Shown here one piece after another: positions 1-64,000 of a stretch of 64,000 nt of DNA. Source of the stretch: Microlunatus panaciterrae (GTDB lineage: Bacteria > Actinomycetota > Actinomycetes > Propionibacteriales > Propionibacteriaceae); the NCBI RefSeq assembly GCF_016907535.1, contig NZ_JAFBCF010000001.1, positions 3,968,001 through 4,032,000 of the forward strand, read 5' to 3'. Position numbers and translations under genes: made by a program. The notes under the pieces were generated by a model, which was given only the letters and a program-made list of their open reading frames with translations, did not search any database and was not told the DNA's origin. Every line of letters starts with the position of its first letter. Position 1 is the stretch's first letter.

Positions 1-347
1 CCCGAGGTCTCACCGCGGCGACGCACTGACGAAGCCATCGCCAAGCCGGCCACGTGCTCGCGCTCCGCCAGCACCGGTGCGGCGAACGGCTCGACCCGCT
101 CCACCGGTATCCCGGCAGCCCGGGCGACGTCCTCCAACGACTCGCCAGCCCGGATCCGCGCCTGAATGTCGCGGGGTCTTAGTGCGCTTTCCAATTCGAT
201 CTCCAGTTGTGCAAGTCGTGGTCGGTCGCCACGCAATGCAGCGCGCAGCCGGTCGTCGGCAAGGATAGCCAACTCCTCGCCACTATCGGTCACCACAATC
301 AGCGACCGGCCGTCCGCGGTCAGCCGGACGGGTCGTGCCGTGCGCAT
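1..347 (-). CDS. sepH: SepH-type septation protein (DUF3071), N-terminal part, cut by window edge
   Basis: About 115 codons are readable leftwards from an ATG at 347, and the frame is still open at base 1, so this is the amino end of a longer protein. The visible part has the family's typical shape: a short beta-rich start (MRTARPVRLTADGRSL), then LAILADDRLRAALRG, then the highly characteristic LRPRDIQARIRAGES followed by a helix-turn-helix-like stretch (DVARAAGIPVERV) and FAAPVLAERE. In the family this is a DUF3071 domain with a helix-turn-helix. SepH of Streptomyces and Mycobacterium binds FtsZ and promotes Z-ring assembly, so the likely role is cytosolic and in division. An AAGGAG sits about 11 bases before the ATG. 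It is divergent from the TRIC gene. Confidence 0.88.
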   Translation of the reverse strand, partial: MRTARPVRLTADGRSLIVVTDSGEELAILADDRLRAALRGDRPRLAQLEIELESALRPRDIQARIRAGESLEDVARAAGIPVERVEPFAAPVLAEREHVAGLAMASSVRRRGETS

Positions 348-442
348 CGATGTGGCAGCTCCTTCGGGTGTGGCTACCCGTAACCTACTCCGCCGCGAGG
401 GCCGTCGCGGAAGGCTCTGGGCACCCTGCGGGCCGACCGTAC

Positions 443-454
443 TAGCGTCGGGGT
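443..454 (+). promoter_or_regulatory. Leaderless-type -10 element (TAGCGT, 6-nt spacer) for the TRIC gene
   Basis: TAGCGT at 443-448 is followed by exactly six bases and then the GTG start at 455, and no ribosome binding site is visible. A TANNNT hexamer six or seven bases before the start codon is the usual arrangement for leaderless actinobacterial mRNAs. Confidence 0.5.
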
Positions 455-1099
455 GTGTCCCTCCCGCTGCCTGCTCTCCTGGTCAGCCCGCTGCAGGTCT
501 CCCTCGATCTGGCGGGCATCTCCGTGTTCGCGCTCTCCGGTGCGCTGGTCGCCGTACGCAAGAAACTGGACGTGGTGGGGGTGCTGGTGCTGGCTCTGGT
601 CACCGGTCTCGGCGGCGGGATGCTGCGTGACCTGCTGATCGGCGCGGTCCCACCCGCGACGCTGCAGGACTGGCGCTATCTGCTGGTGCCGATGTTGGCA
701 GGGCTGGTCGTCTTCCGGTTCCACCCTCGGATCGCCCGGATCGAGCCTTACATCAACGTCTCCGATGCATTGGGGCTCGGCCTCTTCTGCGTCACCGGGT
801 CAGCGAAGGCCATGCAGTACGGCCTCGGCCCGGTGCCGAGTGCGCTGATGGGCGTGCTCACCGGCATCGGCGGCGGGATCCTGCGTGACCTGCTGGCCGG
901 CCGGACACCGATTGTGCTGCGGCAGGAGGTGTACGCCCTGCCGGCACTCGCCGGCGCCCTCGTCGTCGTCGTGCCATGGGAGCTCGGGCTGTATCGGCCG
1001 TGGGTGGCGATCGCCGCCGCCGGGGTCTGCATTGCGCTCCGCCTGCTCGCTATCCGGTTCCGGTGGGAGATGCCGCACGCCGGCAGCCTGCGCGGCTGA
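455..1099 (+). CDS. Trimeric intracellular cation (TRIC) channel family protein
   Basis: This 214-residue membrane protein is the usual length for the bacterial TRIC/UPF0126 family. It shows the internal duplication of that family: two three-helix halves, each with a glycine-rich kink followed by RDLL (GLGGGMLRDLLIG near residues 49-61 and GIGGGILRDLLAG near 133-145). TRIC proteins are homotrimeric, with a K+-permeable pore through each subunit in the membrane. The GTG start has no Shine-Dalgarno sequence but a well-placed -10 element, which suggests a leaderless transcript. It ends about 100 bp before hemH. The physiological role in bacteria is not settled. Confidence 0.9.
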   Translation: MSLPLPALLVSPLQVSLDLAGISVFALSGALVAVRKKLDVVGVLVLALVTGLGGGMLRDLLIGAVPPATLQDWRYLLVPMLAGLVVFRFHPRIARIEPYINVSDALGLGLFCVTGSAKAMQYGLGPVPSALMGVLTGIGGGILRDLLAGRTPIVLRQEVYALPALAGALVVVVPWELGLYRPWVAIAAAGVCIALRLLAIRFRWEMPHAGSLRG

Positions 1100-1197
1100 C
1101 CGGAGCTCGGCGGACCGGTCATGGACGACGTCGGCGACCGGCGATCACGACCCAGCCCGGGCGCCGGGCGCATGTCCCGCTTTGCGAGGATCATCTC

Positions 1198-2331
1198 GTG
1201 AACCACCTTCCAGCTGCGAGCTCGTCGGCAACCGACCCGGCCTCCGGCTCAGTGCTGGCTCCCTATGAGGCAGTCCTGCTGCTGTCGTTCGGCGGCCCGG
1301 AACGGCCCGACGATGTGCTGCCCTTCCTCGAGAACGTGACTCGGGGCCGTGGCATCCCGACCGAGCGGCTGGCCGAAGTGGGGGAGCACTACTTCCTGTT
1401 CGGCGGCAGAAGCCCCATCAACGACCAATGCCGCGCGCTGCTGGCGGAACTGGGTCTAGAGTTCCGGCGTCGCGGGATCGCCGTTCCGCTGTATTGGGGC
1501 AACCGGAACTGGAGTCCCTACCTGGCCGACACCCTGGCCCGGATCGAGGCCGACGGCCACCGCCGGGTGCTGACCGTCACCACCAGCGCGTACCCGTCCT
1601 ACTCGTCCTGCCGGCAGTACCGGGAGAACCTGTTCGACGCCGCCGAGGGCACTGAGCTGCAGATCGACAAGATCCGCAACTACGCCAACCATCCCGGCTT
1701 CGTCTCGGCGTTCGTCGAGACCACCCTGGCCGCCCTGGACACGTTGTCCGAGCAGGCCGGGTTGACCCGGCTCGTGTTCGTCACCCACGCCATCCCCACA
1801 GCGATGGCAGAGTCGTCCGGACCCCAGCCGCGCAGCAGTGAGGGCGGGTATGTCGATTGGCACCGGGCCGTCGCTGCCGACGTCGCCCGGCGGGTGTCGG
1901 CCGAGCGCGGGATCGAGCTCGAGCACGACCTGGTCTACTGCTCCCGGTCCGGTCCGCCGAGCCAGCCGTGGACCGGGCCGGACGTCAACGACCACCTTCG
2001 AGCCCTGAAGGACCGGGGCGTGCAGGCTGTGGTGGTGGTCCCGATCGGGTTCGTCTCCGACCATATGGAGGTCATCTACGACCTCGACACCGAGGCTGCC
2101 CAGACGGCGCGTGACCTCGGCCTCGGGTTTGCCCGGGCCGCGACGGCCGGTGTGCATCCCGATTTCGTCCGGGCCCTGGTCGACCTGATGCAGGAACGGG
2201 CCGCGGTGGCCCGCGAGGAGGAACCGGCAGTGCCGGTGATCGAGGGGTCGGTCGCGGGCCGCTTCCGTTGCCCGGCCGACTGCTGCCCCAACCTTCGCGA
2301 CCCTCAGCGACCGGCCTGCTGCCAGGCCTGA
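1198..2331 (+). CDS. hemH: Coproporphyrin III ferrochelatase
   Basis: The 377-residue product inserts Fe2+ into coproporphyrin III, the actinobacterial form of the ferrochelatase reaction (also named CpfC). Visible family features are LLLSFGGPERPDDVLPFL at the N-terminus, YWGNRNWSPYLADTL, and VTHAIP with the catalytic histidine at about H197. The last 25 residues hold a cysteine cluster (RCPADCCPN and ACC), which fits the [2Fe-2S] cluster known from actinobacterial ferrochelatases. The reading frame extends far upstream, but GTG 1198 with GAGGA seven bases before it fits the family start. It lies 26 kb from hemE-cgoX-chdC in this window. It is convergent with glycerate kinase, with only three bases between the stop codons. 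Confidence 0.95.
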   Translation: MNHLPAASSSATDPASGSVLAPYEAVLLLSFGGPERPDDVLPFLENVTRGRGIPTERLAEVGEHYFLFGGRSPINDQCRALLAELGLEFRRRGIAVPLYWGNRNWSPYLADTLARIEADGHRRVLTVTTSAYPSYSSCRQYRENLFDAAEGTELQIDKIRNYANHPGFVSAFVETTLAALDTLSEQAGLTRLVFVTHAIPTAMAESSGPQPRSSEGGYVDWHRAVAADVARRVSAERGIELEHDLVYCSRSGPPSQPWTGPDVNDHLRALKDRGVQAVVVVPIGFVSDHMEVIYDLDTEAAQTARDLGLGFARAATAGVHPDFVRALVDLMQERAAVAREEEPAVPVIEGSVAGRFRCPADCCPNLRDPQRPACCQA

Positions 2332-2334
2332 CGG

Positions 2335-3423
2335 TCAGCCGCCCAGTGCGGCCGCGGCACGGCGACCGGCCTCGACCAACCAGCGACGAGGCTCGGCCAT
2401 CGCCGCCTCCGTCGAGCCGGCCAGGTCGACCAGGGCCTGGGTCCAGACGTCGTCCAGCTGGGTGGCGACCTGGCCCGCCACCACCCCCCGGCGGGCTCCC
2501 GCAGCGGCGGCGAGGCCCAGGGTGTGGCCGACGACCTTGCCGGTCAGCGACGTCGGGTCGAACCGACCCTCCCCGCTGAGCACCACATCGGCGTCGGCGA
2601 CCGCCTCGTCCAGACCGCTCAACCGGGAGATGTAGGGGGCTCCGGCCTCGATCCGACCGCCCAGCGCCTGGACCAGGCCGTAGCCGATGCCACCCGCCGC
2701 CCCCATGCCGGGTAGATCGGTGCGGCCTCCGAGCAGGCCGGCGAGGCGGGCCAGCCCGGCCTCGAGGCGGACGATCTGGTCCGGGGTCGCGCCCTTCTGC
2801 GGTCCGAACACGGCTGCCGCCCCGGCCGGCCCGAGCAGGGGCGCGGTTACGTCGGTGAGCAGCGTCAGCTCCGCAGGACGGCGTGCTTCGCCGCGGACGG
2901 ACGCGAGCGACATCAGAGCGGCACCGCCGGCGCCGATCGGGCGTTCGTCCGGGTCCAGCAACCGGAGCCCCAGCGCTGCCAACGCGCCCGCTCCGCCGTC
3001 GGTGGAGGCTGAGCCGCCCAGGCCCACCAGGACGGTCCGGCAGCCGTGGTCAAGGGCCGCAGCGACCAGCTCCCCGACACCGGTGGTGGTGGCGGCCAGT
3101 GCGTCGGGTTCGGCCATCAGCGGCAGCCCGGAGACCTGGGCCAGCTCGACCACCGCAGTGGAGTCGTCGAGCTCCAGCCAGCAGCCTCGGACCGCGCGGC
3201 CGTCCGGGCCGGTAGCGCCGTCAAGCCAGTGTCTGCGGCTGTCGGGTCTGGCGGCCTCAATCGCGTCCAGGGTGCCCTCACCGCCGTCGGCCTGCGGCAG
3301 CAGCCGCACACGGTCGCTCGGTCGCACCTCGAGCCATCCCTCGGCCAGCGCCGCCGCGACCTCTGCTGCGGACAAGGAACCCTTGAACGAATCCGGGGCG
3401 ATGACCACCGACAATTCCGACAC
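2335..3423 (-). CDS. Glycerate kinase (GlxK/GarK family)
   Basis: The 362-residue product matches glycerate 2-kinases that phosphorylate D-glycerate for entry into glycolysis. Visible motifs are VVIAPDSFKGSLSA at the start, QADGGEGTLDA, GLGGSASTDGGAGALAALG, FGPQKGATPDQI and DVVLSGEGRFDPTSLTGKV, in the order expected for the family. The frame is open much further upstream, over the S9 peptidase gene, but GTG 3423 is preceded by GGGAG at a spacing of seven and begins exactly at the conserved N-terminus. It has no same-strand neighbours, so it is probably transcribed alone. Confidence 0.93.
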   Translation of the reverse strand: MSELSVVIAPDSFKGSLSAAEVAAALAEGWLEVRPSDRVRLLPQADGGEGTLDAIEAARPDSRRHWLDGATGPDGRAVRGCWLELDDSTAVVELAQVSGLPLMAEPDALAATTTGVGELVAAALDHGCRTVLVGLGGSASTDGGAGALAALGLRLLDPDERPIGAGGAALMSLASVRGEARRPAELTLLTDVTAPLLGPAGAAAVFGPQKGATPDQIVRLEAGLARLAGLLGGRTDLPGMGAAGGIGYGLVQALGGRIEAGAPYISRLSGLDEAVADADVVLSGEGRFDPTSLTGKVVGHTLGLAAAAGARRGVVAGQVATQLDDVWTQALVDLAGSTEAAMAEPRRWLVEAGRRAAAALGG

Positions 3424-3564
3424 GGACGCACTCCCTGGCTCTGGCTGTATGACGTTCGACTCCCCGCACCACCCGGTCGGAAGCGGGGGAAAAGCCCATG
3501 GCATAGTCATCGGCGCCGCACCCGCTGCCCCACACCCCGCTGACTTTCGCCGAAGGAGCTGAGC

Positions 3565-5721
3565 GTGCCCAACGATGCCGAGAAACTCGCCGAAGGCGAT
3601 CATGCCAGAACGGACCTGGACCACCGCCCGGTGACCGGTGCCGGGGACCGCGCCGACCTGTCCGCGGACTCCGAGCCGGAGAAGCCGCTCGGCTCTCCCT
3701 GGGAGGACCTTCGTGCCTATGTCGCCGCACCCAGGCTCGGCAGCCTGGCGCTGGCCAACGACGGGACGCTGCTCGTCTCGGTGGCGCAGCTCGATCACAA
3801 GCAGACCGGCTACACCTCGGCCTGGTGGAAGGTCGACGCCCAGGGTCGCCAGCCGGCTCGCCGCTACACCCGGTCGGTGGAGGGTGAGGCCGCGGCAGCC
3901 TTCCTGTCCGACGGCAGCCTGCTCTTCACCTCCAAGCGTCCGGTGCCGGCCACCGGTGAGGAGGACGGCGGCGACGCCGGCGTCATCTGGTGTCTGCCGG
4001 CCGGCGGGGGCGAGGCCTATGTGGTGGCTCGCCGAGACGGCGGCTGGCAGGGGATCGTCACCGCCCGGGACGCCGAGCTCGCCCTGTTCGCGGCGGCCGT
4101 GCACGCCGGGGTCGAGGACGAGAAGGCCGACGCCAAGAAGCGGGCACTGCGGAAGAAGAAGAAGGTCTCGGCGATCCTGCACGAGGGCTATCCGGTCCGG
4201 TTCTGGGACCACGACCTCGGACCCGAGGAACAGCGGCTGTTCGCCGTCGACCTGACCGCGAGCCGTGTCGACGGAGACGGGGACTTCGCCCCGACCGCGG
4301 ACCAGCTCCGCAACCTGATCCCGGACGCCGGCCGCGGGATCGGCTCGGCAGGGTCGCTCAGCGCCGCCGGTGACGTGCTGGTGCTGGACTGGCAGACGGC
4401 CAGGTCGCGAGGGGAGGTCGTCAGCTCGGTGATCGCTGTCGACGTGGCCACCGGCGAGCGGACGGTGCTGGCCGAGGACGACAACTACGAGTTCGTCGGT
4501 GCTGTCGTCAGTGCCGACGGCGGCCTGGTGGCCTGTTCGCGCGAGACTCCCTCGACGCCGGACCGGGCCCCGGACCAGCAGCTGTGGCTGATCGAGCGTG
4601 CGTCCGGCGAGGGACGGCTGCTGGCCGAGAACTGGGATCGCTGGGCCACCCCGGTCACGTTCTCACCGGACGGTCGGACGCTCTATGTCACCGTCGACGA
4701 GGACGGTCACGGTCCGATCTATGCCGTCGACGTCGCCACCGGTGGCCGCCGTCGGCTGACGGAGGAGGGCACGTTCGGATCGGTGGTGATGTCGGCCGAC
4801 GGTGCCACCCTGTACGCCGTGCGGTCCTCCTACCTCGACCCGGGAACGGTGGTGGCGATCGGCACGGCCGGTGGTGAACTCACCGAGCTGAGGGCCCCAA
4901 CCGACTACCCGGAACTGCCGGGTCGGCTCGAGGACGTGGAGACGGTGGCGGCCGACGGTGCCCGCGTACGCGGCTACCTGCTGCTGCCGGAGCGCGCCTC
5001 GGCCGAAGCACCCGCGCCGCTGGCGCTGTGGATCCACGGTGGGCCGCTGGGCTCCTGGAACGCCTGGTCGTGGCGGTGGTGCCCGTGGCTGCTGGTCTCC
5101 CGGGGCTACGCCGTCCTGCTGCCCGATCCGGCGCTCTCCACCGGTTACGGCCGAGACTTCGTCCAACGCGGCTGGGGAGCGTGGGGCGCGGCACCGTACA
5201 CGGATCTGATGGCCATCACCGATGAGGCGGAGAAGCGGGCCGACATCGACGAGACCCGGACTGCGGCGATGGGTGGGTCCTTCGGCGGATACATGGCCAA
5301 CTGGGTGGCCGGTCACACCGACCGGTTCGACGCCATCGTCACCCACGCCAGCCTGTGGAACCTGGAGTCCTTCGGTCCGACGACCGACGCGTCCTGGTAC
5401 TGGGCGCGGGAGATGACGCCGACGATGCAGCAGGCAAACTCCCCGCACCGCTTCGCCGACCGGATCTCCACCCCGATGCTGGTGATCCACGGCGACAAGG
5501 ACTACCGGGTGCCCATCTCGGAAGGGCTGGCCCTCTGGTGGGCCCTGGTGTCCGGCCACGACGGCGACCCGCGGGAGCTGCCGCACAAGTTCCTGTACTT
5601 CCCGGACGAGAACCACTGGATTCTCACTCCGCAGCATTCGATCGTCTGGTACGAGACGGTGCTGTCGTTCATGGAGAGCACCGTACTGGGCGGGAATTTT
5701 GTCCGGGCAGAGACGTTATAG
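3565..5721 (+). CDS. S9 family prolyl-oligopeptidase-type peptidase
   Basis: This 718-residue protein has an N-terminal beta-propeller-like region (about residues 50-430, with repeats such as FSPDGRTLYV and MSADGATLYAV) and a C-terminal alpha/beta hydrolase domain. The catalytic triad is visible: Ser572 in GGSFGGY, Asp646 in HGDKDYRVP and His684 in ENHW. The architecture is that of dipeptidyl-aminopeptidases/acylaminoacyl-peptidases, which trim short peptides. No signal peptide is present, so it is probably cytosolic. The N-terminal 40 residues are charged and probably disordered. The GTG start follows GAAGGAG. It is divergent from glycerate kinase. Confidence 0.92.
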   Translation: MPNDAEKLAEGDHARTDLDHRPVTGAGDRADLSADSEPEKPLGSPWEDLRAYVAAPRLGSLALANDGTLLVSVAQLDHKQTGYTSAWWKVDAQGRQPARRYTRSVEGEAAAAFLSDGSLLFTSKRPVPATGEEDGGDAGVIWCLPAGGGEAYVVARRDGGWQGIVTARDAELALFAAAVHAGVEDEKADAKKRALRKKKKVSAILHEGYPVRFWDHDLGPEEQRLFAVDLTASRVDGDGDFAPTADQLRNLIPDAGRGIGSAGSLSAAGDVLVLDWQTARSRGEVVSSVIAVDVATGERTVLAEDDNYEFVGAVVSADGGLVACSRETPSTPDRAPDQQLWLIERASGEGRLLAENWDRWATPVTFSPDGRTLYVTVDEDGHGPIYAVDVATGGRRRLTEEGTFGSVVMSADGATLYAVRSSYLDPGTVVAIGTAGGELTELRAPTDYPELPGRLEDVETVAADGARVRGYLLLPERASAEAPAPLALWIHGGPLGSWNAWSWRWCPWLLVSRGYAVLLPDPALSTGYGRDFVQRGWGAWGAAPYTDLMAITDEAEKRADIDETRTAAMGGSFGGYMANWVAGHTDRFDAIVTHASLWNLESFGPTTDASWYWAREMTPTMQQANSPHRFADRISTPMLVIHGDKDYRVPISEGLALWWALVSGHDGDPRELPHKFLYFPDENHWILTPQHSIVWYETVLSFMESTVLGGNFVRAETL

Positions 5722-5802
5722 CCGACGCAACTTGTCACGGTGTGATATGCATGCGCACGAAGTACCGTGCAGTACCTGGGCCTTAGACCCGGAAAGGGAA
5801 AG

Positions 5803-6105
5803 ATGGCGACCGATTACGACGCCCCACGCAAGACCGATGAAGAGCTGAACGAAGACAGCATCGAGGAACTGAAGACCCGACGCAACGATAAGAACTCCGG
5901 AAAGGTCGACGAGGACGAGGCCGAGGCGGCCGAGGCCTTCGAGCTGCCCGGTGCAGACCTTTCGCACGAGGAGCTGACGGTGCGGGTGCTCCCGCGTCAG
6001 TCGGACGAGTTCACCTGTGCCGGCTGTTTCCTGGTCCGGCACCGCAGCCAGATCGCCGAGGAAAGGGCGAACGGCGACGCCTACTGCTACGACTGCGCCG
6101 GCTAG
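5803..6105 (+). CDS. DUF4193 domain-containing small acidic zinc-ribbon protein
   Basis: The 100-residue product matches the DUF4193 family found throughout Actinobacteria. It starts MATDYDAPRKTDEELNEDS, continues with a very acidic middle, and ends with a probable zinc ribbon (CAGC then CYDC). The ATG at 5803 is preceded by a purine-rich GGAAAGGGAAAG site. An in-frame ATG 12 codons upstream lacks both the conserved start and a ribosome site. The function is unknown. It sits beside DUF3093 and dut as in mycobacteria (recalled equivalents Rv2699c, Rv2698 and Rv2697c). A hairpin follows the gene. Confidence 0.92.
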   Translation: MATDYDAPRKTDEELNEDSIEELKTRRNDKNSGKVDEDEAEAAEAFELPGADLSHEELTVRVLPRQSDEFTCAGCFLVRHRSQIAEERANGDAYCYDCAG

Positions 6106-6128
6106 ATCGGTTGCGGCATTTGACGCGC

Positions 6129-6153
6129 CAGCGGTCGCCGATGGCGGCCGCTG
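6129..6153. terminator. Hairpin after the DUF4193 gene
   Basis: CAGCGGTCGCC (6129-6139) pairs with GGCGGCCGCTG (6143-6153) around a 3-base loop, giving 11 pairs with one G-T. There is no U-tract, which is common for actinobacterial terminators. It lies 24 bp after the DUF4193 stop and just before the DUF3093 gene. Confidence 0.5.
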
Positions 6154-6180
6154 ACGCGGTACCCGCTGGACCTTGAGCCT

Positions 6181-6636
6181 ATGCACTTTCGCGAACGTCT
6201 CTCTGTACCGTTGGCCTACTGGGTGATCCTCGGGCTGTTCACGCTGTCGATGATGGCCGCGTTCTTCTTCTACCTGGGCCCTGGCTGGGCGATCGGCGTC
6301 GGCGCGTTGACGCTGCTGGCGATCGGGGCTGTCTTCTGGGCGGCAAGCACGGTCATCGAAGTCGGCGACGGAGCTGTCCGGGTGGGCCGGGCCATGATCG
6401 AGTTCGGCTACCTCAAGAACGCGTCCAGCCTGACAGAAGCAGAGATGCGGCTACGGCGCGGGCCCGGGGCGGACGCCCGGGCGTTCCTGGTGCTGCGGCC
6501 CTATGTCGGCACCGGAGTAGAGCTGACGTTGGACGATCCCGACGACCCCGTCCCGTACTGGTTGGTGGCGAGCCGGCGGCCGGTCGAGCTGGCTGCGGCG
6601 GTGCAGAGCCACCTTGCTGAGCGGCCCACGCGCTGA
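6181..6636 (+). CDS. DUF3093 domain-containing membrane protein
   Basis: The 151-residue product has two closely spaced hydrophobic helices at about residues 12-55 (LAYWVILGLFTLSMMAAFFF and the following AIGVGALTLLAIGAVFWAA). A soluble beta-rich domain of about 95 residues follows, ending PYWLVASRRPVELAAAV, which is typical of DUF3093. The family is actinobacterial and has no known function. Its position between DUF4193 and dut is conserved in mycobacteria. No clear ribosome site is seen before the ATG. Confidence 0.88.
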   Translation: MHFRERLSVPLAYWVILGLFTLSMMAAFFFYLGPGWAIGVGALTLLAIGAVFWAASTVIEVGDGAVRVGRAMIEFGYLKNASSLTEAEMRLRRGPGADARAFLVLRPYVGTGVELTLDDPDDPVPYWLVASRRPVELAAAVQSHLAERPTR

Positions 6637-6656
6637 CCCGGCCGCGGGCCCGTCGA

Positions 6657-6668
6657 TAGGCTGACCCG
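6657..6668 (+). promoter_or_regulatory. Leaderless-type -10 element (TAGGCT, 6-nt spacer) for dut
   Basis: TAGGCT at 6657-6662 is followed by six bases and the GTG at 6669, and no Shine-Dalgarno sequence is present. This spacing favours GTG 6669 over the adjacent ATG 6672 as the first codon of a leaderless message. Confidence 0.5.
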
Positions 6669-7154
6669 GTGATGTCGGTTCAGATCCTGATTCAGCAGCT
6701 CGACCCGGAGCTGCCGCTGCCGAGCTATGCCCATCCCGGTGACGCGGGCGCTGACCTGTGTTCGACTGAGACCTTCGAGCTGACTCCGGGGGCGCGGCGG
6801 CTGGTGGGTACCGGGGTGGCCATCGCGCTGCCGGAGGGGTATGCGGCGTTCGTGCACCCGCGGTCCGGGCTGGCCGCCCGCAACGGGATCAGCATCGTCA
6901 ACGCCCCCGGAACCGTCGATGCCGGCTACCGCGGAGAGATCAAGGTGTGCCTACTGAACACCGACCTCGAGCAGCCGGTGACCATCACACGCGGAGATCG
7001 GATCGCCCAGCTTGTGATCCAGCCGGTGAATAGGGCTGAGTTCGAACCAGTGGCACAATTGCCGCGTTCCATTCGGGGCGCTGGCGGGTACGGGTCCACC
7101 GGCGGGATCGTGGTCAACAACCAGCCAGCAGTCAGTCAGGAGCACGAGGCATGA
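6669..7154 (+). CDS. dut: dUTP diphosphatase (deoxyuridine 5'-triphosphate nucleotidohydrolase)
   Basis: The 161-residue trimeric-type dUTPase hydrolyses dUTP to dUMP and pyrophosphate, keeping uracil out of DNA and feeding dTMP synthesis. The family motifs are in order: [10 protein letters not shown] (motif 1), [10 protein letters not shown] (motif 2), [11 protein letters not shown] (motif 3), RGDRIAQLV (motif 4) and [11 protein letters not shown] (motif 5, the C-terminal P-loop-like tail). The start is GTG 6669, or ATG 6672 directly after it. The stop overlaps the DUF3710 start (ATGA), so translation of the two is coupled. Confidence 0.96.
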
Positions 7155-7960
7155 TCTTCAGGCGCAAGAAGAGCGTCGACGCGGACGAGGACGCCGGCCG
7201 CGACACCATCGCCGACGAGGTCGAGACCCCCGGCCAGGACCAGCCCGAGGACGCGGACCACACCGGAGAGGGCCCCACCGACGGCGAGGCGGAGACGTCC
7301 GCGGCAGAGCTGGATGTGGCGGCGCTGGACGCGCAGGAATGGCGCTCGGGCGGCCCCTTCGACATCACCGAGGTGACGGGCCGGGACTCCGACGGTGACG
7401 ACGAGGAGGTGCCCGACGAGGACAGCGAAGGCGGGCCCCGGATCGACCTGGGAAGCATGATCCTGACCGGCTTCGACGGGATGGAGCTGCGGCTGCAGAT
7501 GTCGGAGGAGACGAACCAGATCATCTCCGCGATGATGATCAAGGACGACTCGGCGCTCGAGGTGGCTGCCTTCGCCGCACCGCGCAGTGGCGGCCTATGG
7601 CCGGAGCTGCGCGAGGAGATGGTGGAGCACGCCGCCGAGCACGGGGGTTCGGCTGCCATGGTGGAGGGCCCGTTCGGCGTGGAGTTGCGCCGGCTGCTGC
7701 CGGTCTCCACCCCCGACGGCGACCAGGGCTACCAACCGTCGCGGATGTGGGTGGTCGAGGGGCCACGCTGGTTGCTGCGCGGCATCGTCTACGGCCGGGC
7801 CGCACTCGAGGACGGCGTCGACGCGCCGGTCGACGTGCTGTTCGACTCGTTTCGCAGCATCATCGTCCGGCGTGGTCTGGAGGCCAAGGCGCCCGGCGAC
7901 CTGCTGCCGCTGTCGTTGCCTCAGAATTTAGCGCCCGCTCAGGGAGACGCTGACCTGTGA
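7151..7960 (+). CDS. DUF3710 domain-containing protein
   Basis: The 269-residue product has an acidic, low-complexity first 95 residues. The conserved DUF3710 domain follows ([19 protein letters not shown], then [31 protein letters not shown] and [16 protein letters not shown]). It starts MIFRRKK, as other family members do. The family is actinobacterial and usually sits next to dut; its function is unknown. It overlaps dut by four bases and lies about 80 bp before the OB-fold gene, so dut-DUF3710-OB-fold-DUF3159 is probably one operon. Confidence 0.9.
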
Positions 7961-8042
7961 CAAGGATTTCGTGGCAGAGTGGATACGGCAGTGAGCATGA
8001 CGCCACACCGGCATCAGTCGGAACTTTTGGGAAGTGATGGAG

Positions 8043-8462
8043 ATGACCGAGCAGCATCGGACCTACAAGGACGATGTCAAGGGCCGGGGGAACCTCTTTC
8101 AGCGAGCGCTACGCCGGCTCGCATCGTCGAACGCCGAACTCGAGTCCGAGGAGTTGCAGCGCCACGTCTCGGAGGCCGGAGCGGTGCCGATCAGCGACTG
8201 CACCGACCGTCAGGTGGTTGACCTGACCGGCACGATCTCGACCGTCACCATCGCCCCTCGCGGAGGTCACCCCTCGCTCGAGGTCGAGCTGCGCGACGGC
8301 TCCGGCGCAGTCACGCTCGTCTGGCTCGGCCGCCGCAGCATCCCCGGCGTCGACCCTGGCCGGTCGATCAAGATCCTGTCCGGACGGGTCAGCTGTCACG
8401 AGGGCAGCAAGATCATCTACAACCCGCGGTACGAGCTGCTGCAGACCCCGACGCCTCGGTGA
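8043..8462 (+). CDS. OB-fold nucleic-acid-binding protein
   Basis: The 139-residue product contains an OB-fold (about residues 58-135; VDLTGTISTVTIAPRG, LEVELRDGSGAVTLVWLG, IKILSGRVSCHEGSKII) of the type that follows DUF3710 in actinobacteria. The likely role is nucleic-acid binding, but no partner is known. GTG 8034, ATG 8037 and ATG 8043 are all in frame. I chose 8043 because GGGAAG lies at a normal distance upstream, but the choice is uncertain by three codons. The stop overlaps the next gene (GTGA). Confidence 0.85.
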   Translation: MTEQHRTYKDDVKGRGNLFQRALRRLASSNAELESEELQRHVSEAGAVPISDCTDRQVVDLTGTISTVTIAPRGGHPSLEVELRDGSGAVTLVWLGRRSIPGVDPGRSIKILSGRVSCHEGSKIIYNPRYELLQTPTPR

Positions 8463-9166
8463 CCGGCTCACCGTCGCCGACGGAGGAGCCGGACCGCGAG
8501 CCGTCGGAGCGGCCGCGTTTCCGCTACGTCGAAGAGCTGGTCCGTCACGAGCTGTCGAGTTCGCTCGGCGGTCTACGGGGGATGGCTGAGGGTGCCCTGC
8601 CGTTCATCGCCTTCACGTGCGCGTGGGTGGTCGGCAGACAGCTCTATCCGGCGCTGGCTGCCGCCGTCATCGTCGCCCTCGTGCTCGGTCTGCTCCGGCT
8701 GCTGCAGCGGCAGTCGCTCAAGTTCGTCGCCCAGACGATCTTCCCGACCGCACTGGCCGCGCTGATCGCGGCCCGCACCGGCCGCGCGGAGGACGCCTTC
8801 CTGCCGGGCATCCTCTACAACGGCGCCCTGGCGCTGCTGTCCATCCTCACGATCCTGATCCGCAAGCCGCTGGTCGGCTTCATCATCGGCGCCGCCACCG
8901 GCGACCCGACCGGCTGGGCGAGGGACCGCGGCCTGGTCCGGATGACGGCGAAGCTGACCGCCGTGCTCGCCGTGCCGTATGTGCTGCGCTTCGTGGTCCA
9001 GCTGCCGCTCTATCTCAGCGGCCAGGTGGTGGCGCTGGGGGTGGCCAAGGTCGCACTCGGCTGGCCGTTGCTTCTCGGCGCCCTGTTCGTGATCGGCCTG
9101 CTGCTGTCCCGCGGACGGACACCGATCGAGGACTCTGTCCTCGTACGCACCGAGGGCAACGGGTAG
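8459..9166 (+). CDS. DUF3159 domain-containing membrane protein
   Basis: This 235-residue protein starts with about 40 polar residues, followed by five or six hydrophobic segments. Conserved stretches typical of DUF3159 are visible (VVGRQLYPALAAAVIVALVL, LPGILYNGALALLSILTI, RKPLVGFIIGAATGDPTGWA). The function is unknown. It starts at a GTG overlapping the OB-fold stop by four bases, so the two are translationally coupled. The next gene is convergent, six bases away. Confidence 0.88.
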   Translation: MTGSPSPTEEPDREPSERPRFRYVEELVRHELSSSLGGLRGMAEGALPFIAFTCAWVVGRQLYPALAAAVIVALVLGLLRLLQRQSLKFVAQTIFPTALAALIAARTGRAEDAFLPGILYNGALALLSILTILIRKPLVGFIIGAATGDPTGWARDRGLVRMTAKLTAVLAVPYVLRFVVQLPLYLSGQVVALGVAKVALGWPLLLGALFVIGLLLSRGRTPIEDSVLVRTEGNG

Positions 9167-9172
9167 CAGGGG

Positions 9173-9865
9173 TCAGCGGCTCGGGGTGACGATCTGCGGG
9201 CTGACACCCTTCGGCGAGAGCATCTCGCCCAGCTCGCGCTCGTAGTCCTGCGCAGTGACGAACAGGAGCTCGTCCCTCGCCTCCAGCGAACCGTCCCGGT
9301 CCGGCGGCCGGGCGTGGCCGTCGCGGATGATGGCGACCAGGACCACGTCGCCGGGCCAGTGCATCGTCCCGATCTGCTTGCCGACGGCTGGGCTGTCCGG
9401 CGGCAGGGTCATCTCGACCAGGTTCGCCTCACCCTCGTGGAAGGTCAGCAGCCTGACCAGGTCGCCGACGCTGACGGCCTCCTCCACCAGAGCACTCATC
9501 AACCGGGGCGTGGAGACGGCGACGTCGACCCCCCAGACCTCGTTGAACAACCACTCGTTCTTGGGATGGTTGACCCGAGCCACCGTGCGCGGCACCCCGA
9601 ACTCGGTCTTGGCGAGCAGCGACATCACCAGGTTGGCCTTGTCGTCCCCGGTGGCCGCGATGGCCACATCGCAGCTGTCGACGCCGGCCTCCTCCAGCGA
9701 GGACAGCTCGCAGGCGTCGGCGAGCAGCCATTCCGCCTGCGGCAGGCTGTTGGGCTTGATGGCGGCCGGCTCCCGGTCGATCAGCAGCACCTCATGACCG
9801 TTCTCGACCAGCTCGGCCGCGATGGACCGACCGACGTTGCCGGCACCGGCAATAGCGACGCGCAT
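9173..9865 (-). CDS. TrkA-type potassium uptake regulatory protein (second of pair)
   Basis: The 230-residue product has an N-terminal RCK/TrkA-N Rossmann domain (MRVAIAGAGNVGRSIAAEL; acidic residue of the nucleotide site in VLLIDREP) and a C-terminal TrkA-C domain from about residue 140. The family gates Trk/Ktr-type K+ channels in response to NAD(H), ATP or c-di-AMP. No K+-translocating subunit is in the window; the only transporter nearby is the divergent APC permease. The start lies one base after the stop of its partner (TGAGATG). The pair corresponds to mycobacterial CeoB/CeoC by order (recalled). Confidence 0.9.
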   Translation of the reverse strand: MRVAIAGAGNVGRSIAAELVENGHEVLLIDREPAAIKPNSLPQAEWLLADACELSSLEEAGVDSCDVAIAATGDDKANLVMSLLAKTEFGVPRTVARVNHPKNEWLFNEVWGVDVAVSTPRLMSALVEEAVSVGDLVRLLTFHEGEANLVEMTLPPDSPAVGKQIGTMHWPGDVVLVAIIRDGHARPPDRDGSLEARDELLFVTAQDYERELGEMLSPKGVSPQIVTPSR

Positions 9866-9866
9866 C

Positions 9867-10529
9867 TCAGTGTCCCTTCGGAGGATCGCCCAGGATGGCT
9901 TCGACCTCGGCCAGTCGCCGGTCCTCGACCGCGGCATAGACCAGGTCACCGTCCTGGAAGATGGTGGAGTGCCGCGGCACCTGACCGGAGCCGAGGCGGC
10001 CCAGGAACGGGATCCTGGCGCCGGTGGCGGCCTCCATCTGGTCGATCGACTGACCGACCCAGGACCGGTTCACATGCACCTCGACCAGTCGCACCGAGCC
10101 GGACGGGTCACGCCACTGGGGTTCCGAGCCGGCCGGCAGCAGCCGCCGCAGCACCTGGTCGGAGGTCCAGCGGACGGTGGCCACAGTCGGGATGCCGAGC
10201 CGCTCGTAGACCTCGGCTCGTCCGGGGTCATAGATCCGGGCCACCACATTGTCGACGTTGAAGGTCTCCCTGACCACGCGGGCAGCCAGGATGTTGGAGT
10301 TGTCACCGCTCGACACGGCGGCGAAGGCCTCGGCATCGTTGATCCCGGACTCGAGCAGCACCTCCCGGTCGAACCCGACCCCCTTCACCGTCTTTCCAGC
10401 GAAGTCCGGGCCGAGCCGGCGGAACGCCTCGGTGTTCATGTCGATGATGGCGACGCTGTGCCCGCGCTTCTCCAGCGAACGCGCCAGCATCGACCCGACG
10501 CGACCGCAACCCATGATCACGATATGCAA
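9867..10529 (-). CDS. TrkA-type potassium uptake regulatory protein (first of pair)
   Basis: This 220-residue TrkA-N plus TrkA-C protein has the dinucleotide fold at its start (HIVIMGCGRVGSMLARSL) and an acidic residue after strand 2 (VAIIDMNTEAF). The TTG at 10529 was chosen because GAGGAG lies six bases upstream and the family begins MHIVIMGCGRVG. The next upstream in-frame starts have no site. It is the first gene of a two-gene operon divergent from the APC permease. The shared 199-bp upstream region carries a tandem dyad repeat. Confidence 0.9.
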   Translation of the reverse strand: MHIVIMGCGRVGSMLARSLEKRGHSVAIIDMNTEAFRRLGPDFAGKTVKGVGFDREVLLESGINDAEAFAAVSSGDNSNILAARVVRETFNVDNVVARIYDPGRAEVYERLGIPTVATVRWTSDQVLRRLLPAGSEPQWRDPSGSVRLVEVHVNRSWVGQSIDQMEAATGARIPFLGRLGSGQVPRHSTIFQDGDLVYAAVEDRRLAEVEAILGDPPKGH

Positions 10530-10591
10530 CTGGGGCTCCTCGAACTGACGTGGTGGATGTGACCGACCTCTGGCGCAGCACGCTACACCGA

Positions 10592-10646
10592 TCAATCCCC
10601 CCGCACCGCAGGTGTGTAGTCAATCCCACCGCACCGCGGGTGCGTA
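10592..10646. repeat. Two tandem 27-bp repeats, each with an internal dyad, in a divergent promoter region
   Basis: Copy 1 (10592-10618) and copy 2 (10620-10646) differ at three positions. Each holds a dyad: CGCACC-GCA-GGTGTG in copy 1 and the perfect CGCACC-GCG-GGTGCG in copy 2. They lie between the trkA pair and the APC permease gene, 82 bp from the latter. Binding of a regulator is inferred only from symmetry and position. Confidence 0.55.
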
Positions 10647-10728
10647 TGCAAGGGAGACCTCGGCTATCGAGCCGGATTGTGACCAGGGGTTCCCGGATCC
10701 GTGCCGAACGGGCATAGAGTGTCCGGAC

Positions 10729-12729
10729 GTGAACCTCTCCGACGTCGGCAAGCGCGTCCTGATCGGACGCAAGTTGCGGAGCACCCAGCTGGGCGAGACG
10801 CTACTGCCGAAACGCATCGCGTTGCCCGTGTTCGCCTCCGACGCGCTCTCGTCCGTGGCCTACGCTCCCGACGAGATCCTGCTGACCCTGTCCCTGGCCG
10901 GTCTGGCCGGCTACGCCTTCTCCTGGAAGATCGCGCTGCTGGTGGCGGCGGTGATGCTGGTGGTCGTCGCCTCCTACCGGCAGAACGTGCACGCCTACCC
11001 CTCGGGCGGCGGCGACTATGAGGTGGCGACGGTCAACCTGGGAGCGAACGCCGGCCTCACCGTGGCCAGCGCGCTGATGGTCGACTACGTGCTGACCGTT
11101 GCGGTGTCGATCTCGTCGGGGGTGCAGAACGCCAAGACGGTGGCCCCCTTCATCGAGGGCCACGAGGGTCTGATCGCGGCCGGCGTGACGCTGCTGCTGA
11201 TGGCACTGAACCTGCGGGGAGTGCGCGAGTCCGGCACCCTGTTCGCCATTCCCACGTACTGCTTCATGGTCGGGATCTTGTCGATGGTGCTCTACGGTCT
11301 GTTCCGGATCTTCGTTCTCGGTCACGCTGTCGAGGCCGACAGTGCGAAATACGGGATCCAGGGGGACCCGCGGTATACCTCCTTCAGCGGGTTCGTCATG
11401 ATCGCGTTGCTGGCTCGAGCGTTCTCTTCCGGCTGCGCCGCCTTGACCGGTGTCGAGGCGATCTCGAACGGAGTGCCCGCCTTCCGGAAGCCCAAGAGCA
11501 AGAACGCTGCAACCACTCTGCTCCTGCTCGGCTCGGTTGCCGTCACCATGCTGGTCGGGGTGGTGCTGCTGGCGAACCTGACCGATCTGAGGCTGATCGA
11601 CGAGCCGTTCTCCACCTACACCCTCAATGGGAAGCCGGTGGACGTCGTGGAGCAGACGGCCATCGGGCAGCTGTCCCGTGCGGTCTTCTCGAACTTCCCG
11701 CCCGGCTTCTACTTCGTCATCGCCTCAACGATGATCATCCTGTTCCTGGCGGCTAACACCGCCTTCAACGGCTTCCCGGTGCTCGGATCCATCCTGGCCC
11801 GTGACGGCTACCTGCCCCGCCAGCTGCACACCCGGGGTGACCGGCTGGCGTTCAGCAACGGCATCATCGTCTTGTCGTTCTTCGCGGTGGTCCTGATTCT
11901 CGCCTTCAACGCCGACGTCACGGCACTGATCCAGCTGTATGTGGTCGGCGTGTTCGTCTCGTTCACCGTCAGCCAGCTCGGCATGCTGCGGCACTGGACC
12001 CGGCACCTGAAGACCGAGTCGGACCCGGCCGTGCGGGCCCGGATGATGAGATCGCGGGTGATCAACGCCGTCGGCCTGACGATGACCGGGACGGTGTTGA
12101 TCATCGTGCTGCTGTCCAAGTTCGTCCAGGGTGCCTACATCGCGATCATCGCCATGGTGGTGGTCTTCATCGTGATGAAGTCGATCCGACGCCACTACGA
12201 CAACGTTGCACGGGAGACCGCCTGGGTGCCCGGCCAGTCCAAGACGCTGCCGAGCCGAGTGCGTGCCGTCGTCCTGGTCAGCAAGCTGCACAAGCCGACC
12301 CTGCAGGCGCTGGCGTTCGCCAAGGCCGCCCGTCCGTCCACCCTGGAGGCGCTGACGGTGGAGGTCGACCCCGAGGAGACCGAGCGGCTGGTCGAGCACT
12401 GGGATGCGGCCGACCTCGACGTCCCGCTCAAGGTGGTGGCCTCGCCCTACCGGGAGGTGACCAACCCGATCCTCGACTACGTGAGGAACATTCGCACTGA
12501 CAGCCCGCGCGACGTGGTCACCGTCTACATCCCCGAGTACGTGGTCGGGCACTGGTGGGAGCAGGTCCTGCACAACCAGAGTGCGCTGCGGCTGAAGGCG
12601 AGACTGCTGTTCACACCAGGGGTGATGGTGACCTCGGTGCCCTACGTCCTGCAGTCCTCGGGCGGGACGCAGCGCCGGTTGGAGCGCGAGGGTGTCGACC
12701 GTGGGCTGGGCCGATTCGGCAATGAGTAG
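10729..12729 (+). CDS. Large APC-superfamily permease with C-terminal cytosolic domain
   Basis: The 666-residue protein has about 12 hydrophobic segments between residues 30 and 490, beginning with the APC signature LPVFASDALSSVAYAPDE. A cytosolic tail of about 170 residues follows (VRAVVLVSKLHKPTLQAL). This tailed APC subfamily lies next to trkA pairs and the TRAM/TrmA-like methyltransferase in actinobacteria, including mycobacteria. Related proteins have been linked to K+ or amino-acid uptake, but the substrate cannot be told here. GTG 10729 is eight bases after TAGAGT and has no Shine-Dalgarno. The gene overlaps the methyltransferase start by eight bases. Confidence 0.88.
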   Translation: MNLSDVGKRVLIGRKLRSTQLGETLLPKRIALPVFASDALSSVAYAPDEILLTLSLAGLAGYAFSWKIALLVAAVMLVVVASYRQNVHAYPSGGGDYEVATVNLGANAGLTVASALMVDYVLTVAVSISSGVQNAKTVAPFIEGHEGLIAAGVTLLLMALNLRGVRESGTLFAIPTYCFMVGILSMVLYGLFRIFVLGHAVEADSAKYGIQGDPRYTSFSGFVMIALLARAFSSGCAALTGVEAISNGVPAFRKPKSKNAATTLLLLGSVAVTMLVGVVLLANLTDLRLIDEPFSTYTLNGKPVDVVEQTAIGQLSRAVFSNFPPGFYFVIASTMIILFLAANTAFNGFPVLGSILARDGYLPRQLHTRGDRLAFSNGIIVLSFFAVVLILAFNADVTALIQLYVVGVFVSFTVSQLGMLRHWTRHLKTESDPAVRARMMRSRVINAVGLTMTGTVLIIVLLSKFVQGAYIAIIAMVVVFIVMKSIRRHYDNVARETAWVPGQSKTLPSRVRAVVLVSKLHKPTLQALAFAKAARPSTLEALTVEVDPEETERLVEHWDAADLDVPLKVVASPYREVTNPILDYVRNIRTDSPRDVVTVYIPEYVVGHWWEQVLHNQSALRLKARLLFTPGVMVTSVPYVLQSSGGTQRRLEREGVDRGLGRFGNE

Positions 12730-13957
12730 CGACCCGCCGCTGGAGGTCGGCCCACTCCGGATCGGGCCGGTCGCCCACGGCGGTCACTGTGTGGCCCGGC
12801 ACGACGGGCGGGTGATCTTCGTCCGGCACGGCTTGCCGGGCGAGCTGGTGCGGGTCCTGATCACCGACCAGGGCACGGGCCGGTTCTGGCGCGGCGATGT
12901 CATCGAGGTCATCGAGGCCAGCGAGGATCGAGTCACACCGCCCTGCCCGATCTCGGGCCCGGGCGGGTGTGGCGGCTGCGACTTCCAGCACGTCGCGCTC
13001 GCTGCGCAGCGCCGGCTCAAGGCCGCAGTAGTCGCCGAGCAGCTGCACCATCTGGCCAGGATCGACTGGACCGGTACGGTCGAGCCGGTGCCGACCACCG
13101 GCGGCCAGGGAGCAGAGCCTTCCGGGTTGGGCTGGCGGACCCGGATGCGCTACCACGTGGACGCGGCTGGACGGTTGGGGATGCACCGGCACCGTTCGCA
13201 CGAGGTCATCCCGCTGCCCGACCAGGGTTGTGCGATCGCCGCAGAGAGTTCGGGCCTGACCGACCGGCACTGGCCGCCCGGTGCCGAGGTCCAGGTGGTG
13301 CGGGCGACGAGCGGTCCGGTGGTCCTGGTGAACGGACGGACGCTGGGCGAGGAGACCCAGGGCGGGCCGGCGCCGGTCGGGGGACAGCGGCGGCCGACGG
13401 TGTCGGTGACCGAACGGGCCGTCGACCGGGACTGGCGGGTGCGGGCCGACGGCTTTTGGCAGGTGCACCCGGCCGCCGCCGACCTGCTGGTGCGCACCGT
13501 GCTGGAAGGGCTGCGGCCGCGGCCGGGAGAACAGGCCTTCGACCTCTACAGCGGGGTCGGTCTGTTCGCGGGTGCGCTCGCCGACGCCGGCTGCAGGGTG
13601 TGGGCGGTCGAGTCCGGCCGCTCGGCGGTGGCTGACGCGCGGCACAACCTGGCCGATGTCGCTGACCGGGTGAAGCTGGTGGCCGGCCGGGTGGACCAGC
13701 GCCTGGCGCAGCTGCCCGGCCGGAGCGACCTTGTCGTCCTCGACCCCCCGCGGAGCGGGGCCGGACGGGCCGTGATGCAGGCGATCGCAGCACGGAGGCC
13801 ACGGTCGGTCGCCTACGTCGCCTGCGACCCCGCGGCACTGGGACGCGATCTCGGCACTGCACACGACCTCGGCTACGACCCGGAATCCATCCGCGCGTTC
13901 GACCTGTTCCCGATGACACAGCACGTCGAGTGCGTCGCCATCCTGACGCGTCGGTGA
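12722..13957 (+). CDS. TrmA/RlmD-family class I SAM-dependent RNA methyltransferase
   Basis: The 411-residue product has a TRAM-like beta-barrel N-terminus, an iron-sulfur cysteine set (CPISGPGGCGGCDFQH), a SAM-binding motif (AFDLYSGVGLFAGALADAG) and motif IV DPPRSGAGRAV. The catalytic cysteine is in VACDPAALGRDL. The family methylates C5 of a uridine in tRNA or 23S rRNA; the exact target cannot be read from sequence. The start at ATG 12722, inside the end of the permease gene, matches the conserved N-terminus. A GTG 30 bases upstream is also in frame. Confidence 0.92.
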   Translation: MSSDPPLEVGPLRIGPVAHGGHCVARHDGRVIFVRHGLPGELVRVLITDQGTGRFWRGDVIEVIEASEDRVTPPCPISGPGGCGGCDFQHVALAAQRRLKAAVVAEQLHHLARIDWTGTVEPVPTTGGQGAEPSGLGWRTRMRYHVDAAGRLGMHRHRSHEVIPLPDQGCAIAAESSGLTDRHWPPGAEVQVVRATSGPVVLVNGRTLGEETQGGPAPVGGQRRPTVSVTERAVDRDWRVRADGFWQVHPAAADLLVRTVLEGLRPRPGEQAFDLYSGVGLFAGALADAGCRVWAVESGRSAVADARHNLADVADRVKLVAGRVDQRLAQLPGRSDLVVLDPPRSGAGRAVMQAIAARRPRSVAYVACDPAALGRDLGTAHDLGYDPESIRAFDLFPMTQHVECVAILTRR

Positions 13958-13959
13958 TA

Positions 13960-13973
13960 TCTTGATGTCGAGA
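13960..13973. promoter_or_regulatory. Near-palindrome TCTTGATGTCGAGA upstream of acnA
   Basis: The arms TCTTGA and TCGAGA match at five of six positions around a 2-base centre, 37 bp before the acnA start. I recall similar palindromes before actinobacterial aconitase genes but cannot confirm it here. It is a candidate operator. Confidence 0.4.
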
Positions 13974-14010
13974 GAGTTTTGAAACGACCGACGAGCCCGG
14001 GAGTGAACCG

Positions 14011-16812
<2,802 letters not shown>

Positions 16813-16983
16813 CCGGGCGCGTCGCCCGTCTCTCAGGGCTCGGCAGGGCAGCCTCGACGTCGACCGGTAGCGGTTGTTCGGCGCGGGTGTGCTGCCAGGC
16901 CCTCGCCTGTCCGGGTGCTGGGCCAGGCCCGGCTGCTGGGCCATCTCCGGCTGCTGGCGCGGCCGGCGCCGACCCCCCACTGG

Positions 16984-17397
16984 CTACAGGGCGGCCGCGA
17001 TCCGCTTGGCGTAGCCGTCCATCTCGCCGTCGGCGTACCTGGTTCGTGGCCAGAAGAAGCCGCGCAGCCCGTCACCCTTGGTGCGGGGCACAACATGGAC
17101 GTGCAGATGGGGGATGGACTGACTCACCACGTTGTTGACCGCAACGAAGGTGCCCTGGGCTCCGAGCGCCGAACCGATCGCTGCTGCGATCTGCTGGGCC
17201 ATCGTCAGCAGGCTCGGCATCAACGCCGTCGGCAGGTCGAGCAGCGTGTCGATGTGCGTCACCGGGGCGACGAGCACATGACCCTTGAAGACGGGTCGGT
17301 GGTCGAGGAAGGCGATCACGTCGTCGTTCCTGGTCACCACTGCGGCGTCCAGCTCTCCGGCCACGATCTGGCAGATCACGTCAGTCACAGCAGCCAT
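16984..17397 (-). CDS. HIT family protein (histidine triad nucleotide hydrolase)
   Basis: The 137-residue product carries the histidine triad HLHVHVVPR at about residues 98-106. Other family regions are ICQIVAGELDAAVV near the start and FKGHVLVAPVTHIDTLLDL. HIT proteins hydrolyse nucleoside phosphoramidates or dinucleoside polyphosphates in the cytosol. The ATG is preceded by CAGG. It is divergent from the SOS-box gene, with a short shared promoter region. About 170 bp without recognisable features separate it from acnA, apart from a weak hairpin at 16814-16828. Confidence 0.9.
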   Translation of the reverse strand: MAAVTDVICQIVAGELDAAVVTRNDDVIAFLDHRPVFKGHVLVAPVTHIDTLLDLPTALMPSLLTMAQQIAAAIGSALGAQGTFVAVNNVVSQSIPHLHVHVVPRTKGDGLRGFFWPRTRYADGEMDGYAKRIAAAL

Positions 17398-17445
17398 CCT
17401 GCCTGATTCGTTTGCAGTGGACGAGGGCCGGCCCCGAGACTACAA

Positions 17446-17461
17446 TCGAACACACGTTCGA
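17446..17461. promoter_or_regulatory. Perfect LexA binding site (SOS box) TCGAAC-N4-GTTCGA
   Basis: The 16-bp site TCGAACACACGTTCGA matches the Gram-positive/mycobacterial SOS box consensus (TCGAAC-N4-GTTCGA) at every fixed position. It overlaps a possible -10 element (TACAAT, 17441-17446) and ends 14 bp before the ATG of the next gene, with AGGAGGG between. LexA bound here would block transcription of the gene at 17476. Confidence 0.85.
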
Positions 17462-17475
17462 TCCCAGGAGGGCGC

Positions 17476-17850
17476 ATGAGCACTCAGATCTACACCCCGC
17501 CGGGCTGGCCGGATCGGGTCAGGCCGCCGGGGGCACCCGACTGGGAGGCCACGGCCATCGCGTTCCTGCTGGACTGCTGCCCACCGGACTTCAGGGCCTA
17601 TCCGGTGCTGCGCCGGCACCCGGTGGTGCTCGCCCGGTTTGCCGCCCAGTTCGTCGAGGGGCAGTATCACTCGACTCAGGAGGGCCTGGCCGGAGTGCGG
17701 GTCTCGCTGCACGACTATGTCAGCGCGGACGTCGTCGAGTCCGCGGCCGATGCCTTGCTGGAACAGAGCGCCCAGCTGGCCCGGACCAGGCGGGCGGTCG
17801 CACTGGTGGAGGAGGCCCTGAGAGGAAAGGTCTTCGTACGCCGGCTCTGA
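17476..17850 (+). CDS. Small conserved protein behind a LexA box, probably SOS-induced
   Basis: The 124-residue product has no domain that I recognise by function. It starts [19 protein letters not shown], includes [20 protein letters not shown] and [17 protein letters not shown], and ends in a helical stretch ([16 protein letters not shown]). It looks soluble and mostly helical. I recall similar small proteins in other actinobacteria. A strong AGGAGG site precedes the ATG. The perfect SOS box immediately upstream makes DNA-damage induction the best clue to its role. dxs follows 127 bp downstream with its own promoter element. Confidence 0.82.
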
Positions 17851-17964
17851 GCGGTCCACCGACATGGATTGGCCAGGTCGGGTGAAAAGGCCTGGAAGTG
17901 TGAAAGACCTGTGCAAACTGGGTGGTTTGCGGGCGGCATGTGAGTACTGCTCAGTAGCAACACG

Positions 17965-17977
17965 TAAACTCGCACGC
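17965..17977 (+). promoter_or_regulatory. Leaderless-type -10 element (TAAACT, 7-nt spacer) for dxs
   Basis: TAAACT at 17965-17970 lies seven bases before the dxs ATG, and no Shine-Dalgarno sequence is visible. Confidence 0.45.
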
Positions 17978-19885
17978 ATGGCCCTGTTGGACTCGATTGC
18001 CTCCCCGCGTGATCTACGCCCCCTGAGCACGCAGCAGCTGCTGCAGCTCAGCGAGGAGATCCGGGCGTTCCTGATCCACCAGGTCAGCCGGACCGGCGGC
18101 CATCTGGGGCCGAACCTGGGCGTGGTCGAGCTGACCATCGCGCTGCACCGGGTGTTCGACTCACCCCAGGACCCGATCATCTTCGACACCGGGCACCAGA
18201 GCTATGTGCACAAGATCCTGACCGGGCGTCAGGACCGGTTCCCGACGCTCAAGCAGCGCAACGGTCTGTCCGGTTATCCCAGCCGCGCCGAGTCCCGGCA
18301 CGACTGGGTCGAGAACCAGCACGCGTCCACCTCGCTGTCCTACGCCGACGGCCTGGCCAAGGCGTTCCGCCAGCAGGGGCGCAAACGGACCGTCGTAGCC
18401 GTGATCGGCGACGGCGCACTGACCGGTGGGATGGCCTGGGAGGCGCTGAACAACATCGCCGCGGCGGACGACCTGCCGCTGGTGATCGTCGTCAACGACA
18501 ACGGCCGCTCCTACACACCCACCGTCGGCGGCCTGGCCAACCACCTGACGGGGCTCCGGACCAACCCACGCTACGAGCAGATCCTCGACGTGATCAAGCG
18601 CAACGTCAGCCGGGCGCCGCTGGTCGGGCAGGCCGCGTACGAGATGCTGCACGGCATCAAGACCGGACTGAAGGACGTCCTTGCTCCGCAGGGCCTGTTC
18701 TCCGATCTCGGGCTCAAGTACGTCGGGCCGATCGACGGCCATGACGAGGCCGCGCTGGAGCGTGCCTTCCAGCAGGCCAAGCAGTTCGGCGGCCCGGTGC
18801 TGGTGCACTGCCTGACCCGCAAGGGCAACGGTTTCAAGGCCGCCGAGGACAACGAGGAGGACCGGTTCCACGCCGTCGGCAAGATCGACGAGGTGACCGG
18901 ACGGTCCCTGTCGACCAGTTCCGCGCCGACCTGGACCGAGGTCTTCGCCGACGAGCTGGTCACGCTGGGCCGCGAGGACGACCGGCTGGTGGCCATCACG
19001 GCGGCTATGCTCTATCCCACCGGGCTGAACCGCTTCGCCCGGGAGTTCCCCGACCGCACCTTCGACGTCGGGATCGCCGAGCAGCATGCCGTCACCTCGG
19101 CCGCCGGTCTGGCCATGGGCGGTCTGCACCCGGTGTTCGCGGTGTACGCGACATTCCTGAACCGTGCCTTTGACCAGGTCCTGATGGACGTTGCCCTGCA
19201 CCGGTGCGGCGTCACTTTCGTGCTGGACCGGTCCGGCATCACCGGTTCCGACGGCGCCAGCCATAACGGGATGTGGGACATGTCCATCCTGCAGGTGGTG
19301 CCCGGTCTGTATCTTGCGGCCCCGCGGGACGCCACCCGGTTGCGGGAAGCGCTCCGGCGGGCGACGAGCATCGACGACGGCCCTAGTGTGATCCGCTACT
19401 CGAAGGAGTCGGTGCCTGACGACATCGCGGCGGTCGAGCAGGTCGACGGAGTGGATGTGCTGCTCAAGAACGAGAACCCGCGGGTGCTGGTGGTCGGCTA
19501 CGGCCAGATGGTGGAGACCGCGCTCGGCGTCGGTGACCGGCTCGCCGACCAGGGCATCGGCGTCACCGTGGTTGACCCGGTGTGGGCGCTGCCGGTGAAC
19601 CCGGCCCTGGTCGAGCTCGCCGCCGGGCACGAGCTGGTCATCAGCATCGAGGACAACGGGGTGGTCGGTGGCTGCGGCGCCCGGTTGGCTCAGGAGATGC
19701 GGCTGGCGGGAGTGACGACGCCGGTCCGCGAGTTCGGGATCGAGCAGCGCTTCCTCGAACACGGCAGTCGTTCGGTTTTGCTCGAGGAGATGGGTCTCAC
19801 CCCGCAGAACATCGCCCGCTTCGCGGTCGAAGCGATCGTGCGCAACGAGTCGCCGCTGCCAAGCTCCGCCATCGAACAGAGCTGA
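17978..19885 (+). CDS. dxs: 1-deoxy-D-xylulose-5-phosphate synthase
   Basis: The 635-residue thiamin-diphosphate enzyme condenses pyruvate and glyceraldehyde 3-phosphate, the first step of the MEP isoprenoid pathway. Visible are the N-terminal [32 protein letters not shown], the ThDP motif [16 protein letters not shown] (from about residue 144) and the catalytic glutamate in [12 protein letters not shown] (near 367). The C-terminal domain contains [18 protein letters not shown]. The ATG at 17978 begins [13 protein letters not shown] as in the family. The frame is open 38 codons further up without a conserved start. Confidence 0.97.
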
Positions 19886-20146
19886 ACCCGCCCATCGCGC
19901 TCCGAGCCCAGGCCGCAAAAAACGCGCTCCAAGCCGAGGCCGCCAAAAACGCGCTCTGAGCTTGTCGAAGAGCGGCCCACGCGCACCCGTGGGAAGCGCT
20001 CGACAGGCGCAGGGTGCGGACCGACCAGGCTAGGCCCGACACGCCGTCCCTGAAGCGCGATCTGCGGCTATTCAGGTCCGTTTCTCGGGTCTAGTCTGAC
20101 CAGGGAACAGCCTCGCGGTGAGGCCCTCGAAGCGGAGGTGGACCGG
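19886..20146. repeat. Intergenic stretch with one copy of the dispersed CTGAGCTTGTCGAAG element
   Basis: After dxs there is a short imperfect duplication (AAAAACGCGCTCC-type, near 19916-19953). One copy of the dispersed element follows, CTGAGCTTGTCGAAG at 19956-19970, then about 170 bp without recognisable features up to the permease ribosome site. Confidence 0.6.
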
Positions 20147-21646
20147 GTGAGCATCCTGCGGACGAAGAGCATCGAGCAATCCATTGCCGACACCGATGAG
20201 CCGGAATACCAGCTCAAGAAGAACCTCACCGCCGTTGACCTGACCGTTTTCGGGGTGGGTGTGGTGATCGGAGCCGGTATCTTCACTCTGACCGGCCGGG
20301 CGGCGGCGACCGTCTCCGGTCCAGCGATCATGATCAGCTTCCTGATCGCCGCGGTCGTCTGCGGGTTGGCTGCGTTGTGCTACGCCGAGTTCGCATCCAC
20401 CGTGCCGGTCTCCGGGTCGGCCTACACCTTCTCGTACGCCAGCCTGGGCGAGGTGATCGCCTGGATCATCGGCTGGGACCTGCTGCTCGAGCTGCTGTTG
20501 GGGGCCAGTGTGGTGGCCCAGGGCTGGAGCACGTACGCCGTCGTGCTGCTGGATCAGCTCGGAATCAGCTGGCCGGCCGCGATCGGTCCGGGTGGCACCG
20601 TCGACGTGTTGGCGATGTTGCTGGTCGCCGTCCTGGCCACTCTGGTGACCATCGGGATCAAGGAGTCGATGCGGGTCAACCTCGTGCTGGTCGGGCTCAA
20701 GGTCTTCATCGTGCTGTTCGTGATCATCGCCGGTATCAGCTACATCAAGCCGGCCAACTGGTCGCCGTTCGTGCCTCCGGCCCAGGCCACCCAGGGCTCC
20801 GAGGGCCTGCACCAGCCGCTGGTCCAGCTGCTCTTCGGGCTGGAGCCGACAGCGTTCGGCGTCGCCGGCATCTTCACCGGCGCCGCCCTGGTCTTCTTCG
20901 CCTACATCGGTTTCGATGTCGTGGCGACCACGGCGGAGGAGGCGCGGAACCCGCAACGCGACCTGCCGATCGGGATCATCGCCTCCTTGATCATCTGCGC
21001 GGTGCTGTACGCGGCCGTCTCGATCGTGATCACCGGAATGGTCAGGTATGACCAGATCGACCCGAAGGCGGCGCTGGCGTCGGCCTTTACCTCGGTCGGC
21101 AAACCGGGGTTCGCCACCCTCATCTCGGCTGGTGCGGTGGCCGGCCTCACTACCGTGGTACTGACCCTGCTGATCGGCGCCTCCCGGGTCGTGTTCGCCA
21201 TGTCTCGCGACCACCTGCTGCCGCCGAAGCTGAGCGCAGTCCACCCGCGGTTCAAGACGCCGTGGGTGATCACCATCCTGATCGGTGCGCTGACCATGCT
21301 GGTGACCGGGCTGACCCCCATCGGCAGGCTGGAGGAGATGGTGAACATCGGCACCCTGTCGGCCTTCGTGCTGGTGTCGGTGGGGGTCATCGTGCTGCGG
21401 CAGAAGCGTCCTGACCTGCCTCGCGCCTTCCGGGTGCCACTGATGCCATTCCTGCCGATCGCCTCCACTCTCGTCTGCCTCTACCTGATGCTCAACCTTC
21501 CGGTCGACACCTGGCTGCGTTTCCTGATCTGGATGGCCCTCGGCTTCGCCATCTACTTCGCCTACGGCCGGCGCAAGTCACGGCTCGCCACTGGAGAGAC
21601 CCTGTCGGAGATGCGCCGCTCCCTGGAGAAGCAGCCGACCGAATAG
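20147..21646 (+). CDS. APC-family amino acid permease
   Basis: The 499-residue membrane protein has about 12-13 hydrophobic segments. It carries the APC signature GVGVVIGAGIFTLTGRAA near residue 40, GWDLLLELLLGASVVAQGW, and GFDVVATTAEEARNPQRDLP, a hallmark of the cationic-amino-acid-transporter-like branch. The likely role is proton-coupled uptake of amino acids; the substrate is not determined. GTG 20147 was preferred to GTG 20138 because GGAGG (20134-20138) then has a normal spacing of eight. It ends just before the repeat block. Confidence 0.9.
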   Translation: MSILRTKSIEQSIADTDEPEYQLKKNLTAVDLTVFGVGVVIGAGIFTLTGRAAATVSGPAIMISFLIAAVVCGLAALCYAEFASTVPVSGSAYTFSYASLGEVIAWIIGWDLLLELLLGASVVAQGWSTYAVVLLDQLGISWPAAIGPGGTVDVLAMLLVAVLATLVTIGIKESMRVNLVLVGLKVFIVLFVIIAGISYIKPANWSPFVPPAQATQGSEGLHQPLVQLLFGLEPTAFGVAGIFTGAALVFFAYIGFDVVATTAEEARNPQRDLPIGIIASLIICAVLYAAVSIVITGMVRYDQIDPKAALASAFTSVGKPGFATLISAGAVAGLTTVVLTLLIGASRVVFAMSRDHLLPPKLSAVHPRFKTPWVITILIGALTMLVTGLTPIGRLEEMVNIGTLSAFVLVSVGVIVLRQKRPDLPRAFRVPLMPFLPIASTLVCLYLMLNLPVDTWLRFLIWMALGFAIYFAYGRRKSRLATGETLSEMRRSLEKQPTE

Positions 21647-21675
21647 GGAAGCGCGATTCGGACACGCATCCGTCC

Positions 21676-21842
21676 CCTGAGCCTGTGGAAGGCCACTGTA
21701 GTTGAGAACGTGGCCTGAGCCTGTCGAAGGCCACTCGTGGAATACGCGGCCTGAGCCTGTCGAAGGCCACTCCTGGAGTTCGCGGCCTGAGCCTGTCGAA
21801 GGCCACCCTGGAGTTCACGGCCTGAGCTTGTCGAAGGCTAAA
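21676..21842. repeat. Five tandem ~36-bp units of the CCTGAGCCTGTCGAAGG element
   Basis: Copies of CCTGAGCCTGTCGAAGGCCA start at 21676, 21714, 21750, 21786 and 21821 (spacing 38, 36, 36, 35). The first and last copies have one or a few changes. The sequence between copies is itself similar (CTGGAGTTCGCGG-like), so whole units were duplicated. Confidence 0.9.
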
Positions 21843-22152
21843 GGCTCAGGGCAGGTTCGGGGCATGCAAGATATCGACCACTCGTCGGGGAGATGGCAGC
21901 GCAGCAAGGCTGAGCAAGCCTGCCCGGAGACTGGTGACTGGTCGGTTTCTTGCACCAGAGCGCGCGTTCCCGCCCTTCGACGAGCTCAGGGCACTTACGC
22001 GGGCTCAGGGCAGGTTCGGGGACATGCAAGATATCGACCACTCGTCGGGGAGACTGCAGAGCAGCAAGGCTGAGCAAGCCTGCCCGAGACTGGTGACTGG
22101 TCGGTTCCTTGCACCAGGCGCGCGTTCCGGCCTTTCGACAAGCTCAGGGCAC
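21843..22152. repeat. Direct duplication of a ~152-bp segment
   Basis: Copy 1 (21843-21994) and copy 2 (22002-22152) are nearly identical. They share, in order, GGCTCAGGGCAGGTTCGGGG, GCAAGATATCGACCACTCG, AGCAAGGCTGAGCAAGCC, GACTGGTGACTGGTCGG and CGCGCGTTCC, and both end in the CTTCGACRAGCTCAGGGCAC element. Short open frames run through them but show no coding character. Confidence 0.88.
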
Positions 22153-22260
22153 GTCCTTCGACAAGCTCAGTGCACGTCCTTCGACAGGCTCAGGACACCT
22201 AGGCGGGCTCAGGGCGGGCCCTTCGACAGGCTCAGGGCGCAGGGCTCAGGGCAGGGAGAC
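22153..22260. repeat. Further inverted-orientation copies of the dispersed element up to and over the fadB stop
   Basis: CTTCGACAAGCTCAGTGCAC, CTTCGACAGGCTCAGGACAC and CCCTTCGACAGGCTCAGGGC follow one another, ending in GGCTCAGGGCAGGG, which overlaps the fadB stop codon at 22246-22248. Together with the two blocks before it, this fills the 600 bp between the permease and fadB. I see no gene in that stretch. Confidence 0.8.
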
Positions 22261-24384
22261 GCTGGCGACGCCGGGGGGAAGGAAGCGGCGACCGACTACC
22301 TTCTCCGAGATGCCTTCGCGGTCCAGGTAGGGGGTGATGCCGCCGAGATGCATCGGCCAGCCGGCGCCCAGGATCAGGCACAGGTCGATGTCCATCGGGG
22401 CTTCGACGACACCGTCGGCGAGCATCAGGGCGATCTCCTCGGCCAACGCCGACACCGCGCGGAGGCGGACCTCCTCGGCCGAGCTCGGAGTGTCTCGGAC
22501 AGTGAGAAGGCTCAGCGTCTCCTCCGACACGTAGGGCTTGCCCCCAGGGGTCCAGTCGTAGATGCCCGCCCTCCTGGCCGAGACCAGGGCGCGCAGGTTC
22601 TCCGATACCGGGAACCGGGAGCCAAAGGCTGCATGCAACGTCTCCGCCACATGCAGAGCGACCGCGGGACCGACCAGCTGCAGCAGCACGAACGGCGACA
22701 TGGGGAGTCCGAGGGGCCTGAGCGCCGCATCGGCGACCTTGATCGGAGTTCCCTCGTCGACTGCCTTGATCACCTCGCCCATCAGCCGCGTCAGCAGGCG
22801 GTTGACGACGAAAGCGGGCGCATCCTTGACCAGGACCGCGTTCTTGCGCAGGTTCTTCGCCACCGCCAGGGCGGTCGCCAGCGTCGCATCGTCGGTCCGC
22901 TCACCCCGGACGACCTCGAGCAGGGGAAGCACTGCCACCGGGTTGAAGAAGTGGAAGCCGACCACGCGTTCCGGATGCTGGAGATCGGCAGCCATCTCGG
23001 TGATCGACAACGAAGAGGTATTGGTGGCCAGTACGCACTCGGGCGAGACCTGCTTCTCCAGGTCGGCGAACACCTGCTTCTTGACGTCCAACTGTTCGAA
23101 CACCGCCTCGAGAACGAAATCGCAGTCGGCGAAATCGCTCTGGTCCGTGGTGCCGGAGACCAGGGTCTTCAAACGGTTCGCCTGGTCGGTGGTCAGCCGG
23201 CCCTTGCCGAGCAGCTTGTCGACCTCGGCCGTGACGTACCCGAGCCCCTTCTGCACCCGGTCCTGGTCGAGGTCAGACATGATCACGGGCACCTCGAGCC
23301 GGCGGACGAAGAGCAGCGCGAGCTGGCTCGCCATCAGCCCGGCACCGACGATGCCGACCTTGGTCACCCCGCGGGCAAGGGTACGGTCCGGGGCACCGGC
23401 CGGCCGTCTGGCCCGCTTCTGGATCAGGTCGAACGCGTACAGCCCCGAACGCAGCTCCGGCGACATGAGCAGGTCCGCCAACGCCTCGTCCTCGGCCCGG
23501 AACGCGTCGGCGGCCTCAGTCGACTTCGCAGCCTGGATGAGCTCCAGCGCGCGGTAGGGGCCGGGGGCGGCCCCTGAGACCTTCTGGTCGGCGAGGGCGA
23601 GTCCGCGGGTGACGGCTTCGTCCCAGGCGGCACCGCGGTCGATGTCGGGGCGCTGGACCTCGAGGTCGCCGGCGACCACCCGACCAGCCCAGTCAAGTGA
23701 GCGTTCCAGGAAGTCGGCACCGTCGAAGATCGCGTCGGCGATGCCCAGCGCCTGCACCTGCGGGCCCTTGAGGAGCCGGTTCTGGTTCAGGGCGTTCTCG
23801 ATGATCACCGTCACGGCCTTGTCGGCGCCGATCAGGTTGGGCAGCAGGAAGGAGCCTCCCCAGCCGGGAAGCATCCCGAGGAAGCACTCCGAGAGACCGA
23901 CAGCGGGGGCCACCGCAGACACGGTGCGATACCGGCAGTGCAGCGCGATCTCCAGGCCGCCGCCGATGGCGAGCCCGTTGATCAGCCCGAAGGTGGGCAC
24001 CGGTGCAGTCCCCAGCTTGTTGAAGACGGCGTGCCCGATCTGGGCAATCGTCTTGGCCTGGCCGCGAGTGGTGATGCGGGGGACTCCGGTCAGGTCGGCG
24101 CCGGCGGCCAGGATGAAGGGCTTGCCGGTCACGGCGATGGCTGTGATGTCATCTCGACCCAGTGCGGCGTCCAGGGCCGCGTTCAGGTTGCCCAACCCAC
24201 GGGGGCCGAACACGTTGGGCTTGGTGTGGTCGAAGCCGTTGTCGAGCGTGATCAACACAGCCGTCCCGGCTCCGTGCGGCAGCTGGACGTCGCGGCTCAG
24301 CGCCTTCGTCACCACCTCGTCCGGGGCGAGGGCTGACGCATCGCTGATCAAGGTCTGCAGGTCGGGGACGGTGTAGGTGCTCAC
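22246..24384 (-). CDS. fadB: Fatty acid beta-oxidation multifunctional protein (enoyl-CoA hydratase / 3-hydroxyacyl-CoA dehydrogenase)
   Basis: The 712-residue product has an N-terminal crotonase domain (about 1-330; AAGADLTGV, GLAIGGGLEIAL and SECFLGMLPGWGG carry the oxyanion hole and the two catalytic glutamates). An NAD-binding dehydrogenase domain follows from about residue 338 (KVGIVGAGLMASQLALLF, GFHFFNPVAVLPLLEVV). The second glycine usual after GAGxM is Ala here. It hydrates enoyl-CoA and oxidises the 3-hydroxyacyl-CoA; the thiolase next door finishes the cycle. GTG 24384 overlaps the thiolase stop (GTGA). Its stop codon lies inside a copy of the dispersed repeat. Confidence 0.93.
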   Translation of the reverse strand: MSTYTVPDLQTLISDASALAPDEVVTKALSRDVQLPHGAGTAVLITLDNGFDHTKPNVFGPRGLGNLNAALDAALGRDDITAIAVTGKPFILAAGADLTGVPRITTRGQAKTIAQIGHAVFNKLGTAPVPTFGLINGLAIGGGLEIALHCRYRTVSAVAPAVGLSECFLGMLPGWGGSFLLPNLIGADKAVTVIIENALNQNRLLKGPQVQALGIADAIFDGADFLERSLDWAGRVVAGDLEVQRPDIDRGAAWDEAVTRGLALADQKVSGAAPGPYRALELIQAAKSTEAADAFRAEDEALADLLMSPELRSGLYAFDLIQKRARRPAGAPDRTLARGVTKVGIVGAGLMASQLALLFVRRLEVPVIMSDLDQDRVQKGLGYVTAEVDKLLGKGRLTTDQANRLKTLVSGTTDQSDFADCDFVLEAVFEQLDVKKQVFADLEKQVSPECVLATNTSSLSITEMAADLQHPERVVGFHFFNPVAVLPLLEVVRGERTDDATLATALAVAKNLRKNAVLVKDAPAFVVNRLLTRLMGEVIKAVDEGTPIKVADAALRPLGLPMSPFVLLQLVGPAVALHVAETLHAAFGSRFPVSENLRALVSARRAGIYDWTPGGKPYVSEETLSLLTVRDTPSSAEEVRLRAVSALAEEIALMLADGVVEAPMDIDLCLILGAGWPMHLGGITPYLDREGISEKVVGRRFLPPGVASVSLP

Positions 24385-25586
24385 TGGTCTGCTTCCTGGT
24401 AGTGCGGGTTCTCCCAGATGACGCTGCCACCCATGCCGAGGCCGATACACATCGTGGTGATGCCGTAGCGGATCTGCGGTTGGTCACGGAAGGTGCGGGC
24501 CAGGTGGATCATCAGGCGCACCCCGGAGCTCGCCAACGGGTGGCCCAGAGCGATGGCGCCGCCGTAGGGGTTCACCCGGGGGTCGTCGGCCTCGATCCCG
24601 AAATGATCAAGGAAGGCCAGCACCTGGACCGCGAACGCCTCGTTGATCTCAATCGCTCCGAGGTCGTCGATCGTCAGACCGGCGGAGGCGAGCGCCCTCT
24701 GGGTGGCCGGAATGGGGCCGACACCCATCACCTCGGGGTCGACGCCGGCGAAGGCGTACGAGACCAGCCGCATGGCAGCCGGCAGGCCGAGTTGCTGCGC
24801 TGCCTGCTCGGAGGCGATCAGGCAGGCGCTGGCGCCGTCGTTGAGGCCGGCGGCGTTGCCCGGAGTGACCCTGCCGTGCGGGCGGAACGGCGTCTTCAGG
24901 GTGGACAGCGTCCGAGCGGTGGTGCCCGGTCGCGGTGGCTCGTCGGCGGTGGCCAGGCCCCACCCGTGCTCGGCGCTGCGGGTGGCGACGGGCACCAGGG
25001 ACTCCTGGATGATGCCCTGCTCGTAGGCGTGCTGCACCCGGTCCTGGCTGAGTACGGCGAAGGCGTCCGCCCTCTCCCTGGTGATCGCCGGGAAACGATC
25101 ATGAAGGTTCTCGGCGGTCGAGCCCATTACGAGAGCCGACGGGTCGACCAGCTTCTCGGCCAGGATGCGCGGGTTCGGGTCGACGCCCTCACCCATCGGA
25201 TGCCGTCCCATGTGCTCGACCCCGCCGGCGATGGCGACGTCATAGGCGCCGAAGGCGATTCCGGAGGCTACCGTGGTGACCGCCGTCATGGCACCGGCGC
25301 ACATCCGGTCGATGGCATAGCCCGGGACCGAGCGGGGGAGACCAGCCAGCAGGGCTGCGGTACGTCCGATGGTCAGCCCCTGGTCGCCGATCTGCGTCGT
25401 GGCGGCGATCGCCACCTCGTCGACCCGCTCCGCCGGCAGTTGCGGGTGCCGCCGCATCAGCTCACGAATGCAGTTCACGACCATGTCGTCAGCGCGTGTC
25501 TCGGCGTACAGCGAGCCGGCCTTGCCGAAGGGGGTTCGTACGCCGTCGACGAAGATGACCTCACGGGATTCACGTGGCATGATCAT
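24381..25586 (-). CDS. fadA: Acetyl-CoA C-acyltransferase (thiolase), beta-oxidation
   Basis: The 401-residue thiolase cleaves 3-ketoacyl-CoA with CoA. The active-site cysteine is in DRMCAGAM (about C95), the histidines are in NEAFAVQ and GHPLASSGVR, and the second cysteine is in CIGLGMGGS. It is the first gene of a two-gene operon with fadB, so together they encode a FadA/FadB complex. ATG 25586 and ATG 25580 are both in frame. A perfect palindrome starts four bases upstream of the first ATG, so a bound regulator would cover the start region. Confidence 0.94.
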   Translation of the reverse strand: MIMPRESREVIFVDGVRTPFGKAGSLYAETRADDMVVNCIRELMRRHPQLPAERVDEVAIAATTQIGDQGLTIGRTAALLAGLPRSVPGYAIDRMCAGAMTAVTTVASGIAFGAYDVAIAGGVEHMGRHPMGEGVDPNPRILAEKLVDPSALVMGSTAENLHDRFPAITRERADAFAVLSQDRVQHAYEQGIIQESLVPVATRSAEHGWGLATADEPPRPGTTARTLSTLKTPFRPHGRVTPGNAAGLNDGASACLIASEQAAQQLGLPAAMRLVSYAFAGVDPEVMGVGPIPATQRALASAGLTIDDLGAIEINEAFAVQVLAFLDHFGIEADDPRVNPYGGAIALGHPLASSGVRLMIHLARTFRDQPQIRYGITTMCIGLGMGGSVIWENPHYQEADQ

Positions 25587-25589
25587 ATA

Positions 25590-25603
25590 TTACTCATGAG
25601 TAA
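25590..25603. promoter_or_regulatory. Perfect 14-bp palindrome TTACTCATGAGTAA at the fadA start, candidate operator
   Basis: The 14 bases read the same on both strands and stop four bases before the fadA ATG. The size, AT-rich arms and position suit a dimeric repressor of the TetR type, which often controls actinobacterial beta-oxidation genes. The regulator itself is not in the window. Confidence 0.65.
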
Positions 25604-25702
25604 CAAGGTGTGGCGGCGCGGGAGGAAAAGTCCACCGAGGTGTGGGGCTCGATCCGCACCTTCCGTCAGCTGCAGTGAAGAACGAAGCGGAGTGGGCGGT
25701 GG

Positions 25703-26938
25703 CTACAGCAACGGCGTGATCAACGGAACGGTCAGATCGCGCTGCCAGCGGCGGGCGCCGAGCTCCGCCAGCACCCGGTCGACCAGCTCTGGGGTGGGGT
25801 CAGTGGGCGGTCGCCAAGCCAGCCTGCGCACGTAGTCAGGGGTGAGCAGGTTTTCGATCGGCAGTCTCAGCTCCTCGGCCCGGGTCGTCAGCACGGCCCG
25901 GATGCGGGTCAGCCGTTCGGCCGCCTCAGGATCCCTGGCGGCCCACATCCGTGGCTGCGGCGGACCCTCGTTGCGGATGTGCAGCGGTGGCAGCTCGGAC
26001 TCCCGCAGCGCCAGCGCCCGGTTCAGGGCATCCAGCCAGTTGGACTCGAACCTGCGCGCCTGTCGGCGAAGGAAGCCGGGAATCTTCCGCAGGCTGTCGC
26101 GGTCGGGGGTCTTCAGAGCAGCCAGCTCGGAGATGGCCGCATCGGCAAGGATCTTGCTGGGCGCCTTGTCGAGCCGGCGGGCGATCTCATCGCGCGTCTC
26201 CCACAGCGACTGGACGATCGCCAGCCCGCGTCGGGTGCGTACGTGGTGGATGCCGGAGGTCCGCCGCCAGGGATCGGTCCGCGGTTCGGCGACGATGTCC
26301 GCCCCCGCCACCAGCGCCTCGAACTCCTGCTGCGCCCACTCCGCCTTGCCTTCGACCTCGAGCTCCGCGGCCAGTACGTCACGGAGCTCGACCAGCAGCT
26401 CGACGTCCAGGGCGGCGTAGGTGAGCCACTCCGGTCGCAACGGCCGGCTGGACCAGTCCGAGGCGGAGTGCTCCTTCAACAGGCGGACGGAGAAGTGCTC
26501 CTCGACCAGAGTCCCGAGGGCCACCCTGGGGTAGCCCAGCAGCCGGCCGGCCAGCTCGGTGTCGAAGAGTGTCTGTGGCACCATTCTGACCTCGGCGAGG
26601 CACGCCAGATCCTGGCTGGCTGCGTGGATGACCCACTCGGCGTCCTGGATGGAGGTGCCGAGCTCGGCCAGGTCCGCGGGCTGGCCGAAAGCGACCGGGT
26701 CGACCAGATGGGTGCCGGAGCCGCGTCGCCGGAGCTGAATCAGGTACGCGCGCTGGCTGTAGCGGAAACCGTGCGCGCGCTCGGCGTCGACGGCGACAGG
26801 TCCCACACCGGCGGCGAGGGACTCGATCACACGGCCCAGGCCTGAGGCGTCCGACACCACCTCCGGGACACCTTCAGCCGGCTCGGTGAGCAGCGGAACA
26901 TCGAGCTCGGTCGGGGTCTCCTGGTCGGGTTCTGTCAC
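25703..26938 (-). CDS. rnd: Ribonuclease D / HRDC domain-containing protein
   Basis: The 411-residue protein has a DEDDy 3'-5' exonuclease domain (about 40-210): VAVDAERAHGFRY gives the first Asp and Glu, HAASQDLACL the next Asp, and YAALDVELLVEL the last Tyr and Asp. An HRDC domain follows at about 230-310 (LWETRDEIARRLDKAPSKIL). RNase D trims structured RNA such as tRNA precursors. The GTG start overlaps the DUF3000 stop (GTGA), so the two form an operon. The pairing is conserved beside hemE in actinobacteria, including M. tuberculosis (Rv2681/Rv2680, recalled). Confidence 0.92.
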   Translation of the reverse strand: MTEPDQETPTELDVPLLTEPAEGVPEVVSDASGLGRVIESLAAGVGPVAVDAERAHGFRYSQRAYLIQLRRRGSGTHLVDPVAFGQPADLAELGTSIQDAEWVIHAASQDLACLAEVRMVPQTLFDTELAGRLLGYPRVALGTLVEEHFSVRLLKEHSASDWSSRPLRPEWLTYAALDVELLVELRDVLAAELEVEGKAEWAQQEFEALVAGADIVAEPRTDPWRRTSGIHHVRTRRGLAIVQSLWETRDEIARRLDKAPSKILADAAISELAALKTPDRDSLRKIPGFLRRQARRFESNWLDALNRALALRESELPPLHIRNEGPPQPRMWAARDPEAAERLTRIRAVLTTRAEELRLPIENLLTPDYVRRLAWRPPTDPTPELVDRVLAELGARRWQRDLTVPLITPLL

Positions 26939-27549
26939 CGGCGCCGCGCGTTCCGCGTTTGTGGGTTACGTCGCGACGGCATCAGAACGACACCGGAGGG
27001 CACCGGTGGCAGGCCGGCGGTGGTGCACAACAGCTCGGCCCAGGCGTCCAGGTGCGGCATCAGGCCGCCTCCGGCGTCGGTGAGGTCAGGCGTCCACGAG
27101 GCACGGATCTCCACCTCCGCCTGCGCGGGGTCGTCCTCCATCCCTCCGAACGACTCGCTGGAGACCGAGGTGACCGTACCGCTGGGCGCCAGGAATGCCG
27201 CCTCATGCGCTGCCAGCGCGTCGATCAGCCACGACCAGCCGACCTTGGCCAGCAGCGGGTCGGTGACCATCTCCGGGTCGATCTCGGCCCTCGCATAGCT
27301 CACGCAGCGGAAGTCCCCCTGCCAGGCGGCGTTGCCGGCCGGATCGTGCAGCAGGACGAGTCGGCCGCTGCCGAGTTCCTCGTCGCCGACGATGACATCT
27401 GCGGTGATGGCCACGGAATAGGGCGCGATCCGTTGCGGGGCAGGGATTTCCTCCACGGCCAGTTCCGAGCGCCAGGTCGCAGACATCAGGTCTGCGACGG
27501 CGCGTTGGAAAGCCCCCGGCGTTGGTGCGGCGTCCTTCTTTGCTCCCAC
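26935..27549 (-). CDS. DUF3000 domain-containing protein
   Basis: The 204-residue product matches the actinobacterial DUF3000 family: FQRAVADLMSATWRSELAVEEIPAP, then ELGSGRLVLLHDPAGNAAWQ, VGWSWLIDALAAHEAAF and a conserved C-terminal WAELLCTTAGLPPVP. It looks soluble and its function is unknown. It is the first gene of the unit with RNase D. The GTG start sits six bases after a TAGGCT hexamer with no Shine-Dalgarno, which suggests a leaderless message. Confidence 0.9.
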   Translation of the reverse strand: MGAKKDAAPTPGAFQRAVADLMSATWRSELAVEEIPAPQRIAPYSVAITADVIVGDEELGSGRLVLLHDPAGNAAWQGDFRCVSYARAEIDPEMVTDPLLAKVGWSWLIDALAAHEAAFLAPSGTVTSVSSESFGGMEDDPAQAEVEIRASWTPDLTDAGGGLMPHLDAWAELLCTTAGLPPVPSGVVLMPSRRNPQTRNARRR

Positions 27550-27561
27550 CAGGCGAGCCTA
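27550..27561 (-). promoter_or_regulatory. Leaderless-type -10 element (TAGGCT, 6-nt spacer) for DUF3000-rnd
   Basis: On the minus strand TAGGCT (27561-27556) is followed by six bases and the GTG start at 27549. Confidence 0.5.
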
Positions 27562-27626
27562 TGCGCGGTGGGGTGGGATGACCGGCTCGACGCGCCGAGT
27601 TTTTCCGGTCGTGAAAAGATTCACGT

Positions 27627-28706
27627 GTGGCCCTCAACGATTCTGCTCTGCTCGCCGCCGCCCACCGTCGCCAGGGAGATCGACTGCCCATCTGGTTCAT
27701 GCGGCAGGCCGGTCGGTCGTTGCCGGAGTATCGCGCCCTGCGCCAGGGGATCTCGATGCTGGACAGCTGTGCGCGGCCGGATCTGGTCACCGAGATCACG
27801 CTGCAGCCGGTGCGCCGTCACGCTGTCGACGCGGCGATCTTCTACAGCGACATCATGGTGCCGCTGAAGGCCATCGGGGTCGACCTGGAGATCGTCGGCG
27901 GCGTCGGTCCGGTGATCGCCGCACCTATCACCCGAGTGGCCGACCTCGACACGCTCCGCCCGCTGGAGCCGGCCGACGTCGGCTACGTCAGCGAGGCGGT
28001 CGCTGCCATTGTGGCCGAGCTCGGTGACCGGCCGCTGATCGGTTTCGCAGGCGCGCCGTTCACGTTGGCGAGCTATCTGATCGAGGGCGGTCCGAGCAAG
28101 GACTACGCCAAGACGAAGTCGCTGATGATTGCCCAGCCCGAGCTGTGGCTCGACCTCTGCTCCCGACTCGCCGACATCTCCGCTGCGTTCCTGACCGTCC
28201 AGGTCCAGGCAGGTGCCAGTGCGGTGCAGTTGTTCGACTCCTGGGCCGGCAGCCTCAGCGCCGCCGACTACGCGGGCTTCGTTCAGCCGCACTCGGCCGC
28301 CGTCCTCCGCCGGGTCGGTGAGCTCGGCGTGCCGCGGATCCACTTCGGGGTCGGCACCTCCGAGCTGCTGCCACTGATGGGCGCCGCCGGAGCCGACGTG
28401 GTCGGCGTCGACTGGCGCCTGCCGCTGGCGGAGGCCAGTCGGCGGATCGGACCGGACTTCGCCGTCCAAGGCAATCTCGACCCCGCGCTGCTGACGGCGC
28501 CATGGCCGGTGCTGGCCGAGCGGGTCCGAGACGTCATCCGCTCCGGTGCCCACGCGCCGGGTCACATCTTCAACCTCGGCCACGGGGTTCCGCCGACCAC
28601 CGACCCGGACGTGCTCACCCGGATCGTCGAGCTGGTGCACACCGAGGGCCCGGAGATCCGAGCCGAGGCCGGGGCGCTCGCCGACGTGACAAGCGGCCGG
28701 GCATGA
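27627..28706 (+). CDS. hemE: Uroporphyrinogen decarboxylase
   Basis: The 359-residue enzyme removes four carboxyl groups from uroporphyrinogen III to give coproporphyrinogen III. Family motifs are PIWFMRQAGRSLPEYR at residues 21-36, FYSDIMVPLKAIG with the catalytic Asp, GFAGAPFTLASYL, QLFDSWAGSLS and GHIFNLGHGVPP near the C-terminus. It starts at GTG 27627. The stop overlaps the cgoX start (ATGA), so hemE, cgoX and chdC form one operon. Confidence 0.97.
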   Translation: MALNDSALLAAAHRRQGDRLPIWFMRQAGRSLPEYRALRQGISMLDSCARPDLVTEITLQPVRRHAVDAAIFYSDIMVPLKAIGVDLEIVGGVGPVIAAPITRVADLDTLRPLEPADVGYVSEAVAAIVAELGDRPLIGFAGAPFTLASYLIEGGPSKDYAKTKSLMIAQPELWLDLCSRLADISAAFLTVQVQAGASAVQLFDSWAGSLSAADYAGFVQPHSAAVLRRVGELGVPRIHFGVGTSELLPLMGAAGADVVGVDWRLPLAEASRRIGPDFAVQGNLDPALLTAPWPVLAERVRDVIRSGAHAPGHIFNLGHGVPPTTDPDVLTRIVELVHTEGPEIRAEAGALADVTSGRA

Positions 28707-30103
28707 CGTCTGCGGTTGTCGTCGGGGGCGGTATCGCCGGGCTGACAGCGGCTCGCGGGCTGGCCCTGTCAGGGTTCTCCGTAACCGTGCTGGAGGCGGG
28801 CGCGCGGGTCGGCGGCAAGCTGGCCGGGATCGAGCTGGACGGCGCCGAGCTGGACAGCGGCGCTGAGTCGGTGCTGGCCCGGCGACCCGAGGCGGTGCAG
28901 CTGATCGGCGAGCTGGGACTCGGGGACCGGATGGTGCGCCCAACCGAGGCGAAGGCCCAGGTGTTCGTGGACGCCCAGGTCCGCCCGCTGCCGCCCTCGG
29001 CGACCGGTGTCCCCTACGACCTGGACCGGCTGTCGGGGTACCTGACGCCGGCCGGATTGGAGCGGGCCCGCCAGGAACCGGACCTTCCGGCCCCGCCGCT
29101 GCCGGGCGACGTCGGCATCGGCAACTATGTTGCCGACCGGTTCGGTGACGAGGTCACCGACCGGCTGCTCGAACCGCTGCTCGGTGGGGTGTACGCCGGG
29201 CACTCGCGAGAGCTGTCGTTCGCGGCTGTCGCACCGAGGCTGTTCGAGAAGGCCCGGTTCGGCGGATCCCTGCTCGAGCACGCCCGCCCGGAGCGTCCTA
29301 GCCCGGAGAACCCGAACGGGCAGGGCAGTGATCCCGTCTTCGCAGGTCTGCTCGGCGGCGTCCACGGCTTGGTCACGTCGTTGCAGCAGGACCTGGAGCA
29401 GCGGGGGGTGGCCGTTCGGACCGGGGTCACGGTGCGCGAGCTGCGGCGGGACGCCGACGGCCGGTTCCGGTTGGTCTGCGGGCCGGTGCCGACCCCGACC
29501 ACGGTCACCGCGGACGTCGTCGTGCTGGCGGCGCCGGCGAAACCCGTGGGCCGACTGCTGTCCCCGCTGGTCGGCCGGCCGGCCGAGGCGTACGCCCGGG
29601 TCCCGTACGCCTCGATGGCGGTTCTGACGCTGGTGGTCAGCAATGCTCAGCTGACCGGCTCTGGTCTGCTGGTGCCACCGGGGGAGCTGCCCACGATCAA
29701 GGCGCTGACGTTCTCCAGCCGGAAATGGGACTGGGTCGCAGCGACGACCACGTCGACCTGGGGCGAGGGGGTCGACGTGGTCCGGGCCAGTGTCGGACGC
29801 TTCGGTGAGGCGAAGCTGCTGCAGCTCGACGATGACGCGCTGCTGGCGCGGACGTTTGCGGAGGCGAAGACCCTTCCGGGTTGGGGTGGCAGCGTGCTCG
29901 TCGCCGGGCAGGTGCAACGCTGGGGTGGTGGGTTGCCGCAGTACCTGGTCGGCCACACCGACCTGGTGGCCGACCTGCGTGGGGCCGTCGACGAGGTGCC
30001 CGGCCTGGCCGTCTGTGGGGCGGCATTGAGCGGTGTGGGTATCGCCGCCTGTGTCGGCAGTGCCGGCGCCGCCGTCGACAAGATCAACTCCGAGAGGAAC
30101 TGA
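28703..30103 (+). CDS. cgoX: Coproporphyrinogen III oxidase (protoporphyrinogen-oxidase family flavoenzyme)
   Basis: The 466-residue FAD enzyme (historically hemG/hemY) oxidises coproporphyrinogen III to coproporphyrin III in the Gram-positive heme route. The FAD motif is at the start ([20 protein letters not shown]) with [12 protein letters not shown] after strand 2; [12 protein letters not shown] and the C-terminal [20 protein letters not shown] close the FAD site. ATG 28703 overlaps the hemE stop. The longer open frame upstream runs inside hemE and is rejected. chdC starts two bases after the stop. Confidence 0.95.
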
Positions 30104-30105
30104 GG

Positions 30106-30786
30106 ATGAAGGCACGAGAGATCAACGCGTCGATCCGCTACACGATGTGGTCGGTGTTCCGTCGGACGGCTCGGCTGGACGCGCCAGCCGCAGAGCTGGC
30201 CGAGGCCGCCCTGAAGGAGGTCGCGGCCGCCACCGAGGGCACCGACCTTGTCATCCGCGGCTGGTACGACGTGGCCGGGCTGCGCGCCGACGCCGACCTG
30301 ATGGTGTGGTGGCACGCGTCGTCGTCGGAGACGCTGCAGGACGCCTACCACGCCCTGCGCCGTTCTGCGCTCGGCGACCTGCTGGAGCCGGTCTGGTCCC
30401 AGCTGGCGCTGCACCGGCCCGCGGAGTTCAACAAGGGCCATGTGCCGGCGTTCATGCAGGACGAGCAGCCCAAGGCGCACCTGTGCGTGTACCCCTTCGT
30501 GCGCTCGTACGAGTGGTACCTGCTGCCTGATGAGGACCGCCGGGCGATGCTGTCGGAGCACGGACAGCTGGCCCGACCGTACCCGGATGTGCGCGCCAAC
30601 ACTGTGTCGGCGTTCGCGCTCGGCGACTACGAGTGGATGCTCGCCTTCGAGGCGGACGATCTGCACCGAATCGTGGACCTGATGCGCGATCTGCGCGCGG
30701 CCGCCGCCCGGCGGCACACCCGCGAGGAGGTCCCCTTCTACACCGGGCGACGGCGCGAGCTGGAGACCATCCTCACCTCCTGGTGA
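30106..30786 (+). CDS. chdC: Coproheme decarboxylase (HemQ/ChdC)
   Basis: The 226-residue protein belongs to the chlorite-dismutase-like fold family and decarboxylates Fe-coproporphyrin III to heme b with peroxide. It shows [15 protein letters not shown] at the start, [16 protein letters not shown], and the catalytic-tyrosine region [25 protein letters not shown] closes the C-terminus. ATG 30106 has GAGG directly upstream, two bases after the cgoX stop. It confirms that this organism uses the coproporphyrin-dependent pathway; the iron-inserting hemH is 28 kb away. Confidence 0.96.
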
Positions 30787-30787
30787 C

Positions 30788-31234
30788 CTACTTGCCGTGC
30801 TCGGCCGGCTCGAGGGTCAGCGACACCGAGTTGATGCAGTACCGCATGTCGGTGGGGGTGTCGTAGCCCTCCCCGGTGAATACGTGTCCCAGGTGAGAGT
30901 CGCACTTCGCGCAGCGCACCTCGACCCGTTTCATGAACATCGAGCTGTCCTCGATATAGACGACCCGGTCCTCGGCCAGTGGCGCGAAGAAGGACGGCCA
31001 GCCGCAGTGCGACTCGAACTTCTGGGTGCTCCGGAACAGCTCGGCGTTGCAGGCGCGGCACCGGTAGATGCCCTCGGTCTTGGTGTCGGTGTATTTGCCG
31101 GTGAACGGCCGTTCGGTGCCGGCCTCGCGCAGCACCTTGTACTCGAGCGGGCTCAGCTGGGCACGCCACTCGGACTCAGATTTGACCACCTTGCCGACCT
31201 GGGCGGCCGGGCTGGTGTTCTCGATGTCGGTCAT
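30788..31234 (-). CDS. msrB: Peptide-methionine (R)-S-oxide reductase
   Basis: The 148-residue enzyme reduces the R epimer of methionine sulfoxide in proteins. It has both zinc pairs (CRAC near residue 60 and CAKC near 109), the HCGWPSF motif and the catalytic cysteine in RYCINSVSL. ATG 31234 has AGGAG at a normal distance. The longer frame upstream is not conserved. It is convergent with chdC (one base between the stops) and divergent from the LigD-like gene. Confidence 0.96.
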   Translation of the reverse strand: MTDIENTSPAAQVGKVVKSESEWRAQLSPLEYKVLREAGTERPFTGKYTDTKTEGIYRCRACNAELFRSTQKFESHCGWPSFFAPLAEDRVVYIEDSSMFMKRVEVRCAKCDSHLGHVFTGEGYDTPTDMRYCINSVSLTLEPAEHGK

Positions 31235-31316
31235 GATGTTCTCCTCCGCGCCGGTCGAGTGAGTTCCCCGGGCCCCACCAGGGTACTTGGCCTGGGCCCG
31301 CCCAGCCCAGGCCGCG

Positions 31317-31328
31317 TAGGCTGACGCC
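31317..31328 (+). promoter_or_regulatory. Leaderless-type -10 element (TAGGCT, 6-nt spacer) for the LigD-like polymerase gene
   Basis: TAGGCT at 31317-31322 is followed by six bases and the ATG at 31329, with no Shine-Dalgarno sequence. Confidence 0.5.
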
Positions 31329-32396
31329 ATGGCGACCCCGGCAACTGAGATCGAGGTGGGCGGACGGCCCGTGCGCGTGTCGAACCCGGACAAGGTCTAC
31401 TTTCCCGATGTCGGACTGACCAAGATCGACATCGTGGAGTACTTCGTGGCCGTCGGCGCCGGGGTGTTCGCGGCTCTGCAGGACCGGCCCACCACGCTGG
31501 AGCGCTGGCCAGGGGGATACTCGCCGGAGGCGCGACTGACCACCCGTCAGGACGGGCATGGTGACGCGTTCTACCAGAAGCGAGCGCCGACCAAGGGCAG
31601 GCCGGAGTGGGTGCAGACGGCCAAGATCAAGTTCCCCTCCGGCCGGACCGCTGACCAGGTCTGTCCGACCGAGCTCGCTACCGTCGCCTGGGCAGCCAAC
31701 CTCGGAACGCTGCGGTTCCATCCCCAACCCGTGAAGAAGGACGACACCGACCTGGTCGACCAGCTGCGCATTGATCTTGATCCGCAGCCGGGGACGGACT
31801 TCGCCGATGCCGTTCGGGCGGCCCACGAGCTCCGTGGCGTGCTGGCGGACGCGGGACTGGTCGGCTTCCCGAAGACCAGTGGTGGCCGGGGCGTGCACGT
31901 ATTCGTTCCCGTGGAGGCCGGCTGGGACTTCATCGACGCCCGCCACGCGGTGATCGCCCTTGGTCGTGAGCTGGCCCGGAGGATGCCCGAGCAGGTCACG
32001 GTGAACTGGTGGAAGGAGGAGCGGGGGGAGCGCATTTTCGTCGATTTCAACCAGATGGCCCGGGACCGGACGATCGCCTCGGCGTACTCGATCCGGCCGA
32101 CCCCCGAGGCGAGAGTCTCGGCCCCGCTGCGCTGGGAAGAGCTGTCGTCCGTCGGCCCGGAGGACTTCACCGTGTCCACCATGTTGACCCGGTTCGCGGA
32201 GGCCGGTGACGTGTGGGAGTCGTTCTATTCCGAGCCCCCCGGCCGGCTGGAGCAGGCGCTGGAGATGTACGCCCGGGACGAACGTGACCGCGGCGAGGGG
32301 GAGATGCCCTACCCGCCGGAGTACCCGAAGATGCCGGGCGAGCCACCCAGGGTGCAGCCCTCGCGCAAGCGCCAGGACCCCGGCGACGATCGGTGA
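31329..32396 (+). CDS. Stand-alone LigD-type polymerase/primase domain (archaeo-eukaryotic primase family)
   Basis: The 355-residue product corresponds to the polymerase domain of the NHEJ enzyme LigD without ligase or phosphoesterase domains. It has VSNPDKVYFPDVGLTKIDIV at the start, LATVAWAANLGTLRFHP, the metal-binding QLRIDLDPQPG and KTSGGRGVHVFVP, and IFVDFNQMARDRTIASAYS. Such enzymes add (ribo)nucleotides at DNA ends or gaps. No Ku or ATP-dependent ligase gene lies in the window, so a role in NHEJ or gap filling is inferred from the family. The C-terminal 50 residues are charged and probably flexible. Confidence 0.9.
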   Translation: MATPATEIEVGGRPVRVSNPDKVYFPDVGLTKIDIVEYFVAVGAGVFAALQDRPTTLERWPGGYSPEARLTTRQDGHGDAFYQKRAPTKGRPEWVQTAKIKFPSGRTADQVCPTELATVAWAANLGTLRFHPQPVKKDDTDLVDQLRIDLDPQPGTDFADAVRAAHELRGVLADAGLVGFPKTSGGRGVHVFVPVEAGWDFIDARHAVIALGRELARRMPEQVTVNWWKEERGERIFVDFNQMARDRTIASAYSIRPTPEARVSAPLRWEELSSVGPEDFTVSTMLTRFAEAGDVWESFYSEPPGRLEQALEMYARDERDRGEGEMPYPPEYPKMPGEPPRVQPSRKRQDPGDDR

Positions 32397-32442
32397 CGTC
32401 GCGGCCGGGGATGCAGCGAGCTGCCCTTGGGTGGCGTCACGG

Positions 32443-32463
32443 CCGTACCGAGACCTCGTACGG
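32443..32463. terminator. Possible hairpin between convergent genes
   Basis: CCGTACCGAG (32443-32452) and CTCGTACGG (32455-32463) pair over nine positions with one bulge and a very small loop. It lies between the LigD-like gene and the RibD-like gene, so it could stop both. Confidence 0.35.
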
Positions 32464-32485
32464 TCGCGGTGCGGGACGACGCGGG

Positions 32486-33265
32486 TCAGCGGTGGCGATG
32501 GTAGCTGGTGAAGAGCGCGCCATCGTCGGCCAACATGGCGAACTCGAGGGCGAATGCACGCGGGTCGTTCAGCAGCGGGCCGACGACGGTGCGCTGGCCG
32601 GGACCACCGATGACGGTCGGGGCGAGCGTCAGACACATCTCGTCCAGCAGGTCGGCCGCCAGCAGCGCGTGGTGCAGGGTCGCGCCACCCTCGCAGAGCA
32701 ACCGGCGGTAACCGGAGGCCACCAGCAGATCGACTCCGGCTGCGAGGTCCACGCTGCCGCTACCCACCTGCAGAAGATCGAAACCGGCCTGCTCGAACCT
32801 CCGCAGGTCCTCCGGCCGGTGGTCGGTCGTCGTCATGATCATCACCCTTCCGCCCGAACCGGAGGGCGCGGTCGCCATCTCGAGGGAGAGGTCGAGTGAC
32901 CGAGTGACGACGACCAACGTGGGTACCGGGCTCAGGTCTTCACTGCGGCGGACCTCCTGCTGCCAGGGAGCCAGATCCACCGCCCGGTAGCGTTCTTTGC
33001 GGACCGTGCCGGCGCCTGCGATCACGGCATCGGCATGGGCACGTTGCAGGGCGAAGACATGCTGGTCACTGGGGGTGTTGATCGTTCCGGAACGCTCGTC
33101 CGGTCCTTGGGCCGAGCCGTCCAGGGTGGCGACGAAGTTGGTCCGGAGCCAGTGGGAGTCTCCGGTCGGCAGTGGATGGCGGTAGAGCCGCCGAAGGGCA
33201 AGATCATCCAGCGGCATGCCCACGATTCCGTCGGACCGTCCGAAGAGTTGCTGCATGCACGGCAT
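32486..33265 (-). CDS. RibD C-terminal-type (pyrimidine reductase) family protein
   Basis: The 259-residue product resembles the reductase half of RibD and related dihydrofolate-reductase-fold enzymes: SHWLRTNFVATLDGSAQG, INTPSDQHVFALQRAHADAV, GAGTVRKERYR and LLCEGGATLHHALLAADLLDE. No deaminase domain and no other riboflavin gene is present, so the substrate is unknown. ATG 33265 (MPCMQQLFG) was chosen; ATG 33256 is three codons later and also possible. It is divergent from ppk2, with 41 bp between the starts. Confidence 0.85.
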   Translation of the reverse strand: MPCMQQLFGRSDGIVGMPLDDLALRRLYRHPLPTGDSHWLRTNFVATLDGSAQGPDERSGTINTPSDQHVFALQRAHADAVIAGAGTVRKERYRAVDLAPWQQEVRRSEDLSPVPTLVVVTRSLDLSLEMATAPSGSGGRVMIMTTTDHRPEDLRRFEQAGFDLLQVGSGSVDLAAGVDLLVASGYRRLLCEGGATLHHALLAADLLDEMCLTLAPTVIGGPGQRTVVGPLLNDPRAFALEFAMLADDGALFTSYHRHR

Positions 33266-33294
33266 CTTTTCACGTCGCGACCGCTGTTTTGGTG

Positions 33295-33306
33295 CACAAT
33301 CACCCC
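33295..33306 (+). promoter_or_regulatory. Possible leaderless -10 element (CACAAT, 6-nt spacer) for ppk2
   Basis: CACAAT at 33295-33300 lies six bases before the ppk2 ATG, with no Shine-Dalgarno. It lacks the usual first T, so confidence is lower than for the other leaderless sites. Confidence 0.35.
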
Positions 33307-34212
33307 ATGGCCAAGTCGAAGCAAGGCAAGGGAAAGCACCTGGTGGAGGTCGTCGACCCCATCGAACCGACCACACCGTTGACCAAGGCACTCCGGCTGC
33401 CGACCGGCCCGGTCGACCTGGCTGCCCTCGACCCGCGCGCCACGACGGGGTTCCAGGGGAAGAAGAAGGACGCTCCTGGGCTGACCGAGGCGCTCGGGCC
33501 ACGGCTAAGCGACCTTCAGGAGCGGCTGTTTGCCGAGGGGCGCAGCGGTGAGGACAACGCGAAGCGGGTTCTCGTTGTGCTGCAGGGCATGGACACCTCA
33601 GGCAAGGGCGGGGTGATCCGGCACGCGTTCGGTCTGGTGGACCCCCAGGGCGTCCAGCTCAAGGCGTTCAAGGCTCCGACGGCGGAGGAGCGCAAGCACC
33701 CTTACCTGTGGCGGATCGAGCAAGCGCTGCCGGCGCCGGGCATGATCGGGATCTTTGACCGTTCGCACTATGAGGACGTGTTGATCGTCCGCGTTCACGA
33801 GCTCGTCGAGAGGGCAGTCTGGAGCCGGCGCTACAGCCAGATCAACAGGTTCGAGGAGAAGCTGGCCTCAGCGGGTGTCACGGTGCTCAAGTGTTTTTTG
33901 CACATCTCCCGTGACGAGCAGAAGGAACGCCTGATGGAGCGGCTGGACAAGCCGGACAAGCACTGGAAGTACAACCCTGGCGATGTGGATGAGCGGCTCC
34001 GCTGGCCCGACTATGCCGAGGCTTACGCTGCTGCGCTGGAGAAGTGCAACACCGATGCCGCACCGTGGTATGTGATCCCGTCCGACCGCAAGTGGTACCG
34101 CAACTGGGCTGTCGCGCAGCTGCTCGCTGAGCACCTTGAGGCAATCGACCCGCAATGGCCGAAGGCGGACTTCGACGTCGAGCAGGAGAAGGTCAGGCTC
34201 GCAGCCACCTGA
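33307..34212 (+). CDS. ppk2: Polyphosphate kinase 2 family protein
   Basis: The 301-residue cytosolic enzyme transfers phosphate between polyphosphate and nucleotides. The P-loop QGMDTSGKGGVIRH is near residues 92-105, the Walker B/lid region is in GIFDRSHYEDVLIVRVH, and FLHISRDEQKERLMERL and NTDAAPWYVIPSDRKWYRNW follow, as in PPK2 proteins. Which direction (ATP/GTP synthesis or polyphosphate synthesis) and which nucleotide cannot be read here. The frame is open upstream, but ATG 33307 fits both the family and the promoter element. PPK2 is prominent in polyphosphate-accumulating Propionibacteriales, which suits the proposed host. Confidence 0.93.
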   Translation: MAKSKQGKGKHLVEVVDPIEPTTPLTKALRLPTGPVDLAALDPRATTGFQGKKKDAPGLTEALGPRLSDLQERLFAEGRSGEDNAKRVLVVLQGMDTSGKGGVIRHAFGLVDPQGVQLKAFKAPTAEERKHPYLWRIEQALPAPGMIGIFDRSHYEDVLIVRVHELVERAVWSRRYSQINRFEEKLASAGVTVLKCFLHISRDEQKERLMERLDKPDKHWKYNPGDVDERLRWPDYAEAYAAALEKCNTDAAPWYVIPSDRKWYRNWAVAQLLAEHLEAIDPQWPKADFDVEQEKVRLAAT

Positions 34213-34468
34213 TCGACGTTTGAGGGAGCGGAAGCGGCCCAGCACCGAGCTCGATGTTTGAGATCGGGCGTGAGGGGAAAAGTAAGAGGGCCGGACGCGT
34301 TGCGGTGCGAGGGGCCGGTCCCGAGCATCTTTGATCAATTCGCGCTATCAAGATCGTCGTTGGCGCGCCTCCGCGAGCTGATGACGGTGTCCCTTACCCG
34401 TCCTGATCTGGTCGCGTGCCGAAAGGCACTGTTTGACCAGGTACGCCATCCCATCGAATGGAGATGTC

Positions 34469-35218
34469 ATGACCCAGAATCCCTACACATCCGATCCCAC
34501 CCTGCCGGACCGTGCGGTGCCGCCAGTCTCGTCGACCCCACCGCCGCCGGTCCCGGCCTACGAGCCGGTGCCGGCCTACGAGCCCGTCCCGGTTGCTGAC
34601 GACCGGTCGACCAAGGAGGTCGCGAAGGACGAGGCCGGTGCCGTGAAGGACACCACCGTAGAGGCCGGCCAGCAGGTCGCTGGCGTCGCCAAGGAGCAGG
34701 CCGGCAATGTTGCGGCTGAGGCGGGCCACCAGTTGAAGAGCCTGTTCCAGCAGACGATGGGTGAGGTGTCCAGCCAGGCTGGCTCCCAGCAGCAGCGACT
34801 GGCCGACACCGTCCAGTCGCTTGCTCGTGAGCTCGGATCGATGGCTTCCGCCTCCCAGGAGTCGGGGCCGATGACCGATCTGGCCAGGCAGGCCTCGGCC
34901 AAGGGTGACCACATTGCCCATTGGCTGCAGACCCACGAGCCCCGGGATCTGCTGAACGAAGCCCGCTCGTTCGCCCGCCGCCGCCCGGCCGTCTTCCTGG
35001 CCGGTGCCGCTGTGGCCGGAGTGCTGGCGGGACGACTGACCCGGGGAATGGCCGCCCTGGCAAGCGACTCCTCCTCAACCGGCAACAGCCAGCAGCCGTC
35101 GCAGTCGGACTACGCCACCCTGGAGGCTCGGCCCTCGCTGACGCAGGCTCCCTATGATCCGCTGGTCGCAGGGTCCGAGTACCCGGTCGCGGCACGCGAA
35201 GACGACGTGACGCGATGA
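34469..35218 (+). CDS. Hypothetical protein with Pro-rich start, amphipathic helices and one hydrophobic segment
   Basis: The 249-residue protein begins with a Pro-rich disordered stretch (PPPVPAYEPVPAYEPVP, about 27-43). A long Ala/Gln/Glu-rich amphipathic region follows (repeated VKDTTVEAGQQV-like and EAGHQLKSLFQQTM), then one hydrophobic segment (PAVFLAGAAVAGVLAGRLTRG, about 170-190) and a disordered tail. Such proteins commonly accompany the holin-family and DUF3618 proteins in actinobacteria. The start is set by GGAG six bases before ATG 34469. It overlaps the next gene by four bases. About 256 bp without a recognisable feature lie upstream. Confidence 0.75.
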   Translation: MTQNPYTSDPTLPDRAVPPVSSTPPPPVPAYEPVPAYEPVPVADDRSTKEVAKDEAGAVKDTTVEAGQQVAGVAKEQAGNVAAEAGHQLKSLFQQTMGEVSSQAGSQQQRLADTVQSLARELGSMASASQESGPMTDLARQASAKGDHIAHWLQTHEPRDLLNEARSFARRRPAVFLAGAAVAGVLAGRLTRGMAALASDSSSTGNSQQPSQSDYATLEARPSLTQAPYDPLVAGSEYPVAAREDDVTR

Positions 35219-35676
35219 CTGACCCGTACACCAGTGCCCCGGCGTCCAGCCGGAGCGACGCGACCGGTCCGGGCTACCCACCCAGGGAACAGGACACTCG
35301 CTCGATCGGCGACCTGCTGGGTGACGTCACCCGGGATCTGTCGACTCTGATGCGGCAAGAGGTTGCACTGGCCAAGGCCGAGCTGAGCCAGTCTGCCTCG
35401 CGAGCCGGCAAGGGAACAGGCATGTTCGTGGGCGCCGGTGTGGCCGGCTTCCTGGTCTTGCTCTTCCTCTCGGTCTCCCTCTGGTGGGCCATCGGCAACC
35501 AGATCGGACGCGGTTGGGCCGCTCTGATCGTCGCCATCATCTGGGCCATCATCGCCGCAATCCTCGCCATGGTGGGGAAGAAGGAGATGGAGAGAATCCG
35601 AGGTCTGCAGCAGACCACGGACACGCTAGGCAAGATTCCCAACGCACTCAAAGGCAACGAGGAGAACAACCGATGA
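35215..35676 (+). CDS. Holin_3_6-family (putative actinobacterial holin superfamily III) membrane protein
   Basis: The 153-residue protein has a disordered start, a conserved cytosolic helix (IGDLLGDVTRDLSTLMRQEVALAKAEL), two membrane helices (GMFVGAGVAGFLVLLFLSVSLWW and GWAALIVAIIWAIIAAILAMVG in part) and a charged tail. It matches the Phage_holin_3_6/YqjE-like family. Despite the name, chromosomal members in this arrangement are envelope proteins and no phage genes surround it. Both ends overlap neighbours (ATGA), giving a strictly coupled three-gene operon. Confidence 0.85.
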   Translation: MTDPYTSAPASSRSDATGPGYPPREQDTRSIGDLLGDVTRDLSTLMRQEVALAKAELSQSASRAGKGTGMFVGAGVAGFLVLLFLSVSLWWAIGNQIGRGWAALIVAIIWAIIAAILAMVGKKEMERIRGLQQTTDTLGKIPNALKGNEENNR

Positions 35677-36320
35677 CTACCAATGATCCGGACCAGATCC
35701 GCGCTGATATCGAGCGCACCCGGGCCAACCTCAGCAGCGACGTCGATGCGCTGACTGACGAGGCCAACCCGAAGAACATCGCCAAGCGCCAGGCAAACAA
35801 GGTGAAGGACGCGACGATCGGAGTCAAGGACCGCATCATGGGCTCCGCCTCCGATGCCGGTGACGCCGTCGGCGACGCCGCCTCACACGTCGGTGACGCG
35901 GTCTCCGGGGCGCCGAGCGCGGTGCGTTCCAAGGCGCAGGGCAACCCGCTCGCAGCCGGCCTGGTTGCCTTCGGTGCCGGTCTGCTGGTGGCGTCGCTGT
36001 TCCCGCCGTCCGAGAAGGAGCAGCATGCCGCCAGCACAGTCAAGGAGCGCGTCGAGCCGCTCAAAGAGCAGGCCACCGACATCGCCAAGGATGCCGCTGC
36101 CCACCTGAAAGAGCCGGCGCAGCAGGCAGCCGAGTCGGTCAAGGACACCGCGACCGAGGCGGCCCAGACAGTGAAGGACGAGGGTTCCTCGGCGGCAGCC
36201 GACGTGCAGGACCAGGCCGCCTCGTCCAAGCAGTCGGTTCAGGAAGCGCAGTCGGGTCAGGACGCTCCGTCGGGAGCGCAGACCTGGCCGACCGGACAGG
36301 GCAACCCCTCGAGCCGGTAA
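35673..36320 (+). CDS. DUF3618 domain-containing protein with LEA-like helical tail
   Basis: The 215-residue product starts with the DUF3618 signature (DQIRADIERTRANLSSDVDALTDEANP). It has one short hydrophobic stretch (GLVAFGAGLLVASLFPP, about 95-112) and ends with a long Ala/Lys/Glu/Gln-rich region with repeating DTATEAAQTVKDEG-like units, similar to late-embryogenesis-abundant-type helices. The role is probably at the membrane and may be stress related, but this is inference. It overlaps the holin-family gene by four bases. A strong hairpin follows 22 bp after the stop. Confidence 0.85.
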   Translation: MTTNDPDQIRADIERTRANLSSDVDALTDEANPKNIAKRQANKVKDATIGVKDRIMGSASDAGDAVGDAASHVGDAVSGAPSAVRSKAQGNPLAAGLVAFGAGLLVASLFPPSEKEQHAASTVKERVEPLKEQATDIAKDAAAHLKEPAQQAAESVKDTATEAAQTVKDEGSSAAADVQDQAASSKQSVQEAQSGQDAPSGAQTWPTGQGNPSSR

Positions 36321-36341
36321 CACGCTTGGGCTCGGAAACAG

Positions 36342-36386
36342 GACCACGGGCTGACGATCTCTCACTGAGGTCGTCGGCCCGTGGTC
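36342..36386 (+). terminator. Strong hairpin ending the holin/DUF3618 operon
   Basis: GACCACGGGCTGACGATCT (36342-36360) pairs with AGGTCGTCGGCCCGTGGTC (36368-36386) around a 7-base loop, with only two non-Watson-Crick positions, both able to form G-U pairs in RNA. Confidence 0.8.
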
Positions 36387-36416
36387 ATGTCCGGGTCCCT
36401 ATAGCGGGCTCAGGGT

Positions 36417-36520
36417 GGGTGTACGTGCTCTGAGCTTGTCGAAGAGCGGTGGGTGTACGTGCTCTGAGCTTGTCGAAGAGCGGTGAGCGGAGGGCCCTTC
36501 GACAGGCTCAGGGCGCGGAG
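36417..36520. repeat. Cluster of three dispersed-element copies
   Basis: Two tandem 34-bp units carrying CTCTGAGCTTGTCGAAGAG (36428-36446 and 36462-36480) are followed by one copy in the opposite orientation (CCCTTCGACAGGCTCAGGG, about 36495-36513). They lie between the DUF3618 operon terminator and the 3' end of nnrD. Confidence 0.85.
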
Positions 36521-36534
36521 GTCAGCAGGGGAGG

Positions 36535-37401
36535 TCAGCTGCTGAGCTCCATCATCAGGGCCGGAAGCTCGTCCAGGAGCTCGCGGGCGAGGAAACCGAG
36601 CGGGCCGACCCGGGCCGCCAACCGGTCGCCGGCGGCGGCGTGCAGATGCGTGGCCCAGCAGGTCGCCTGCGCTCCGGTAGCACCGCGGCCGAGGAGGCCG
36701 GTTACGGCACCCGCAAGTACGTCACCACTGCCCGAGGTGGCAAGACCTCCGAAGCCGGTGGTGGCCTGCCAGCGGGCACCGTCGGCGTCAGCGACCGCCC
36801 CATGGCAGGTGACCACCGCACCGTAACGGTCCGCGACGGCCGCCACGTCCGACTCGAGGTCGTCGAGATCGCGCTCGAGTAGCCGGGCCGCCTCCTCCTT
36901 GTTCGGCGTCAGCACCAACCGGCCACTGAGCCGGTCACGCAGATCGGTGAGCCGGGGGAGTACGCCGAGGGCGTACGCGTCCAGCACCAGCCAGGTGTCG
37001 TCGGCCACCAGCGGCACCAGCGTCCGCAGCAGCTCGACGGTCTGGTCCGCGTCGTCGAGACCCGGCCCGACCAGCACAACATCGGCCGACTCCAGCTTGT
37101 CGGCGATGGCGCTCAGGTCCGCACCGAGCACCGAGCCGCGGCGGTCCTGCGGCAGACCAGTGACGCCGGACTCCGGCACCGCGACGGCGAGGGCTGTCGC
37201 CACTGACTCGGCCACCGCGAACGACAGGTGGCCGGCGCCGACTCTCATAGCGGCCAGGCCAGCCAGCAGGGCGGCTCCTGGGGTCGAGGCCGCTCCGCCG
37301 ACCACCAGCACCTGGCCACGGCTGTACTTCGAGTCGGTGATCGCCGGCAGTGCCCACTCACGCAGCGAGTTCGGCGTCACCAGCTCAACGCGGTTGGACA
37401 T
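36535..37401 (-). CDS. nnrD: ADP-dependent NAD(P)H-hydrate dehydratase
   Basis: The 288-residue ribokinase-fold enzyme converts damaged S-NAD(P)HX back to NAD(P)H using ADP. Visible are KYSRGQVLVVGGAASTPGAA at the start, GPGLDDADQT, LVLDAYALG, LTPNKEEAARLL and the C-terminal ATSGSGDVLAGAVTGLLGRG. The usual fused epimerase (NnrE) domain is absent, so this is the stand-alone dehydratase. ATG 37401 lies inside the end of the histidine phosphatase gene (17-bp overlap), so the two are co-transcribed. The dispersed repeat lies just after its 3' end. Confidence 0.92.
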   Translation of the reverse strand: MSNRVELVTPNSLREWALPAITDSKYSRGQVLVVGGAASTPGAALLAGLAAMRVGAGHLSFAVAESVATALAVAVPESGVTGLPQDRRGSVLGADLSAIADKLESADVVLVGPGLDDADQTVELLRTLVPLVADDTWLVLDAYALGVLPRLTDLRDRLSGRLVLTPNKEEAARLLERDLDDLESDVAAVADRYGAVVTCHGAVADADGARWQATTGFGGLATSGSGDVLAGAVTGLLGRGATGAQATCWATHLHAAAGDRLAARVGPLGFLARELLDELPALMMELSS

Positions 37402-38125
37402 CGCGGTCCCCCTCGTGCCGGGTGACGGGCACGTCGTGGCGGTGCAGGTGCGACACGTCATTGAACGTGACCAGCTGCCAGACCCGGTCCCCAGGCGGCC
37501 TGACCAGACGGCTCATCGAGACGTTGATGACCGGGGTCGTGGCGCCGATCTCGAGGATCTGCGCCTCCGTGAGCCGCTCGCAGACGTACCGGAAGGCCAG
37601 CACCATCGCATCGTGGCAGACCACCAGCACGCGTTGGCCTTCCTCGAGACGTTCCAGGTCGGCAAGGAACGAGCGGACACGCAGCACGAGATCGGCCCAC
37701 GACTCACCACCGGGAGGTCGGTGGTAGAACTTGCCGAGCCAGCGCCGCCGCTGAGCCTCGAACGGGAACCTGGCTTGGACACCACGGCTGGTCAGCAGGT
37801 CGAGGACACCCAGCTCGCGGTCGCGGAGCCGCTCGTCGACAGAGAACGGTAGCGCCAGACCGGCGGCCTGCAGGGCGATCTGGCCGGTCTGCACCGCGCG
37901 AGCGTACGGTGAGGACCAGACCGTTGTCGGCAGCTCGTGATCGGGCAGCTCTCGCAGCCCGGCACCCAACGCCCTGGCCTGCTCGATCCCGGTGTCCGAC
38001 AGCGGCACATCCGCATCCCGCTGCCCGATCTCGATGACCTCGGCACCTGCCGCCTCCGCCGCGGAAGCGGCCACGTTGCCCATGCTCTCGCCATGACGCA
38101 CCAGGAGAAGCTCTTCAACACCCAT
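37385..38125 (-). CDS. Histidine phosphatase (phosphoglycerate-mutase-like) family protein
   Basis: The 246-residue product has the catalytic LLLVRHGES motif at residues 6-14, SSPYARAVQTGQIAL, the acidic catalytic region DERLRDRELG and the second histidine in VLVVCHDAMV. The family covers many small phosphomonoesterases, so the substrate is unknown. The ATG follows a TAGGGT hexamer by six bases with no Shine-Dalgarno. It overlaps nnrD, which suggests a joint metabolite-repair or housekeeping unit; this is a weak inference. Confidence 0.9.
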   Translation of the reverse strand: MGVEELLLVRHGESMGNVAASAAEAAGAEVIEIGQRDADVPLSDTGIEQARALGAGLRELPDHELPTTVWSSPYARAVQTGQIALQAAGLALPFSVDERLRDRELGVLDLLTSRGVQARFPFEAQRRRWLGKFYHRPPGGESWADLVLRVRSFLADLERLEEGQRVLVVCHDAMVLAFRYVCERLTEAQILEIGATTPVINVSMSRLVRPPGDRVWQLVTFNDVSHLHRHDVPVTRHEGDRDVQPR

Positions 38126-38137
38126 ACGTCGACCCTA
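38126..38137 (-). promoter_or_regulatory. Leaderless-type -10 element (TAGGGT, 6-nt spacer) for the histidine phosphatase gene
   Basis: On the minus strand TAGGGT (38137-38132) is followed by six bases and the ATG at 38125. Confidence 0.5.
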
Positions 38138-38250
38138 ACGGCTGCCCAGGCCGGAGTCCGGTGAGGCGCCCCGGTGAGAGCTCAGTGACACGGTCGTCGT
38201 CGACCGGGGCGCGTGCACACGGCTGCGTGCAACCGGCACACCCTTCGCGC

Positions 38251-38262
38251 TAGCCTCGGACG
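38251..38262 (+). promoter_or_regulatory. Leaderless-type -10 element (TAGCCT, 6-nt spacer) for the NUDIX gene
   Basis: TAGCCT at 38251-38256 is followed by six bases and the ATG at 38263, with no Shine-Dalgarno sequence. Confidence 0.5.
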
Positions 38263-38796
38263 ATGCGGGCATGGGAGCAGGAGTTCGCGGAGCTGTTCGC
38301 ACCGAGGTTCATCGACTACGCCAGCGCCGACGTGCAGTTCTCGCTCGAGGCACCGCCGCCGGAGCTGGTGAGCCGCATCCATCTGGTCGCCAGAACGGGG
38401 GAGGGCAGCGTCATCGTCTGCGTCAACGACCTCGGGTGGCGCTTCCTGCCGGGCGGTACCCGTGAGCCGGGAGAGGAGCTCGCGGCCGGGCTGGACCGCG
38501 AGATCCGGGAGGAGGCGGGTGCGCGACGCATCGGTCCGTGGTCGGTGGTCGGCGCCTTCCGCGCCCAGATCCGAGCCCCCGAGCCCTATCGCCCGCACAT
38601 GCCGCATCCGGTCGCCTACTGGGCCTACGCCGTTGCCGACGTGCTGCTCGACGGCCTACCGACCAACCCGCCCGACGGTGAACAGGTCACGGAGGTGCTG
38701 GTGCTGCCGCCGGCCGACGCGGCAGACTTCCTGGCCGTGCACGACCCGATCCACGCCGACGTTGTCCGGCTGACCGCAGCCATGGGTCTGATCTGA
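38263..38796 (+). CDS. NUDIX hydrolase
   Basis: The 177-residue product carries a complete Nudix box, GTREPGEELAAGLDREIREE followed by AGA, at about residues 66-88. It fits the pattern G-x5-E-x7-R-E-U-x-E-E-x-G-U. Nudix enzymes hydrolyse a nucleoside diphosphate linked to another group with Mg2+; the substrate is unknown. The N-terminal 30 residues (RAWEQEFAELFAPRFIDYA) are helical and not part of the core. It is transcribed alone and divergently from the histidine phosphatase gene. Confidence 0.93.
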   Translation: MRAWEQEFAELFAPRFIDYASADVQFSLEAPPPELVSRIHLVARTGEGSVIVCVNDLGWRFLPGGTREPGEELAAGLDREIREEAGARRIGPWSVVGAFRAQIRAPEPYRPHMPHPVAYWAYAVADVLLDGLPTNPPDGEQVTEVLVLPPADAADFLAVHDPIHADVVRLTAAMGLI

Positions 38797-38878
38797 CCCC
38801 AGAACCGGCGTCCATCGACCGACCGTCCTGATGCGGACCCGCGGTCCGGCCTCACCGCGGTAGGCGTCAGCGTGACGG

Positions 38879-38890
38879 TAGCCTGCTCCA
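38879..38890 (+). promoter_or_regulatory. Leaderless-type -10 element (TAGCCT, 6-nt spacer) for the membrane protein gene
   Basis: TAGCCT at 38879-38884 is followed by six bases and the ATG at 38891. Confidence 0.5.
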
Positions 38891-39451
38891 ATGCTGACTC
38901 CCACCAGCCAGGAATCGGTGTCCTACCGACTCGAGGTCGTCTGGCGGCTGGTGCTGCGTTCCGCGCTGATGATCGAGGCTGCACTGCTGCTCGCGTCGCT
39001 GGCTGTACCGCTGCTCGGCCGTGACACCCACCCCGAGGACTCCGACCCTGGCGTCAGCACCAGACTGCTCGCGAGCCTCGCCGCGTACGTCACGGCGCAG
39101 CCGAACCAGTTCGGCGATCGCGACTCGCCTCCGGCCGACGTCCCGGGCGGGGTCTGGATGACCCGCATCGTGCTGGTGCTGCTACTGGTCGCACTGATCC
39201 TTGCCGCGGTCGCCACGTTCGGTCTCGCACTCGACCGCACCGGTCGGCCGACCCACATCCTCGCCCGGGCCGGCGGAACCCTGCTGCTCATCTCGGTCGG
39301 ACTTCTCGCCCTGGCCCAGATCTGGCTCTCCGACGACTATGTGGCAACACCGCTGCAGCCCCGCCTGTTGATGCCGGTTGCAGCCGGACTGTGGTTGCTG
39401 TCCGTCGCGACGGCGAAACGCCGGATGGACGAGCTCGACACCGCGCAGTGA
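38891..39451 (+). CDS. Hypothetical four-helix membrane protein
   Basis: The 186-residue product is not recognised with confidence. It has four hydrophobic segments: about 25-45 (ALMIEAALLLASLAVPLLG), 92-115 (IVLVLLLVALILAAVATFGL), 125-143 (GGTLLLISVGLLALAQIWL) and 158-172. A polar extracytoplasmic-type loop of about 45 residues lies after the first. Start and promoter spacing support a real leaderless gene. It converges on the sulfate operon; a short dyad TGAGCC-GTC-GGCTCA (39472-39486) lies between the two stops. Confidence 0.75.
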   Translation: MLTPTSQESVSYRLEVVWRLVLRSALMIEAALLLASLAVPLLGRDTHPEDSDPGVSTRLLASLAAYVTAQPNQFGDRDSPPADVPGGVWMTRIVLVLLLVALILAAVATFGLALDRTGRPTHILARAGGTLLLISVGLLALAQIWLSDDYVATPLQPRLLMPVAAGLWLLSVATAKRRMDELDTAQ

Positions 39452-39483
39452 CGATCACGCCTGGGAGACGGTGAGCCGTCGGC

Positions 39484-40296
39484 TCAGGCGCTGACCACGC
39501 TGAGGTGTCGGACCGGGGCCGCCTCCTCCGGCTCAGCCGCCTCGACGCCCTGGTCGACATCGACCAGATCGATGGCGGCAACCACATACCGGCTGAGCGC
39601 TGCGTGCGCGATCTCGGGCTCGGCACCCAGTGGAGCGGACACGGCGACGGCACCGGCCTCGTACGCCAGCTCCGCCTGCCGGGTGTACAACAGACCCGGT
39701 GCCAGGAACCAGCCGCCGACCGCGATGTGCCGGCGACCCTGCGCCCGGAGGCTGCGAACGGCCTCGGCAGTGGACGGACCGGACACGGTCGCGAAGGCGG
39801 TGACACAGGGCAGCTTGTGGTGGGTCGCCCACTGCCGGGCCCGGCGGGCCACCAGCGCATTGCTCCGGACGTCGGAGCTGCCCGCTGCGGCGAACACCAG
39901 TCCGTCCAGCTCGGTGACGCGTCGGGACCGCAGCGCGTCGCGGAGCCGGCGGTCGACGATCGACAGCAGGCTGGCGTCCGGGCCGATCGGGCTGGACGCG
40001 GTCACCCGCAGGCCGGGATGGTTCGCCTGCACCTTGGCCACCAGCGCCGGCACCTCGACCCTGGCCTTGAACGCGTCGGAGAGCAGCAGCGGGACGAAGA
40101 CGACCTCCTGGACGCCACGCTTTACCAGCTTGCTGATCACCTGCGGTCCACTCGGCGGGCAGTGGTCGAGAAAGGCCACATGCACGTCGAGCTCGGGCCG
40201 GAGCCGGTTGAGCTCGGCCCGAAGCTCGTGGCTGACCTGGGCGACCCGCGGGTCGCTGGATCCGTAGCCCAGCAGGATAAGTGAAGGAGCGGTCAT
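39484..40296 (-). CDS. Sirohydrochlorin chelatase (CbiX-type)
   Basis: The 270-residue product has two tandem CbiX-like halves. The first begins SLILLGYGSSDPRVAQVSHE and includes VVFVPLLLSDAFKARVEVP with the metal-site residues. The second includes GLVFAAAGSSDVRSNALV and IAVGGWFLAPGLLY. It should insert Fe2+ into sirohydrochlorin to make siroheme for the sulfite reductase encoded at the head of the same operon. ATG 40296 overlaps the cysN stop and follows GGAAAGGAAG. The C-terminal 30 residues are acidic and variable. Confidence 0.9.
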   Translation of the reverse strand: MTAPSLILLGYGSSDPRVAQVSHELRAELNRLRPELDVHVAFLDHCPPSGPQVISKLVKRGVQEVVFVPLLLSDAFKARVEVPALVAKVQANHPGLRVTASSPIGPDASLLSIVDRRLRDALRSRRVTELDGLVFAAAGSSDVRSNALVARRARQWATHHKLPCVTAFATVSGPSTAEAVRSLRAQGRRHIAVGGWFLAPGLLYTRQAELAYEAGAVAVSAPLGAEPEIAHAALSRYVVAAIDLVDVDQGVEAAEPEEAAPVRHLSVVSA

Positions 40297-41681
40297 GATG
40301 CTTCCTTTCCGGGGGTGTGCTGATGTGGCGGTGGGGCCAGGGCGGAGACACCCGCCATGCCCGCGCCGAGCGTCCAGCCGTCCGCCTCGTCGACGATGAT
40401 GAAGGAGCCGGTGGTGCGATGTTCGCGGTAGGGGTCGATCGGCAGCGGCGAGGCCAGCGCCAGCCGAACCCGCCCGATGTCGTTCAGGCCGAGGGCGTCG
40501 GCGTCCACCCACTCCGGCAACGCGCCCGGCAGAGTGTCCAGGTCGAGAGTGGCGTCGATCGACTTGACGATGGCCTTCGTGATCGACGTGCCGTGCTGCA
40601 CCAGCACCCGGGCGCCGACCGCGAGCGTGCGCTCGGCCAGCCAGCAGACGGTCGCGTTGACCTCGCGTACCGGTGCCGGCGGGGCATCGGTGGCAGCCAG
40701 GATGTCGCCGCGGGACACGTCAAGGTCCTGGGTCAGCCGCAGCACGACCGACTGGCCGGCGACCGCCACCTGCAGCGGACCGTCCGGGGTGTCGATGCCG
40801 GCGACCGTGGCGTGTGAGCCCCTGGGCAGCACGACCACCTCCTCACCGACCGACACCCGGCCGGATTCGACCTTGCCGGCATAGCCGCGGTAGTCGCCGT
40901 CCACTGCCGGCAGCTGCGCGGCCCAGGGCGCGGACGGTGCCTGCTGCGGACGGATGACGAGCTGCACCGGGAACCGGAACTCCGATCCCACGGCCCGCCG
41001 GGTGTCGTCGACGGTCTCCAGAAAACCGAGCACCGTCGGCCCCTCGTACCAGGCCGTCCGCGCCGAGTGGGTGGCGACGTTGTCGCCCTCGGTCGCCGAC
41101 ACCGGGATGCAGCGCGAGTCGACCAGACCGAAGCTGCGGGCCAGCACCGAGAACTCGGTGGCGATCCGGGTGAACACCTCCTCGGAGTAGTCGACCAGGT
41201 CGATCTTGTTGACGACCAGCACGACGTGCGGCACCCGCAGCAGCGAGGCCACCGCAAGGTGGCGTCGGGTCTGCTCGACCACACCGTTGCGGGCGTCGAC
41301 GAGCAATACGATCACGTCCGCGGTGGACGAGCCGGTGACCGTGTTGCGGGTGTACTGCACATGCCCCGGGCAGTCGGCCAGGATGAACTTGCGGGCGGGT
41401 GTGGCGAAGTAGCGGTAGGCGACATCGATCGTGATGCCCTGCTCGCGCTCGGCCCGAAGACCGTCGGTGAGCAGTGCCAGGTCGGCGCGGGCCAGGCCGC
41501 GACGCTTGCTGACCATCTCCACATGGTCCAGGGTGTCGCTGAGCACCGAGTTGGTGTCAAACAGCAGCCGGCCGACCAGAGTGGACTTCCCGTCGTCGAC
41601 GGAGCCGGCCGTCGCCAACCGGAGCAGGGTCCGGCCGGGGGTCGCCGTCCTCGGTGCTGGGCGTGTCACAGTGCCGGGCAT
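40293..41681 (-). CDS. cysN: Sulfate adenylyltransferase subunit 1 (GTPase)
   Basis: The 462-residue GTPase drives APS synthesis with CysD. EF-Tu-like motifs are visible: the P-loop LATAGSVDDGKSTLVGRL (about 22-39), the switch region REQGITIDVAYRYF, DCPGH and VVNKIDLVDYS. Beta-barrel domains follow, ending TTGSFIIVDEADGWTLGAGM. No fused APS kinase domain is present, matching the separate cysC. Its start overlaps the cysD stop by one base (TGATG), with AGAAGGAAGG inside the end of cysD. Confidence 0.96.
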   Translation of the reverse strand: MPGTVTRPAPRTATPGRTLLRLATAGSVDDGKSTLVGRLLFDTNSVLSDTLDHVEMVSKRRGLARADLALLTDGLRAEREQGITIDVAYRYFATPARKFILADCPGHVQYTRNTVTGSSTADVIVLLVDARNGVVEQTRRHLAVASLLRVPHVVLVVNKIDLVDYSEEVFTRIATEFSVLARSFGLVDSRCIPVSATEGDNVATHSARTAWYEGPTVLGFLETVDDTRRAVGSEFRFPVQLVIRPQQAPSAPWAAQLPAVDGDYRGYAGKVESGRVSVGEEVVVLPRGSHATVAGIDTPDGPLQVAVAGQSVVLRLTQDLDVSRGDILAATDAPPAPVREVNATVCWLAERTLAVGARVLVQHGTSITKAIVKSIDATLDLDTLPGALPEWVDADALGLNDIGRVRLALASPLPIDPYREHRTTGSFIIVDEADGWTLGAGMAGVSALAPPPHQHTPGKEAS

Positions 41682-42613
41682 CAGAAATAGCCTTCCTTCT
41701 TGCGATCCTCCATGGCCGCCTCGGACAGACGGTCGTCTGCGCGGGTGGCGCCCCGCTCGGTCAGCCGGCTGGTGCCCACCTCGGTGATCACATCCGCGAC
41801 GGTCGTCGCCTCGGACAGCACAGCGGCCGTGCAGGACATATCGCCGACGGTCCGGTAGCGCACCGACCGGAGCTCGGTCCGCTCCCCATCCCGCACCGGA
41901 GTGACCCGGGTGATCGCCACCCACATGCCGTCGCGCTCGACCACCTCACGCTGGTGGGCGTAGTAGATGGACGGCAGCGCGATCTTCTCCGCCTCGATGT
42001 AGTCCCAGACATCCAGCTCGGTCCAGTTGGACAACGGGAAGACCCGGACGTGCTCCCCGGGCAGGTGTCGGCCGTTGTACAGCGACCAGAGCTCGGGCCG
42101 CTGGTTGCGGGGATCCCACTGCCCGAACTCATCCCTGAGGCTGTAGACCCGCTCCTTGGCGCGGGCCCGCTCCTCGTCCCGACGGCCGCCGCCGAAGACG
42201 GCGTCATGTTTGCCTTCGGTGATCGCGTCCAGCAACGGGACGGTCTGCAACGGGTTGCGGGTGCCGTCCGGTCGCTCGCGCAGCCGGCCGTCGTCGATGT
42301 AGTCCTGCACCGAGGCAACCTTCAACCGAGCACCGTAGAAGGCGACGGCCTCGTCCCGGAAGGCGAGCACCTCGTCGAAGTTGTGACCTGTGTCGACGTG
42401 CAGGAGTTCGAACGGCACCGGCGAAGGCCAGAAGGCCTTGGCTGCCAGGTGCAGCATCACCACCGAGTCCTTGCCGCCGGAGAACAGCATCACCGGGGAC
42501 GCGAAGGTCGAGGCCACCTCGCGGAAGATGTGGATCGACTCCGACTCGAGCGCCTGCAGCTCGGTCAGCGGCCGAAGCCCGTCGAAGGCGGCGGCGGTCT
42601 GGTTGGTGCTCAT
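41681..42613 (-). CDS. cysD: Sulfate adenylyltransferase subunit 2
   Basis: The 310-residue catalytic subunit forms adenosine 5'-phosphosulfate from ATP and sulfate. The PP-loop MLFSGGKDSVVMLHLA (about 41-56), HVDTGHNFDEVLAFRD, AVFGGGRRDEERARAKER and VFPLSNWTELDVWDYI are all present. ATG 42613 overlaps the cysC stop by one base (TGATG). GTG 42616 is one codon upstream but closer to the GGGAAGGGA site than normal. Confidence 0.97.
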   Translation of the reverse strand: MSTNQTAAAFDGLRPLTELQALESESIHIFREVASTFASPVMLFSGGKDSVVMLHLAAKAFWPSPVPFELLHVDTGHNFDEVLAFRDEAVAFYGARLKVASVQDYIDDGRLRERPDGTRNPLQTVPLLDAITEGKHDAVFGGGRRDEERARAKERVYSLRDEFGQWDPRNQRPELWSLYNGRHLPGEHVRVFPLSNWTELDVWDYIEAEKIALPSIYYAHQREVVERDGMWVAITRVTPVRDGERTELRSVRYRTVGDMSCTAAVLSEATTVADVITEVGTSRLTERGATRADDRLSEAAMEDRKKEGYF

Positions 42614-43206
42614 CACAGGTCCCTTCCCAGCACGGTGGTGACCAGCGAGCTGGCCAGGTCCACCGCAGTCTCAAGATCAACTTCAGCGGTGTCCAGCACC
42701 AGCTCGGCAGTCTTCGGCTCCTCGTAGGGGTCATCGACCCCGGTCATGCCCTGGATCTCGCCGCGGCGCGCCTTCGCGTACAGACCCTTGACGTCGCGGC
42801 TCTCGGCCACTGCGGCGGAGGTGGACACAAAGACCTCGGCAAACGGCACATCGTGCTCAGCATGATCATCTCGGACCGCGCCCCGGGTCTCGCGGTAAGG
42901 GGCGATCACCGGCACCAGGACGATCACGCCGTGGCCGGCCAGCAGCCGGGCCACCCAGCCGATTCGCTTGACGTTGATGTCGCGGTCCTCGCGGCTGAAA
43001 CCGAGGCCGGCCGACAGATGTGGTCGAACCTCGTCGCCGTCGAGCACCTGGACCTTGGCTCCGGCATCACGCAGCCTGCTTGCGAGTGCATGTGCGATCG
43101 TCGACTTGCCCGCCGACGGCAGGCCGGTGAACCAGACGGTGGCTCCCGACGTCGGCCGTCGGTCGAGAACGGAGCCGATCCGCTCGTCGGTCAGATCGGA
43201 GGTCAT
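42613..43206 (-). CDS. cysC: Adenylylsulfate (APS) kinase
   Basis: The 197-residue kinase phosphorylates APS to PAPS. The P-loop WFTGLPSAGKSTIAHAL is at about 25-41; VLDGDEVRPHLSAGLGFSRE and DINVKRIGWVARLLAGHGV and the lid region DVKGLYAKARRGEI follow. ATG 43206 overlaps the cysH stop (ATGA). Its presence beside an APS-type reductase means PAPS may serve sulfation or an alternative route; the same gene set occurs in Streptomyces. Confidence 0.95.
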   Translation of the reverse strand: MTSDLTDERIGSVLDRRPTSGATVWFTGLPSAGKSTIAHALASRLRDAGAKVQVLDGDEVRPHLSAGLGFSREDRDINVKRIGWVARLLAGHGVIVLVPVIAPYRETRGAVRDDHAEHDVPFAEVFVSTSAAVAESRDVKGLYAKARRGEIQGMTGVDDPYEEPKTAELVLDTAEVDLETAVDLASSLVTTVLGRDL

Positions 43207-43892
43207 TGCAGAATCCCACATTCGGTCTTGGCCAAGCCGGCCCAACGGCCGCTTCTGGGGTCGTCGGAGGTGGCCGGCAGGGTGCACGGCGCGCAGCCGA
43301 TCGAGGTGTAGCCGTCGTCGAGCAGCGGGTTGACCATCAAGGCGTTGGTCTCGATGTAGTCCGCCACCTGCTCGTCGCTCCAGCGGGCGAGCGGTGCCAC
43401 CCGGACCAACCGGCGGCGTGCGTCCCAAGAGACCACCGGGGTGCCGGCTCTCGTCGGTCCGTCTGCACGCCGAAGACCGCTGGCCCAGGCCGCGTACGGC
43501 TCGAGGGCGCGCCCGAGCGGGGCAACCTTGCGCATCCCACAGCAGCGGTCAGGGTCACGGGCGAACAGGTCCTCACCGTATTGGGCGTCCTGTTCGGCCA
43601 CGGTGAGCTCCGGCGTGACGTTGATGACGTTCACGTCGTACACCGACTGGACCGCGTCCCGGGTGCCGATCGTCTCGACGAAGTGGTAGCCGGTGTCCAG
43701 GAACACGACGTCGATCCCCGGCGCCACCTTGGCCGCGAGGTCGATCAGCACGGTGTCGGTCATTGACGAGGTCAGCACCAGACGGGAGCCGAACTCGTCG
43801 TGCGCCCAGGTGAGGATCTCCTCAGCGCTGGCGTCCTCGAGATCGTGGGCTGCGGTCAGCGCCAGCTCGCTCAGGTCGGTCGTCGTGCTCAT
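43203..43892 (-). CDS. cysH: Adenylylsulfate (APS/PAPS) reductase, iron-sulfur type
   Basis: The 229-residue enzyme reduces APS to sulfite and AMP. The PP-loop-like LTSSMTDTVLIDLAAK and FLDTGYHFVET are seen, with the four [4Fe-4S] cysteines in RCCGMRKVAPL and GCAPCT. These mark it as the APS-using, cluster-bearing class. The catalytic cysteine is in the C-terminal KTECGIL. ATG 43892 (MSTTTDLSEL) overlaps the stop of the upstream zinc-ribbon gene. The longer frame runs over that gene and is rejected. Confidence 0.95.
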   Translation of the reverse strand: MSTTTDLSELALTAAHDLEDASAEEILTWAHDEFGSRLVLTSSMTDTVLIDLAAKVAPGIDVVFLDTGYHFVETIGTRDAVQSVYDVNVINVTPELTVAEQDAQYGEDLFARDPDRCCGMRKVAPLGRALEPYAAWASGLRRADGPTRAGTPVVSWDARRRLVRVAPLARWSDEQVADYIETNALMVNPLLDDGYTSIGCAPCTLPATSDDPRSGRWAGLAKTECGILQ

Positions 43893-44038
43893 CGCGACAC
43901 CAGCCCCAGGAACCTGACGGCGAAGGCGCGCCGGCAGCTGCGGCACTCCCAGCCGCCCTCCTCGATGGGGAAGAGGTCCTCTTCGGCGCAGTACGGGCAG
44001 TACAGCACGGCCTGCCGAGACGCGGTGGTCTCGCTCAT
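43889..44038 (-). CDS. Small zinc-ribbon protein of the sulfate operon
   Basis: The 49-residue product has a four-cysteine ribbon, CPYC (residues 14-17) and CRSC (32-35), separated by an acidic loop, and ends FAVRFLGLVSR. Similar tiny proteins lie between sir and cysH in other actinobacterial sulfate operons. The function is not established; delivery of sulfide or of an electron carrier is only a guess. It starts 13 bp after the sir stop and overlaps cysH (ATGA). Confidence 0.8.
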   Translation of the reverse strand: MSETTASRQAVLYCPYCAEEDLFPIEEGGWECRSCRRAFAVRFLGLVSR

Positions 44039-44051
44039 CGGGAGACCCCGG

Positions 44052-45746
44052 TCATGACAGCTCCGCCGCTTCGGCCCGGGACGCCCACTGCGGGAATCGC
44101 TCGCCGTCCCGGCGACCGTCCAGATAGTTGCGGGCCAGCCGCTCGACGTAGTCGGGCAACTCCGCGGCGGTGACCTTGTGACCACGCAGCTTGCGACCGA
44201 AGCCGGCATCGAGGCCGAGACCGCCGCCCAGGTGGACCTGGAACCCCTCGACCGGCTCCCCGTCCGGCCCGGGCACCAGCTGACCCTTCAGCCCGATGTC
44301 GGCGACCTGGATCCGGGCGCAGGAGTTGGGGCACCCGTTGATGTTCACGGTGATGGGGGAGTCCAACGCACCCAGCCGCTTCTCCAGCTCGTCGGCGACC
44401 CGGGTGGCCAGCGCCTTGGTCTCTACGATGGCGAGCTTGCAGTATTCGATTCCGGTGCAGGCCAGCACCGACCGACGCCAGGTGCGGGGGTCAGCCGACA
44501 GACCGAGGACCTCCATCTCGCCGATCAGGGAGTCGACCCGGTCCTCGGCCACATCGAGGACCAGCAGCTTCTGCATCGGGGTGGTGCGCAGCCGGGACGA
44601 GCCGTGGGCCTCGGTGACATTGGCGATCTTGACCAGCGTCTCACCGCTGACCCGGCCGGCCGAGGCCGAGAAGCCGACGAAGAACCGCCCGTCCTGCTGC
44701 CGGTTTACTCCGACGTGGTCGCCCGGACGGTCGGGGGTGGCCGGCGCCGGGCCGTCGATGAGGGTGCGGTGCAGATATTCCGTCTCCAGCACCTGACGGA
44801 ACTTCTCCGGCCCCCAGTCGGCGACCAGGAACTTCAGCCGCGCCCGGGTCCGGAGCCGGCGGTAGCCGTAGTCCCGGAACACCCCGGTCACACCGGCCCA
44901 GACCTCGGCGACCTCGGTCAGCGGCACCCAGGCGCCGAGTCGTTGGGCCAGCATCGGGTTGGTGGACAGGCCGCCGCCGACCCACAGGTCGAAGCCAGGA
45001 CCGTGCTCCGGATGGTGGACACCGACGAACGCGATGTCGTTGATCTCCGGTACGACGTCCTGCAGCGGATGCCCGGTCAGCGCGGTCTTGTACTTCCGGG
45101 GCAGGTTGGAGAACTGGGGGTCGCCGATGTAGCGCTCGGCGATCTCCCGGATGGCGGGCGTCGGGTCGATGATCTCGTCAGCGGCGATGCCGGCAACAGG
45201 CGAGCCGAGGATGACCCGTGGGCAGTCGCCGCACGCCTCGGTGGTGGACAGGCCAACCTCGTCCAGGCGGCGCCAGATCTCGGGCACGTCCTCGATCCGG
45301 ATCCAGTGCAGCTGGATGTTCTGCCGGTCGGTGATGTCGGCGGTGCCCCGGGCGAACTCCACCGAGATCTGGCCGATCACCCGCAGCTGCTGCGTTGTCA
45401 GCGCGCCGCCGTCGATCCGCACCCGCAGCATGAAGTACTTGTCCTCGAGCTGCTCCGGCTCGAGGGTGGCGGTCCGGCCGCCGTCGATGCCGGGCCGGCG
45501 CTGGGTGTAGAGGCCCATCCAACGGAACCGGCCCCGCAGGTCGGCGGGGTCGATGCTGTCGAACCCGTGCACCGCGTAGATGCTCTCGATCCGGCCGCGC
45601 ACGTTGAGCGGATTATCGTCCTTCTTCTGCTGCTCGTTGGCGTTCAGCGGCTCACGGAATCCGAGGCCCCACTGGCCCTCGCCCTTCTTCCGGCGCGGGC
45701 GAGCGGTAGCGCCTGCGGTTCGGGTCTCGCCGGTTGTCGTGGTCAT
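44052..45746 (-). CDS. sir: Assimilatory sulfite reductase (siroheme/[4Fe-4S], ferredoxin type)
   Basis: The 564-residue enzyme reduces sulfite to sulfide with six electrons. It has the two-fold sulfite/nitrite reductase repeat. Siroheme/iron-sulfur cysteines are in VLACTGIEYCKLAIVETK and NINGCPNSCARIQVADIG. Arg/Lys residues of the sulfite pocket are in TADITDRQNIQLHW and RKYKTALTGH. In actinobacteria this family (also called NirA/SirA) is the sulfite reductase when it lies with cysH. ATG 45746 has GAGGACGAG just upstream. It is the first enzyme gene after the leader peptide. Confidence 0.94.
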   Translation of the reverse strand: MTTTTGETRTAGATARPRRKKGEGQWGLGFREPLNANEQQKKDDNPLNVRGRIESIYAVHGFDSIDPADLRGRFRWMGLYTQRRPGIDGGRTATLEPEQLEDKYFMLRVRIDGGALTTQQLRVIGQISVEFARGTADITDRQNIQLHWIRIEDVPEIWRRLDEVGLSTTEACGDCPRVILGSPVAGIAADEIIDPTPAIREIAERYIGDPQFSNLPRKYKTALTGHPLQDVVPEINDIAFVGVHHPEHGPGFDLWVGGGLSTNPMLAQRLGAWVPLTEVAEVWAGVTGVFRDYGYRRLRTRARLKFLVADWGPEKFRQVLETEYLHRTLIDGPAPATPDRPGDHVGVNRQQDGRFFVGFSASAGRVSGETLVKIANVTEAHGSSRLRTTPMQKLLVLDVAEDRVDSLIGEMEVLGLSADPRTWRRSVLACTGIEYCKLAIVETKALATRVADELEKRLGALDSPITVNINGCPNSCARIQVADIGLKGQLVPGPDGEPVEGFQVHLGGGLGLDAGFGRKLRGHKVTAAELPDYVERLARNYLDGRRDGERFPQWASRAEAAELS

Positions 45747-45850
45747 CTCGTCCTCAGTGTGGTGAGTCGCGGAGCGGCTGGAAGTCTGCTCAGGCACCTG
45801 CCTGCGTCAGCACGGCAGTGTGCTGCGATGGTGCTGAGCGCGTGGTCGTC

Positions 45851-46027
45851 TCAGTACGTCTGCGAATGACAGATCATTGACTCGGTGCGACCGAGGTCCA
45901 CGAACCGGCGCGTGGTGAGCCAGGCCGACGTGCCCTGCGCCGGCGCCGAAGAGGCGTTCCGCGGGCTGACGTCGGCTGCGCCCGACGACTGAGTTCGGCT
46001 CGGCAGAGCTCCCAGTCTGATGCGCAT
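45851..46027 (-). CDS. Putative cysteine leader peptide of the sulfate operon
   Basis: The 58-codon frame from ATG 46027 (GGAAGG seven bases upstream) ends in TTRRFVDLGRTESMICHSQTY. This matches the pattern (R-x-VDL-x-R-x-x-S-x-x-C) of short leader peptides that I recall before sulfur-metabolism operons in Streptomyces and relatives. The single Cys codon lies near the end, so translation could sense charged tRNA-Cys and control read-through into sir, which begins 104 bp downstream. The N-terminal half shows no conservation that I know of, so the true start may lie closer to the RRFVDL motif. Confidence 0.65.
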   Translation of the reverse strand: MRIRLGALPSRTQSSGAADVSPRNASSAPAQGTSAWLTTRRFVDLGRTESMICHSQTY

Positions 46028-46127
46028 GGGTCAACCTTCCGCCCTGACGACCTCCCGGATCAAGTCGAAATCTCAAATAGTAAGATGAGGTATCAGAATA
46101 TGGTACGTCGACCGGACTGAGCCCGCC

Positions 46128-47459
46128 TCACCCGGCTGTCAGCTCCGCTGCCGCAAGGATCACCGCGGCAGCGGACCACCCGAGCGGCGCCACCGAGGCC
46201 GGTGACCCGTCGGCCAGCACCTTCTCCGGAATCGACCCTCCCGCTGTGCGGTGGACGTCCAACCAGCGGAGGTAGTGGACTGCGGACTCCCGGTCCCCCA
46301 GGGCTGCGGCGACCAGGGCGTAGGTCGCCGTCGTCGGCGTCCAGCTGATCCCGTCAGGCCGCCAGCCCCCGCCAGGAGCCAGTCCACCCGCTGGTCTCGC
46401 CATCTCACTGGCTGAGCGACGCCAGGCGTCGACGACGTCGGCCGGGTGCTCTCGCACGAAGGGTGGCAGTAGGAAGGAGGCGCCGAGGTCGACCGAGCGA
46501 GCCGGTCCGCCGAGGTAGCGCGGATAGCCATCCGGCCCGAACCTGGTGCTGATGGCGGTGCGGAGGTCGATGGCCCGGCTGGTGTTGGTCTCCGCCGCGC
46601 GGGTGGCCCCGATCGTGCGGTAAAGCCGTCCGGCCGACTCCGACCCGGCCAGCAGCACGGCCGCGGTCGCCAGGCTGAGCCGGTCCTCGCTGGGCTTCTC
46701 CCAGTAGTCCGAGGACGGTGGCGGGAGGTGGCTGTCCGGATCCAGCGCGTTGCCGATCGCAGCTGAGGACGCATCGAGCAGGCGTCGATGGCTGCGGACG
46801 TAGTCGGCACGTTCAGACCTGGGCACCGTGCCTGCCACCACCTCGAGCGCCCACAACGACCAGCCCACGCCGTCGAGCTGGCTGCCGCGGTCGTCCGGCA
46901 CCAGGCTGCCGTCGGTCCGGTAGCGGGCCTGGAACGTGCCATCGTGACCCTGGACACGGGTCAGGAAGTTCAGCACATGCTCAGCGTCGCCGTGATGCCC
47001 GGTGCGGGCCAACGCGGCAGCAACGAAGGCGGAGTCGCGGGGCCAGACGTTGTTCCAGGGCGGAGGCGCTCCGGCGACCGCCACCCCGCCGGGCTGGGCG
47101 AGCAGGTGGAGATCCAGCAGCGCATCGCGCACCAGGGTGGTGTCGCCCAGCTCCGGCACCGACGGGACGGTACCGGCTGCCAACCAGTCCTGCTGCCGGC
47201 GGACCTGGCTGGCCGCGTCCGGTGTGTCGCGCAGCACCCGGGTTCCGGCTATCAGCTGGCCTTCGTCACCAGGCTTGACCTCGACCACCGAGCCGTCCCT
47301 GCCGACCGCCAGAGTGGAGAGGTAGAGCGGTACGCGGCTCTGCCGATGCTGCAGCCAGCCCGCGGTGAGCGTGACCACCACCACCAGCGCCGCAGCCAGC
47401 CACCACAGGCCCGCCGCCCGGGAGGGCCGCGCCAACTGGTGGAGATGGCCCGTGGTCAC
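46128..47459 (-). CDS. Membrane-anchored GH15-like (glucoamylase-type) protein
   Basis: The 443-residue product has one N-terminal membrane helix (LWWLAAALVVVVTLTAGWL, about 18-36), so the rest faces outside. The body is an alpha/alpha-toroid of glucoamylase type, with NNVWPRDSAFVAAALARTG, LNFLTRVQGHDGTFQARY, LDGVGWSLWALEVVAG and SWTPTTATYALVAAAL. GH15 enzymes hydrolyse alpha-glucosides. I could not place both catalytic glutamates with certainty, so activity is unproven. It lies four bases from the BrkB-family gene, probably in one unit. Confidence 0.72.
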   Translation of the reverse strand: MTTGHLHQLARPSRAAGLWWLAAALVVVVTLTAGWLQHRQSRVPLYLSTLAVGRDGSVVEVKPGDEGQLIAGTRVLRDTPDAASQVRRQQDWLAAGTVPSVPELGDTTLVRDALLDLHLLAQPGGVAVAGAPPPWNNVWPRDSAFVAAALARTGHHGDAEHVLNFLTRVQGHDGTFQARYRTDGSLVPDDRGSQLDGVGWSLWALEVVAGTVPRSERADYVRSHRRLLDASSAAIGNALDPDSHLPPPSSDYWEKPSEDRLSLATAAVLLAGSESAGRLYRTIGATRAAETNTSRAIDLRTAISTRFGPDGYPRYLGGPARSVDLGASFLLPPFVREHPADVVDAWRRSASEMARPAGGLAPGGGWRPDGISWTPTTATYALVAAALGDRESAVHYLRWLDVHRTAGGSIPEKVLADGSPASVAPLGWSAAAVILAAAELTAG

Positions 47460-47463
47460 CCGC

Positions 47464-48414
47464 TCAGTCTGGCAGACGCGTCGCCTCGTCGATCTGGTCC
47501 GCCTGGGCCGGGTGGATGCCCGAGAGCCGGGGCCAGACCACGTCCAGGGCGGCGTTGAACGCGGCGCCGATCAGCACCGCGATCGCGATCACGTACAACC
47601 AGATCAGGACCGCGATCGGCGCGGCGAGCGGACCGTAGATCGAGGTGCCCCCGGTGGAGACGCTCAGCACCACCCGGAGGAGGGCGCTGCCGCCGATCCA
47701 CATCAGCAGGGTCAGTGCCGCGCCCGGCAGGTCCGCTCGCCATCGCGTCCGTACGGGCACCGCCAGGTGGTACAGGGTGGCGAGGATGCAGACCGATCCC
47801 AGCAGGACCACCGGCCAGTACAGCGCACCGACGATCTCCAGCTGGCTGGGCAGGATCTCATCGATGACGGTGGGACCGGCCAGCACCAGCGGGAGCAGCA
47901 CCACCCCGACCAGCAGGAAGACCAGGTAGAGCGAGAAGGACAGCGCCCGGGTGCGGACGATGCCGCGTTTGCCGGCCAGACCGTACATGATGGTGATCGT
48001 GTCGACGAAGACGTTCAGTGCCCGCGAACCTGACCAGAGGGCGATGATGAAGCCAATGGAGATGATCTCGAACCGGCCGCCGGCCAGCACCTCGTCCAGA
48101 GTGGGTTTGATCACCTTGTTGACGGAGTCGGTGGTCAGCGCCCGGGAGGCCAGGGCCAGCACCTGGGAACGGAAGTTGCTGACCGTCTTGACGTCGAAGC
48201 GGTTGGCGACATAGCCGATGGCTCCAGCAAGACCGAAGATCAACGGCGGCAGGGACAGAATGGCGAAGAAGGCCGCCTCGGCGGCGAGCCCGGTGACCCG
48301 GTAGCGGAAGCAGGCGCCGACCGTCTGGGCCAGCAGGCGCCAGACCGACCGCATCCACGCGCTCGGCGCCCGGTGCAGCGGAAACCTCCGTGCAGGCCGC
48401 CCGCGATCTCCCAT
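47464..48414 (-). CDS. YihY/BrkB-family inner membrane protein
   Basis: The 316-residue protein has about six membrane segments. The conserved YihY pattern is present: GLAAEAAFFAILSLPPLIFGL, a cytosolic loop with VNKVIKPTLDEVLAGG, GSRALNVFVDTITIMYGL, and the C-terminal GGTSIYGPLAAPIAVLIWLY with AVLIGAAFNAALD. The family was once called ribonuclease BN but that is not its activity; its role is unknown, possibly transport. The GH15-like gene follows directly. Confidence 0.9.
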   Translation of the reverse strand: MGDRGRPARRFPLHRAPSAWMRSVWRLLAQTVGACFRYRVTGLAAEAAFFAILSLPPLIFGLAGAIGYVANRFDVKTVSNFRSQVLALASRALTTDSVNKVIKPTLDEVLAGGRFEIISIGFIIALWSGSRALNVFVDTITIMYGLAGKRGIVRTRALSFSLYLVFLLVGVVLLPLVLAGPTVIDEILPSQLEIVGALYWPVVLLGSVCILATLYHLAVPVRTRWRADLPGAALTLLMWIGGSALLRVVLSVSTGGTSIYGPLAAPIAVLIWLYVIAIAVLIGAAFNAALDVVWPRLSGIHPAQADQIDEATRLPD

Positions 48415-48497
48415 GACCTCAGCCTAGGGGAGGGGTGATCGAAGCCCGGGATGCCACGTCTCCTGGTCCGCTGACCCTTCCAGCCCTTCGCCTGGCG

Positions 48498-50018
48498 TCA
48501 AGGTGGCGGTGCCACCCACGAGGGACGGCGAAGTTGATATCGGCCGGCACGAGCGATGACGGGCCAGCGGTTGATCGTCGCCTCCGTTGCGCGCGTGAAC
48601 CCGAACCGCGTGCTGTAGCGCACCACCAGGGTCGCGGACCCGCTGCTCAGATAGCTTAGCGCAAACCGCTGCCATTCAGGGTCGTTGTGGCGTCTGAGGT
48701 TGCTGCCTTCTGAGCGTCGGACGTAGGAATACCCGCCCAGGTCGAGGGAGAGGTGACACCCCCGGTCCAGGTTGCGACTGAGAACGTCGAGTTCGATCAG
48801 AGTGCTCGGGTCGTCTGAGGTGATGCAGCCGGGGAGGGTGCGGACGGCGGCTTGCAGGCGCGCCGCGGGGAAGGAGTGCCCGAAGCGCGCCCCTCTCAGC
48901 GGCACAGCGTAGACGGTGAGGCCGACCACCAGAGCCGCGGTCACGAGGACGGGTGCCCTGGGCCTCCACCGGGCCGTCCTGCGCAGGAGTGGTCCTGTCG
49001 CTGCGCCGACCGTGATGGCCGCCGGTCCTGCGATCAGGCCCGGATAGTGCGGAAACCAGGACGGCACGGCAAGCAGCATCAGCGACAGGATGCCCAGCAA
49101 CGCGACGGCGAGGCGAGCCTCCGGCAGGTGGGTCGCGAGCACCGCGGCTAGGACGAAACACAGGACGGCGACCCCCACCAGCAGTGGTAGCCACGCCGCC
49201 AGCGGCTGCTTGAGCAGGCCGAGTCCCGTCATGTCGGCCAACCGTGCAGTCACGGGTGTCGCGGAACGAGCCCGATCCACTTGGTTGACGATGACATAAC
49301 GCCACATCTGCACCGGAGAGGCGAGAAAGAATGGCAGACAGACCACGGTTCCGGCACCGACCGCGCCGAGTGTCAACCAGAGCAGCTGTCGGAGGCCGGC
49401 AGCGCGTAGGAGCCAGACGGCGAGCACCAGGAACGGGACGACTCCCCAGATCTTCACCACAGTGGCATAGCCCAACAGCGCCCCGGCCAGCACCACCCAG
49501 CCGGCGACGTCGCGGCGCCGCTCGCGGCACAGGAGCAGGAGGGCGACGACGAGACAGGTGCCGGCGACCGGTTCCAGCCGGGTGGTCTGTTCGACGGCGA
49601 CCGCCGGGTAGAAGACCGCATAGAAGAGGCCACCGAAGACCGCACCGAAGATCGTGGCGGGCCTCAGGATCCGGTAGATCACAACGGCATTCAGGCTCCC
49701 TAGGAGCATGCAACCCAGCCTGGCGAGCGCCATCGCCTGGGCGTCTCCGACCCCGTAGCCGAGCACCGCGAACGGGGCCAGAGCCAGCACGATCCCGGGC
49801 GGGTGGAGCAGCAGGAAGTCGCGATAGGGCATCCTGCCGTGCACCAGGCCGATGGCGGCTCCGAAGTAGACGGCGGAGTCATACTGCTTGACCGCATAGA
49901 GGCCGGAGGAGCGCAGTACCGGAATCAGCCGAGCGAGGAAGGCGGCGGCGGCTATGGCCAGCGCCAGCAACCAGCCGAGCCTGGGGGCCGGTGCGACCGC
50001 TTCTCCTTCATCCCCCAT
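48498..50018 (-). CDS. GT-C-fold polytopic membrane glycosyltransferase-like protein
   Basis: The 506-residue product has about ten hydrophobic segments. An early extracytoplasmic acidic motif is present (AVKQYDSAVYFGAA, near residues 42-55), followed by HGRMPYRDFLLLHPPGIVLAL, a pattern seen in GT39/GT87-like enzymes that use polyprenyl-phosphate sugars. A soluble tail of about 130 residues follows the last helix. The acceptor is unknown. ATG 50018 was chosen; an in-frame TTG at 50042 adds eight residues. It is divergent from the methyltransferase gene. Confidence 0.78.
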   Translation of the reverse strand: MGDEGEAVAPAPRLGWLLALAIAAAAFLARLIPVLRSSGLYAVKQYDSAVYFGAAIGLVHGRMPYRDFLLLHPPGIVLALAPFAVLGYGVGDAQAMALARLGCMLLGSLNAVVIYRILRPATIFGAVFGGLFYAVFYPAVAVEQTTRLEPVAGTCLVVALLLLCRERRRDVAGWVVLAGALLGYATVVKIWGVVPFLVLAVWLLRAAGLRQLLWLTLGAVGAGTVVCLPFFLASPVQMWRYVIVNQVDRARSATPVTARLADMTGLGLLKQPLAAWLPLLVGVAVLCFVLAAVLATHLPEARLAVALLGILSLMLLAVPSWFPHYPGLIAGPAAITVGAATGPLLRRTARWRPRAPVLVTAALVVGLTVYAVPLRGARFGHSFPAARLQAAVRTLPGCITSDDPSTLIELDVLSRNLDRGCHLSLDLGGYSYVRRSEGSNLRRHNDPEWQRFALSYLSSGSATLVVRYSTRFGFTRATEATINRWPVIARAGRYQLRRPSWVAPPP

Positions 50019-50203
50019 AGCGACCAGTGAAGCAGTCGACAACCCCGATAGCCAGACACTGCACCTGTGGGTTGGGGACGCCCCGGCCCCCTCACCCGTT
50101 GCGCTGGTGGCCGGCGGACTGCCAGCTGGGGGTGGATCCTGGATTCGAGTGGTCAGATCCCAGCACCGGGGGGCTCTGGATCCTCAGAAGGGTGGGGAAC
50201 ATC

Positions 50204-51004
50204 ATGGGGAGTGCGGTTCCGGGTGACCGGTGGTCGAGTGGTGAGCAGTACGAGCCGTATATCGGCCGCTGGAGCCGAGCGGTCGCCTCGGACTTCGTCG
50301 CGTGGCTGGGCCTCCCGGCTAGGGCGACCTGGCTCGACGTGGGATGCGGTACGGGGGCGCTCAGCGGGGCTGTGCAGCGTCTGGCAGCACCGTCACACCT
50401 GCTGGGGGTGGACCCGTCGCCGGCGTTCATCGACTACGCACGCAGCCACGTGGTCGACTCGGCGGTCAGCTTCGCCGTCGGTGACGCGCAGCGGCTCCCC
50501 GCCGACGATGGCTCCTTCGACGCCGTCGTGTCGGGGCTGGTGCTGAACTTCATCCCGGACCGTCCCGGTGCGCTGGGCGAGATGCGTCGGGTGGCCCGCA
50601 GCGGCGGTGTCGTTGCTGCCTACGTCTGGGACTATCCAGGAGAGATGTGGCTGCTTCGGCACTTCTGGGACGCGGCGGTTGAGCTCGACGCTGCTGCCCT
50701 CGACCTGCACGAGGGATACCGGTTCGCCTTCTGCCGGCAGGCGGAACTGGCGCTGCTGTTCGAGGCTGCCGGGTTCGCGCAGGTGGTGAGCCGGGGTCTT
50801 GTGGTCCCTACGGTGTTCTCCAGCTTCGACGACTATTGGCAGCCGTTCCTGGGTGGCCAGGGACCTGCACCGACCTACGTCAGATCCCTGGATGAGAACC
50901 GGCGCAACGAGCTCCGCACTGCCGTCCATGACCGCCTTCCGCAGGGCCACGACGGGTCGATCTCCCTGTCGGCACGCGCCTGGGCAGTCAAGGCGCGTCG
51001 TTAG
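50204..51004 (+). CDS. Class I SAM-dependent methyltransferase
   Basis: The 266-residue product has the SAM-binding motif I (WLDVGCGTGALSGAVQRLA, about 43-61), the acidic residue of motif II (LLGVDPSPAFIDYA), motif III (VGDAQRLPADDGSFDAV) and GLVLNFIPDRPGALGEM. It resembles UbiE/Methyltransf_11 proteins that act on small molecules; the substrate is unknown. ATG 50204 has GGTGGGG upstream. The longer frame upstream overlaps the divergent gene's promoter and is not conserved. A decayed dispersed-repeat copy (51043-51062) lies between it and arsR. Confidence 0.88.
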   Translation: MGSAVPGDRWSSGEQYEPYIGRWSRAVASDFVAWLGLPARATWLDVGCGTGALSGAVQRLAAPSHLLGVDPSPAFIDYARSHVVDSAVSFAVGDAQRLPADDGSFDAVVSGLVLNFIPDRPGALGEMRRVARSGGVVAAYVWDYPGEMWLLRHFWDAAVELDAAALDLHEGYRFAFCRQAELALLFEAAGFAQVVSRGLVVPTVFSSFDDYWQPFLGGQGPAPTYVRSLDENRRNELRTAVHDRLPQGHDGSISLSARAWAVKARR

Positions 51005-51056
51005 CGCCGGCTGCGAACACCGCCGGGCGGGGTCGAGTAGCCGCCCTTCGACGGGG

Positions 51057-51416
51057 TCAGGGCGCGCATTCGGAGCTCCCGATCAGGGCGGCCAGGCTCG
51101 CCAACGCCTCGGACCGGGCCCGGTAGTAGACCCAGACCCCTCTCTTGGAGCGATCGAGCAACCCCACCTCGTGCAGCACCTTGAGGTGATGGCTGATGGT
51201 GGGTTGGGAGAGGTCGAAGGCATCGGTGAGGTCGCAGACGCAGGCTTCACCACCCTTGTGGGACGCCACCATCGACATCAACCGCAGCCGAACGGGATCG
51301 GCCAGCGCCTTCAGCAGCGGCGCGATCTGCTCCGCCTGAGGCTGGCTCAATGGTTCACGGGACAGGGGCGGGCAACAGGCCACTGCCTCGACCGGACTCA
51401 GCATTAACTTCGACAC
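51057..51416 (-). CDS. arsR: ArsR-family arsenite-responsive repressor
   Basis: The 119-residue winged-helix repressor has the recognition helix LSQPTISHHLKVLHEVGLL (about 69-87). Cysteines suited to As(III) are C14-C15 in AVACCPP and C59 and C61 in EACVCDL. A vicinal pair near the N-terminus plus one on the DNA-binding helix resembles the Corynebacterium-type ArsR site (recalled C15, C16, C55). It should repress itself and the divergent arsI. GTG 51416 is the start; ATG 51404 is possible. The stop codon is contributed by a dispersed-repeat remnant. Confidence 0.9.
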   Translation of the reverse strand: MSKLMLSPVEAVACCPPLSREPLSQPQAEQIAPLLKALADPVRLRLMSMVASHKGGEACVCDLTDAFDLSQPTISHHLKVLHEVGLLDRSKRGVWVYYRARSEALASLAALIGSSECAP

Positions 51417-51425
51417 CCATCTATA

Positions 51426-51475
51426 TTGACATGAGTCGATGTCCGTGGCAACCTACACACATAGACCATCGTCTA
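51426..51475. promoter_or_regulatory. Pair of GAC-N4-GTC dyads between arsR and arsI, candidate ArsR operators
   Basis: TTGAC-ATGA-GTCGA (51426-51439, four of five arm positions matching) and TAGAC-CATC-GTCTA (51462-51475, perfect) share the core GAC-N4-GTC. Their centres are 36 bp apart in the 83-bp divergent intergenic region. Confidence 0.6.
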
Positions 51476-51499
51476 AGTCTCAATACCTGGAGGAACGTC

Positions 51500-51997
51500 A
51501 TGTCCCGAGTACAGCTGGCCCTCAACGTCGACAGCATCGACGAGGCGGTTGCCTTCTACTCCAAGCTGTTCGGTGCCGAACCGGCCAAGCGCCGCCCCGG
51601 CTACGCCAACTTCGCCATTGCCGAACCGCCTCTCAAGCTTGTCCTGCTGGAGAACCCTGGTCAGGGCGGCTCTCTCAACCATCTCGGCGTCGAGGTTGCC
51701 GACGTCGACACCGTCGATGCCGAGCAGACCCGCCTTGCCGAGGCGGGTCTGGCCTCGATCGACGAGCGTGGAACCACCTGCTGCTACGCGAAGCAGGACA
51801 AGTTCTGGGTGGAGGGAGCGCCGAGCGGCGAGCGGTGGGAGATCTACACCGTCCTGGCTGACAGCCAGAGCTTCTTTGCCACCACGCCCGAGCAGGACGC
51901 CTGCTGTGGCCCTCAACAGGTGGCAGCTGAACACGCTGCGACAGCTGACCAGGGGGCTGCGGGCGAGCCGGTAGCCAGCGTCGGCGGCTGCTGCTGA
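51500..51997 (+). CDS. arsI: ArsI/CadI-type organoarsenical C-As lyase (VOC family)
   Basis: The 165-residue dioxygenase-like protein should cleave the C-As bond of trivalent methyl- or aromatic arsenicals, releasing As(III). It begins MSRVQLALNVDSIDEAVAFY with FANFAIAEPPLKLV-like core (YANFAIAEPPLKLVLLENP). Probable Fe(II) ligands are Q5, H61 (NHLGVEV) and E114 (RWEIY), and C94-C95 form the arsenic-binding vicinal pair (TTCCYAKQDKFW). This agrees with the Gln/His/Glu set and Cys pair I recall for Thermomonospora ArsI. The C-terminal tail carries two further CC pairs (C135-136, C164-165). GGAGG precedes the ATG. Confidence 0.92.
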   Translation: MSRVQLALNVDSIDEAVAFYSKLFGAEPAKRRPGYANFAIAEPPLKLVLLENPGQGGSLNHLGVEVADVDTVDAEQTRLAEAGLASIDERGTTCCYAKQDKFWVEGAPSGERWEIYTVLADSQSFFATTPEQDACCGPQQVAAEHAATADQGAAGEPVASVGGCC

Positions 51998-52019
51998 GAG
52001 GTCCCGGCTCTCCGAAGCC

Positions 52020-52065
52020 CTGTGGGCGGGATTTCTACCGTGGTCGGTAGGGATCCCGCCCACAG
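52020..52065 (+). terminator. Strong hairpin after arsI
   Basis: CTGTGGGCGGGAT (52020-52032) and CTACC (52035-52039) pair with GGTAG (52046-52050) and ATCCCGCCCACAG (52053-52065) around a 6-base loop, with a 2-base T-G mismatch site. It lies 23 bp after the arsI stop. Confidence 0.85.
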
Positions 52066-52219
52066 ACGGTTGGCGGAGCAAACCATTCTGTCTGCGGCGG
52101 CGAATAGGGTCTTGCGGTACGCATGTTGATGCAGAACGATCGTCGGGGCGCGGACAGTTCACTCCTCTTGGCCTCGACGCGATGCGGCACAGGGGACCTA
52201 GGGAACGGATCTACGGAAC

Positions 52220-52432
52220 TTGAACGACGGATGGATCAGGCAACAGGACGGGTCGCACCGTGCGAACGGGCGGTACGTCTGGGTGGAGGTCAGGCAGGCG
52301 CGGGACACCTTTTTCGTCGTGTCGGGTGGTGCCATGCGCGGCGGCGCGCACAGAAGCCTCGAGTCGGCCAAGGCGAGTGCCCTGACGTGGCTGGCGCTCC
52401 TCGACGACGTGCACCGACCCGCCGAGCATTGA
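52220..52432 (+). CDS. Small hypothetical protein with TTG start
   Basis: The 70-residue product is not recognised. Its composition looks genuine (GRYVWVEVRQARDTFFVVSG, then SLESAKASALTWLALLDDVH) with high third-position GC. The reading frame has no ATG or GTG before the conserved-looking part. A stop lies at 52199-52201, so TTG 52220 is the only usable start, with a weak ACGGA site. A TAGGGT hexamer at 52105-52110 could be its -10. A perfect bidirectional hairpin lies just after the stop. A predicted mixed alpha/beta fold is likely. Confidence 0.5.
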   Translation: MNDGWIRQQDGSHRANGRYVWVEVRQARDTFFVVSGGAMRGGAHRSLESAKASALTWLALLDDVHRPAEH

Positions 52433-52447
52433 GGCCCCCGACGGGAC

Positions 52448-52485
52448 CGGGGGTCAGCCGAGCCGGATGGCTCGGCTGACCCCCG
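52448..52485. terminator. Perfect 17-bp hairpin between convergent genes (bidirectional terminator)
   Basis: CGGGGGTCAGCCGAGCC (52448-52464) and GGCTCGGCTGACCCCCG (52469-52485) are exact complements around the loop GGAT. It sits between the small gene ending at 52432 and the SpoIID gene ending at 52507 on the other strand, so it can serve both. Confidence 0.9.
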
Positions 52486-52506
52486 AGTCGGGAGCGGTTC
52501 AGCGAC

Positions 52507-54186
52507 TCACTGCTTCGGTTGAACGTGTGTGACCGTGCAACGGGGCTTGCCGTCGCGGTCCTTGCCGACCGAGATCCGAATCTTCGCCTTGCCGGGAGCG
52601 CTCGGCGGATTCAGCGGGTTGCGGGCGTCGTAGACCGTGCCCAAGCGGTAGTCGAGCGAGCGGGTCCGGTTGAGGGTCTGCAGTCGGACACCGGAACCGG
52701 TGTAGCTCCTGACGGTGGAGTCGGTGGCCACGGTGCGTGCCCTGGTCGTCCAACCTGCGTAGTCGATGCGGACCCGCTTGATGCCGTCGGCGCCGGTGTA
52801 GGTCGAGCCCCAGACAGCCTTCGTCTTCCAGGTGATCCCGCCACCGTCGACGCACGACCCTGTCGTGGTCACCTTGGCGACCGGGGCAGCGGCCGGCGGC
52901 ACGGCACCGGTGATGGTGAAGAGGGTGGAACGCAGGCCGAAAACGGACTGGAACGAACCGCCGCTGACGCTGAGGGTGCTGTTGCTGCCGATGATCTTGA
53001 TGGTCTTGACCCGGCCGCCATACCTGCCGGCGCCGTCGCGCACGGTGACCTGCAGCTGCCTGACGGTCCCGACCGACGGCCACACGCGAGCCACGGTCGC
53101 TGCGGTGATCTTCCGTGACCAGGCGTTCGACACGACGACGCCGTCGTACGGGTCGGGGTGGGCACTGAGGTAAGGGAAGTCACCCTGGGCAGTATGGCCG
53201 CCGTTGGAGCTGGCGAACTGGGTGAACGCGATGGTGGAGCCGTACTTGAGGACCTGCCCGGCGGTGGCGGCGACGGCGGCGTTGCCGGCAGCCGTCTCCC
53301 GGATGGTCCGCCGACCGCCAGAGACGGTGGCATAGCCGGAGTAGACCTGGCAGGCCGTGGTGTCGCAGACGTCATAGCTGGCGCGCGAGCTGGTGTTGGC
53401 CTGGGTTCGGGCGGCGAACGAGCGGGCCGCGACTGCCTGGGTCGCGACGGCGTCACGATCCCACGACGTCGGCATCTCCGAGGGGACCACCGACTGCAGG
53501 TACTGCTCCATCGTCAGCCTGTTGACCGTCTTGATCACACCACCGGACAGGACCGCCGAGACACGGCCACGGAGCTCTCGCACCGTCCCGTTCGGCAGCT
53601 GAACCGCGACAATCTTGGCGGTGTTCTCGAAGCCCCAGCTGGTCCCGGTGAGCGTCGTCTGGAGAGTCTTCCAACTGCCGGTGGCCGAGCGGTACTTCAG
53701 CTTCAGCGCCGAGTCGGACTCCATGATCCGCCAGTACGCGTAGCTGCTTCCGGTCGGCAGCACGAGCGAGGTCCCACCCGCGCCGAGAACCTTCAACCCG
53801 GGGCTGGCCACTACTCGGGTGTCATGGTCGTAGTCGGCGGTGATCCAGACCCTGATCTTCGTGCTCTTCGGCAGCGAGGACAGCGTCGTGCCGGGGTAGT
53901 AGAAGTTGAGGATCTGCTGCCAGCTCAACCCCTGCCTCGCGGCGCCCTCGGCCCCGTACTGGGACATGCCCCAGCCATGACCGAACCCGGCGCCGTTGAG
54001 CGTGAAGGTCCCGTCCTGCGGAAGCACGGCCGAGTCGGCTGCGGCCGGGGAGGGGGCCAGCAGCTGGCAGCCCAGGAGCACGCTGAGTGCGGCGCCTGCG
54101 GCCGCGAGCAGTCGGCGGCGCACCCTGCGCACAGTTGCTGACGTGCCAGTGGTGGCAGATGGGGTGGCTGGGACCTCTGTGATCAT
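52507..54186 (-). CDS. Secreted SpoIID/LytB domain-containing protein
   Basis: The 559-residue protein has a twin-Arg-flanked hydrophobic signal segment (RRRLLAAAGAALSVLLGCQLL, about 23-43) that may be a lipoprotein or Sec signal. The SpoIID domain follows: LNGAGFGHGWGMSQYGAEGA (about 64-82), LTMEQYLQSVVPSEMP, ATQAVAARSFAA and FASSNGGHTAQGDFPYL. SpoIID-like proteins are peptidoglycan lytic transglycosylases or their activators. In non-sporulating actinobacteria the role is probably cell-wall remodelling. The C-terminal 110 residues are an additional beta-rich part. ATG 54186 is chosen by the signal peptide; no clear ribosome site is visible. Confidence 0.87.
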   Translation of the reverse strand: MITEVPATPSATTGTSATVRRVRRRLLAAAGAALSVLLGCQLLAPSPAAADSAVLPQDGTFTLNGAGFGHGWGMSQYGAEGAARQGLSWQQILNFYYPGTTLSSLPKSTKIRVWITADYDHDTRVVASPGLKVLGAGGTSLVLPTGSSYAYWRIMESDSALKLKYRSATGSWKTLQTTLTGTSWGFENTAKIVAVQLPNGTVRELRGRVSAVLSGGVIKTVNRLTMEQYLQSVVPSEMPTSWDRDAVATQAVAARSFAARTQANTSSRASYDVCDTTACQVYSGYATVSGGRRTIRETAAGNAAVAATAGQVLKYGSTIAFTQFASSNGGHTAQGDFPYLSAHPDPYDGVVVSNAWSRKITAATVARVWPSVGTVRQLQVTVRDGAGRYGGRVKTIKIIGSNSTLSVSGGSFQSVFGLRSTLFTITGAVPPAAAPVAKVTTTGSCVDGGGITWKTKAVWGSTYTGADGIKRVRIDYAGWTTRARTVATDSTVRSYTGSGVRLQTLNRTRSLDYRLGTVYDARNPLNPPSAPGKAKIRISVGKDRDGKPRCTVTHVQPKQ

Positions 54187-54494
54187 GGGGGAAAGCGTGA
54201 GGGAAAACGCTCTATTTGCCAAGGCTTGGGCGTGTCGCTCCCGGCGAGTCGCGTGGCGAAAGCTCGTTCGTTGTGCTAGCGCCCCTTCCGGGAGGTAGTT
54301 CAGCGCAGGCAGGCGCACCTGCGCTCCACCTGCACGAGGGCAGGCGCGGTGGCCCGCTCCCGAAGCTCGATCGGGCCCCATCACGGGGATAGAGTCATGG
54401 CCACGACATGATCATGATCAGGCCTCGACAGTGGGAGCGCGACGGCCGCCCGGCTGGCTGGCTTCGAGGGTGGATCCGTGGAGGGGGTGCCTGG
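54187..54494. promoter_or_regulatory. Divergent intergenic region between the SpoIID gene and the P-type ATPase
   Basis: The 308 bp contain an 8-bp-arm dyad AGCGCAGG-N8-CCTGCGCT (54302-54325), a possible -10 TAGAGT (54390-54395) and the perfect palindrome CATGATCATG (54407-54416). No coding sequence was seen. Confidence 0.45.
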
Positions 54495-57083
54495 ATGGAC
54501 GCTACTGCGGACCTTGCGCTGGTTGGCCTGACCACGAAGGAAGCGGCACGGCGCCTGGCGACGGAGGGGCCCAACGAGCTGCCCACGGAGAAGCCACGCA
54601 ACCTCCTGCAGCAGGCCTGGCAGGTGCTGCGCCAACCGATGCTGATGCTGCTCGCCGTCGCCGGAACGGTCAACTTCCTGCTCGCCGAGCCGTTGGACGG
54701 GATCGTCCTGATCTCCTTCGTGGTGGTGGTGATCGGCATCTCCATCTACCAGGAGCACAAGACCGAAGGTGCGCTGGCCGCCCTGCGCGATCTGTCCGCA
54801 CCACGTGCCCTGGTGATCCGCGACGGCGTGCAAATGCGCATCGCTGGCCGCGACCTGGTGCGCGGTGACTGGGTGGTGCTGGCCGAGGGCGACCGGGTCC
54901 CGGCCGATGGGGTGCTGGTCGAGAGCGTCAACTTCGCGGTGGACGAGTCTGCCTTGACCGGCGAGTCGGTCCCGGTTCGCAAGGCGTCGATCGACGCCGG
55001 CTCGCTCTCCGCTGCGATGGGCCCGCCGGGAGGTGATGCGACCCCGTGGGTGTACTCGGGCACGCTGGTGGTCAAGGGCCGAGGACTGACGCTGGTGAAG
55101 GGGACCGGGGCCAGCACCGAGCTGGGCCGGATCGGCACGGCACTGAGCACCATCGAGGTCGAGCGCACACCCCTGCAGCGGGAGATCGACCGGCTGGTGC
55201 GCTTCATCGCGGTGCTGGGTCTGGCCGCAGCCGCGCTGGTGGTGCTGGTCTACCGACTGACGCGCGGGGCCTGGCTCGAGGGCCTCCTCGCCGGAATCGC
55301 GACGGCCATGGCCATGGTGCCGGAGGAGTTCCCGGTCGTCCTCACCGTGTTCCTGGCGCTCGGCGCTTGGCGCATGTCGCAGAAGCATGTGCTGACGCGG
55401 CGGTCAGCGGTGATCGAGACACTCGGGTCGGCCACGGTGATCTGTGTCGACAAGACCGGCACACTGACGATGAACAGCATGACGGTCGCGGACCTCATCG
55501 TTGGCGAGGAGGTCTTCACGCTCGACGCGCAGCCCCTTCCCGAGGCGTTCCACACGATCGCCGAGTTCTCCGTCCTCGCCTCGCCGATCGACCCGTTCGA
55601 CCCGATGGACAAGGCCTTCACCGTCCTGGGCGAGCGCTATCTCCAACAGACCGAGCACCTGCACGCCGACTGGGAGCTGGTGCGCGAGTACGCGCTCTCG
55701 GAGAACATGCTGGCTCTCTCGCATGTCTGGCGATCCCCCACCAACAGCCACTACGTCGTCGCCGCCAAGGGGGCTCCGGAGGCCATCGCCGCCCTGTGTC
55801 ATCTCGGGCCCGAAGAGCTCGCCTCGCTCACGGCCCAGGTCGAGAGGGCGACAGCCAGCGGCCAGCGCGTGCTGGCCGTCGCCCGGGCCTTGGTCGACCA
55901 GGATGAGGACCTGCCCACCGAACAACAGGGTTTCGACTTCGAGTATCTCGGGCTGGCCGGTCTACTCGACCCCGTACGCCCAGGGGTGGCGCACGCTGTG
56001 GCCGAGTGTGCCAGCGCCGGGGTGCGTACGGTCATGATCACCGGTGACTATCCGGGCACGGCGATGGCGATCGCTCGTGAGGTCGGCCTGGACCATGGCG
56101 CCGGCTACATCACCGGTCCAGAGCTCCAGGTCATCGACGACGACGAGCTTGCCAGCCGAGTTCGTTCGGTGAGCGTCTTCGCGCGGATGGTCCCCGGGCA
56201 GAAGCTGCGGCTGATCCGCGCGCTCAAGGCCAATGGCGAGGTGGTCGGGATGACGGGCGACGGCGTCAACGATGCACCCGCCTTGCGTGCCGCCGACATC
56301 GGGATGGCGATGGGGGCACGGGGTACCGATGTGGCACGGGAGGCGGCCGCCCTCGTGATCACCGACGACGACTTCGCCTCGATCGCCGCCGGTGTGCGCC
56401 AGGGACGTGGCATCTTCGACAACCTGCGTAAGGCGATGTCCTACATCATTGCTGTGCACGTGCCGATCGTGGGCATGTCACTGGTGCCGATCTTCGTCGG
56501 CGACTGGCCGCTGGTGCTGCTACCGGCGCAGATCGCCTTTCTCGAGCTGATCATCGACCCTGCCTGCTCTGTGGTGTTCGAGGCGGAAGAGTTCGACCCG
56601 GCGATCATGGACCAGCAGCCGCGAGGGCTCGAAGAGCCGATGTTCCGCCGCAGAGTGCTCATTCTGGCCGTGCTGCAAGGACTTTCGATGCTCGCTGCCG
56701 TGCTGGCTGTCTTTCTGTGGACCGTGCTGACGGGGCGTCCCGACACCGTCGTGCGTTCGATCACCTTCGCCACGCTCGTGATCGGGAACTTGGCTCTGAT
56801 TCTGGTGAACCGCTCCTGGCGACTGTCGATCTGGCGCACGTTCCGGGAGCGACGCAATGGCACGCTCAAGTGGATCCTGACAGCGACCCTGCTACTGCTG
56901 ATCGTCGTACTGAGCGTTCCTTGGCTCCGGGAGGCCTTCAACCTCGGCCCGGTACGGGCCGTCGACTGGCTCCTCGCTCTGCTCGCAGGGGTCGCTGGCG
57001 TGGTGTGGTTCGAGATCTACAAGATCACGGGGCGCGCCCGCAAGACCGTGAGAACACCCAACCGCCGCTTCCAAGACCCCTAG
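54495..57083 (+). CDS. Cation-translocating P-type ATPase (calcium-pump-like, P2 type)
   Basis: The 862-residue pump has an N-terminal cation-ATPase domain (LTTKEAARRLATEGPNELP), the actuator TGES at about 155-158, PEEFPVVLTVFLALG in M4 (about residue 275), the phosphorylation site DKTGT at D319 and the hinge GDGVNDAPALRAADIGMAMG near 586. About ten membrane helices are visible and no heavy-metal-binding domain. The layout is that of bacterial Ca2+/Mg2+-type pumps; the ion is not certain. ATG 54495 has GGAGGGGG upstream; a longer frame begins at 54408. It is convergent with the 1192-residue gene, the two stops sharing CTAG. Confidence 0.9.
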   Translation: MDATADLALVGLTTKEAARRLATEGPNELPTEKPRNLLQQAWQVLRQPMLMLLAVAGTVNFLLAEPLDGIVLISFVVVVIGISIYQEHKTEGALAALRDLSAPRALVIRDGVQMRIAGRDLVRGDWVVLAEGDRVPADGVLVESVNFAVDESALTGESVPVRKASIDAGSLSAAMGPPGGDATPWVYSGTLVVKGRGLTLVKGTGASTELGRIGTALSTIEVERTPLQREIDRLVRFIAVLGLAAAALVVLVYRLTRGAWLEGLLAGIATAMAMVPEEFPVVLTVFLALGAWRMSQKHVLTRRSAVIETLGSATVICVDKTGTLTMNSMTVADLIVGEEVFTLDAQPLPEAFHTIAEFSVLASPIDPFDPMDKAFTVLGERYLQQTEHLHADWELVREYALSENMLALSHVWRSPTNSHYVVAAKGAPEAIAALCHLGPEELASLTAQVERATASGQRVLAVARALVDQDEDLPTEQQGFDFEYLGLAGLLDPVRPGVAHAVAECASAGVRTVMITGDYPGTAMAIAREVGLDHGAGYITGPELQVIDDDELASRVRSVSVFARMVPGQKLRLIRALKANGEVVGMTGDGVNDAPALRAADIGMAMGARGTDVAREAAALVITDDDFASIAAGVRQGRGIFDNLRKAMSYIIAVHVPIVGMSLVPIFVGDWPLVLLPAQIAFLELIIDPACSVVFEAEEFDPAIMDQQPRGLEEPMFRRRVLILAVLQGLSMLAAVLAVFLWTVLTGRPDTVVRSITFATLVIGNLALILVNRSWRLSIWRTFRERRNGTLKWILTATLLLLIVVLSVPWLREAFNLGPVRAVDWLLALLAGVAGVVWFEIYKITGRARKTVRTPNRRFQDP

Positions 57084-60000
57084 ACACGAGTCAGATCGAC
57101 GGTCTCCACAAAGACCGTCCGCTCGCGCAGCTCGCTCGGTCCTGGGTCATGGCCCGCAACGCTCTCGATACGCTCGACTTCGCGGCAGTACAGGCGCAGC
57201 GGGCCCGGTCCGGGGGGCAGCAGGATCGGCGGAGTCGTGGTGCCGGCGTCGACACTGACCAACGTTCCCGGGACGGGACGCCAGACGGGCAGGTCACTCG
57301 GGACATCATCGGCCACGGCGACCAGGTCGGCTCCGGCTTGAGCACCGTTCGTGCCTCGCTCGACCAGGACGTCGAACCGGTTCGCTGGCCTCGGCTGGAC
57401 ACCATCCAGCCGAAGCCGCACCGTTGCACCGTCGCGGTCGACCACCAGTGTCCGATCCGGCCACAACTTGATCTTGTCGCTGATCACGACAGAGGACAGT
57501 TCCAGGCCGGGCAGGCTGTGTGGTTGGAAGCGCGCCAATGCCAGTTGCACGAACGGCGCGTATGAGGTGAACGCCGGCGGTGGCGCCACGCGGATATCCA
57601 CGAACCAGTGCTCGGGTCCCTTCACCGGTGTGAAGCCGATGACCTGTCCAGAAGCTGGCGGTTCCCCCACCGCGAGGTGCGCCACTGGGAAGCCGGCCGG
57701 AAACCAGTCCGCCGTCGGTAAGCCGGGGATGTTCGGCGTGGCGAAGATCGGATCGCGCCCGCTCCGGCTGACTGCAGCACGTGTCGCCGGATCGGCACCC
57801 GTCTCGGCGAGGATCACCGCCAACTGCTCACCGTCGCCGGTCACGAACCAGGGCCTGGCGAGCTCCACCCGCAGCGTCGAGCTGTGCCTGGTGCGGACCA
57901 GACTGCCGCCGGAAGCCGACCGCTCCCAGCGGAAGGCCGGAAGCACTGAGATCACCACCGGCGCGGGCGGCCGGGCGGTGGACAGGATGGTGACCTCCGG
58001 CTGCTCGGCTGATCGCTGGAAGGCCTGATCGGGCTCGTCGCTGCGAAAGTAGGGCCGGAACCGCGAGATGGCGGTGAGCGTGTACTTCACCCGACGATGC
58101 GCGGTGTCACCGAACTCATGCCGGAACGACAATGGCACCGGTTCCCCCTTCCCGATCGCCGTGCTGTGCAGCTCCACCACTGATCGAGGCTGCGGCCGAT
58201 CATCGGTGACGTCGGTCCAGGCCGCCGACACCACCAGCCTGCCCGTGCTGTCCGTGTCCAGCCCACTCGGCAGGAACGAAGGGGTGAGCAGAGCGTGCGG
58301 TTCGCCGGCGTTCTGGTGCAGCGCGGAGTCGGGCAGCTGCCAGCGCGGCTCCGCCAGCGGCTTGCGCACCGCGTGCACCACCTCGATGCGGCGGACCGGC
58401 GTCACCATGGGGTGCCGCCCGAGCCGGACGTTGACCTCGTCGGTCCGAGCGCCCGCAGCGTCCGTGGTCGTCGGCAGCCAGTCCCGGATCATCAGATGAT
58501 CAAGGAAGCCGTCGCGGACGGTGGATGACAGCTCGATGCTGGCCTTCTCCGCCTGGGCGAGCCGGATCTGAAGACGGTTGCCATTCCAGGCCATGCTGAT
58601 CCGCTCGGTCGGATCGGTGCTGGCGGCCAGCTCGATGATCTTGTGGTCTGGGGTGTAGTCCGGCCACTGTGCGGCGACCGGCCAGGCGGTGGCGTCTTCG
58701 ATCGGTGCGGTCAGCCCACCCGGTGCCGCCGGCAGGAACGCCCGAATGCCGTCGGTCACTGGATCCGGCAGCCCGGTCGCCTCGCGGTCGTCACTCACCC
58801 CTGGAGCCAGGGCGCGACGTGCCAGCTCCCAGGATCGCTCGTCGGTCTCGGAGTCGAGCAAGCCGTGCTGCTCGATCAACGCCAGCGAGGCCGTTGGTGG
58901 GCGAAGACTCCGCAGGTCCCGGATCGGCAGGGTCGGATCGATCACCGACAGTTCCTCGACCGACATGTGCAGGTCGCTACGGATCACCAGCCGGTCGACG
59001 GTACTGCCGGGTGCGAACACATCGGTCTCGTCGGCCACGATCACCGGCGGCTGGATCGGGTCGTGGCGACGGTAGATGATCGCTCGGGTGGCCCGCGCGT
59101 CGCCGCTGATCTCGTCCAACGACCGGCCGCCGCCGGTGACGTCTGCGACGCGCATCCGCAACTGGTAGGTGGTGCTGAACCGCAGCCGCGGCAGCCGGCC
59201 CCGTGGCGCCCGGAACCTGAAGTCGAAGTCGAACGGCAGCTCCGTGCCGGGATGGCGGAGCGAGCCTGGTGTTGTCCCGGCCGGGTTCGGGGCGGGCAGA
59301 GCCAGGCTCCAGCCGTTCCAACGGGCGACCACCTCGTCCGCCTGCAGGACCCCATCGTCGCCCTTCAGAGCGGCGTACGCCTGCAGGTGACCCTCCTCGC
59401 GCCGCCAGCGTCGCCTGTCCTGCCCAGCGTCCCTGTCCTGCCCAGCGTCCCTGTCCTGCCCATCGTCCCTGTCCTGCCCATCGTGCCTGTCCTGTCCGGC
59501 CTCGGGTGGGCCGATGGGCAAGCCGTCGACCAGATACGAGGCCTCACGTTCGCAGAGCGAGCGCCAGGGACCGACACCGCTGCGGATGTCCACCCGGTAG
59601 CCGAGCAGCAGATCCTCAGCGAAGAGCTCTGCACCCTCCATGCTGGACCGGGCGGAACCGCTGGCGCCTGCAGCCGACCGAGCGGAAAAGTCGGCCGCCC
59701 GACCGGGCCGGACCAACTGCAGCCCACCTGAGCGCAAGGCCGGCAGGACCACCGGAGCCGCATCGGGCGCAGCGTCGGTGAGGCGGAGTGCCGCCTCGCG
59801 CAGACCCTGGACCGCGCCGTCCACGTCGAACGTCGCCAGTGCCCAGGCCGGCGCGGGGCCAGGAGCCTCGCCAGGAGCATGGCCCCGGATCCGGTCCGTG
59901 CCCGTCAGGTCCAGCATCCCGGCCCGCAGGGCCGGCGTGGACGTCGTCGATCGGCTGCCGGGCCAGAAGCCGGCTGACAGGTCGTAGCACGTCCAGCCCG

Positions 60001-60658
60001 AGGTCACCGTCAGCGGCGCATCTGCGGTGCTCACCCGAAGGAAGCGTGGGCGGTCGGCGTCACCCAGGTCGAGGTCGCTCCGTTCCGCGGCGAGCCAGAA
60101 GACCAGGCCCAGGTCCTCCAGCACGGTGGGATGCTCGCGCAGCAGGGCAACCGTCTGGTGGAAATCGAGCCTGGGCGGCGGGGGAGGAGCGGGACGTCGT
60201 GGCTGCGGCGAGGCCGAGGGCGAGGTGACCCAAGCCGGGAGGTGCGGCTCGGCGACCTTCGCGGGGTCGAGGGTGGGATCGCGGGCGAGGGTGCGAGCAG
60301 CGGACTGGTAGCTCCCGGTCACGGTGTCGGCCGGTCCAAAAGTGGGCGCCACCGTCGGCGCAGGCTGGGTCTTGGGCTGGAAGTCATCGATGACGCCGGC
60401 GTCGCCATCGAAGAAGGCGTGCCAGACTTCGCTGCGCGCCCGGGGCAGGTACACCGGCGGGGTCACCGCTGCCGCCGTGCCGGCGCTGGTCCGGATTCGC
60501 AGCTCGAAGCTCGACTCGGCCAGGACAGATGGCCAGTCGCGCAGGCCGAAGTCGGCGACGGTGCCGACCGAGAGCCTCGGGACGACCAGCACCCGGATCC
60601 TCACTGTGTCGATGCCGAGCAGGCCGTTCGGCACCGCGACGAAAAGCAGCTCGCTCAA
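57080..60658 (-). CDS. Large (1192-residue) protein of unknown function, last gene of the beta-propeller operon
   Basis: I do not recognise a domain with known function. The protein has no signal peptide and no membrane segment, so it is probably cytosolic. It starts MSELLFVAVPNGLLGIDTVR, has a Pro-rich linker (PAPPPPPRLDF, about 154-165) and an 18-bp tandem repeat encoding GQDRDA-like units (about 386-416). Beta-rich sections follow, with conserved-looking blocks HEFGDTAHRRVKYTLTAISR (about 845-865) and LARPWFVTGDGEQLAVILAE (about 925-945). I vaguely recall similar blocks in large hypothetical proteins near phage-tail-like clusters, but cannot verify this. The ATG overlaps the stop of the beta-propeller gene upstream (ATGA). 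Confidence 0.85.
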   Translation of the reverse strand: MSELLFVAVPNGLLGIDTVRIRVLVVPRLSVGTVADFGLRDWPSVLAESSFELRIRTSAGTAAAVTPPVYLPRARSEVWHAFFDGDAGVIDDFQPKTQPAPTVAPTFGPADTVTGSYQSAARTLARDPTLDPAKVAEPHLPAWVTSPSASPQPRRPAPPPPPRLDFHQTVALLREHPTVLEDLGLVFWLAAERSDLDLGDADRPRFLRVSTADAPLTVTSGWTCYDLSAGFWPGSRSTTSTPALRAGMLDLTGTDRIRGHAPGEAPGPAPAWALATFDVDGAVQGLREAALRLTDAAPDAAPVVLPALRSGGLQLVRPGRAADFSARSAAGASGSARSSMEGAELFAEDLLLGYRVDIRSGVGPWRSLCEREASYLVDGLPIGPPEAGQDRHDGQDRDDGQDRDAGQDRDAGQDRRRWRREEGHLQAYAALKGDDGVLQADEVVARWNGWSLALPAPNPAGTTPGSLRHPGTELPFDFDFRFRAPRGRLPRLRFSTTYQLRMRVADVTGGGRSLDEISGDARATRAIIYRRHDPIQPPVIVADETDVFAPGSTVDRLVIRSDLHMSVEELSVIDPTLPIRDLRSLRPPTASLALIEQHGLLDSETDERSWELARRALAPGVSDDREATGLPDPVTDGIRAFLPAAPGGLTAPIEDATAWPVAAQWPDYTPDHKIIELAASTDPTERISMAWNGNRLQIRLAQAEKASIELSSTVRDGFLDHLMIRDWLPTTTDAAGARTDEVNVRLGRHPMVTPVRRIEVVHAVRKPLAEPRWQLPDSALHQNAGEPHALLTPSFLPSGLDTDSTGRLVVSAAWTDVTDDRPQPRSVVELHSTAIGKGEPVPLSFRHEFGDTAHRRVKYTLTAISRFRPYFRSDEPDQAFQRSAEQPEVTILSTARPPAPVVISVLPAFRWERSASGGSLVRTRHSSTLRVELARPWFVTGDGEQLAVILAETGADPATRAAVSRSGRDPIFATPNIPGLPTADWFPAGFPVAHLAVGEPPASGQVIGFTPVKGPEHWFVDIRVAPPPAFTSYAPFVQLALARFQPHSLPGLELSSVVISDKIKLWPDRTLVVDRDGATVRLRLDGVQPRPANRFDVLVERGTNGAQAGADLVAVADDVPSDLPVWRPVPGTLVSVDAGTTTPPILLPPGPGPLRLYCREVERIESVAGHDPGPSELRERTVFVETVDLTRV
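59406..59503. repeat. 18-bp tandem repeat (about five units) inside the 1192-residue gene
   Basis: Units of CTGTCCTGCCCAGCGTCC (plus strand) repeat about five times with few changes. In the minus-strand gene they encode GQDRDAGQDRDD-like hexapeptides, so copy number changes would keep the frame. Confidence 0.85.
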
Positions 60659-62838
60659 CCGACTCTCCCTGGGTAGATGCGGATGGTGCCGTCTGTGCCG
60701 GTGATGGCCAGCAGCGTGCCGTCCGGCGAGTACGCGACGTCGCGGACGCCCCCGGGATGGATCACCCGACGTCGTTCGCGACCGGTGCGCGGATCGAAGA
60801 TGATCACGGCCGGCCCCTCGGTGACCACGGCGAGAAGCGCCTCGGCCGGGTGGAACGTAAGCGCGGTCACCGGCGCTGTCATGCGAAGTTCCCGGATGAG
60901 GACGGCTGCTCCCGGTTGCAGGGCGTAGAGGCGCACTCGCGAGCCGGCTGCGATGGCGAGGAACGCCCCGTCGCTGCTGAAGGCTAGTGCGGTCACTGGA
61001 CCGCCTTGGGTCAGTGGGTCGGCTGTGGTCGCGGTGTCGGCATCGGCCAGGGTGACGGAGCTGTCGGCGTAGCCGATAGCGAGCAGGACGCTGCCGGGCG
61101 CGAAGCTGAGTGCTCGCACCTGGGCTTGCCGGTCGACGCGGCGCAGCTCGACGCCATCGTTCGCGTTCAGCACGCGGACCACATTGTCTGTGCAGGCGGT
61201 CGCGACCAGCCGCTCGTCACTGCTGATCGCGACCAGGGTGACCGATCGAGGATGACGGGACTGCCAGCGCTCGACGCCGGCCGGAAGATCGATCCGGCGA
61301 GCCGTCTTGTCCTGGCTGGCTGTGGCCAGCCAGGTCCTGGTGCTCGGACCGATCGCAAAGCCGCGAACCGCATCACCGTGGTTGACCAGGCCACGCTGCT
61401 CGCCGGACGACGTCAGTAGGATCCGAACAGCGCCGTTGCTGTCCGCGACCGCGAGCGTCTCGGCGCCAGCGCCGAAGCCGAGCCATCGCGGTGTGCCGGG
61501 GTGCAGGTGCTGCGCCCATTGCCGGGTCCCCGTCCTGGCGTCGAAAAGAGCGAGGTTCTCCTGCTCGCCACCCGCCGATGACCGATCAGCGAGTGCCCTT
61601 GGGGCAGGCTCCCCGATCACGGCAACGAGGCCGCTACCTGCCGCAGTGTTCTGGATGGCCATCCGCGTCACCCGTACCCCGAACGACACAGTGGCTCGCA
61701 AGGTCTCGACGTCGCGTACGCGGACGAAACCCGCGCCGCCGACCGCGATCTGGCAGCCATCTGGTGAGAACGCCAGGTCAGTGATCTCATCCGTCTCCTG
61801 CTGGGCACCCAGGCCGGAGTCGGCGTCAAAGACGCTGAAGCCGACGGCATCGGGGGGCGCATCAGTGAACAGCCCGTTGGCAGCGATCAGCCGTCCATCC
61901 GGGCTGAAGTCGATTCTCAGACGTAACGACAGGCTCGGCAATGGACGTGGCGGGAAGACCGGGTGGCCGTCGTCAGTGTCGAAGACACCGAGCCTCAGGT
62001 CGCCCAACGGGGGGAACCGCCCGGCGTACCGGACCGCCACCCGGCTGCCATCGGGGCTGAAAGCGACGGGTGCGAAGGCGTTGCGGAAGCCGTGGAAGAA
62101 CTGCTCGAGCGGATCGAGGGGAACCCGTACCGCACCCGGCAGGGGGACCTCGGCAGCCGTCGTGGGTGGGTGCAGTGGGAGTCGAGCGACTCGGGCGTCG
62201 CGGCGTAGGGCGACGATCTCGCCGCCGCCGGGGCGCAGAGTCGCCTGCACGATGCCGGGTGAGGCCAGCGAGGCTCGAGACTCTCCGGTGGCACAGTCGA
62301 CGAGCCGGAGCACGCCATCGGCATAGACCAGCAGCCGTTGGGAGTCTGCGCTGAACACCGGGCGGAAGCGGAGATGGGACGTCTGGCCCAGGTCACGTAG
62401 CCGTTGTCCGGTGGTCGCGGACAGCAGAATCACCTCGCCGGGCGGCTCCATGCCGCGGACGACGGCGATCAGGCCACTGTCCGGGCTGACCGCGATCTCG
62501 TAGGCCGACAGACCAGACACCTGCCAGACCTGCGCCCCGCTGTCGGCCCGCAACAGCCGCACCGTGCGGTTCTCCACTGTGAGACCGTCCGGTCCGGTGG
62601 GGAGGGACTCGGAGCCGACCACCAGGTGCCTGTCGTCCGAGGTGAACTGAAGGGCGGTCGGACCGGGCAGGTCCACCATCCAGCGCGGCCGCCCGCTGCC
62701 GGCATCCAGCACCACGACGCCGCCCGCCGCATCCGAGCTGGTGCCTGCTGCCGCGAGCCAGAGCCCGTCGGCGCTGTAGGCCACCCGGCTCACGGTGAAC
62801 GGCAGTTCGGCCGAGCAGATCAGACGTCCCAGGCTCAT
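60655..62838 (-). CDS. WD40-like beta-propeller protein (paralogue 2)
   Basis: The 727-residue protein is built of about 40-residue propeller blades throughout, with recurring FSPDGRLIAANG, SPDGSRVAVRYAG, WLATASQDKTARRIDL and ISSDERLVATACTDNVVRVL. It should form two seven-bladed propellers, i.e. a protein-binding scaffold. No signal peptide, membrane segment, kinase, NACHT or protease domain is fused to it. Its C-terminal 380 residues align block by block with the neighbouring upstream gene, including the endings YPGRV and YPTRV. Both ends overlap neighbours by ATGA. Confidence 0.88.
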   Translation of the reverse strand: MSLGRLICSAELPFTVSRVAYSADGLWLAAAGTSSDAAGGVVVLDAGSGRPRWMVDLPGPTALQFTSDDRHLVVGSESLPTGPDGLTVENRTVRLLRADSGAQVWQVSGLSAYEIAVSPDSGLIAVVRGMEPPGEVILLSATTGQRLRDLGQTSHLRFRPVFSADSQRLLVYADGVLRLVDCATGESRASLASPGIVQATLRPGGGEIVALRRDARVARLPLHPPTTAAEVPLPGAVRVPLDPLEQFFHGFRNAFAPVAFSPDGSRVAVRYAGRFPPLGDLRLGVFDTDDGHPVFPPRPLPSLSLRLRIDFSPDGRLIAANGLFTDAPPDAVGFSVFDADSGLGAQQETDEITDLAFSPDGCQIAVGGAGFVRVRDVETLRATVSFGVRVTRMAIQNTAAGSGLVAVIGEPAPRALADRSSAGGEQENLALFDARTGTRQWAQHLHPGTPRWLGFGAGAETLAVADSNGAVRILLTSSGEQRGLVNHGDAVRGFAIGPSTRTWLATASQDKTARRIDLPAGVERWQSRHPRSVTLVAISSDERLVATACTDNVVRVLNANDGVELRRVDRQAQVRALSFAPGSVLLAIGYADSSVTLADADTATTADPLTQGGPVTALAFSSDGAFLAIAAGSRVRLYALQPGAAVLIRELRMTAPVTALTFHPAEALLAVVTEGPAVIIFDPRTGRERRRVIHPGGVRDVAYSPDGTLLAITGTDGTIRIYPGRVG

Positions 62839-64000
62839 GGCCGGCCGCCCTGATCCGAGACACGGGTCGGGTAGACACGGGCAGCGCCGTCCTCGCAGGC
62901 GGTGGCGAGCAGCCGGCCGTCACCGCTGAACGCCACGTGGCGGACACCGGCCGGATGCACCAGCCGGTACGTCTCGATCCCGGCGTCGACATCGAAGACG
63001 TGCACCGTACGGCCCTCCGACCGCACGGCCAGCGTCCCATCCGCGGAGGAGAACGCCAGTTGCTCCACCGGCGTGCGGAAGACCAGCGTCCGCACCAGGG
63101 CCGGCTCGGCGGCGCTCAGAGCCGTCAGGCGGACGCGGCAGTCGGCCCCGCCGCTGGCAAGCAGGGACCCGTCGGCGCTGAGCGCGACAGCGTTCACCGC
63201 GCGGGGGTGGGTGACCTGGGCGGCCACCTGCCCCGTTGCTGCGTCGACGACCGTTGCCGTGCCGTCCTGGCTGGCTACAGCGAGAAGGCTCCCGGTCAGG
63301 TCGAAGCACAGCGCAACGATCTTCGCATCGTGGTCGAGCCTGAACCGCTCGGCGCCTGTCGCCGCGTCGAGGATCCTGGTCGCGCGGTCGGCGCAACCGG
63401 TCGCCACGAACTGGTCGTCAGCACTGATCGCGACCTGGGTGACTGACTGGGGGTGACGGTGTTGCCAGCGCTCGGTTCCCCCGTCCATGGCCAGCAGCCG
63501 AGCTGTCCTGTCCGCGCTGGCCGTCGCCAGCCACTGGCCGGTGGCCGGGCTGATGGCGACGTCCCTGATCGCATCCTGGTGGTTGACCAACCACAGCTTG
63601 CGACCGGACACCGTCTCGTAGAGCCAGACGCCGCCGCTGCTGCCGGCGGTGGCGAACGTCTGACCCGACGGTGTGAACCCGATCCAGCTGAGCGCCCCGG
63701 GATGGGTCTTCTCCAGCAGCAGCTCGCCAGATCGAACACTGAAGATCGAGGCCACCGGCGAGCTGCCGATCGCCCCGACCAGGCCGATCCCGCCGGTCAC
63801 CGTGACTCTGCTGACCGGGGAGCCGATGAGGACCTGGGTCGGTTCGGTGCCGAGACGGTGCAGCCGGACGAAGCCATTCCCGACGACGACCAGCCGGTCC
63901 CCGCGGGCGGTGAAGCCGACGTCGATGACCTTGGCGTCCGGTCGCTGCCAGACCACCGCCCCCGTACCCGCCTCCAGCACCGTCACCCCGACGCCGTCCT
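62835..64000 (-). CDS. WD40-like beta-propeller protein (paralogue 1), cut by the right window edge
   Basis: The frame is open to base 64000, and the codons above the GTG at 63986 continue a propeller blade (DGVGVTVLEAGTGAVVW), so the gene almost certainly starts outside the window. The 388 visible codons hold about nine blades (AISPATGQWLATASADRTAR, AISADDQFVATGCADRATRI, ALSADGSLLASGGADCRVRL, FSGDGRLLATACEDGAARVY). It is the upstream member of a tandem paralogous pair and is translationally coupled to the next gene (ATGA). Confidence 0.85.
   Translation of the reverse strand, partial: DGVGVTVLEAGTGAVVWQRPDAKVIDVGFTARGDRLVVVGNGFVRLHRLGTEPTQVLIGSPVSRVTVTGGIGLVGAIGSSPVASIFSVRSGELLLEKTHPGALSWIGFTPSGQTFATAGSSGGVWLYETVSGRKLWLVNHQDAIRDVAISPATGQWLATASADRTARLLAMDGGTERWQHRHPQSVTQVAISADDQFVATGCADRATRILDAATGAERFRLDHDAKIVALCFDLTGSLLAVASQDGTATVVDAATGQVAAQVTHPRAVNAVALSADGSLLASGGADCRVRLTALSAAEPALVRTLVFRTPVEQLAFSSADGTLAVRSEGRTVHVFDVDAGIETYRLVHPAGVRHVAFSGDGRLLATACEDGAARVYPTRVSDQGGRP

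Follow-up and report, generated by a model that had tools for sequence, protein, structure and literature searches.

At its right-hand end the window, which is the whole stretch analysed (64,000 nucleotides of the Microlunatus panaciterrae genome), enters an operon that runs past its edge, where three more genes (C, B, and A) follow on the same strand. Read on to the right, the operon comprises six minus-strand genes in the order A (metzincin), B (HEAT), C, D (WD40), E (WD40), and F (Table 1). The reading frames of F, E, and the window part of D are open on that strand; the window genes are real, and the presence of F homologues in many genomes puts the protein-coding nature of F beyond doubt. 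The GC content of the operon (69.2%) is close to that of the window (68.6%), so there is no compositional sign of recent transfer. The flanking P-type ATPase was unmatched at E ≤ 1e-100 in six congeners, which left no empty site for comparison.

A sequence-only reading of the window had described an uncharacterised operon of three genes joined by ATGA overlaps and extending to the right. The operon is indeed uncharacterised and the overlaps, each of 4 bp, are real, but ATGA occurs only at D/E, whereas C/D is joined by GTGA and E/F by TTGA, the start codon of F being TTG. The last four genes of the operon thus overlap as in translational coupling, as had been suggested, and the position of the propeller genes between C and F, with such overlaps at three junctions, implies selected co-expression. 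Among the genes anticipated to the right, a predicted metzincin protease (A) and a divergent HerA-like ATPase are present; in contrast, no phage-tail gene, and specifically no sheath, tube, or baseplate gene, was recognised by eye in the open reading frames to the right or, by Pfam, in nine genes (A to F and three divergent genes).

Table 1. Genes of the operon. Positions are those of the window unless prefixed L002; window position = L002 position + 52000.
Gene	Position	Strand	Product	Basis
F	57080..60658	-	1192 aa; second half of the C–F pair	ORF, homologues, AlphaFold2, Foldseek
E	60655..62838	-	727-aa WD40 beta-propeller, paralogue of D, between C and F	ORF, Pfam, alignment
D	62835..63998 in window; full gene L002:10835-12949, end = window 64949	-	704-aa WD40 beta-propeller	
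C	L002:12946-15726, outside window	-	926 aa; first half of the pair	
B	L002:15738-16751, outside window	-	337 aa; HEAT-repeat protein	
A	L002:16770-17417, outside window	-	215 aa; predicted metzincin protease	

Proteins D and E are WD40 proteins, matched by Pfam WD40 at E = 1.9e-35 (window part of D) and 1.5e-34 (E). They are certainly paralogues, since their alignment scores 905 (100 shuffles: mean -68, SD 25). They had been thought to share their C-terminal 380 residues; they are similar there, but the similarity runs over the whole length, with 258 identities in 685 aligned positions. Gene A is assigned to the metzincin metalloproteases by its motif HEVGHYLGLDH, which fits HExxHxxGxxH, and by a Peptidase_M10 score of 29.8 bits (cut-off 24).

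The large protein F had been proposed to be the partner of a propeller scaffold. This is unsupported: in 114 other loci (up to about 25 kb each, some only 3–6 kb), phmmer (E ≤ 1e-4) turned up nothing related to D or E, so that F homologues occur without propeller neighbours, an observation that the sequence-only reading had named as refuting it. The survey of co-occurrence identified C, and no propeller, as the constant neighbour of F. The conserved unit is therefore C plus F rather than propeller plus F, and this two-gene unit is almost certainly real. In a set of 115 loci that includes the window (80 genome loci and 35 other genome or plasmid loci, with L118 and L161 being the same locus), the two genes lie on the same strand with C first in 114, and their matched parts are no more than 97 bp apart in 111. 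The exceptions are the window (4,270 bp, with D and E between), L121 (949 bp, the annotated genes being 15 bp apart), L037 (728 bp), and L038, which has neither gene; strand and order are kept in the window genome at a distance of 4.3 kb, compared with at most 949 bp in the other 113 loci with both genes. In none of 65 complete called gene pairs does the gap exceed 99 bp, and in 60 of them it is 34 bp or less.

The two genes also share their history. Over 92 pairs, the patristic distances of the C and F trees are correlated at r = 0.91 (maximum of 500 permutations, 0.17), and 54 supported splits, of 71 for C and 66 for F, are common to both; loci with C of at least 1800 aa, F of at least 2000 aa, or without both genes above 800 aa were left out. 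C and F are unrelated to each other by hhalign (probability 0.3%); they measure roughly 900–3,300 and 1,200–1,900 residues, respectively. Around 80 loci, no third gene was conserved beyond clusters internal to Achromobacter or Streptomyces and common families such as ABC transporters and LysR regulators. These loci are the best 80 of 167 relatives in the homologue pattern scan, a selection weighted towards close relatives of the query, and statements on flanking genes are approximate, gene calls having come from a simple script. In nearly every annotated record viewed, both proteins are called hypothetical, and no published description of the pair was found in the open-licence PMC literature with indirect search terms.

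Isolates of both Actinomycetota and Pseudomonadota carry C–F, as do plasmids, and its distribution is patchy within genus, family, and order. Relatives known from metagenome-assembled genomes only (Bacteroidota, Chlorobiota, Holophagaceae, Oscillospiraceae, and Myxococcales) may come from mis-binned contigs, and the claim is limited to the two phyla because L074 and L100 sit within proteobacterial branches. Nine of 20 plasmid records with C were typed as conjugative; the later plasmid loci (L176–L185) are outside the 115-locus counts. One congener, G041, carries two C–F pairs and has no match to the HerA-like ATPase, a relative of which occurs in three of six congeners (one match being weak, E = 2.5e-5), none with C; for these reasons the ATPase is probably unrelated to the pair. 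In PADLOC, this neighbour matches mads_8 (about 1e-12) and HerA models (about 1e-11).

By its coordinates, Rmet_4688 of Cupriavidus metallidurans CH34 is also a member of the C family (C at megaplasmid 1316743-1320900, then F). It is labelled 'hyp' in the accessible part of one article (PMC7019866) and drawn beside rsqA in a figure legend of another (PMC10304878), and no function is given for it in the available portions of either. At the Rmet_4688 locus, phmmer detected no WD40 protein related to D or E.

Window F was described from the outset as a 1192-residue protein without a recognised domain, and this description stood: Pfam, NCBIfam, and PHROGs gave no match, and no well-described family was found. 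Over 30 members, Pfam returned five weak families, none convincing, and NCBIfam none; the F profile had no match among PDB sequences up to E = 10, and nine pattern matches of window F in viral contigs contained no relative. The AlphaFold2 model of F (mean pLDDT 78.3, pTM 0.62) has fibronectin-III strings and macroglobulin-type chains as its best Foldseek matches, with complement C4 and bacterial alpha-2-macroglobulin among the top. F is thus predicted to be a chain of fibronectin-III-like or macroglobulin-like beta sandwiches, a statement that is local only, and for which there is no counterpart in C, because Foldseek TM-scores are low (0.05–0.13 by query). Strong conservation in F falls mostly on P, R, W, G, and D residues, among which no catalytic pattern was recognised.

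The likeness of F to alpha-2-macroglobulin lies in its long string of beta sandwiches and in the proteases that adjoin some pairs; the Salmonella protein is matched at E = 6e-6 with a TM-score of 0.08. However, the thioester motif C[GLV]EQ is found in none of 92 F proteins, a signal-like N-terminus (by hydropathy) in none of 67, and the TM-score is only about 0.1. Some bacterial alpha-2-macroglobulins lack the thioester motif, so its absence does not by itself decide the question.

Similarly, C has no convincing family in Pfam, NCBIfam, PADLOC, or PHROGs. Across 30 members, Pfam gave scattered single or triple matches to 26 families, the best being transthyretin-like in one member (E = 1.4e-5), and NCBIfam two single weak matches; a set of 50,697 phage records gave no match to C, and the Foldseek viral library nothing convincing. 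The C profile had 169 PDB matches, of which the 60 listed fall nearly all in the helical middle of C, the best being a designed coiled coil (E = 0.0011). In its model, C appears to be a beta-rich giant without a convincing known fold.

Its C-terminal region has seven long consecutive strands in which polar and apolar residues alternate by eye, and Foldseek ranks microsomal triglyceride transfer protein first and lipovitellin third, the other 50 matches listed being mostly porins. Two records of plasmids from a single Rhizobium species name the relative 'apolipoprotein A1/A4/E domain-containing', and phospholipase or patatin genes lie near two plasmid copies of the pair. C–F could accordingly be a lipid- or hydrophobe-binding particle, apolipoprotein-like or porin-like, or an envelope-spanning duct, with a cavity or barrel built from the helical middle and long antiparallel strands of C and with F as the stalk. 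This seems quite improbable, since the TM-scores are 0.05–0.11 and the probabilities of the lipid-transfer matches 0.09–0.15, and because 72 of 74 C proteins lack a signal-like N-terminus by hydropathy, the pair occurs in Gram-positives without an outer membrane, and window C is without the long coiled coil that other members have.

Hydrolase genes, in particular those of proteases, accompany a minority of pairs. Strict trypsin-like and metzincin motifs were found in eight open reading frames (seven distinct) across the 115 loci, all of them just after F or heading the window operon. The trypsin-like motif pair, sought over 2.12 Mb, accounts for six of these at five distinct loci (L102, L106, L115, L118 = L161, and L169), always on the strand of F and 259–306 bp past its matched part. 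Window gene A, which lies 1.1 kb before C with B between, has one of the two strict metzincin motifs; the other is just after F at L164. A GxSxGG control motif turned up at two places ahead of C, at distances of 0.8 and 1.9 kb; a subtilase motif was present once (2.6 kb past F), and an M23 motif not at all. This motif control slightly strengthens a reading of C–F as a scaffold that works with proteases, although it was made after the trypsin-like genes beside F had been seen. In addition, four of the five distinct trypsin-like loci are from Streptomyces or Streptoalloteichus, so that there are few independent cases. C–F does not require a protease partner, because both strict motifs are absent from 107 of the 115 loci and most of 80 loci show by eye no co-directional hydrolase adjoining the pair.

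Other neighbours were noted individually. A trypsin-like gene was seen by eye in the L163 operon, and a weak M15-like gene upstream at L166. One Ruegeria plasmid with the pair has M35 peptidase and phospholipase C genes, and Rhizobium plasmids have a subtilase divergent from C and a patatin after F.

We give a little over one chance in three to a scaffold-plus-protease mechanism, in which C and F would form one large, mainly structural complex. F would be a rod of fibronectin-III-like sandwiches, with C as a terminal piece that has a conserved beta-sheet domain. Exchangeable hydrolases, for the most part proteases, would be carried or positioned by the complex or would process it. A recognition or adaptor layer bound to the C–F frame may consist, in the window variant, of the HEAT protein and both double-propeller proteins, held in fixed proportion by translational coupling, with the metzincin as the catalytic output. 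The weakest step of this proposal is its setting, most probably a conflict-type one that would involve either defence or an attack aimed at proteins or envelopes, and any particular target of the complex is less probable than the mechanism itself. The partners may not share a compartment, because few C proteins (2 of 74) and no F protein (0 of 67) have a signal-like N-terminus by hydropathy, while the trypsin-like neighbours look secreted by eye.

The association of WD40, HEAT, and metzincin genes with C–F rests on one genome: the other 114 loci yielded no relative of A, B, D, or E, and the propeller-split pair of the window is the sole case seen among the collected loci. Such rarity would suit an alternative in which C–F serves metabolism or the envelope (in storage, secondary metabolism, or assembly) and acquired its propeller, HEAT, and metzincin neighbours in this one operon by chance, as would the ferritin-like (PF12902) genes, 56% identical, near two Streptomyces loci, one of them with an ATP-grasp gene. 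We consider this rather unlikely, given the propeller genes between C and F with their three short overlaps, the poor fit of the pair's rarity and plasmid carriage with housekeeping, and the proteases that adjoin the pair in other lineages too.

Some bacterial conflict systems combine propellers, HEAT repeats, and effectors (eLife 2020 e52696, PMC7159879, in the part available). The present operon resembles them in its mix of propellers, HEAT repeats, and a possible effector, in its large proteins of unknown fold, and in its uneven distribution, and it shares with the MoxR–vWA systems a beta-propeller component (D and E, by Pfam). It differs in that none of the nine genes tested by Pfam has a MoxR AAA+, vWA, STAND, or FtsH domain (for D and E, among the 25 top-ranked of 40 and 41 families, respectively), and C and F go unmentioned in the accessible part of that article.

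The pair could also be an anti-phage or anti-plasmid defence system, with the window operon as a regulated protease-effector version. This would agree with its patchy distribution and plasmid carriage, with the HEAT and propeller modules known from conflict systems, and with the defence-like genes (dpdE, SIR2, a type IIG-like methylase, and an Ago-associated restriction endonuclease domain) near four of seven annotated Rhizobiaceae plasmid loci viewed; of nine neighbours chosen for the PADLOC scan, five matched. These neighbours may, however, merely reflect accessory plasmid islands. PADLOC matches D to HEAT-ARM_XIII (E = 4e-13) but, at E ≤ 0.1, none of A, B, C, and F; the surroundings of most chromosomal loci look metabolic by eye, and no nuclease or NTPase was recognised in the pair. 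We regard this defence reading as unlikely.

More speculatively, and in our view doubtfully, C–F could lie at the heart of a modular bacterial machine not described before. Its giant beta scaffold of two subunits would have spread widely, in part by plasmids, and been equipped with lineage-specific proteases; here it would have become a sensor-actuator through two double beta-propellers inserted between its halves and a metzincin and HEAT protein in front. No library searched has a convincing family model for the pair, and naming the pair opens its function to direct testing; the split, propeller-loaded version in the window, together with the proteases that adjoin the pair elsewhere, offers a handle on what the pair binds.

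The window covers positions 3968001-4032000 of a 4.07 Mb genome in one contig, taken to be actinobacterial from its relatives and GC content. As the sequence-only reading had stated, its right edge cuts an operon, whose three genes described there (1192-aa F, the WD40 propeller gene E and the truncated propeller gene D) were confirmed, and rightward reading extended it to six co-directional genes, A to F (Table). Gaps of 18 and 11 bp lie between A and B and between B and C, respectively, and 4-bp overlaps join C/D (GTGA), D/E (ATGA) and E/F (TTGA); the ATGA overlaps previously described thus hold for D/E but not for E/F. Similarly, D and E, said to share their C-terminal 380 residues, are indeed homologous, but over their full length (258/685 positions identical). 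To the right, the divergent HerA/FtsK-like ATPase also matches mads_8 (about 1e-12) and HerA models (about 1e-11); three of six congeners have a related ATPase, in one case by a weak match, and all three lack C.

Features of the operon, its right flank and C-F loci (L-numbers, collected loci; L002 and L003 continue the window rightwards, L002 position + 52000 = window position)
Feature	Location	Length	Remarks
A, metzincin		215 aa	TTG start
B, HEAT repeats		337 aa	
C		926 aa	
D, WD40		704 aa	
E, WD40		727 aa	
F		1192 aa	
Tandem repeat in F	window:59410-59510 (minus)		short, GQDR-type hexapeptide; low-confidence loop of model
Three genes divergent to operon	L002:17581 to L003:2560 (+)		
 Zinc-ribbon protein		338 aa	likely membrane segment
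 HerA/FtsK-like ATPase		1080 aa	NCBIfam ser_rich_anae_1, E = 6e-44
 Unknown protein		287 aa	after the ATPase
Large paralogue-like, glycosidase-like proteins (by eye)	L003:2989-13916	858, 853 aa	sugar ABC-transporter genes between them (by eye)
Kinase-like protein with repeat N-terminus, P-loop (GTPase-like) protein, further large protein (by eye)	L003:15259-20000		reminiscent of GTPase-centred conflict systems
Trypsin-like genes	L102, L106, L115, L118 (duplicate L161), L169		after F, F's strand
C-F-J-unknown-ATP-grasp-trypsin-like	L163		gene order
J family	L163:4580-5617; L165:14782-16497; L034:14245-15198	300 aa	directly after F; at least two copies in L165; no Pfam match in members scanned (L163, two of L165); in L034, hemopexin-repeat protein about 1 kb beyond
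Ferritin-like (PF12902) proteins	L163:13866-15002; L185:19073-20149		56% identical; near C-F in two Streptomyces loci (L163 by the genus label common to L161's genome)
Mutually related peptidoglycan-binding-domain proteins	L162:17254-18753; L164:179-1300		about 4 and 3 kb from C-F; PG_binding_1 E = 3.8e-6 and 0.0078
C-F, Agrobacterium vitis conjugative plasmid	L180:8854-25806	C 3039 aa	F annotated as two overlapping pieces; dpdE after F, same strand
rpoQ-rsqA and C-F, Cupriavidus metallidurans CH34	L122:2333-3645		C-F just 3' of rpoQ-rsqA (by position) of the gold-induced gig region
Defence-like genes	Rhizobiaceae plasmids		dpdE, SIR2, type IIG-like methylase, Ago-associated REase domain

Searches of Pfam, NCBIfam, PADLOC and PHROGs returned nothing for the window's F, in agreement with the earlier statement that it has no recognised domain. 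It is present in 5/57 same-family genomes, window genome included, and at each of the five loci besides the window's, two of which share a genome, F directly follows a C homologue, with no propeller in the 20 kb read around them. A profile of C's C-terminal domain was searched against 84,980 species' genomes, and the best 80 of 167 relatives, together with 35 further genome or plasmid loci, form a 115-locus set that includes the window (L118 and L161 are identical). C and F lie on one strand, C first, in 114 loci, L038 containing neither gene, and in 111 no more than 97 bp separates their matched parts. Wider spacing was found in the window (4,270 bp, with D and E between), L121 (949 bp, with annotated genes 15 bp apart) and L037 (728 bp); among complete called pairs, 60/65 have a gap of at most 34 bp. 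In addition, the C and F trees of 92 pairs are correlated (r = 0.91; highest value among 500 permutations, 0.17) and have 54 supported splits in common, of 71 (C) and 66 (F). Phmmer (E <= 1e-4) found no relatives of A, B, D or E in the 114 other loci, so that, within the sample, C and F are split by propellers in the window only. Judged from these sequence comparisons, the conserved core is C-F and the propellers are a local addition. The sequence-only reading was right to single out this locus, but for a different reason, since F, suggested there as a possible partner of a propeller scaffold, has C as its constant neighbour.

Window genome counted, C occurs in 9/296 genomes of the phylum (one match was weak and lacked C on closer reading), 6/196 of the order and 13/394 of the class; B occurs in 1/394 of the class, the window's own. 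Among 72,556 plasmid records, tblastn with a single F and a single C query detected F in 10 and C in 20; nine of the records with C are typed as conjugative. None of 50,697 phage records gave a C match. C lengths of 2,277-3,311 aa occur on plasmids of rhizobia and Ruegeria. Two Rhizobium plasmids carry, next after C, a gene (2,128 and 2,569 aa as annotated) that falls below the profile threshold and is thus assigned to F by position only. A defence role for C-F, which we rank third, has to be weighed here: defence-like genes lie near 4/7 annotated Rhizobiaceae plasmid copies viewed, and accessory islands alone may explain them.

A six-frame scan of the 115 loci (2.12 Mb) for the strict trypsin-like motif pair (T[AG][AG]HC with GDSGxP) yielded six ORFs, each on F's strand and 259-306 bp downstream of F's matched part. 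These represent 4/10 Streptomyces/Streptoalloteichus loci among the best 80 of 167 (in one of the ten, the sequence stops within F) and L169, which belongs to another family of the class; neither of the two proteins scanned (L118, L102) matched Pfam. Two proteins carry the strict metzincin motif: that of gene A and one encoded just after F in L164, which also has an HTH domain. A subtilase motif was found once (L083, 2.6 kb after F) and the control motif GxSxGG twice (0.8 and 1.9 kb upstream of C). Because this control was run after the trypsin-like genes had been noticed, and 107/115 loci have neither trypsin-like nor metzincin motif, the motif scan shows a protease beside C-F to be a repeated option, not a requirement. 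Other neighbours, for which there is no background count, include a weakly M15-like gene (L166, E = 0.0028, under the family cut-off), phospholipase C and M35 peptidase genes on a Ruegeria plasmid and, on Rhizobium plasmids, genes for a subtilase (divergent from C) and a patatin (after F). Inspection by eye showed no clear operonic partner for C and F in most loci. The view that C-F has a metabolic or envelope role, and that the window's propellers, HEAT protein and metzincin are chance additions, ranks second.

The AlphaFold2 model of F (window F and 29 homologues; mean pLDDT 78.3, pTM 0.62) matched strings of FnIII domains (insulin receptor, contactin, gp130) and macroglobulin-type chains (C4, a2M) in Foldseek with good E-values but TM-scores of about 0.1, and F is therefore predicted to be a chain of beta sandwiches, no more specific fold being proposed. 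P, R, W, G and D make up most of its strongly conserved positions. The model of C (residues 61-1237 of a Streptomyces homologue; pLDDT 72.0, pTM 0.52) has a beta-rich N-terminal half, a helical middle and, at the conserved C-terminus, a run of long antiparallel strands. Its matches in PDB and viral libraries, to porin-like, lipid-transfer-like and tail proteins, were all weak; a lipid-binding role ranks fourth. By hydropathy, a signal-like N-terminus is absent from 67/67 F and 72/74 C.

None of the known systems tested could be recognised by its defining features in the C-F locus, and C and F fall outside the family libraries searched; for these reasons, C-F would be new with respect to those libraries and the open-licence papers searched. 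The reading ranked most likely, at a little over one chance in three (about 0.37), is that C-F would be a scaffold working with exchangeable proteases, to which, in the window operon, the propellers and the HEAT protein would add a recognition layer.
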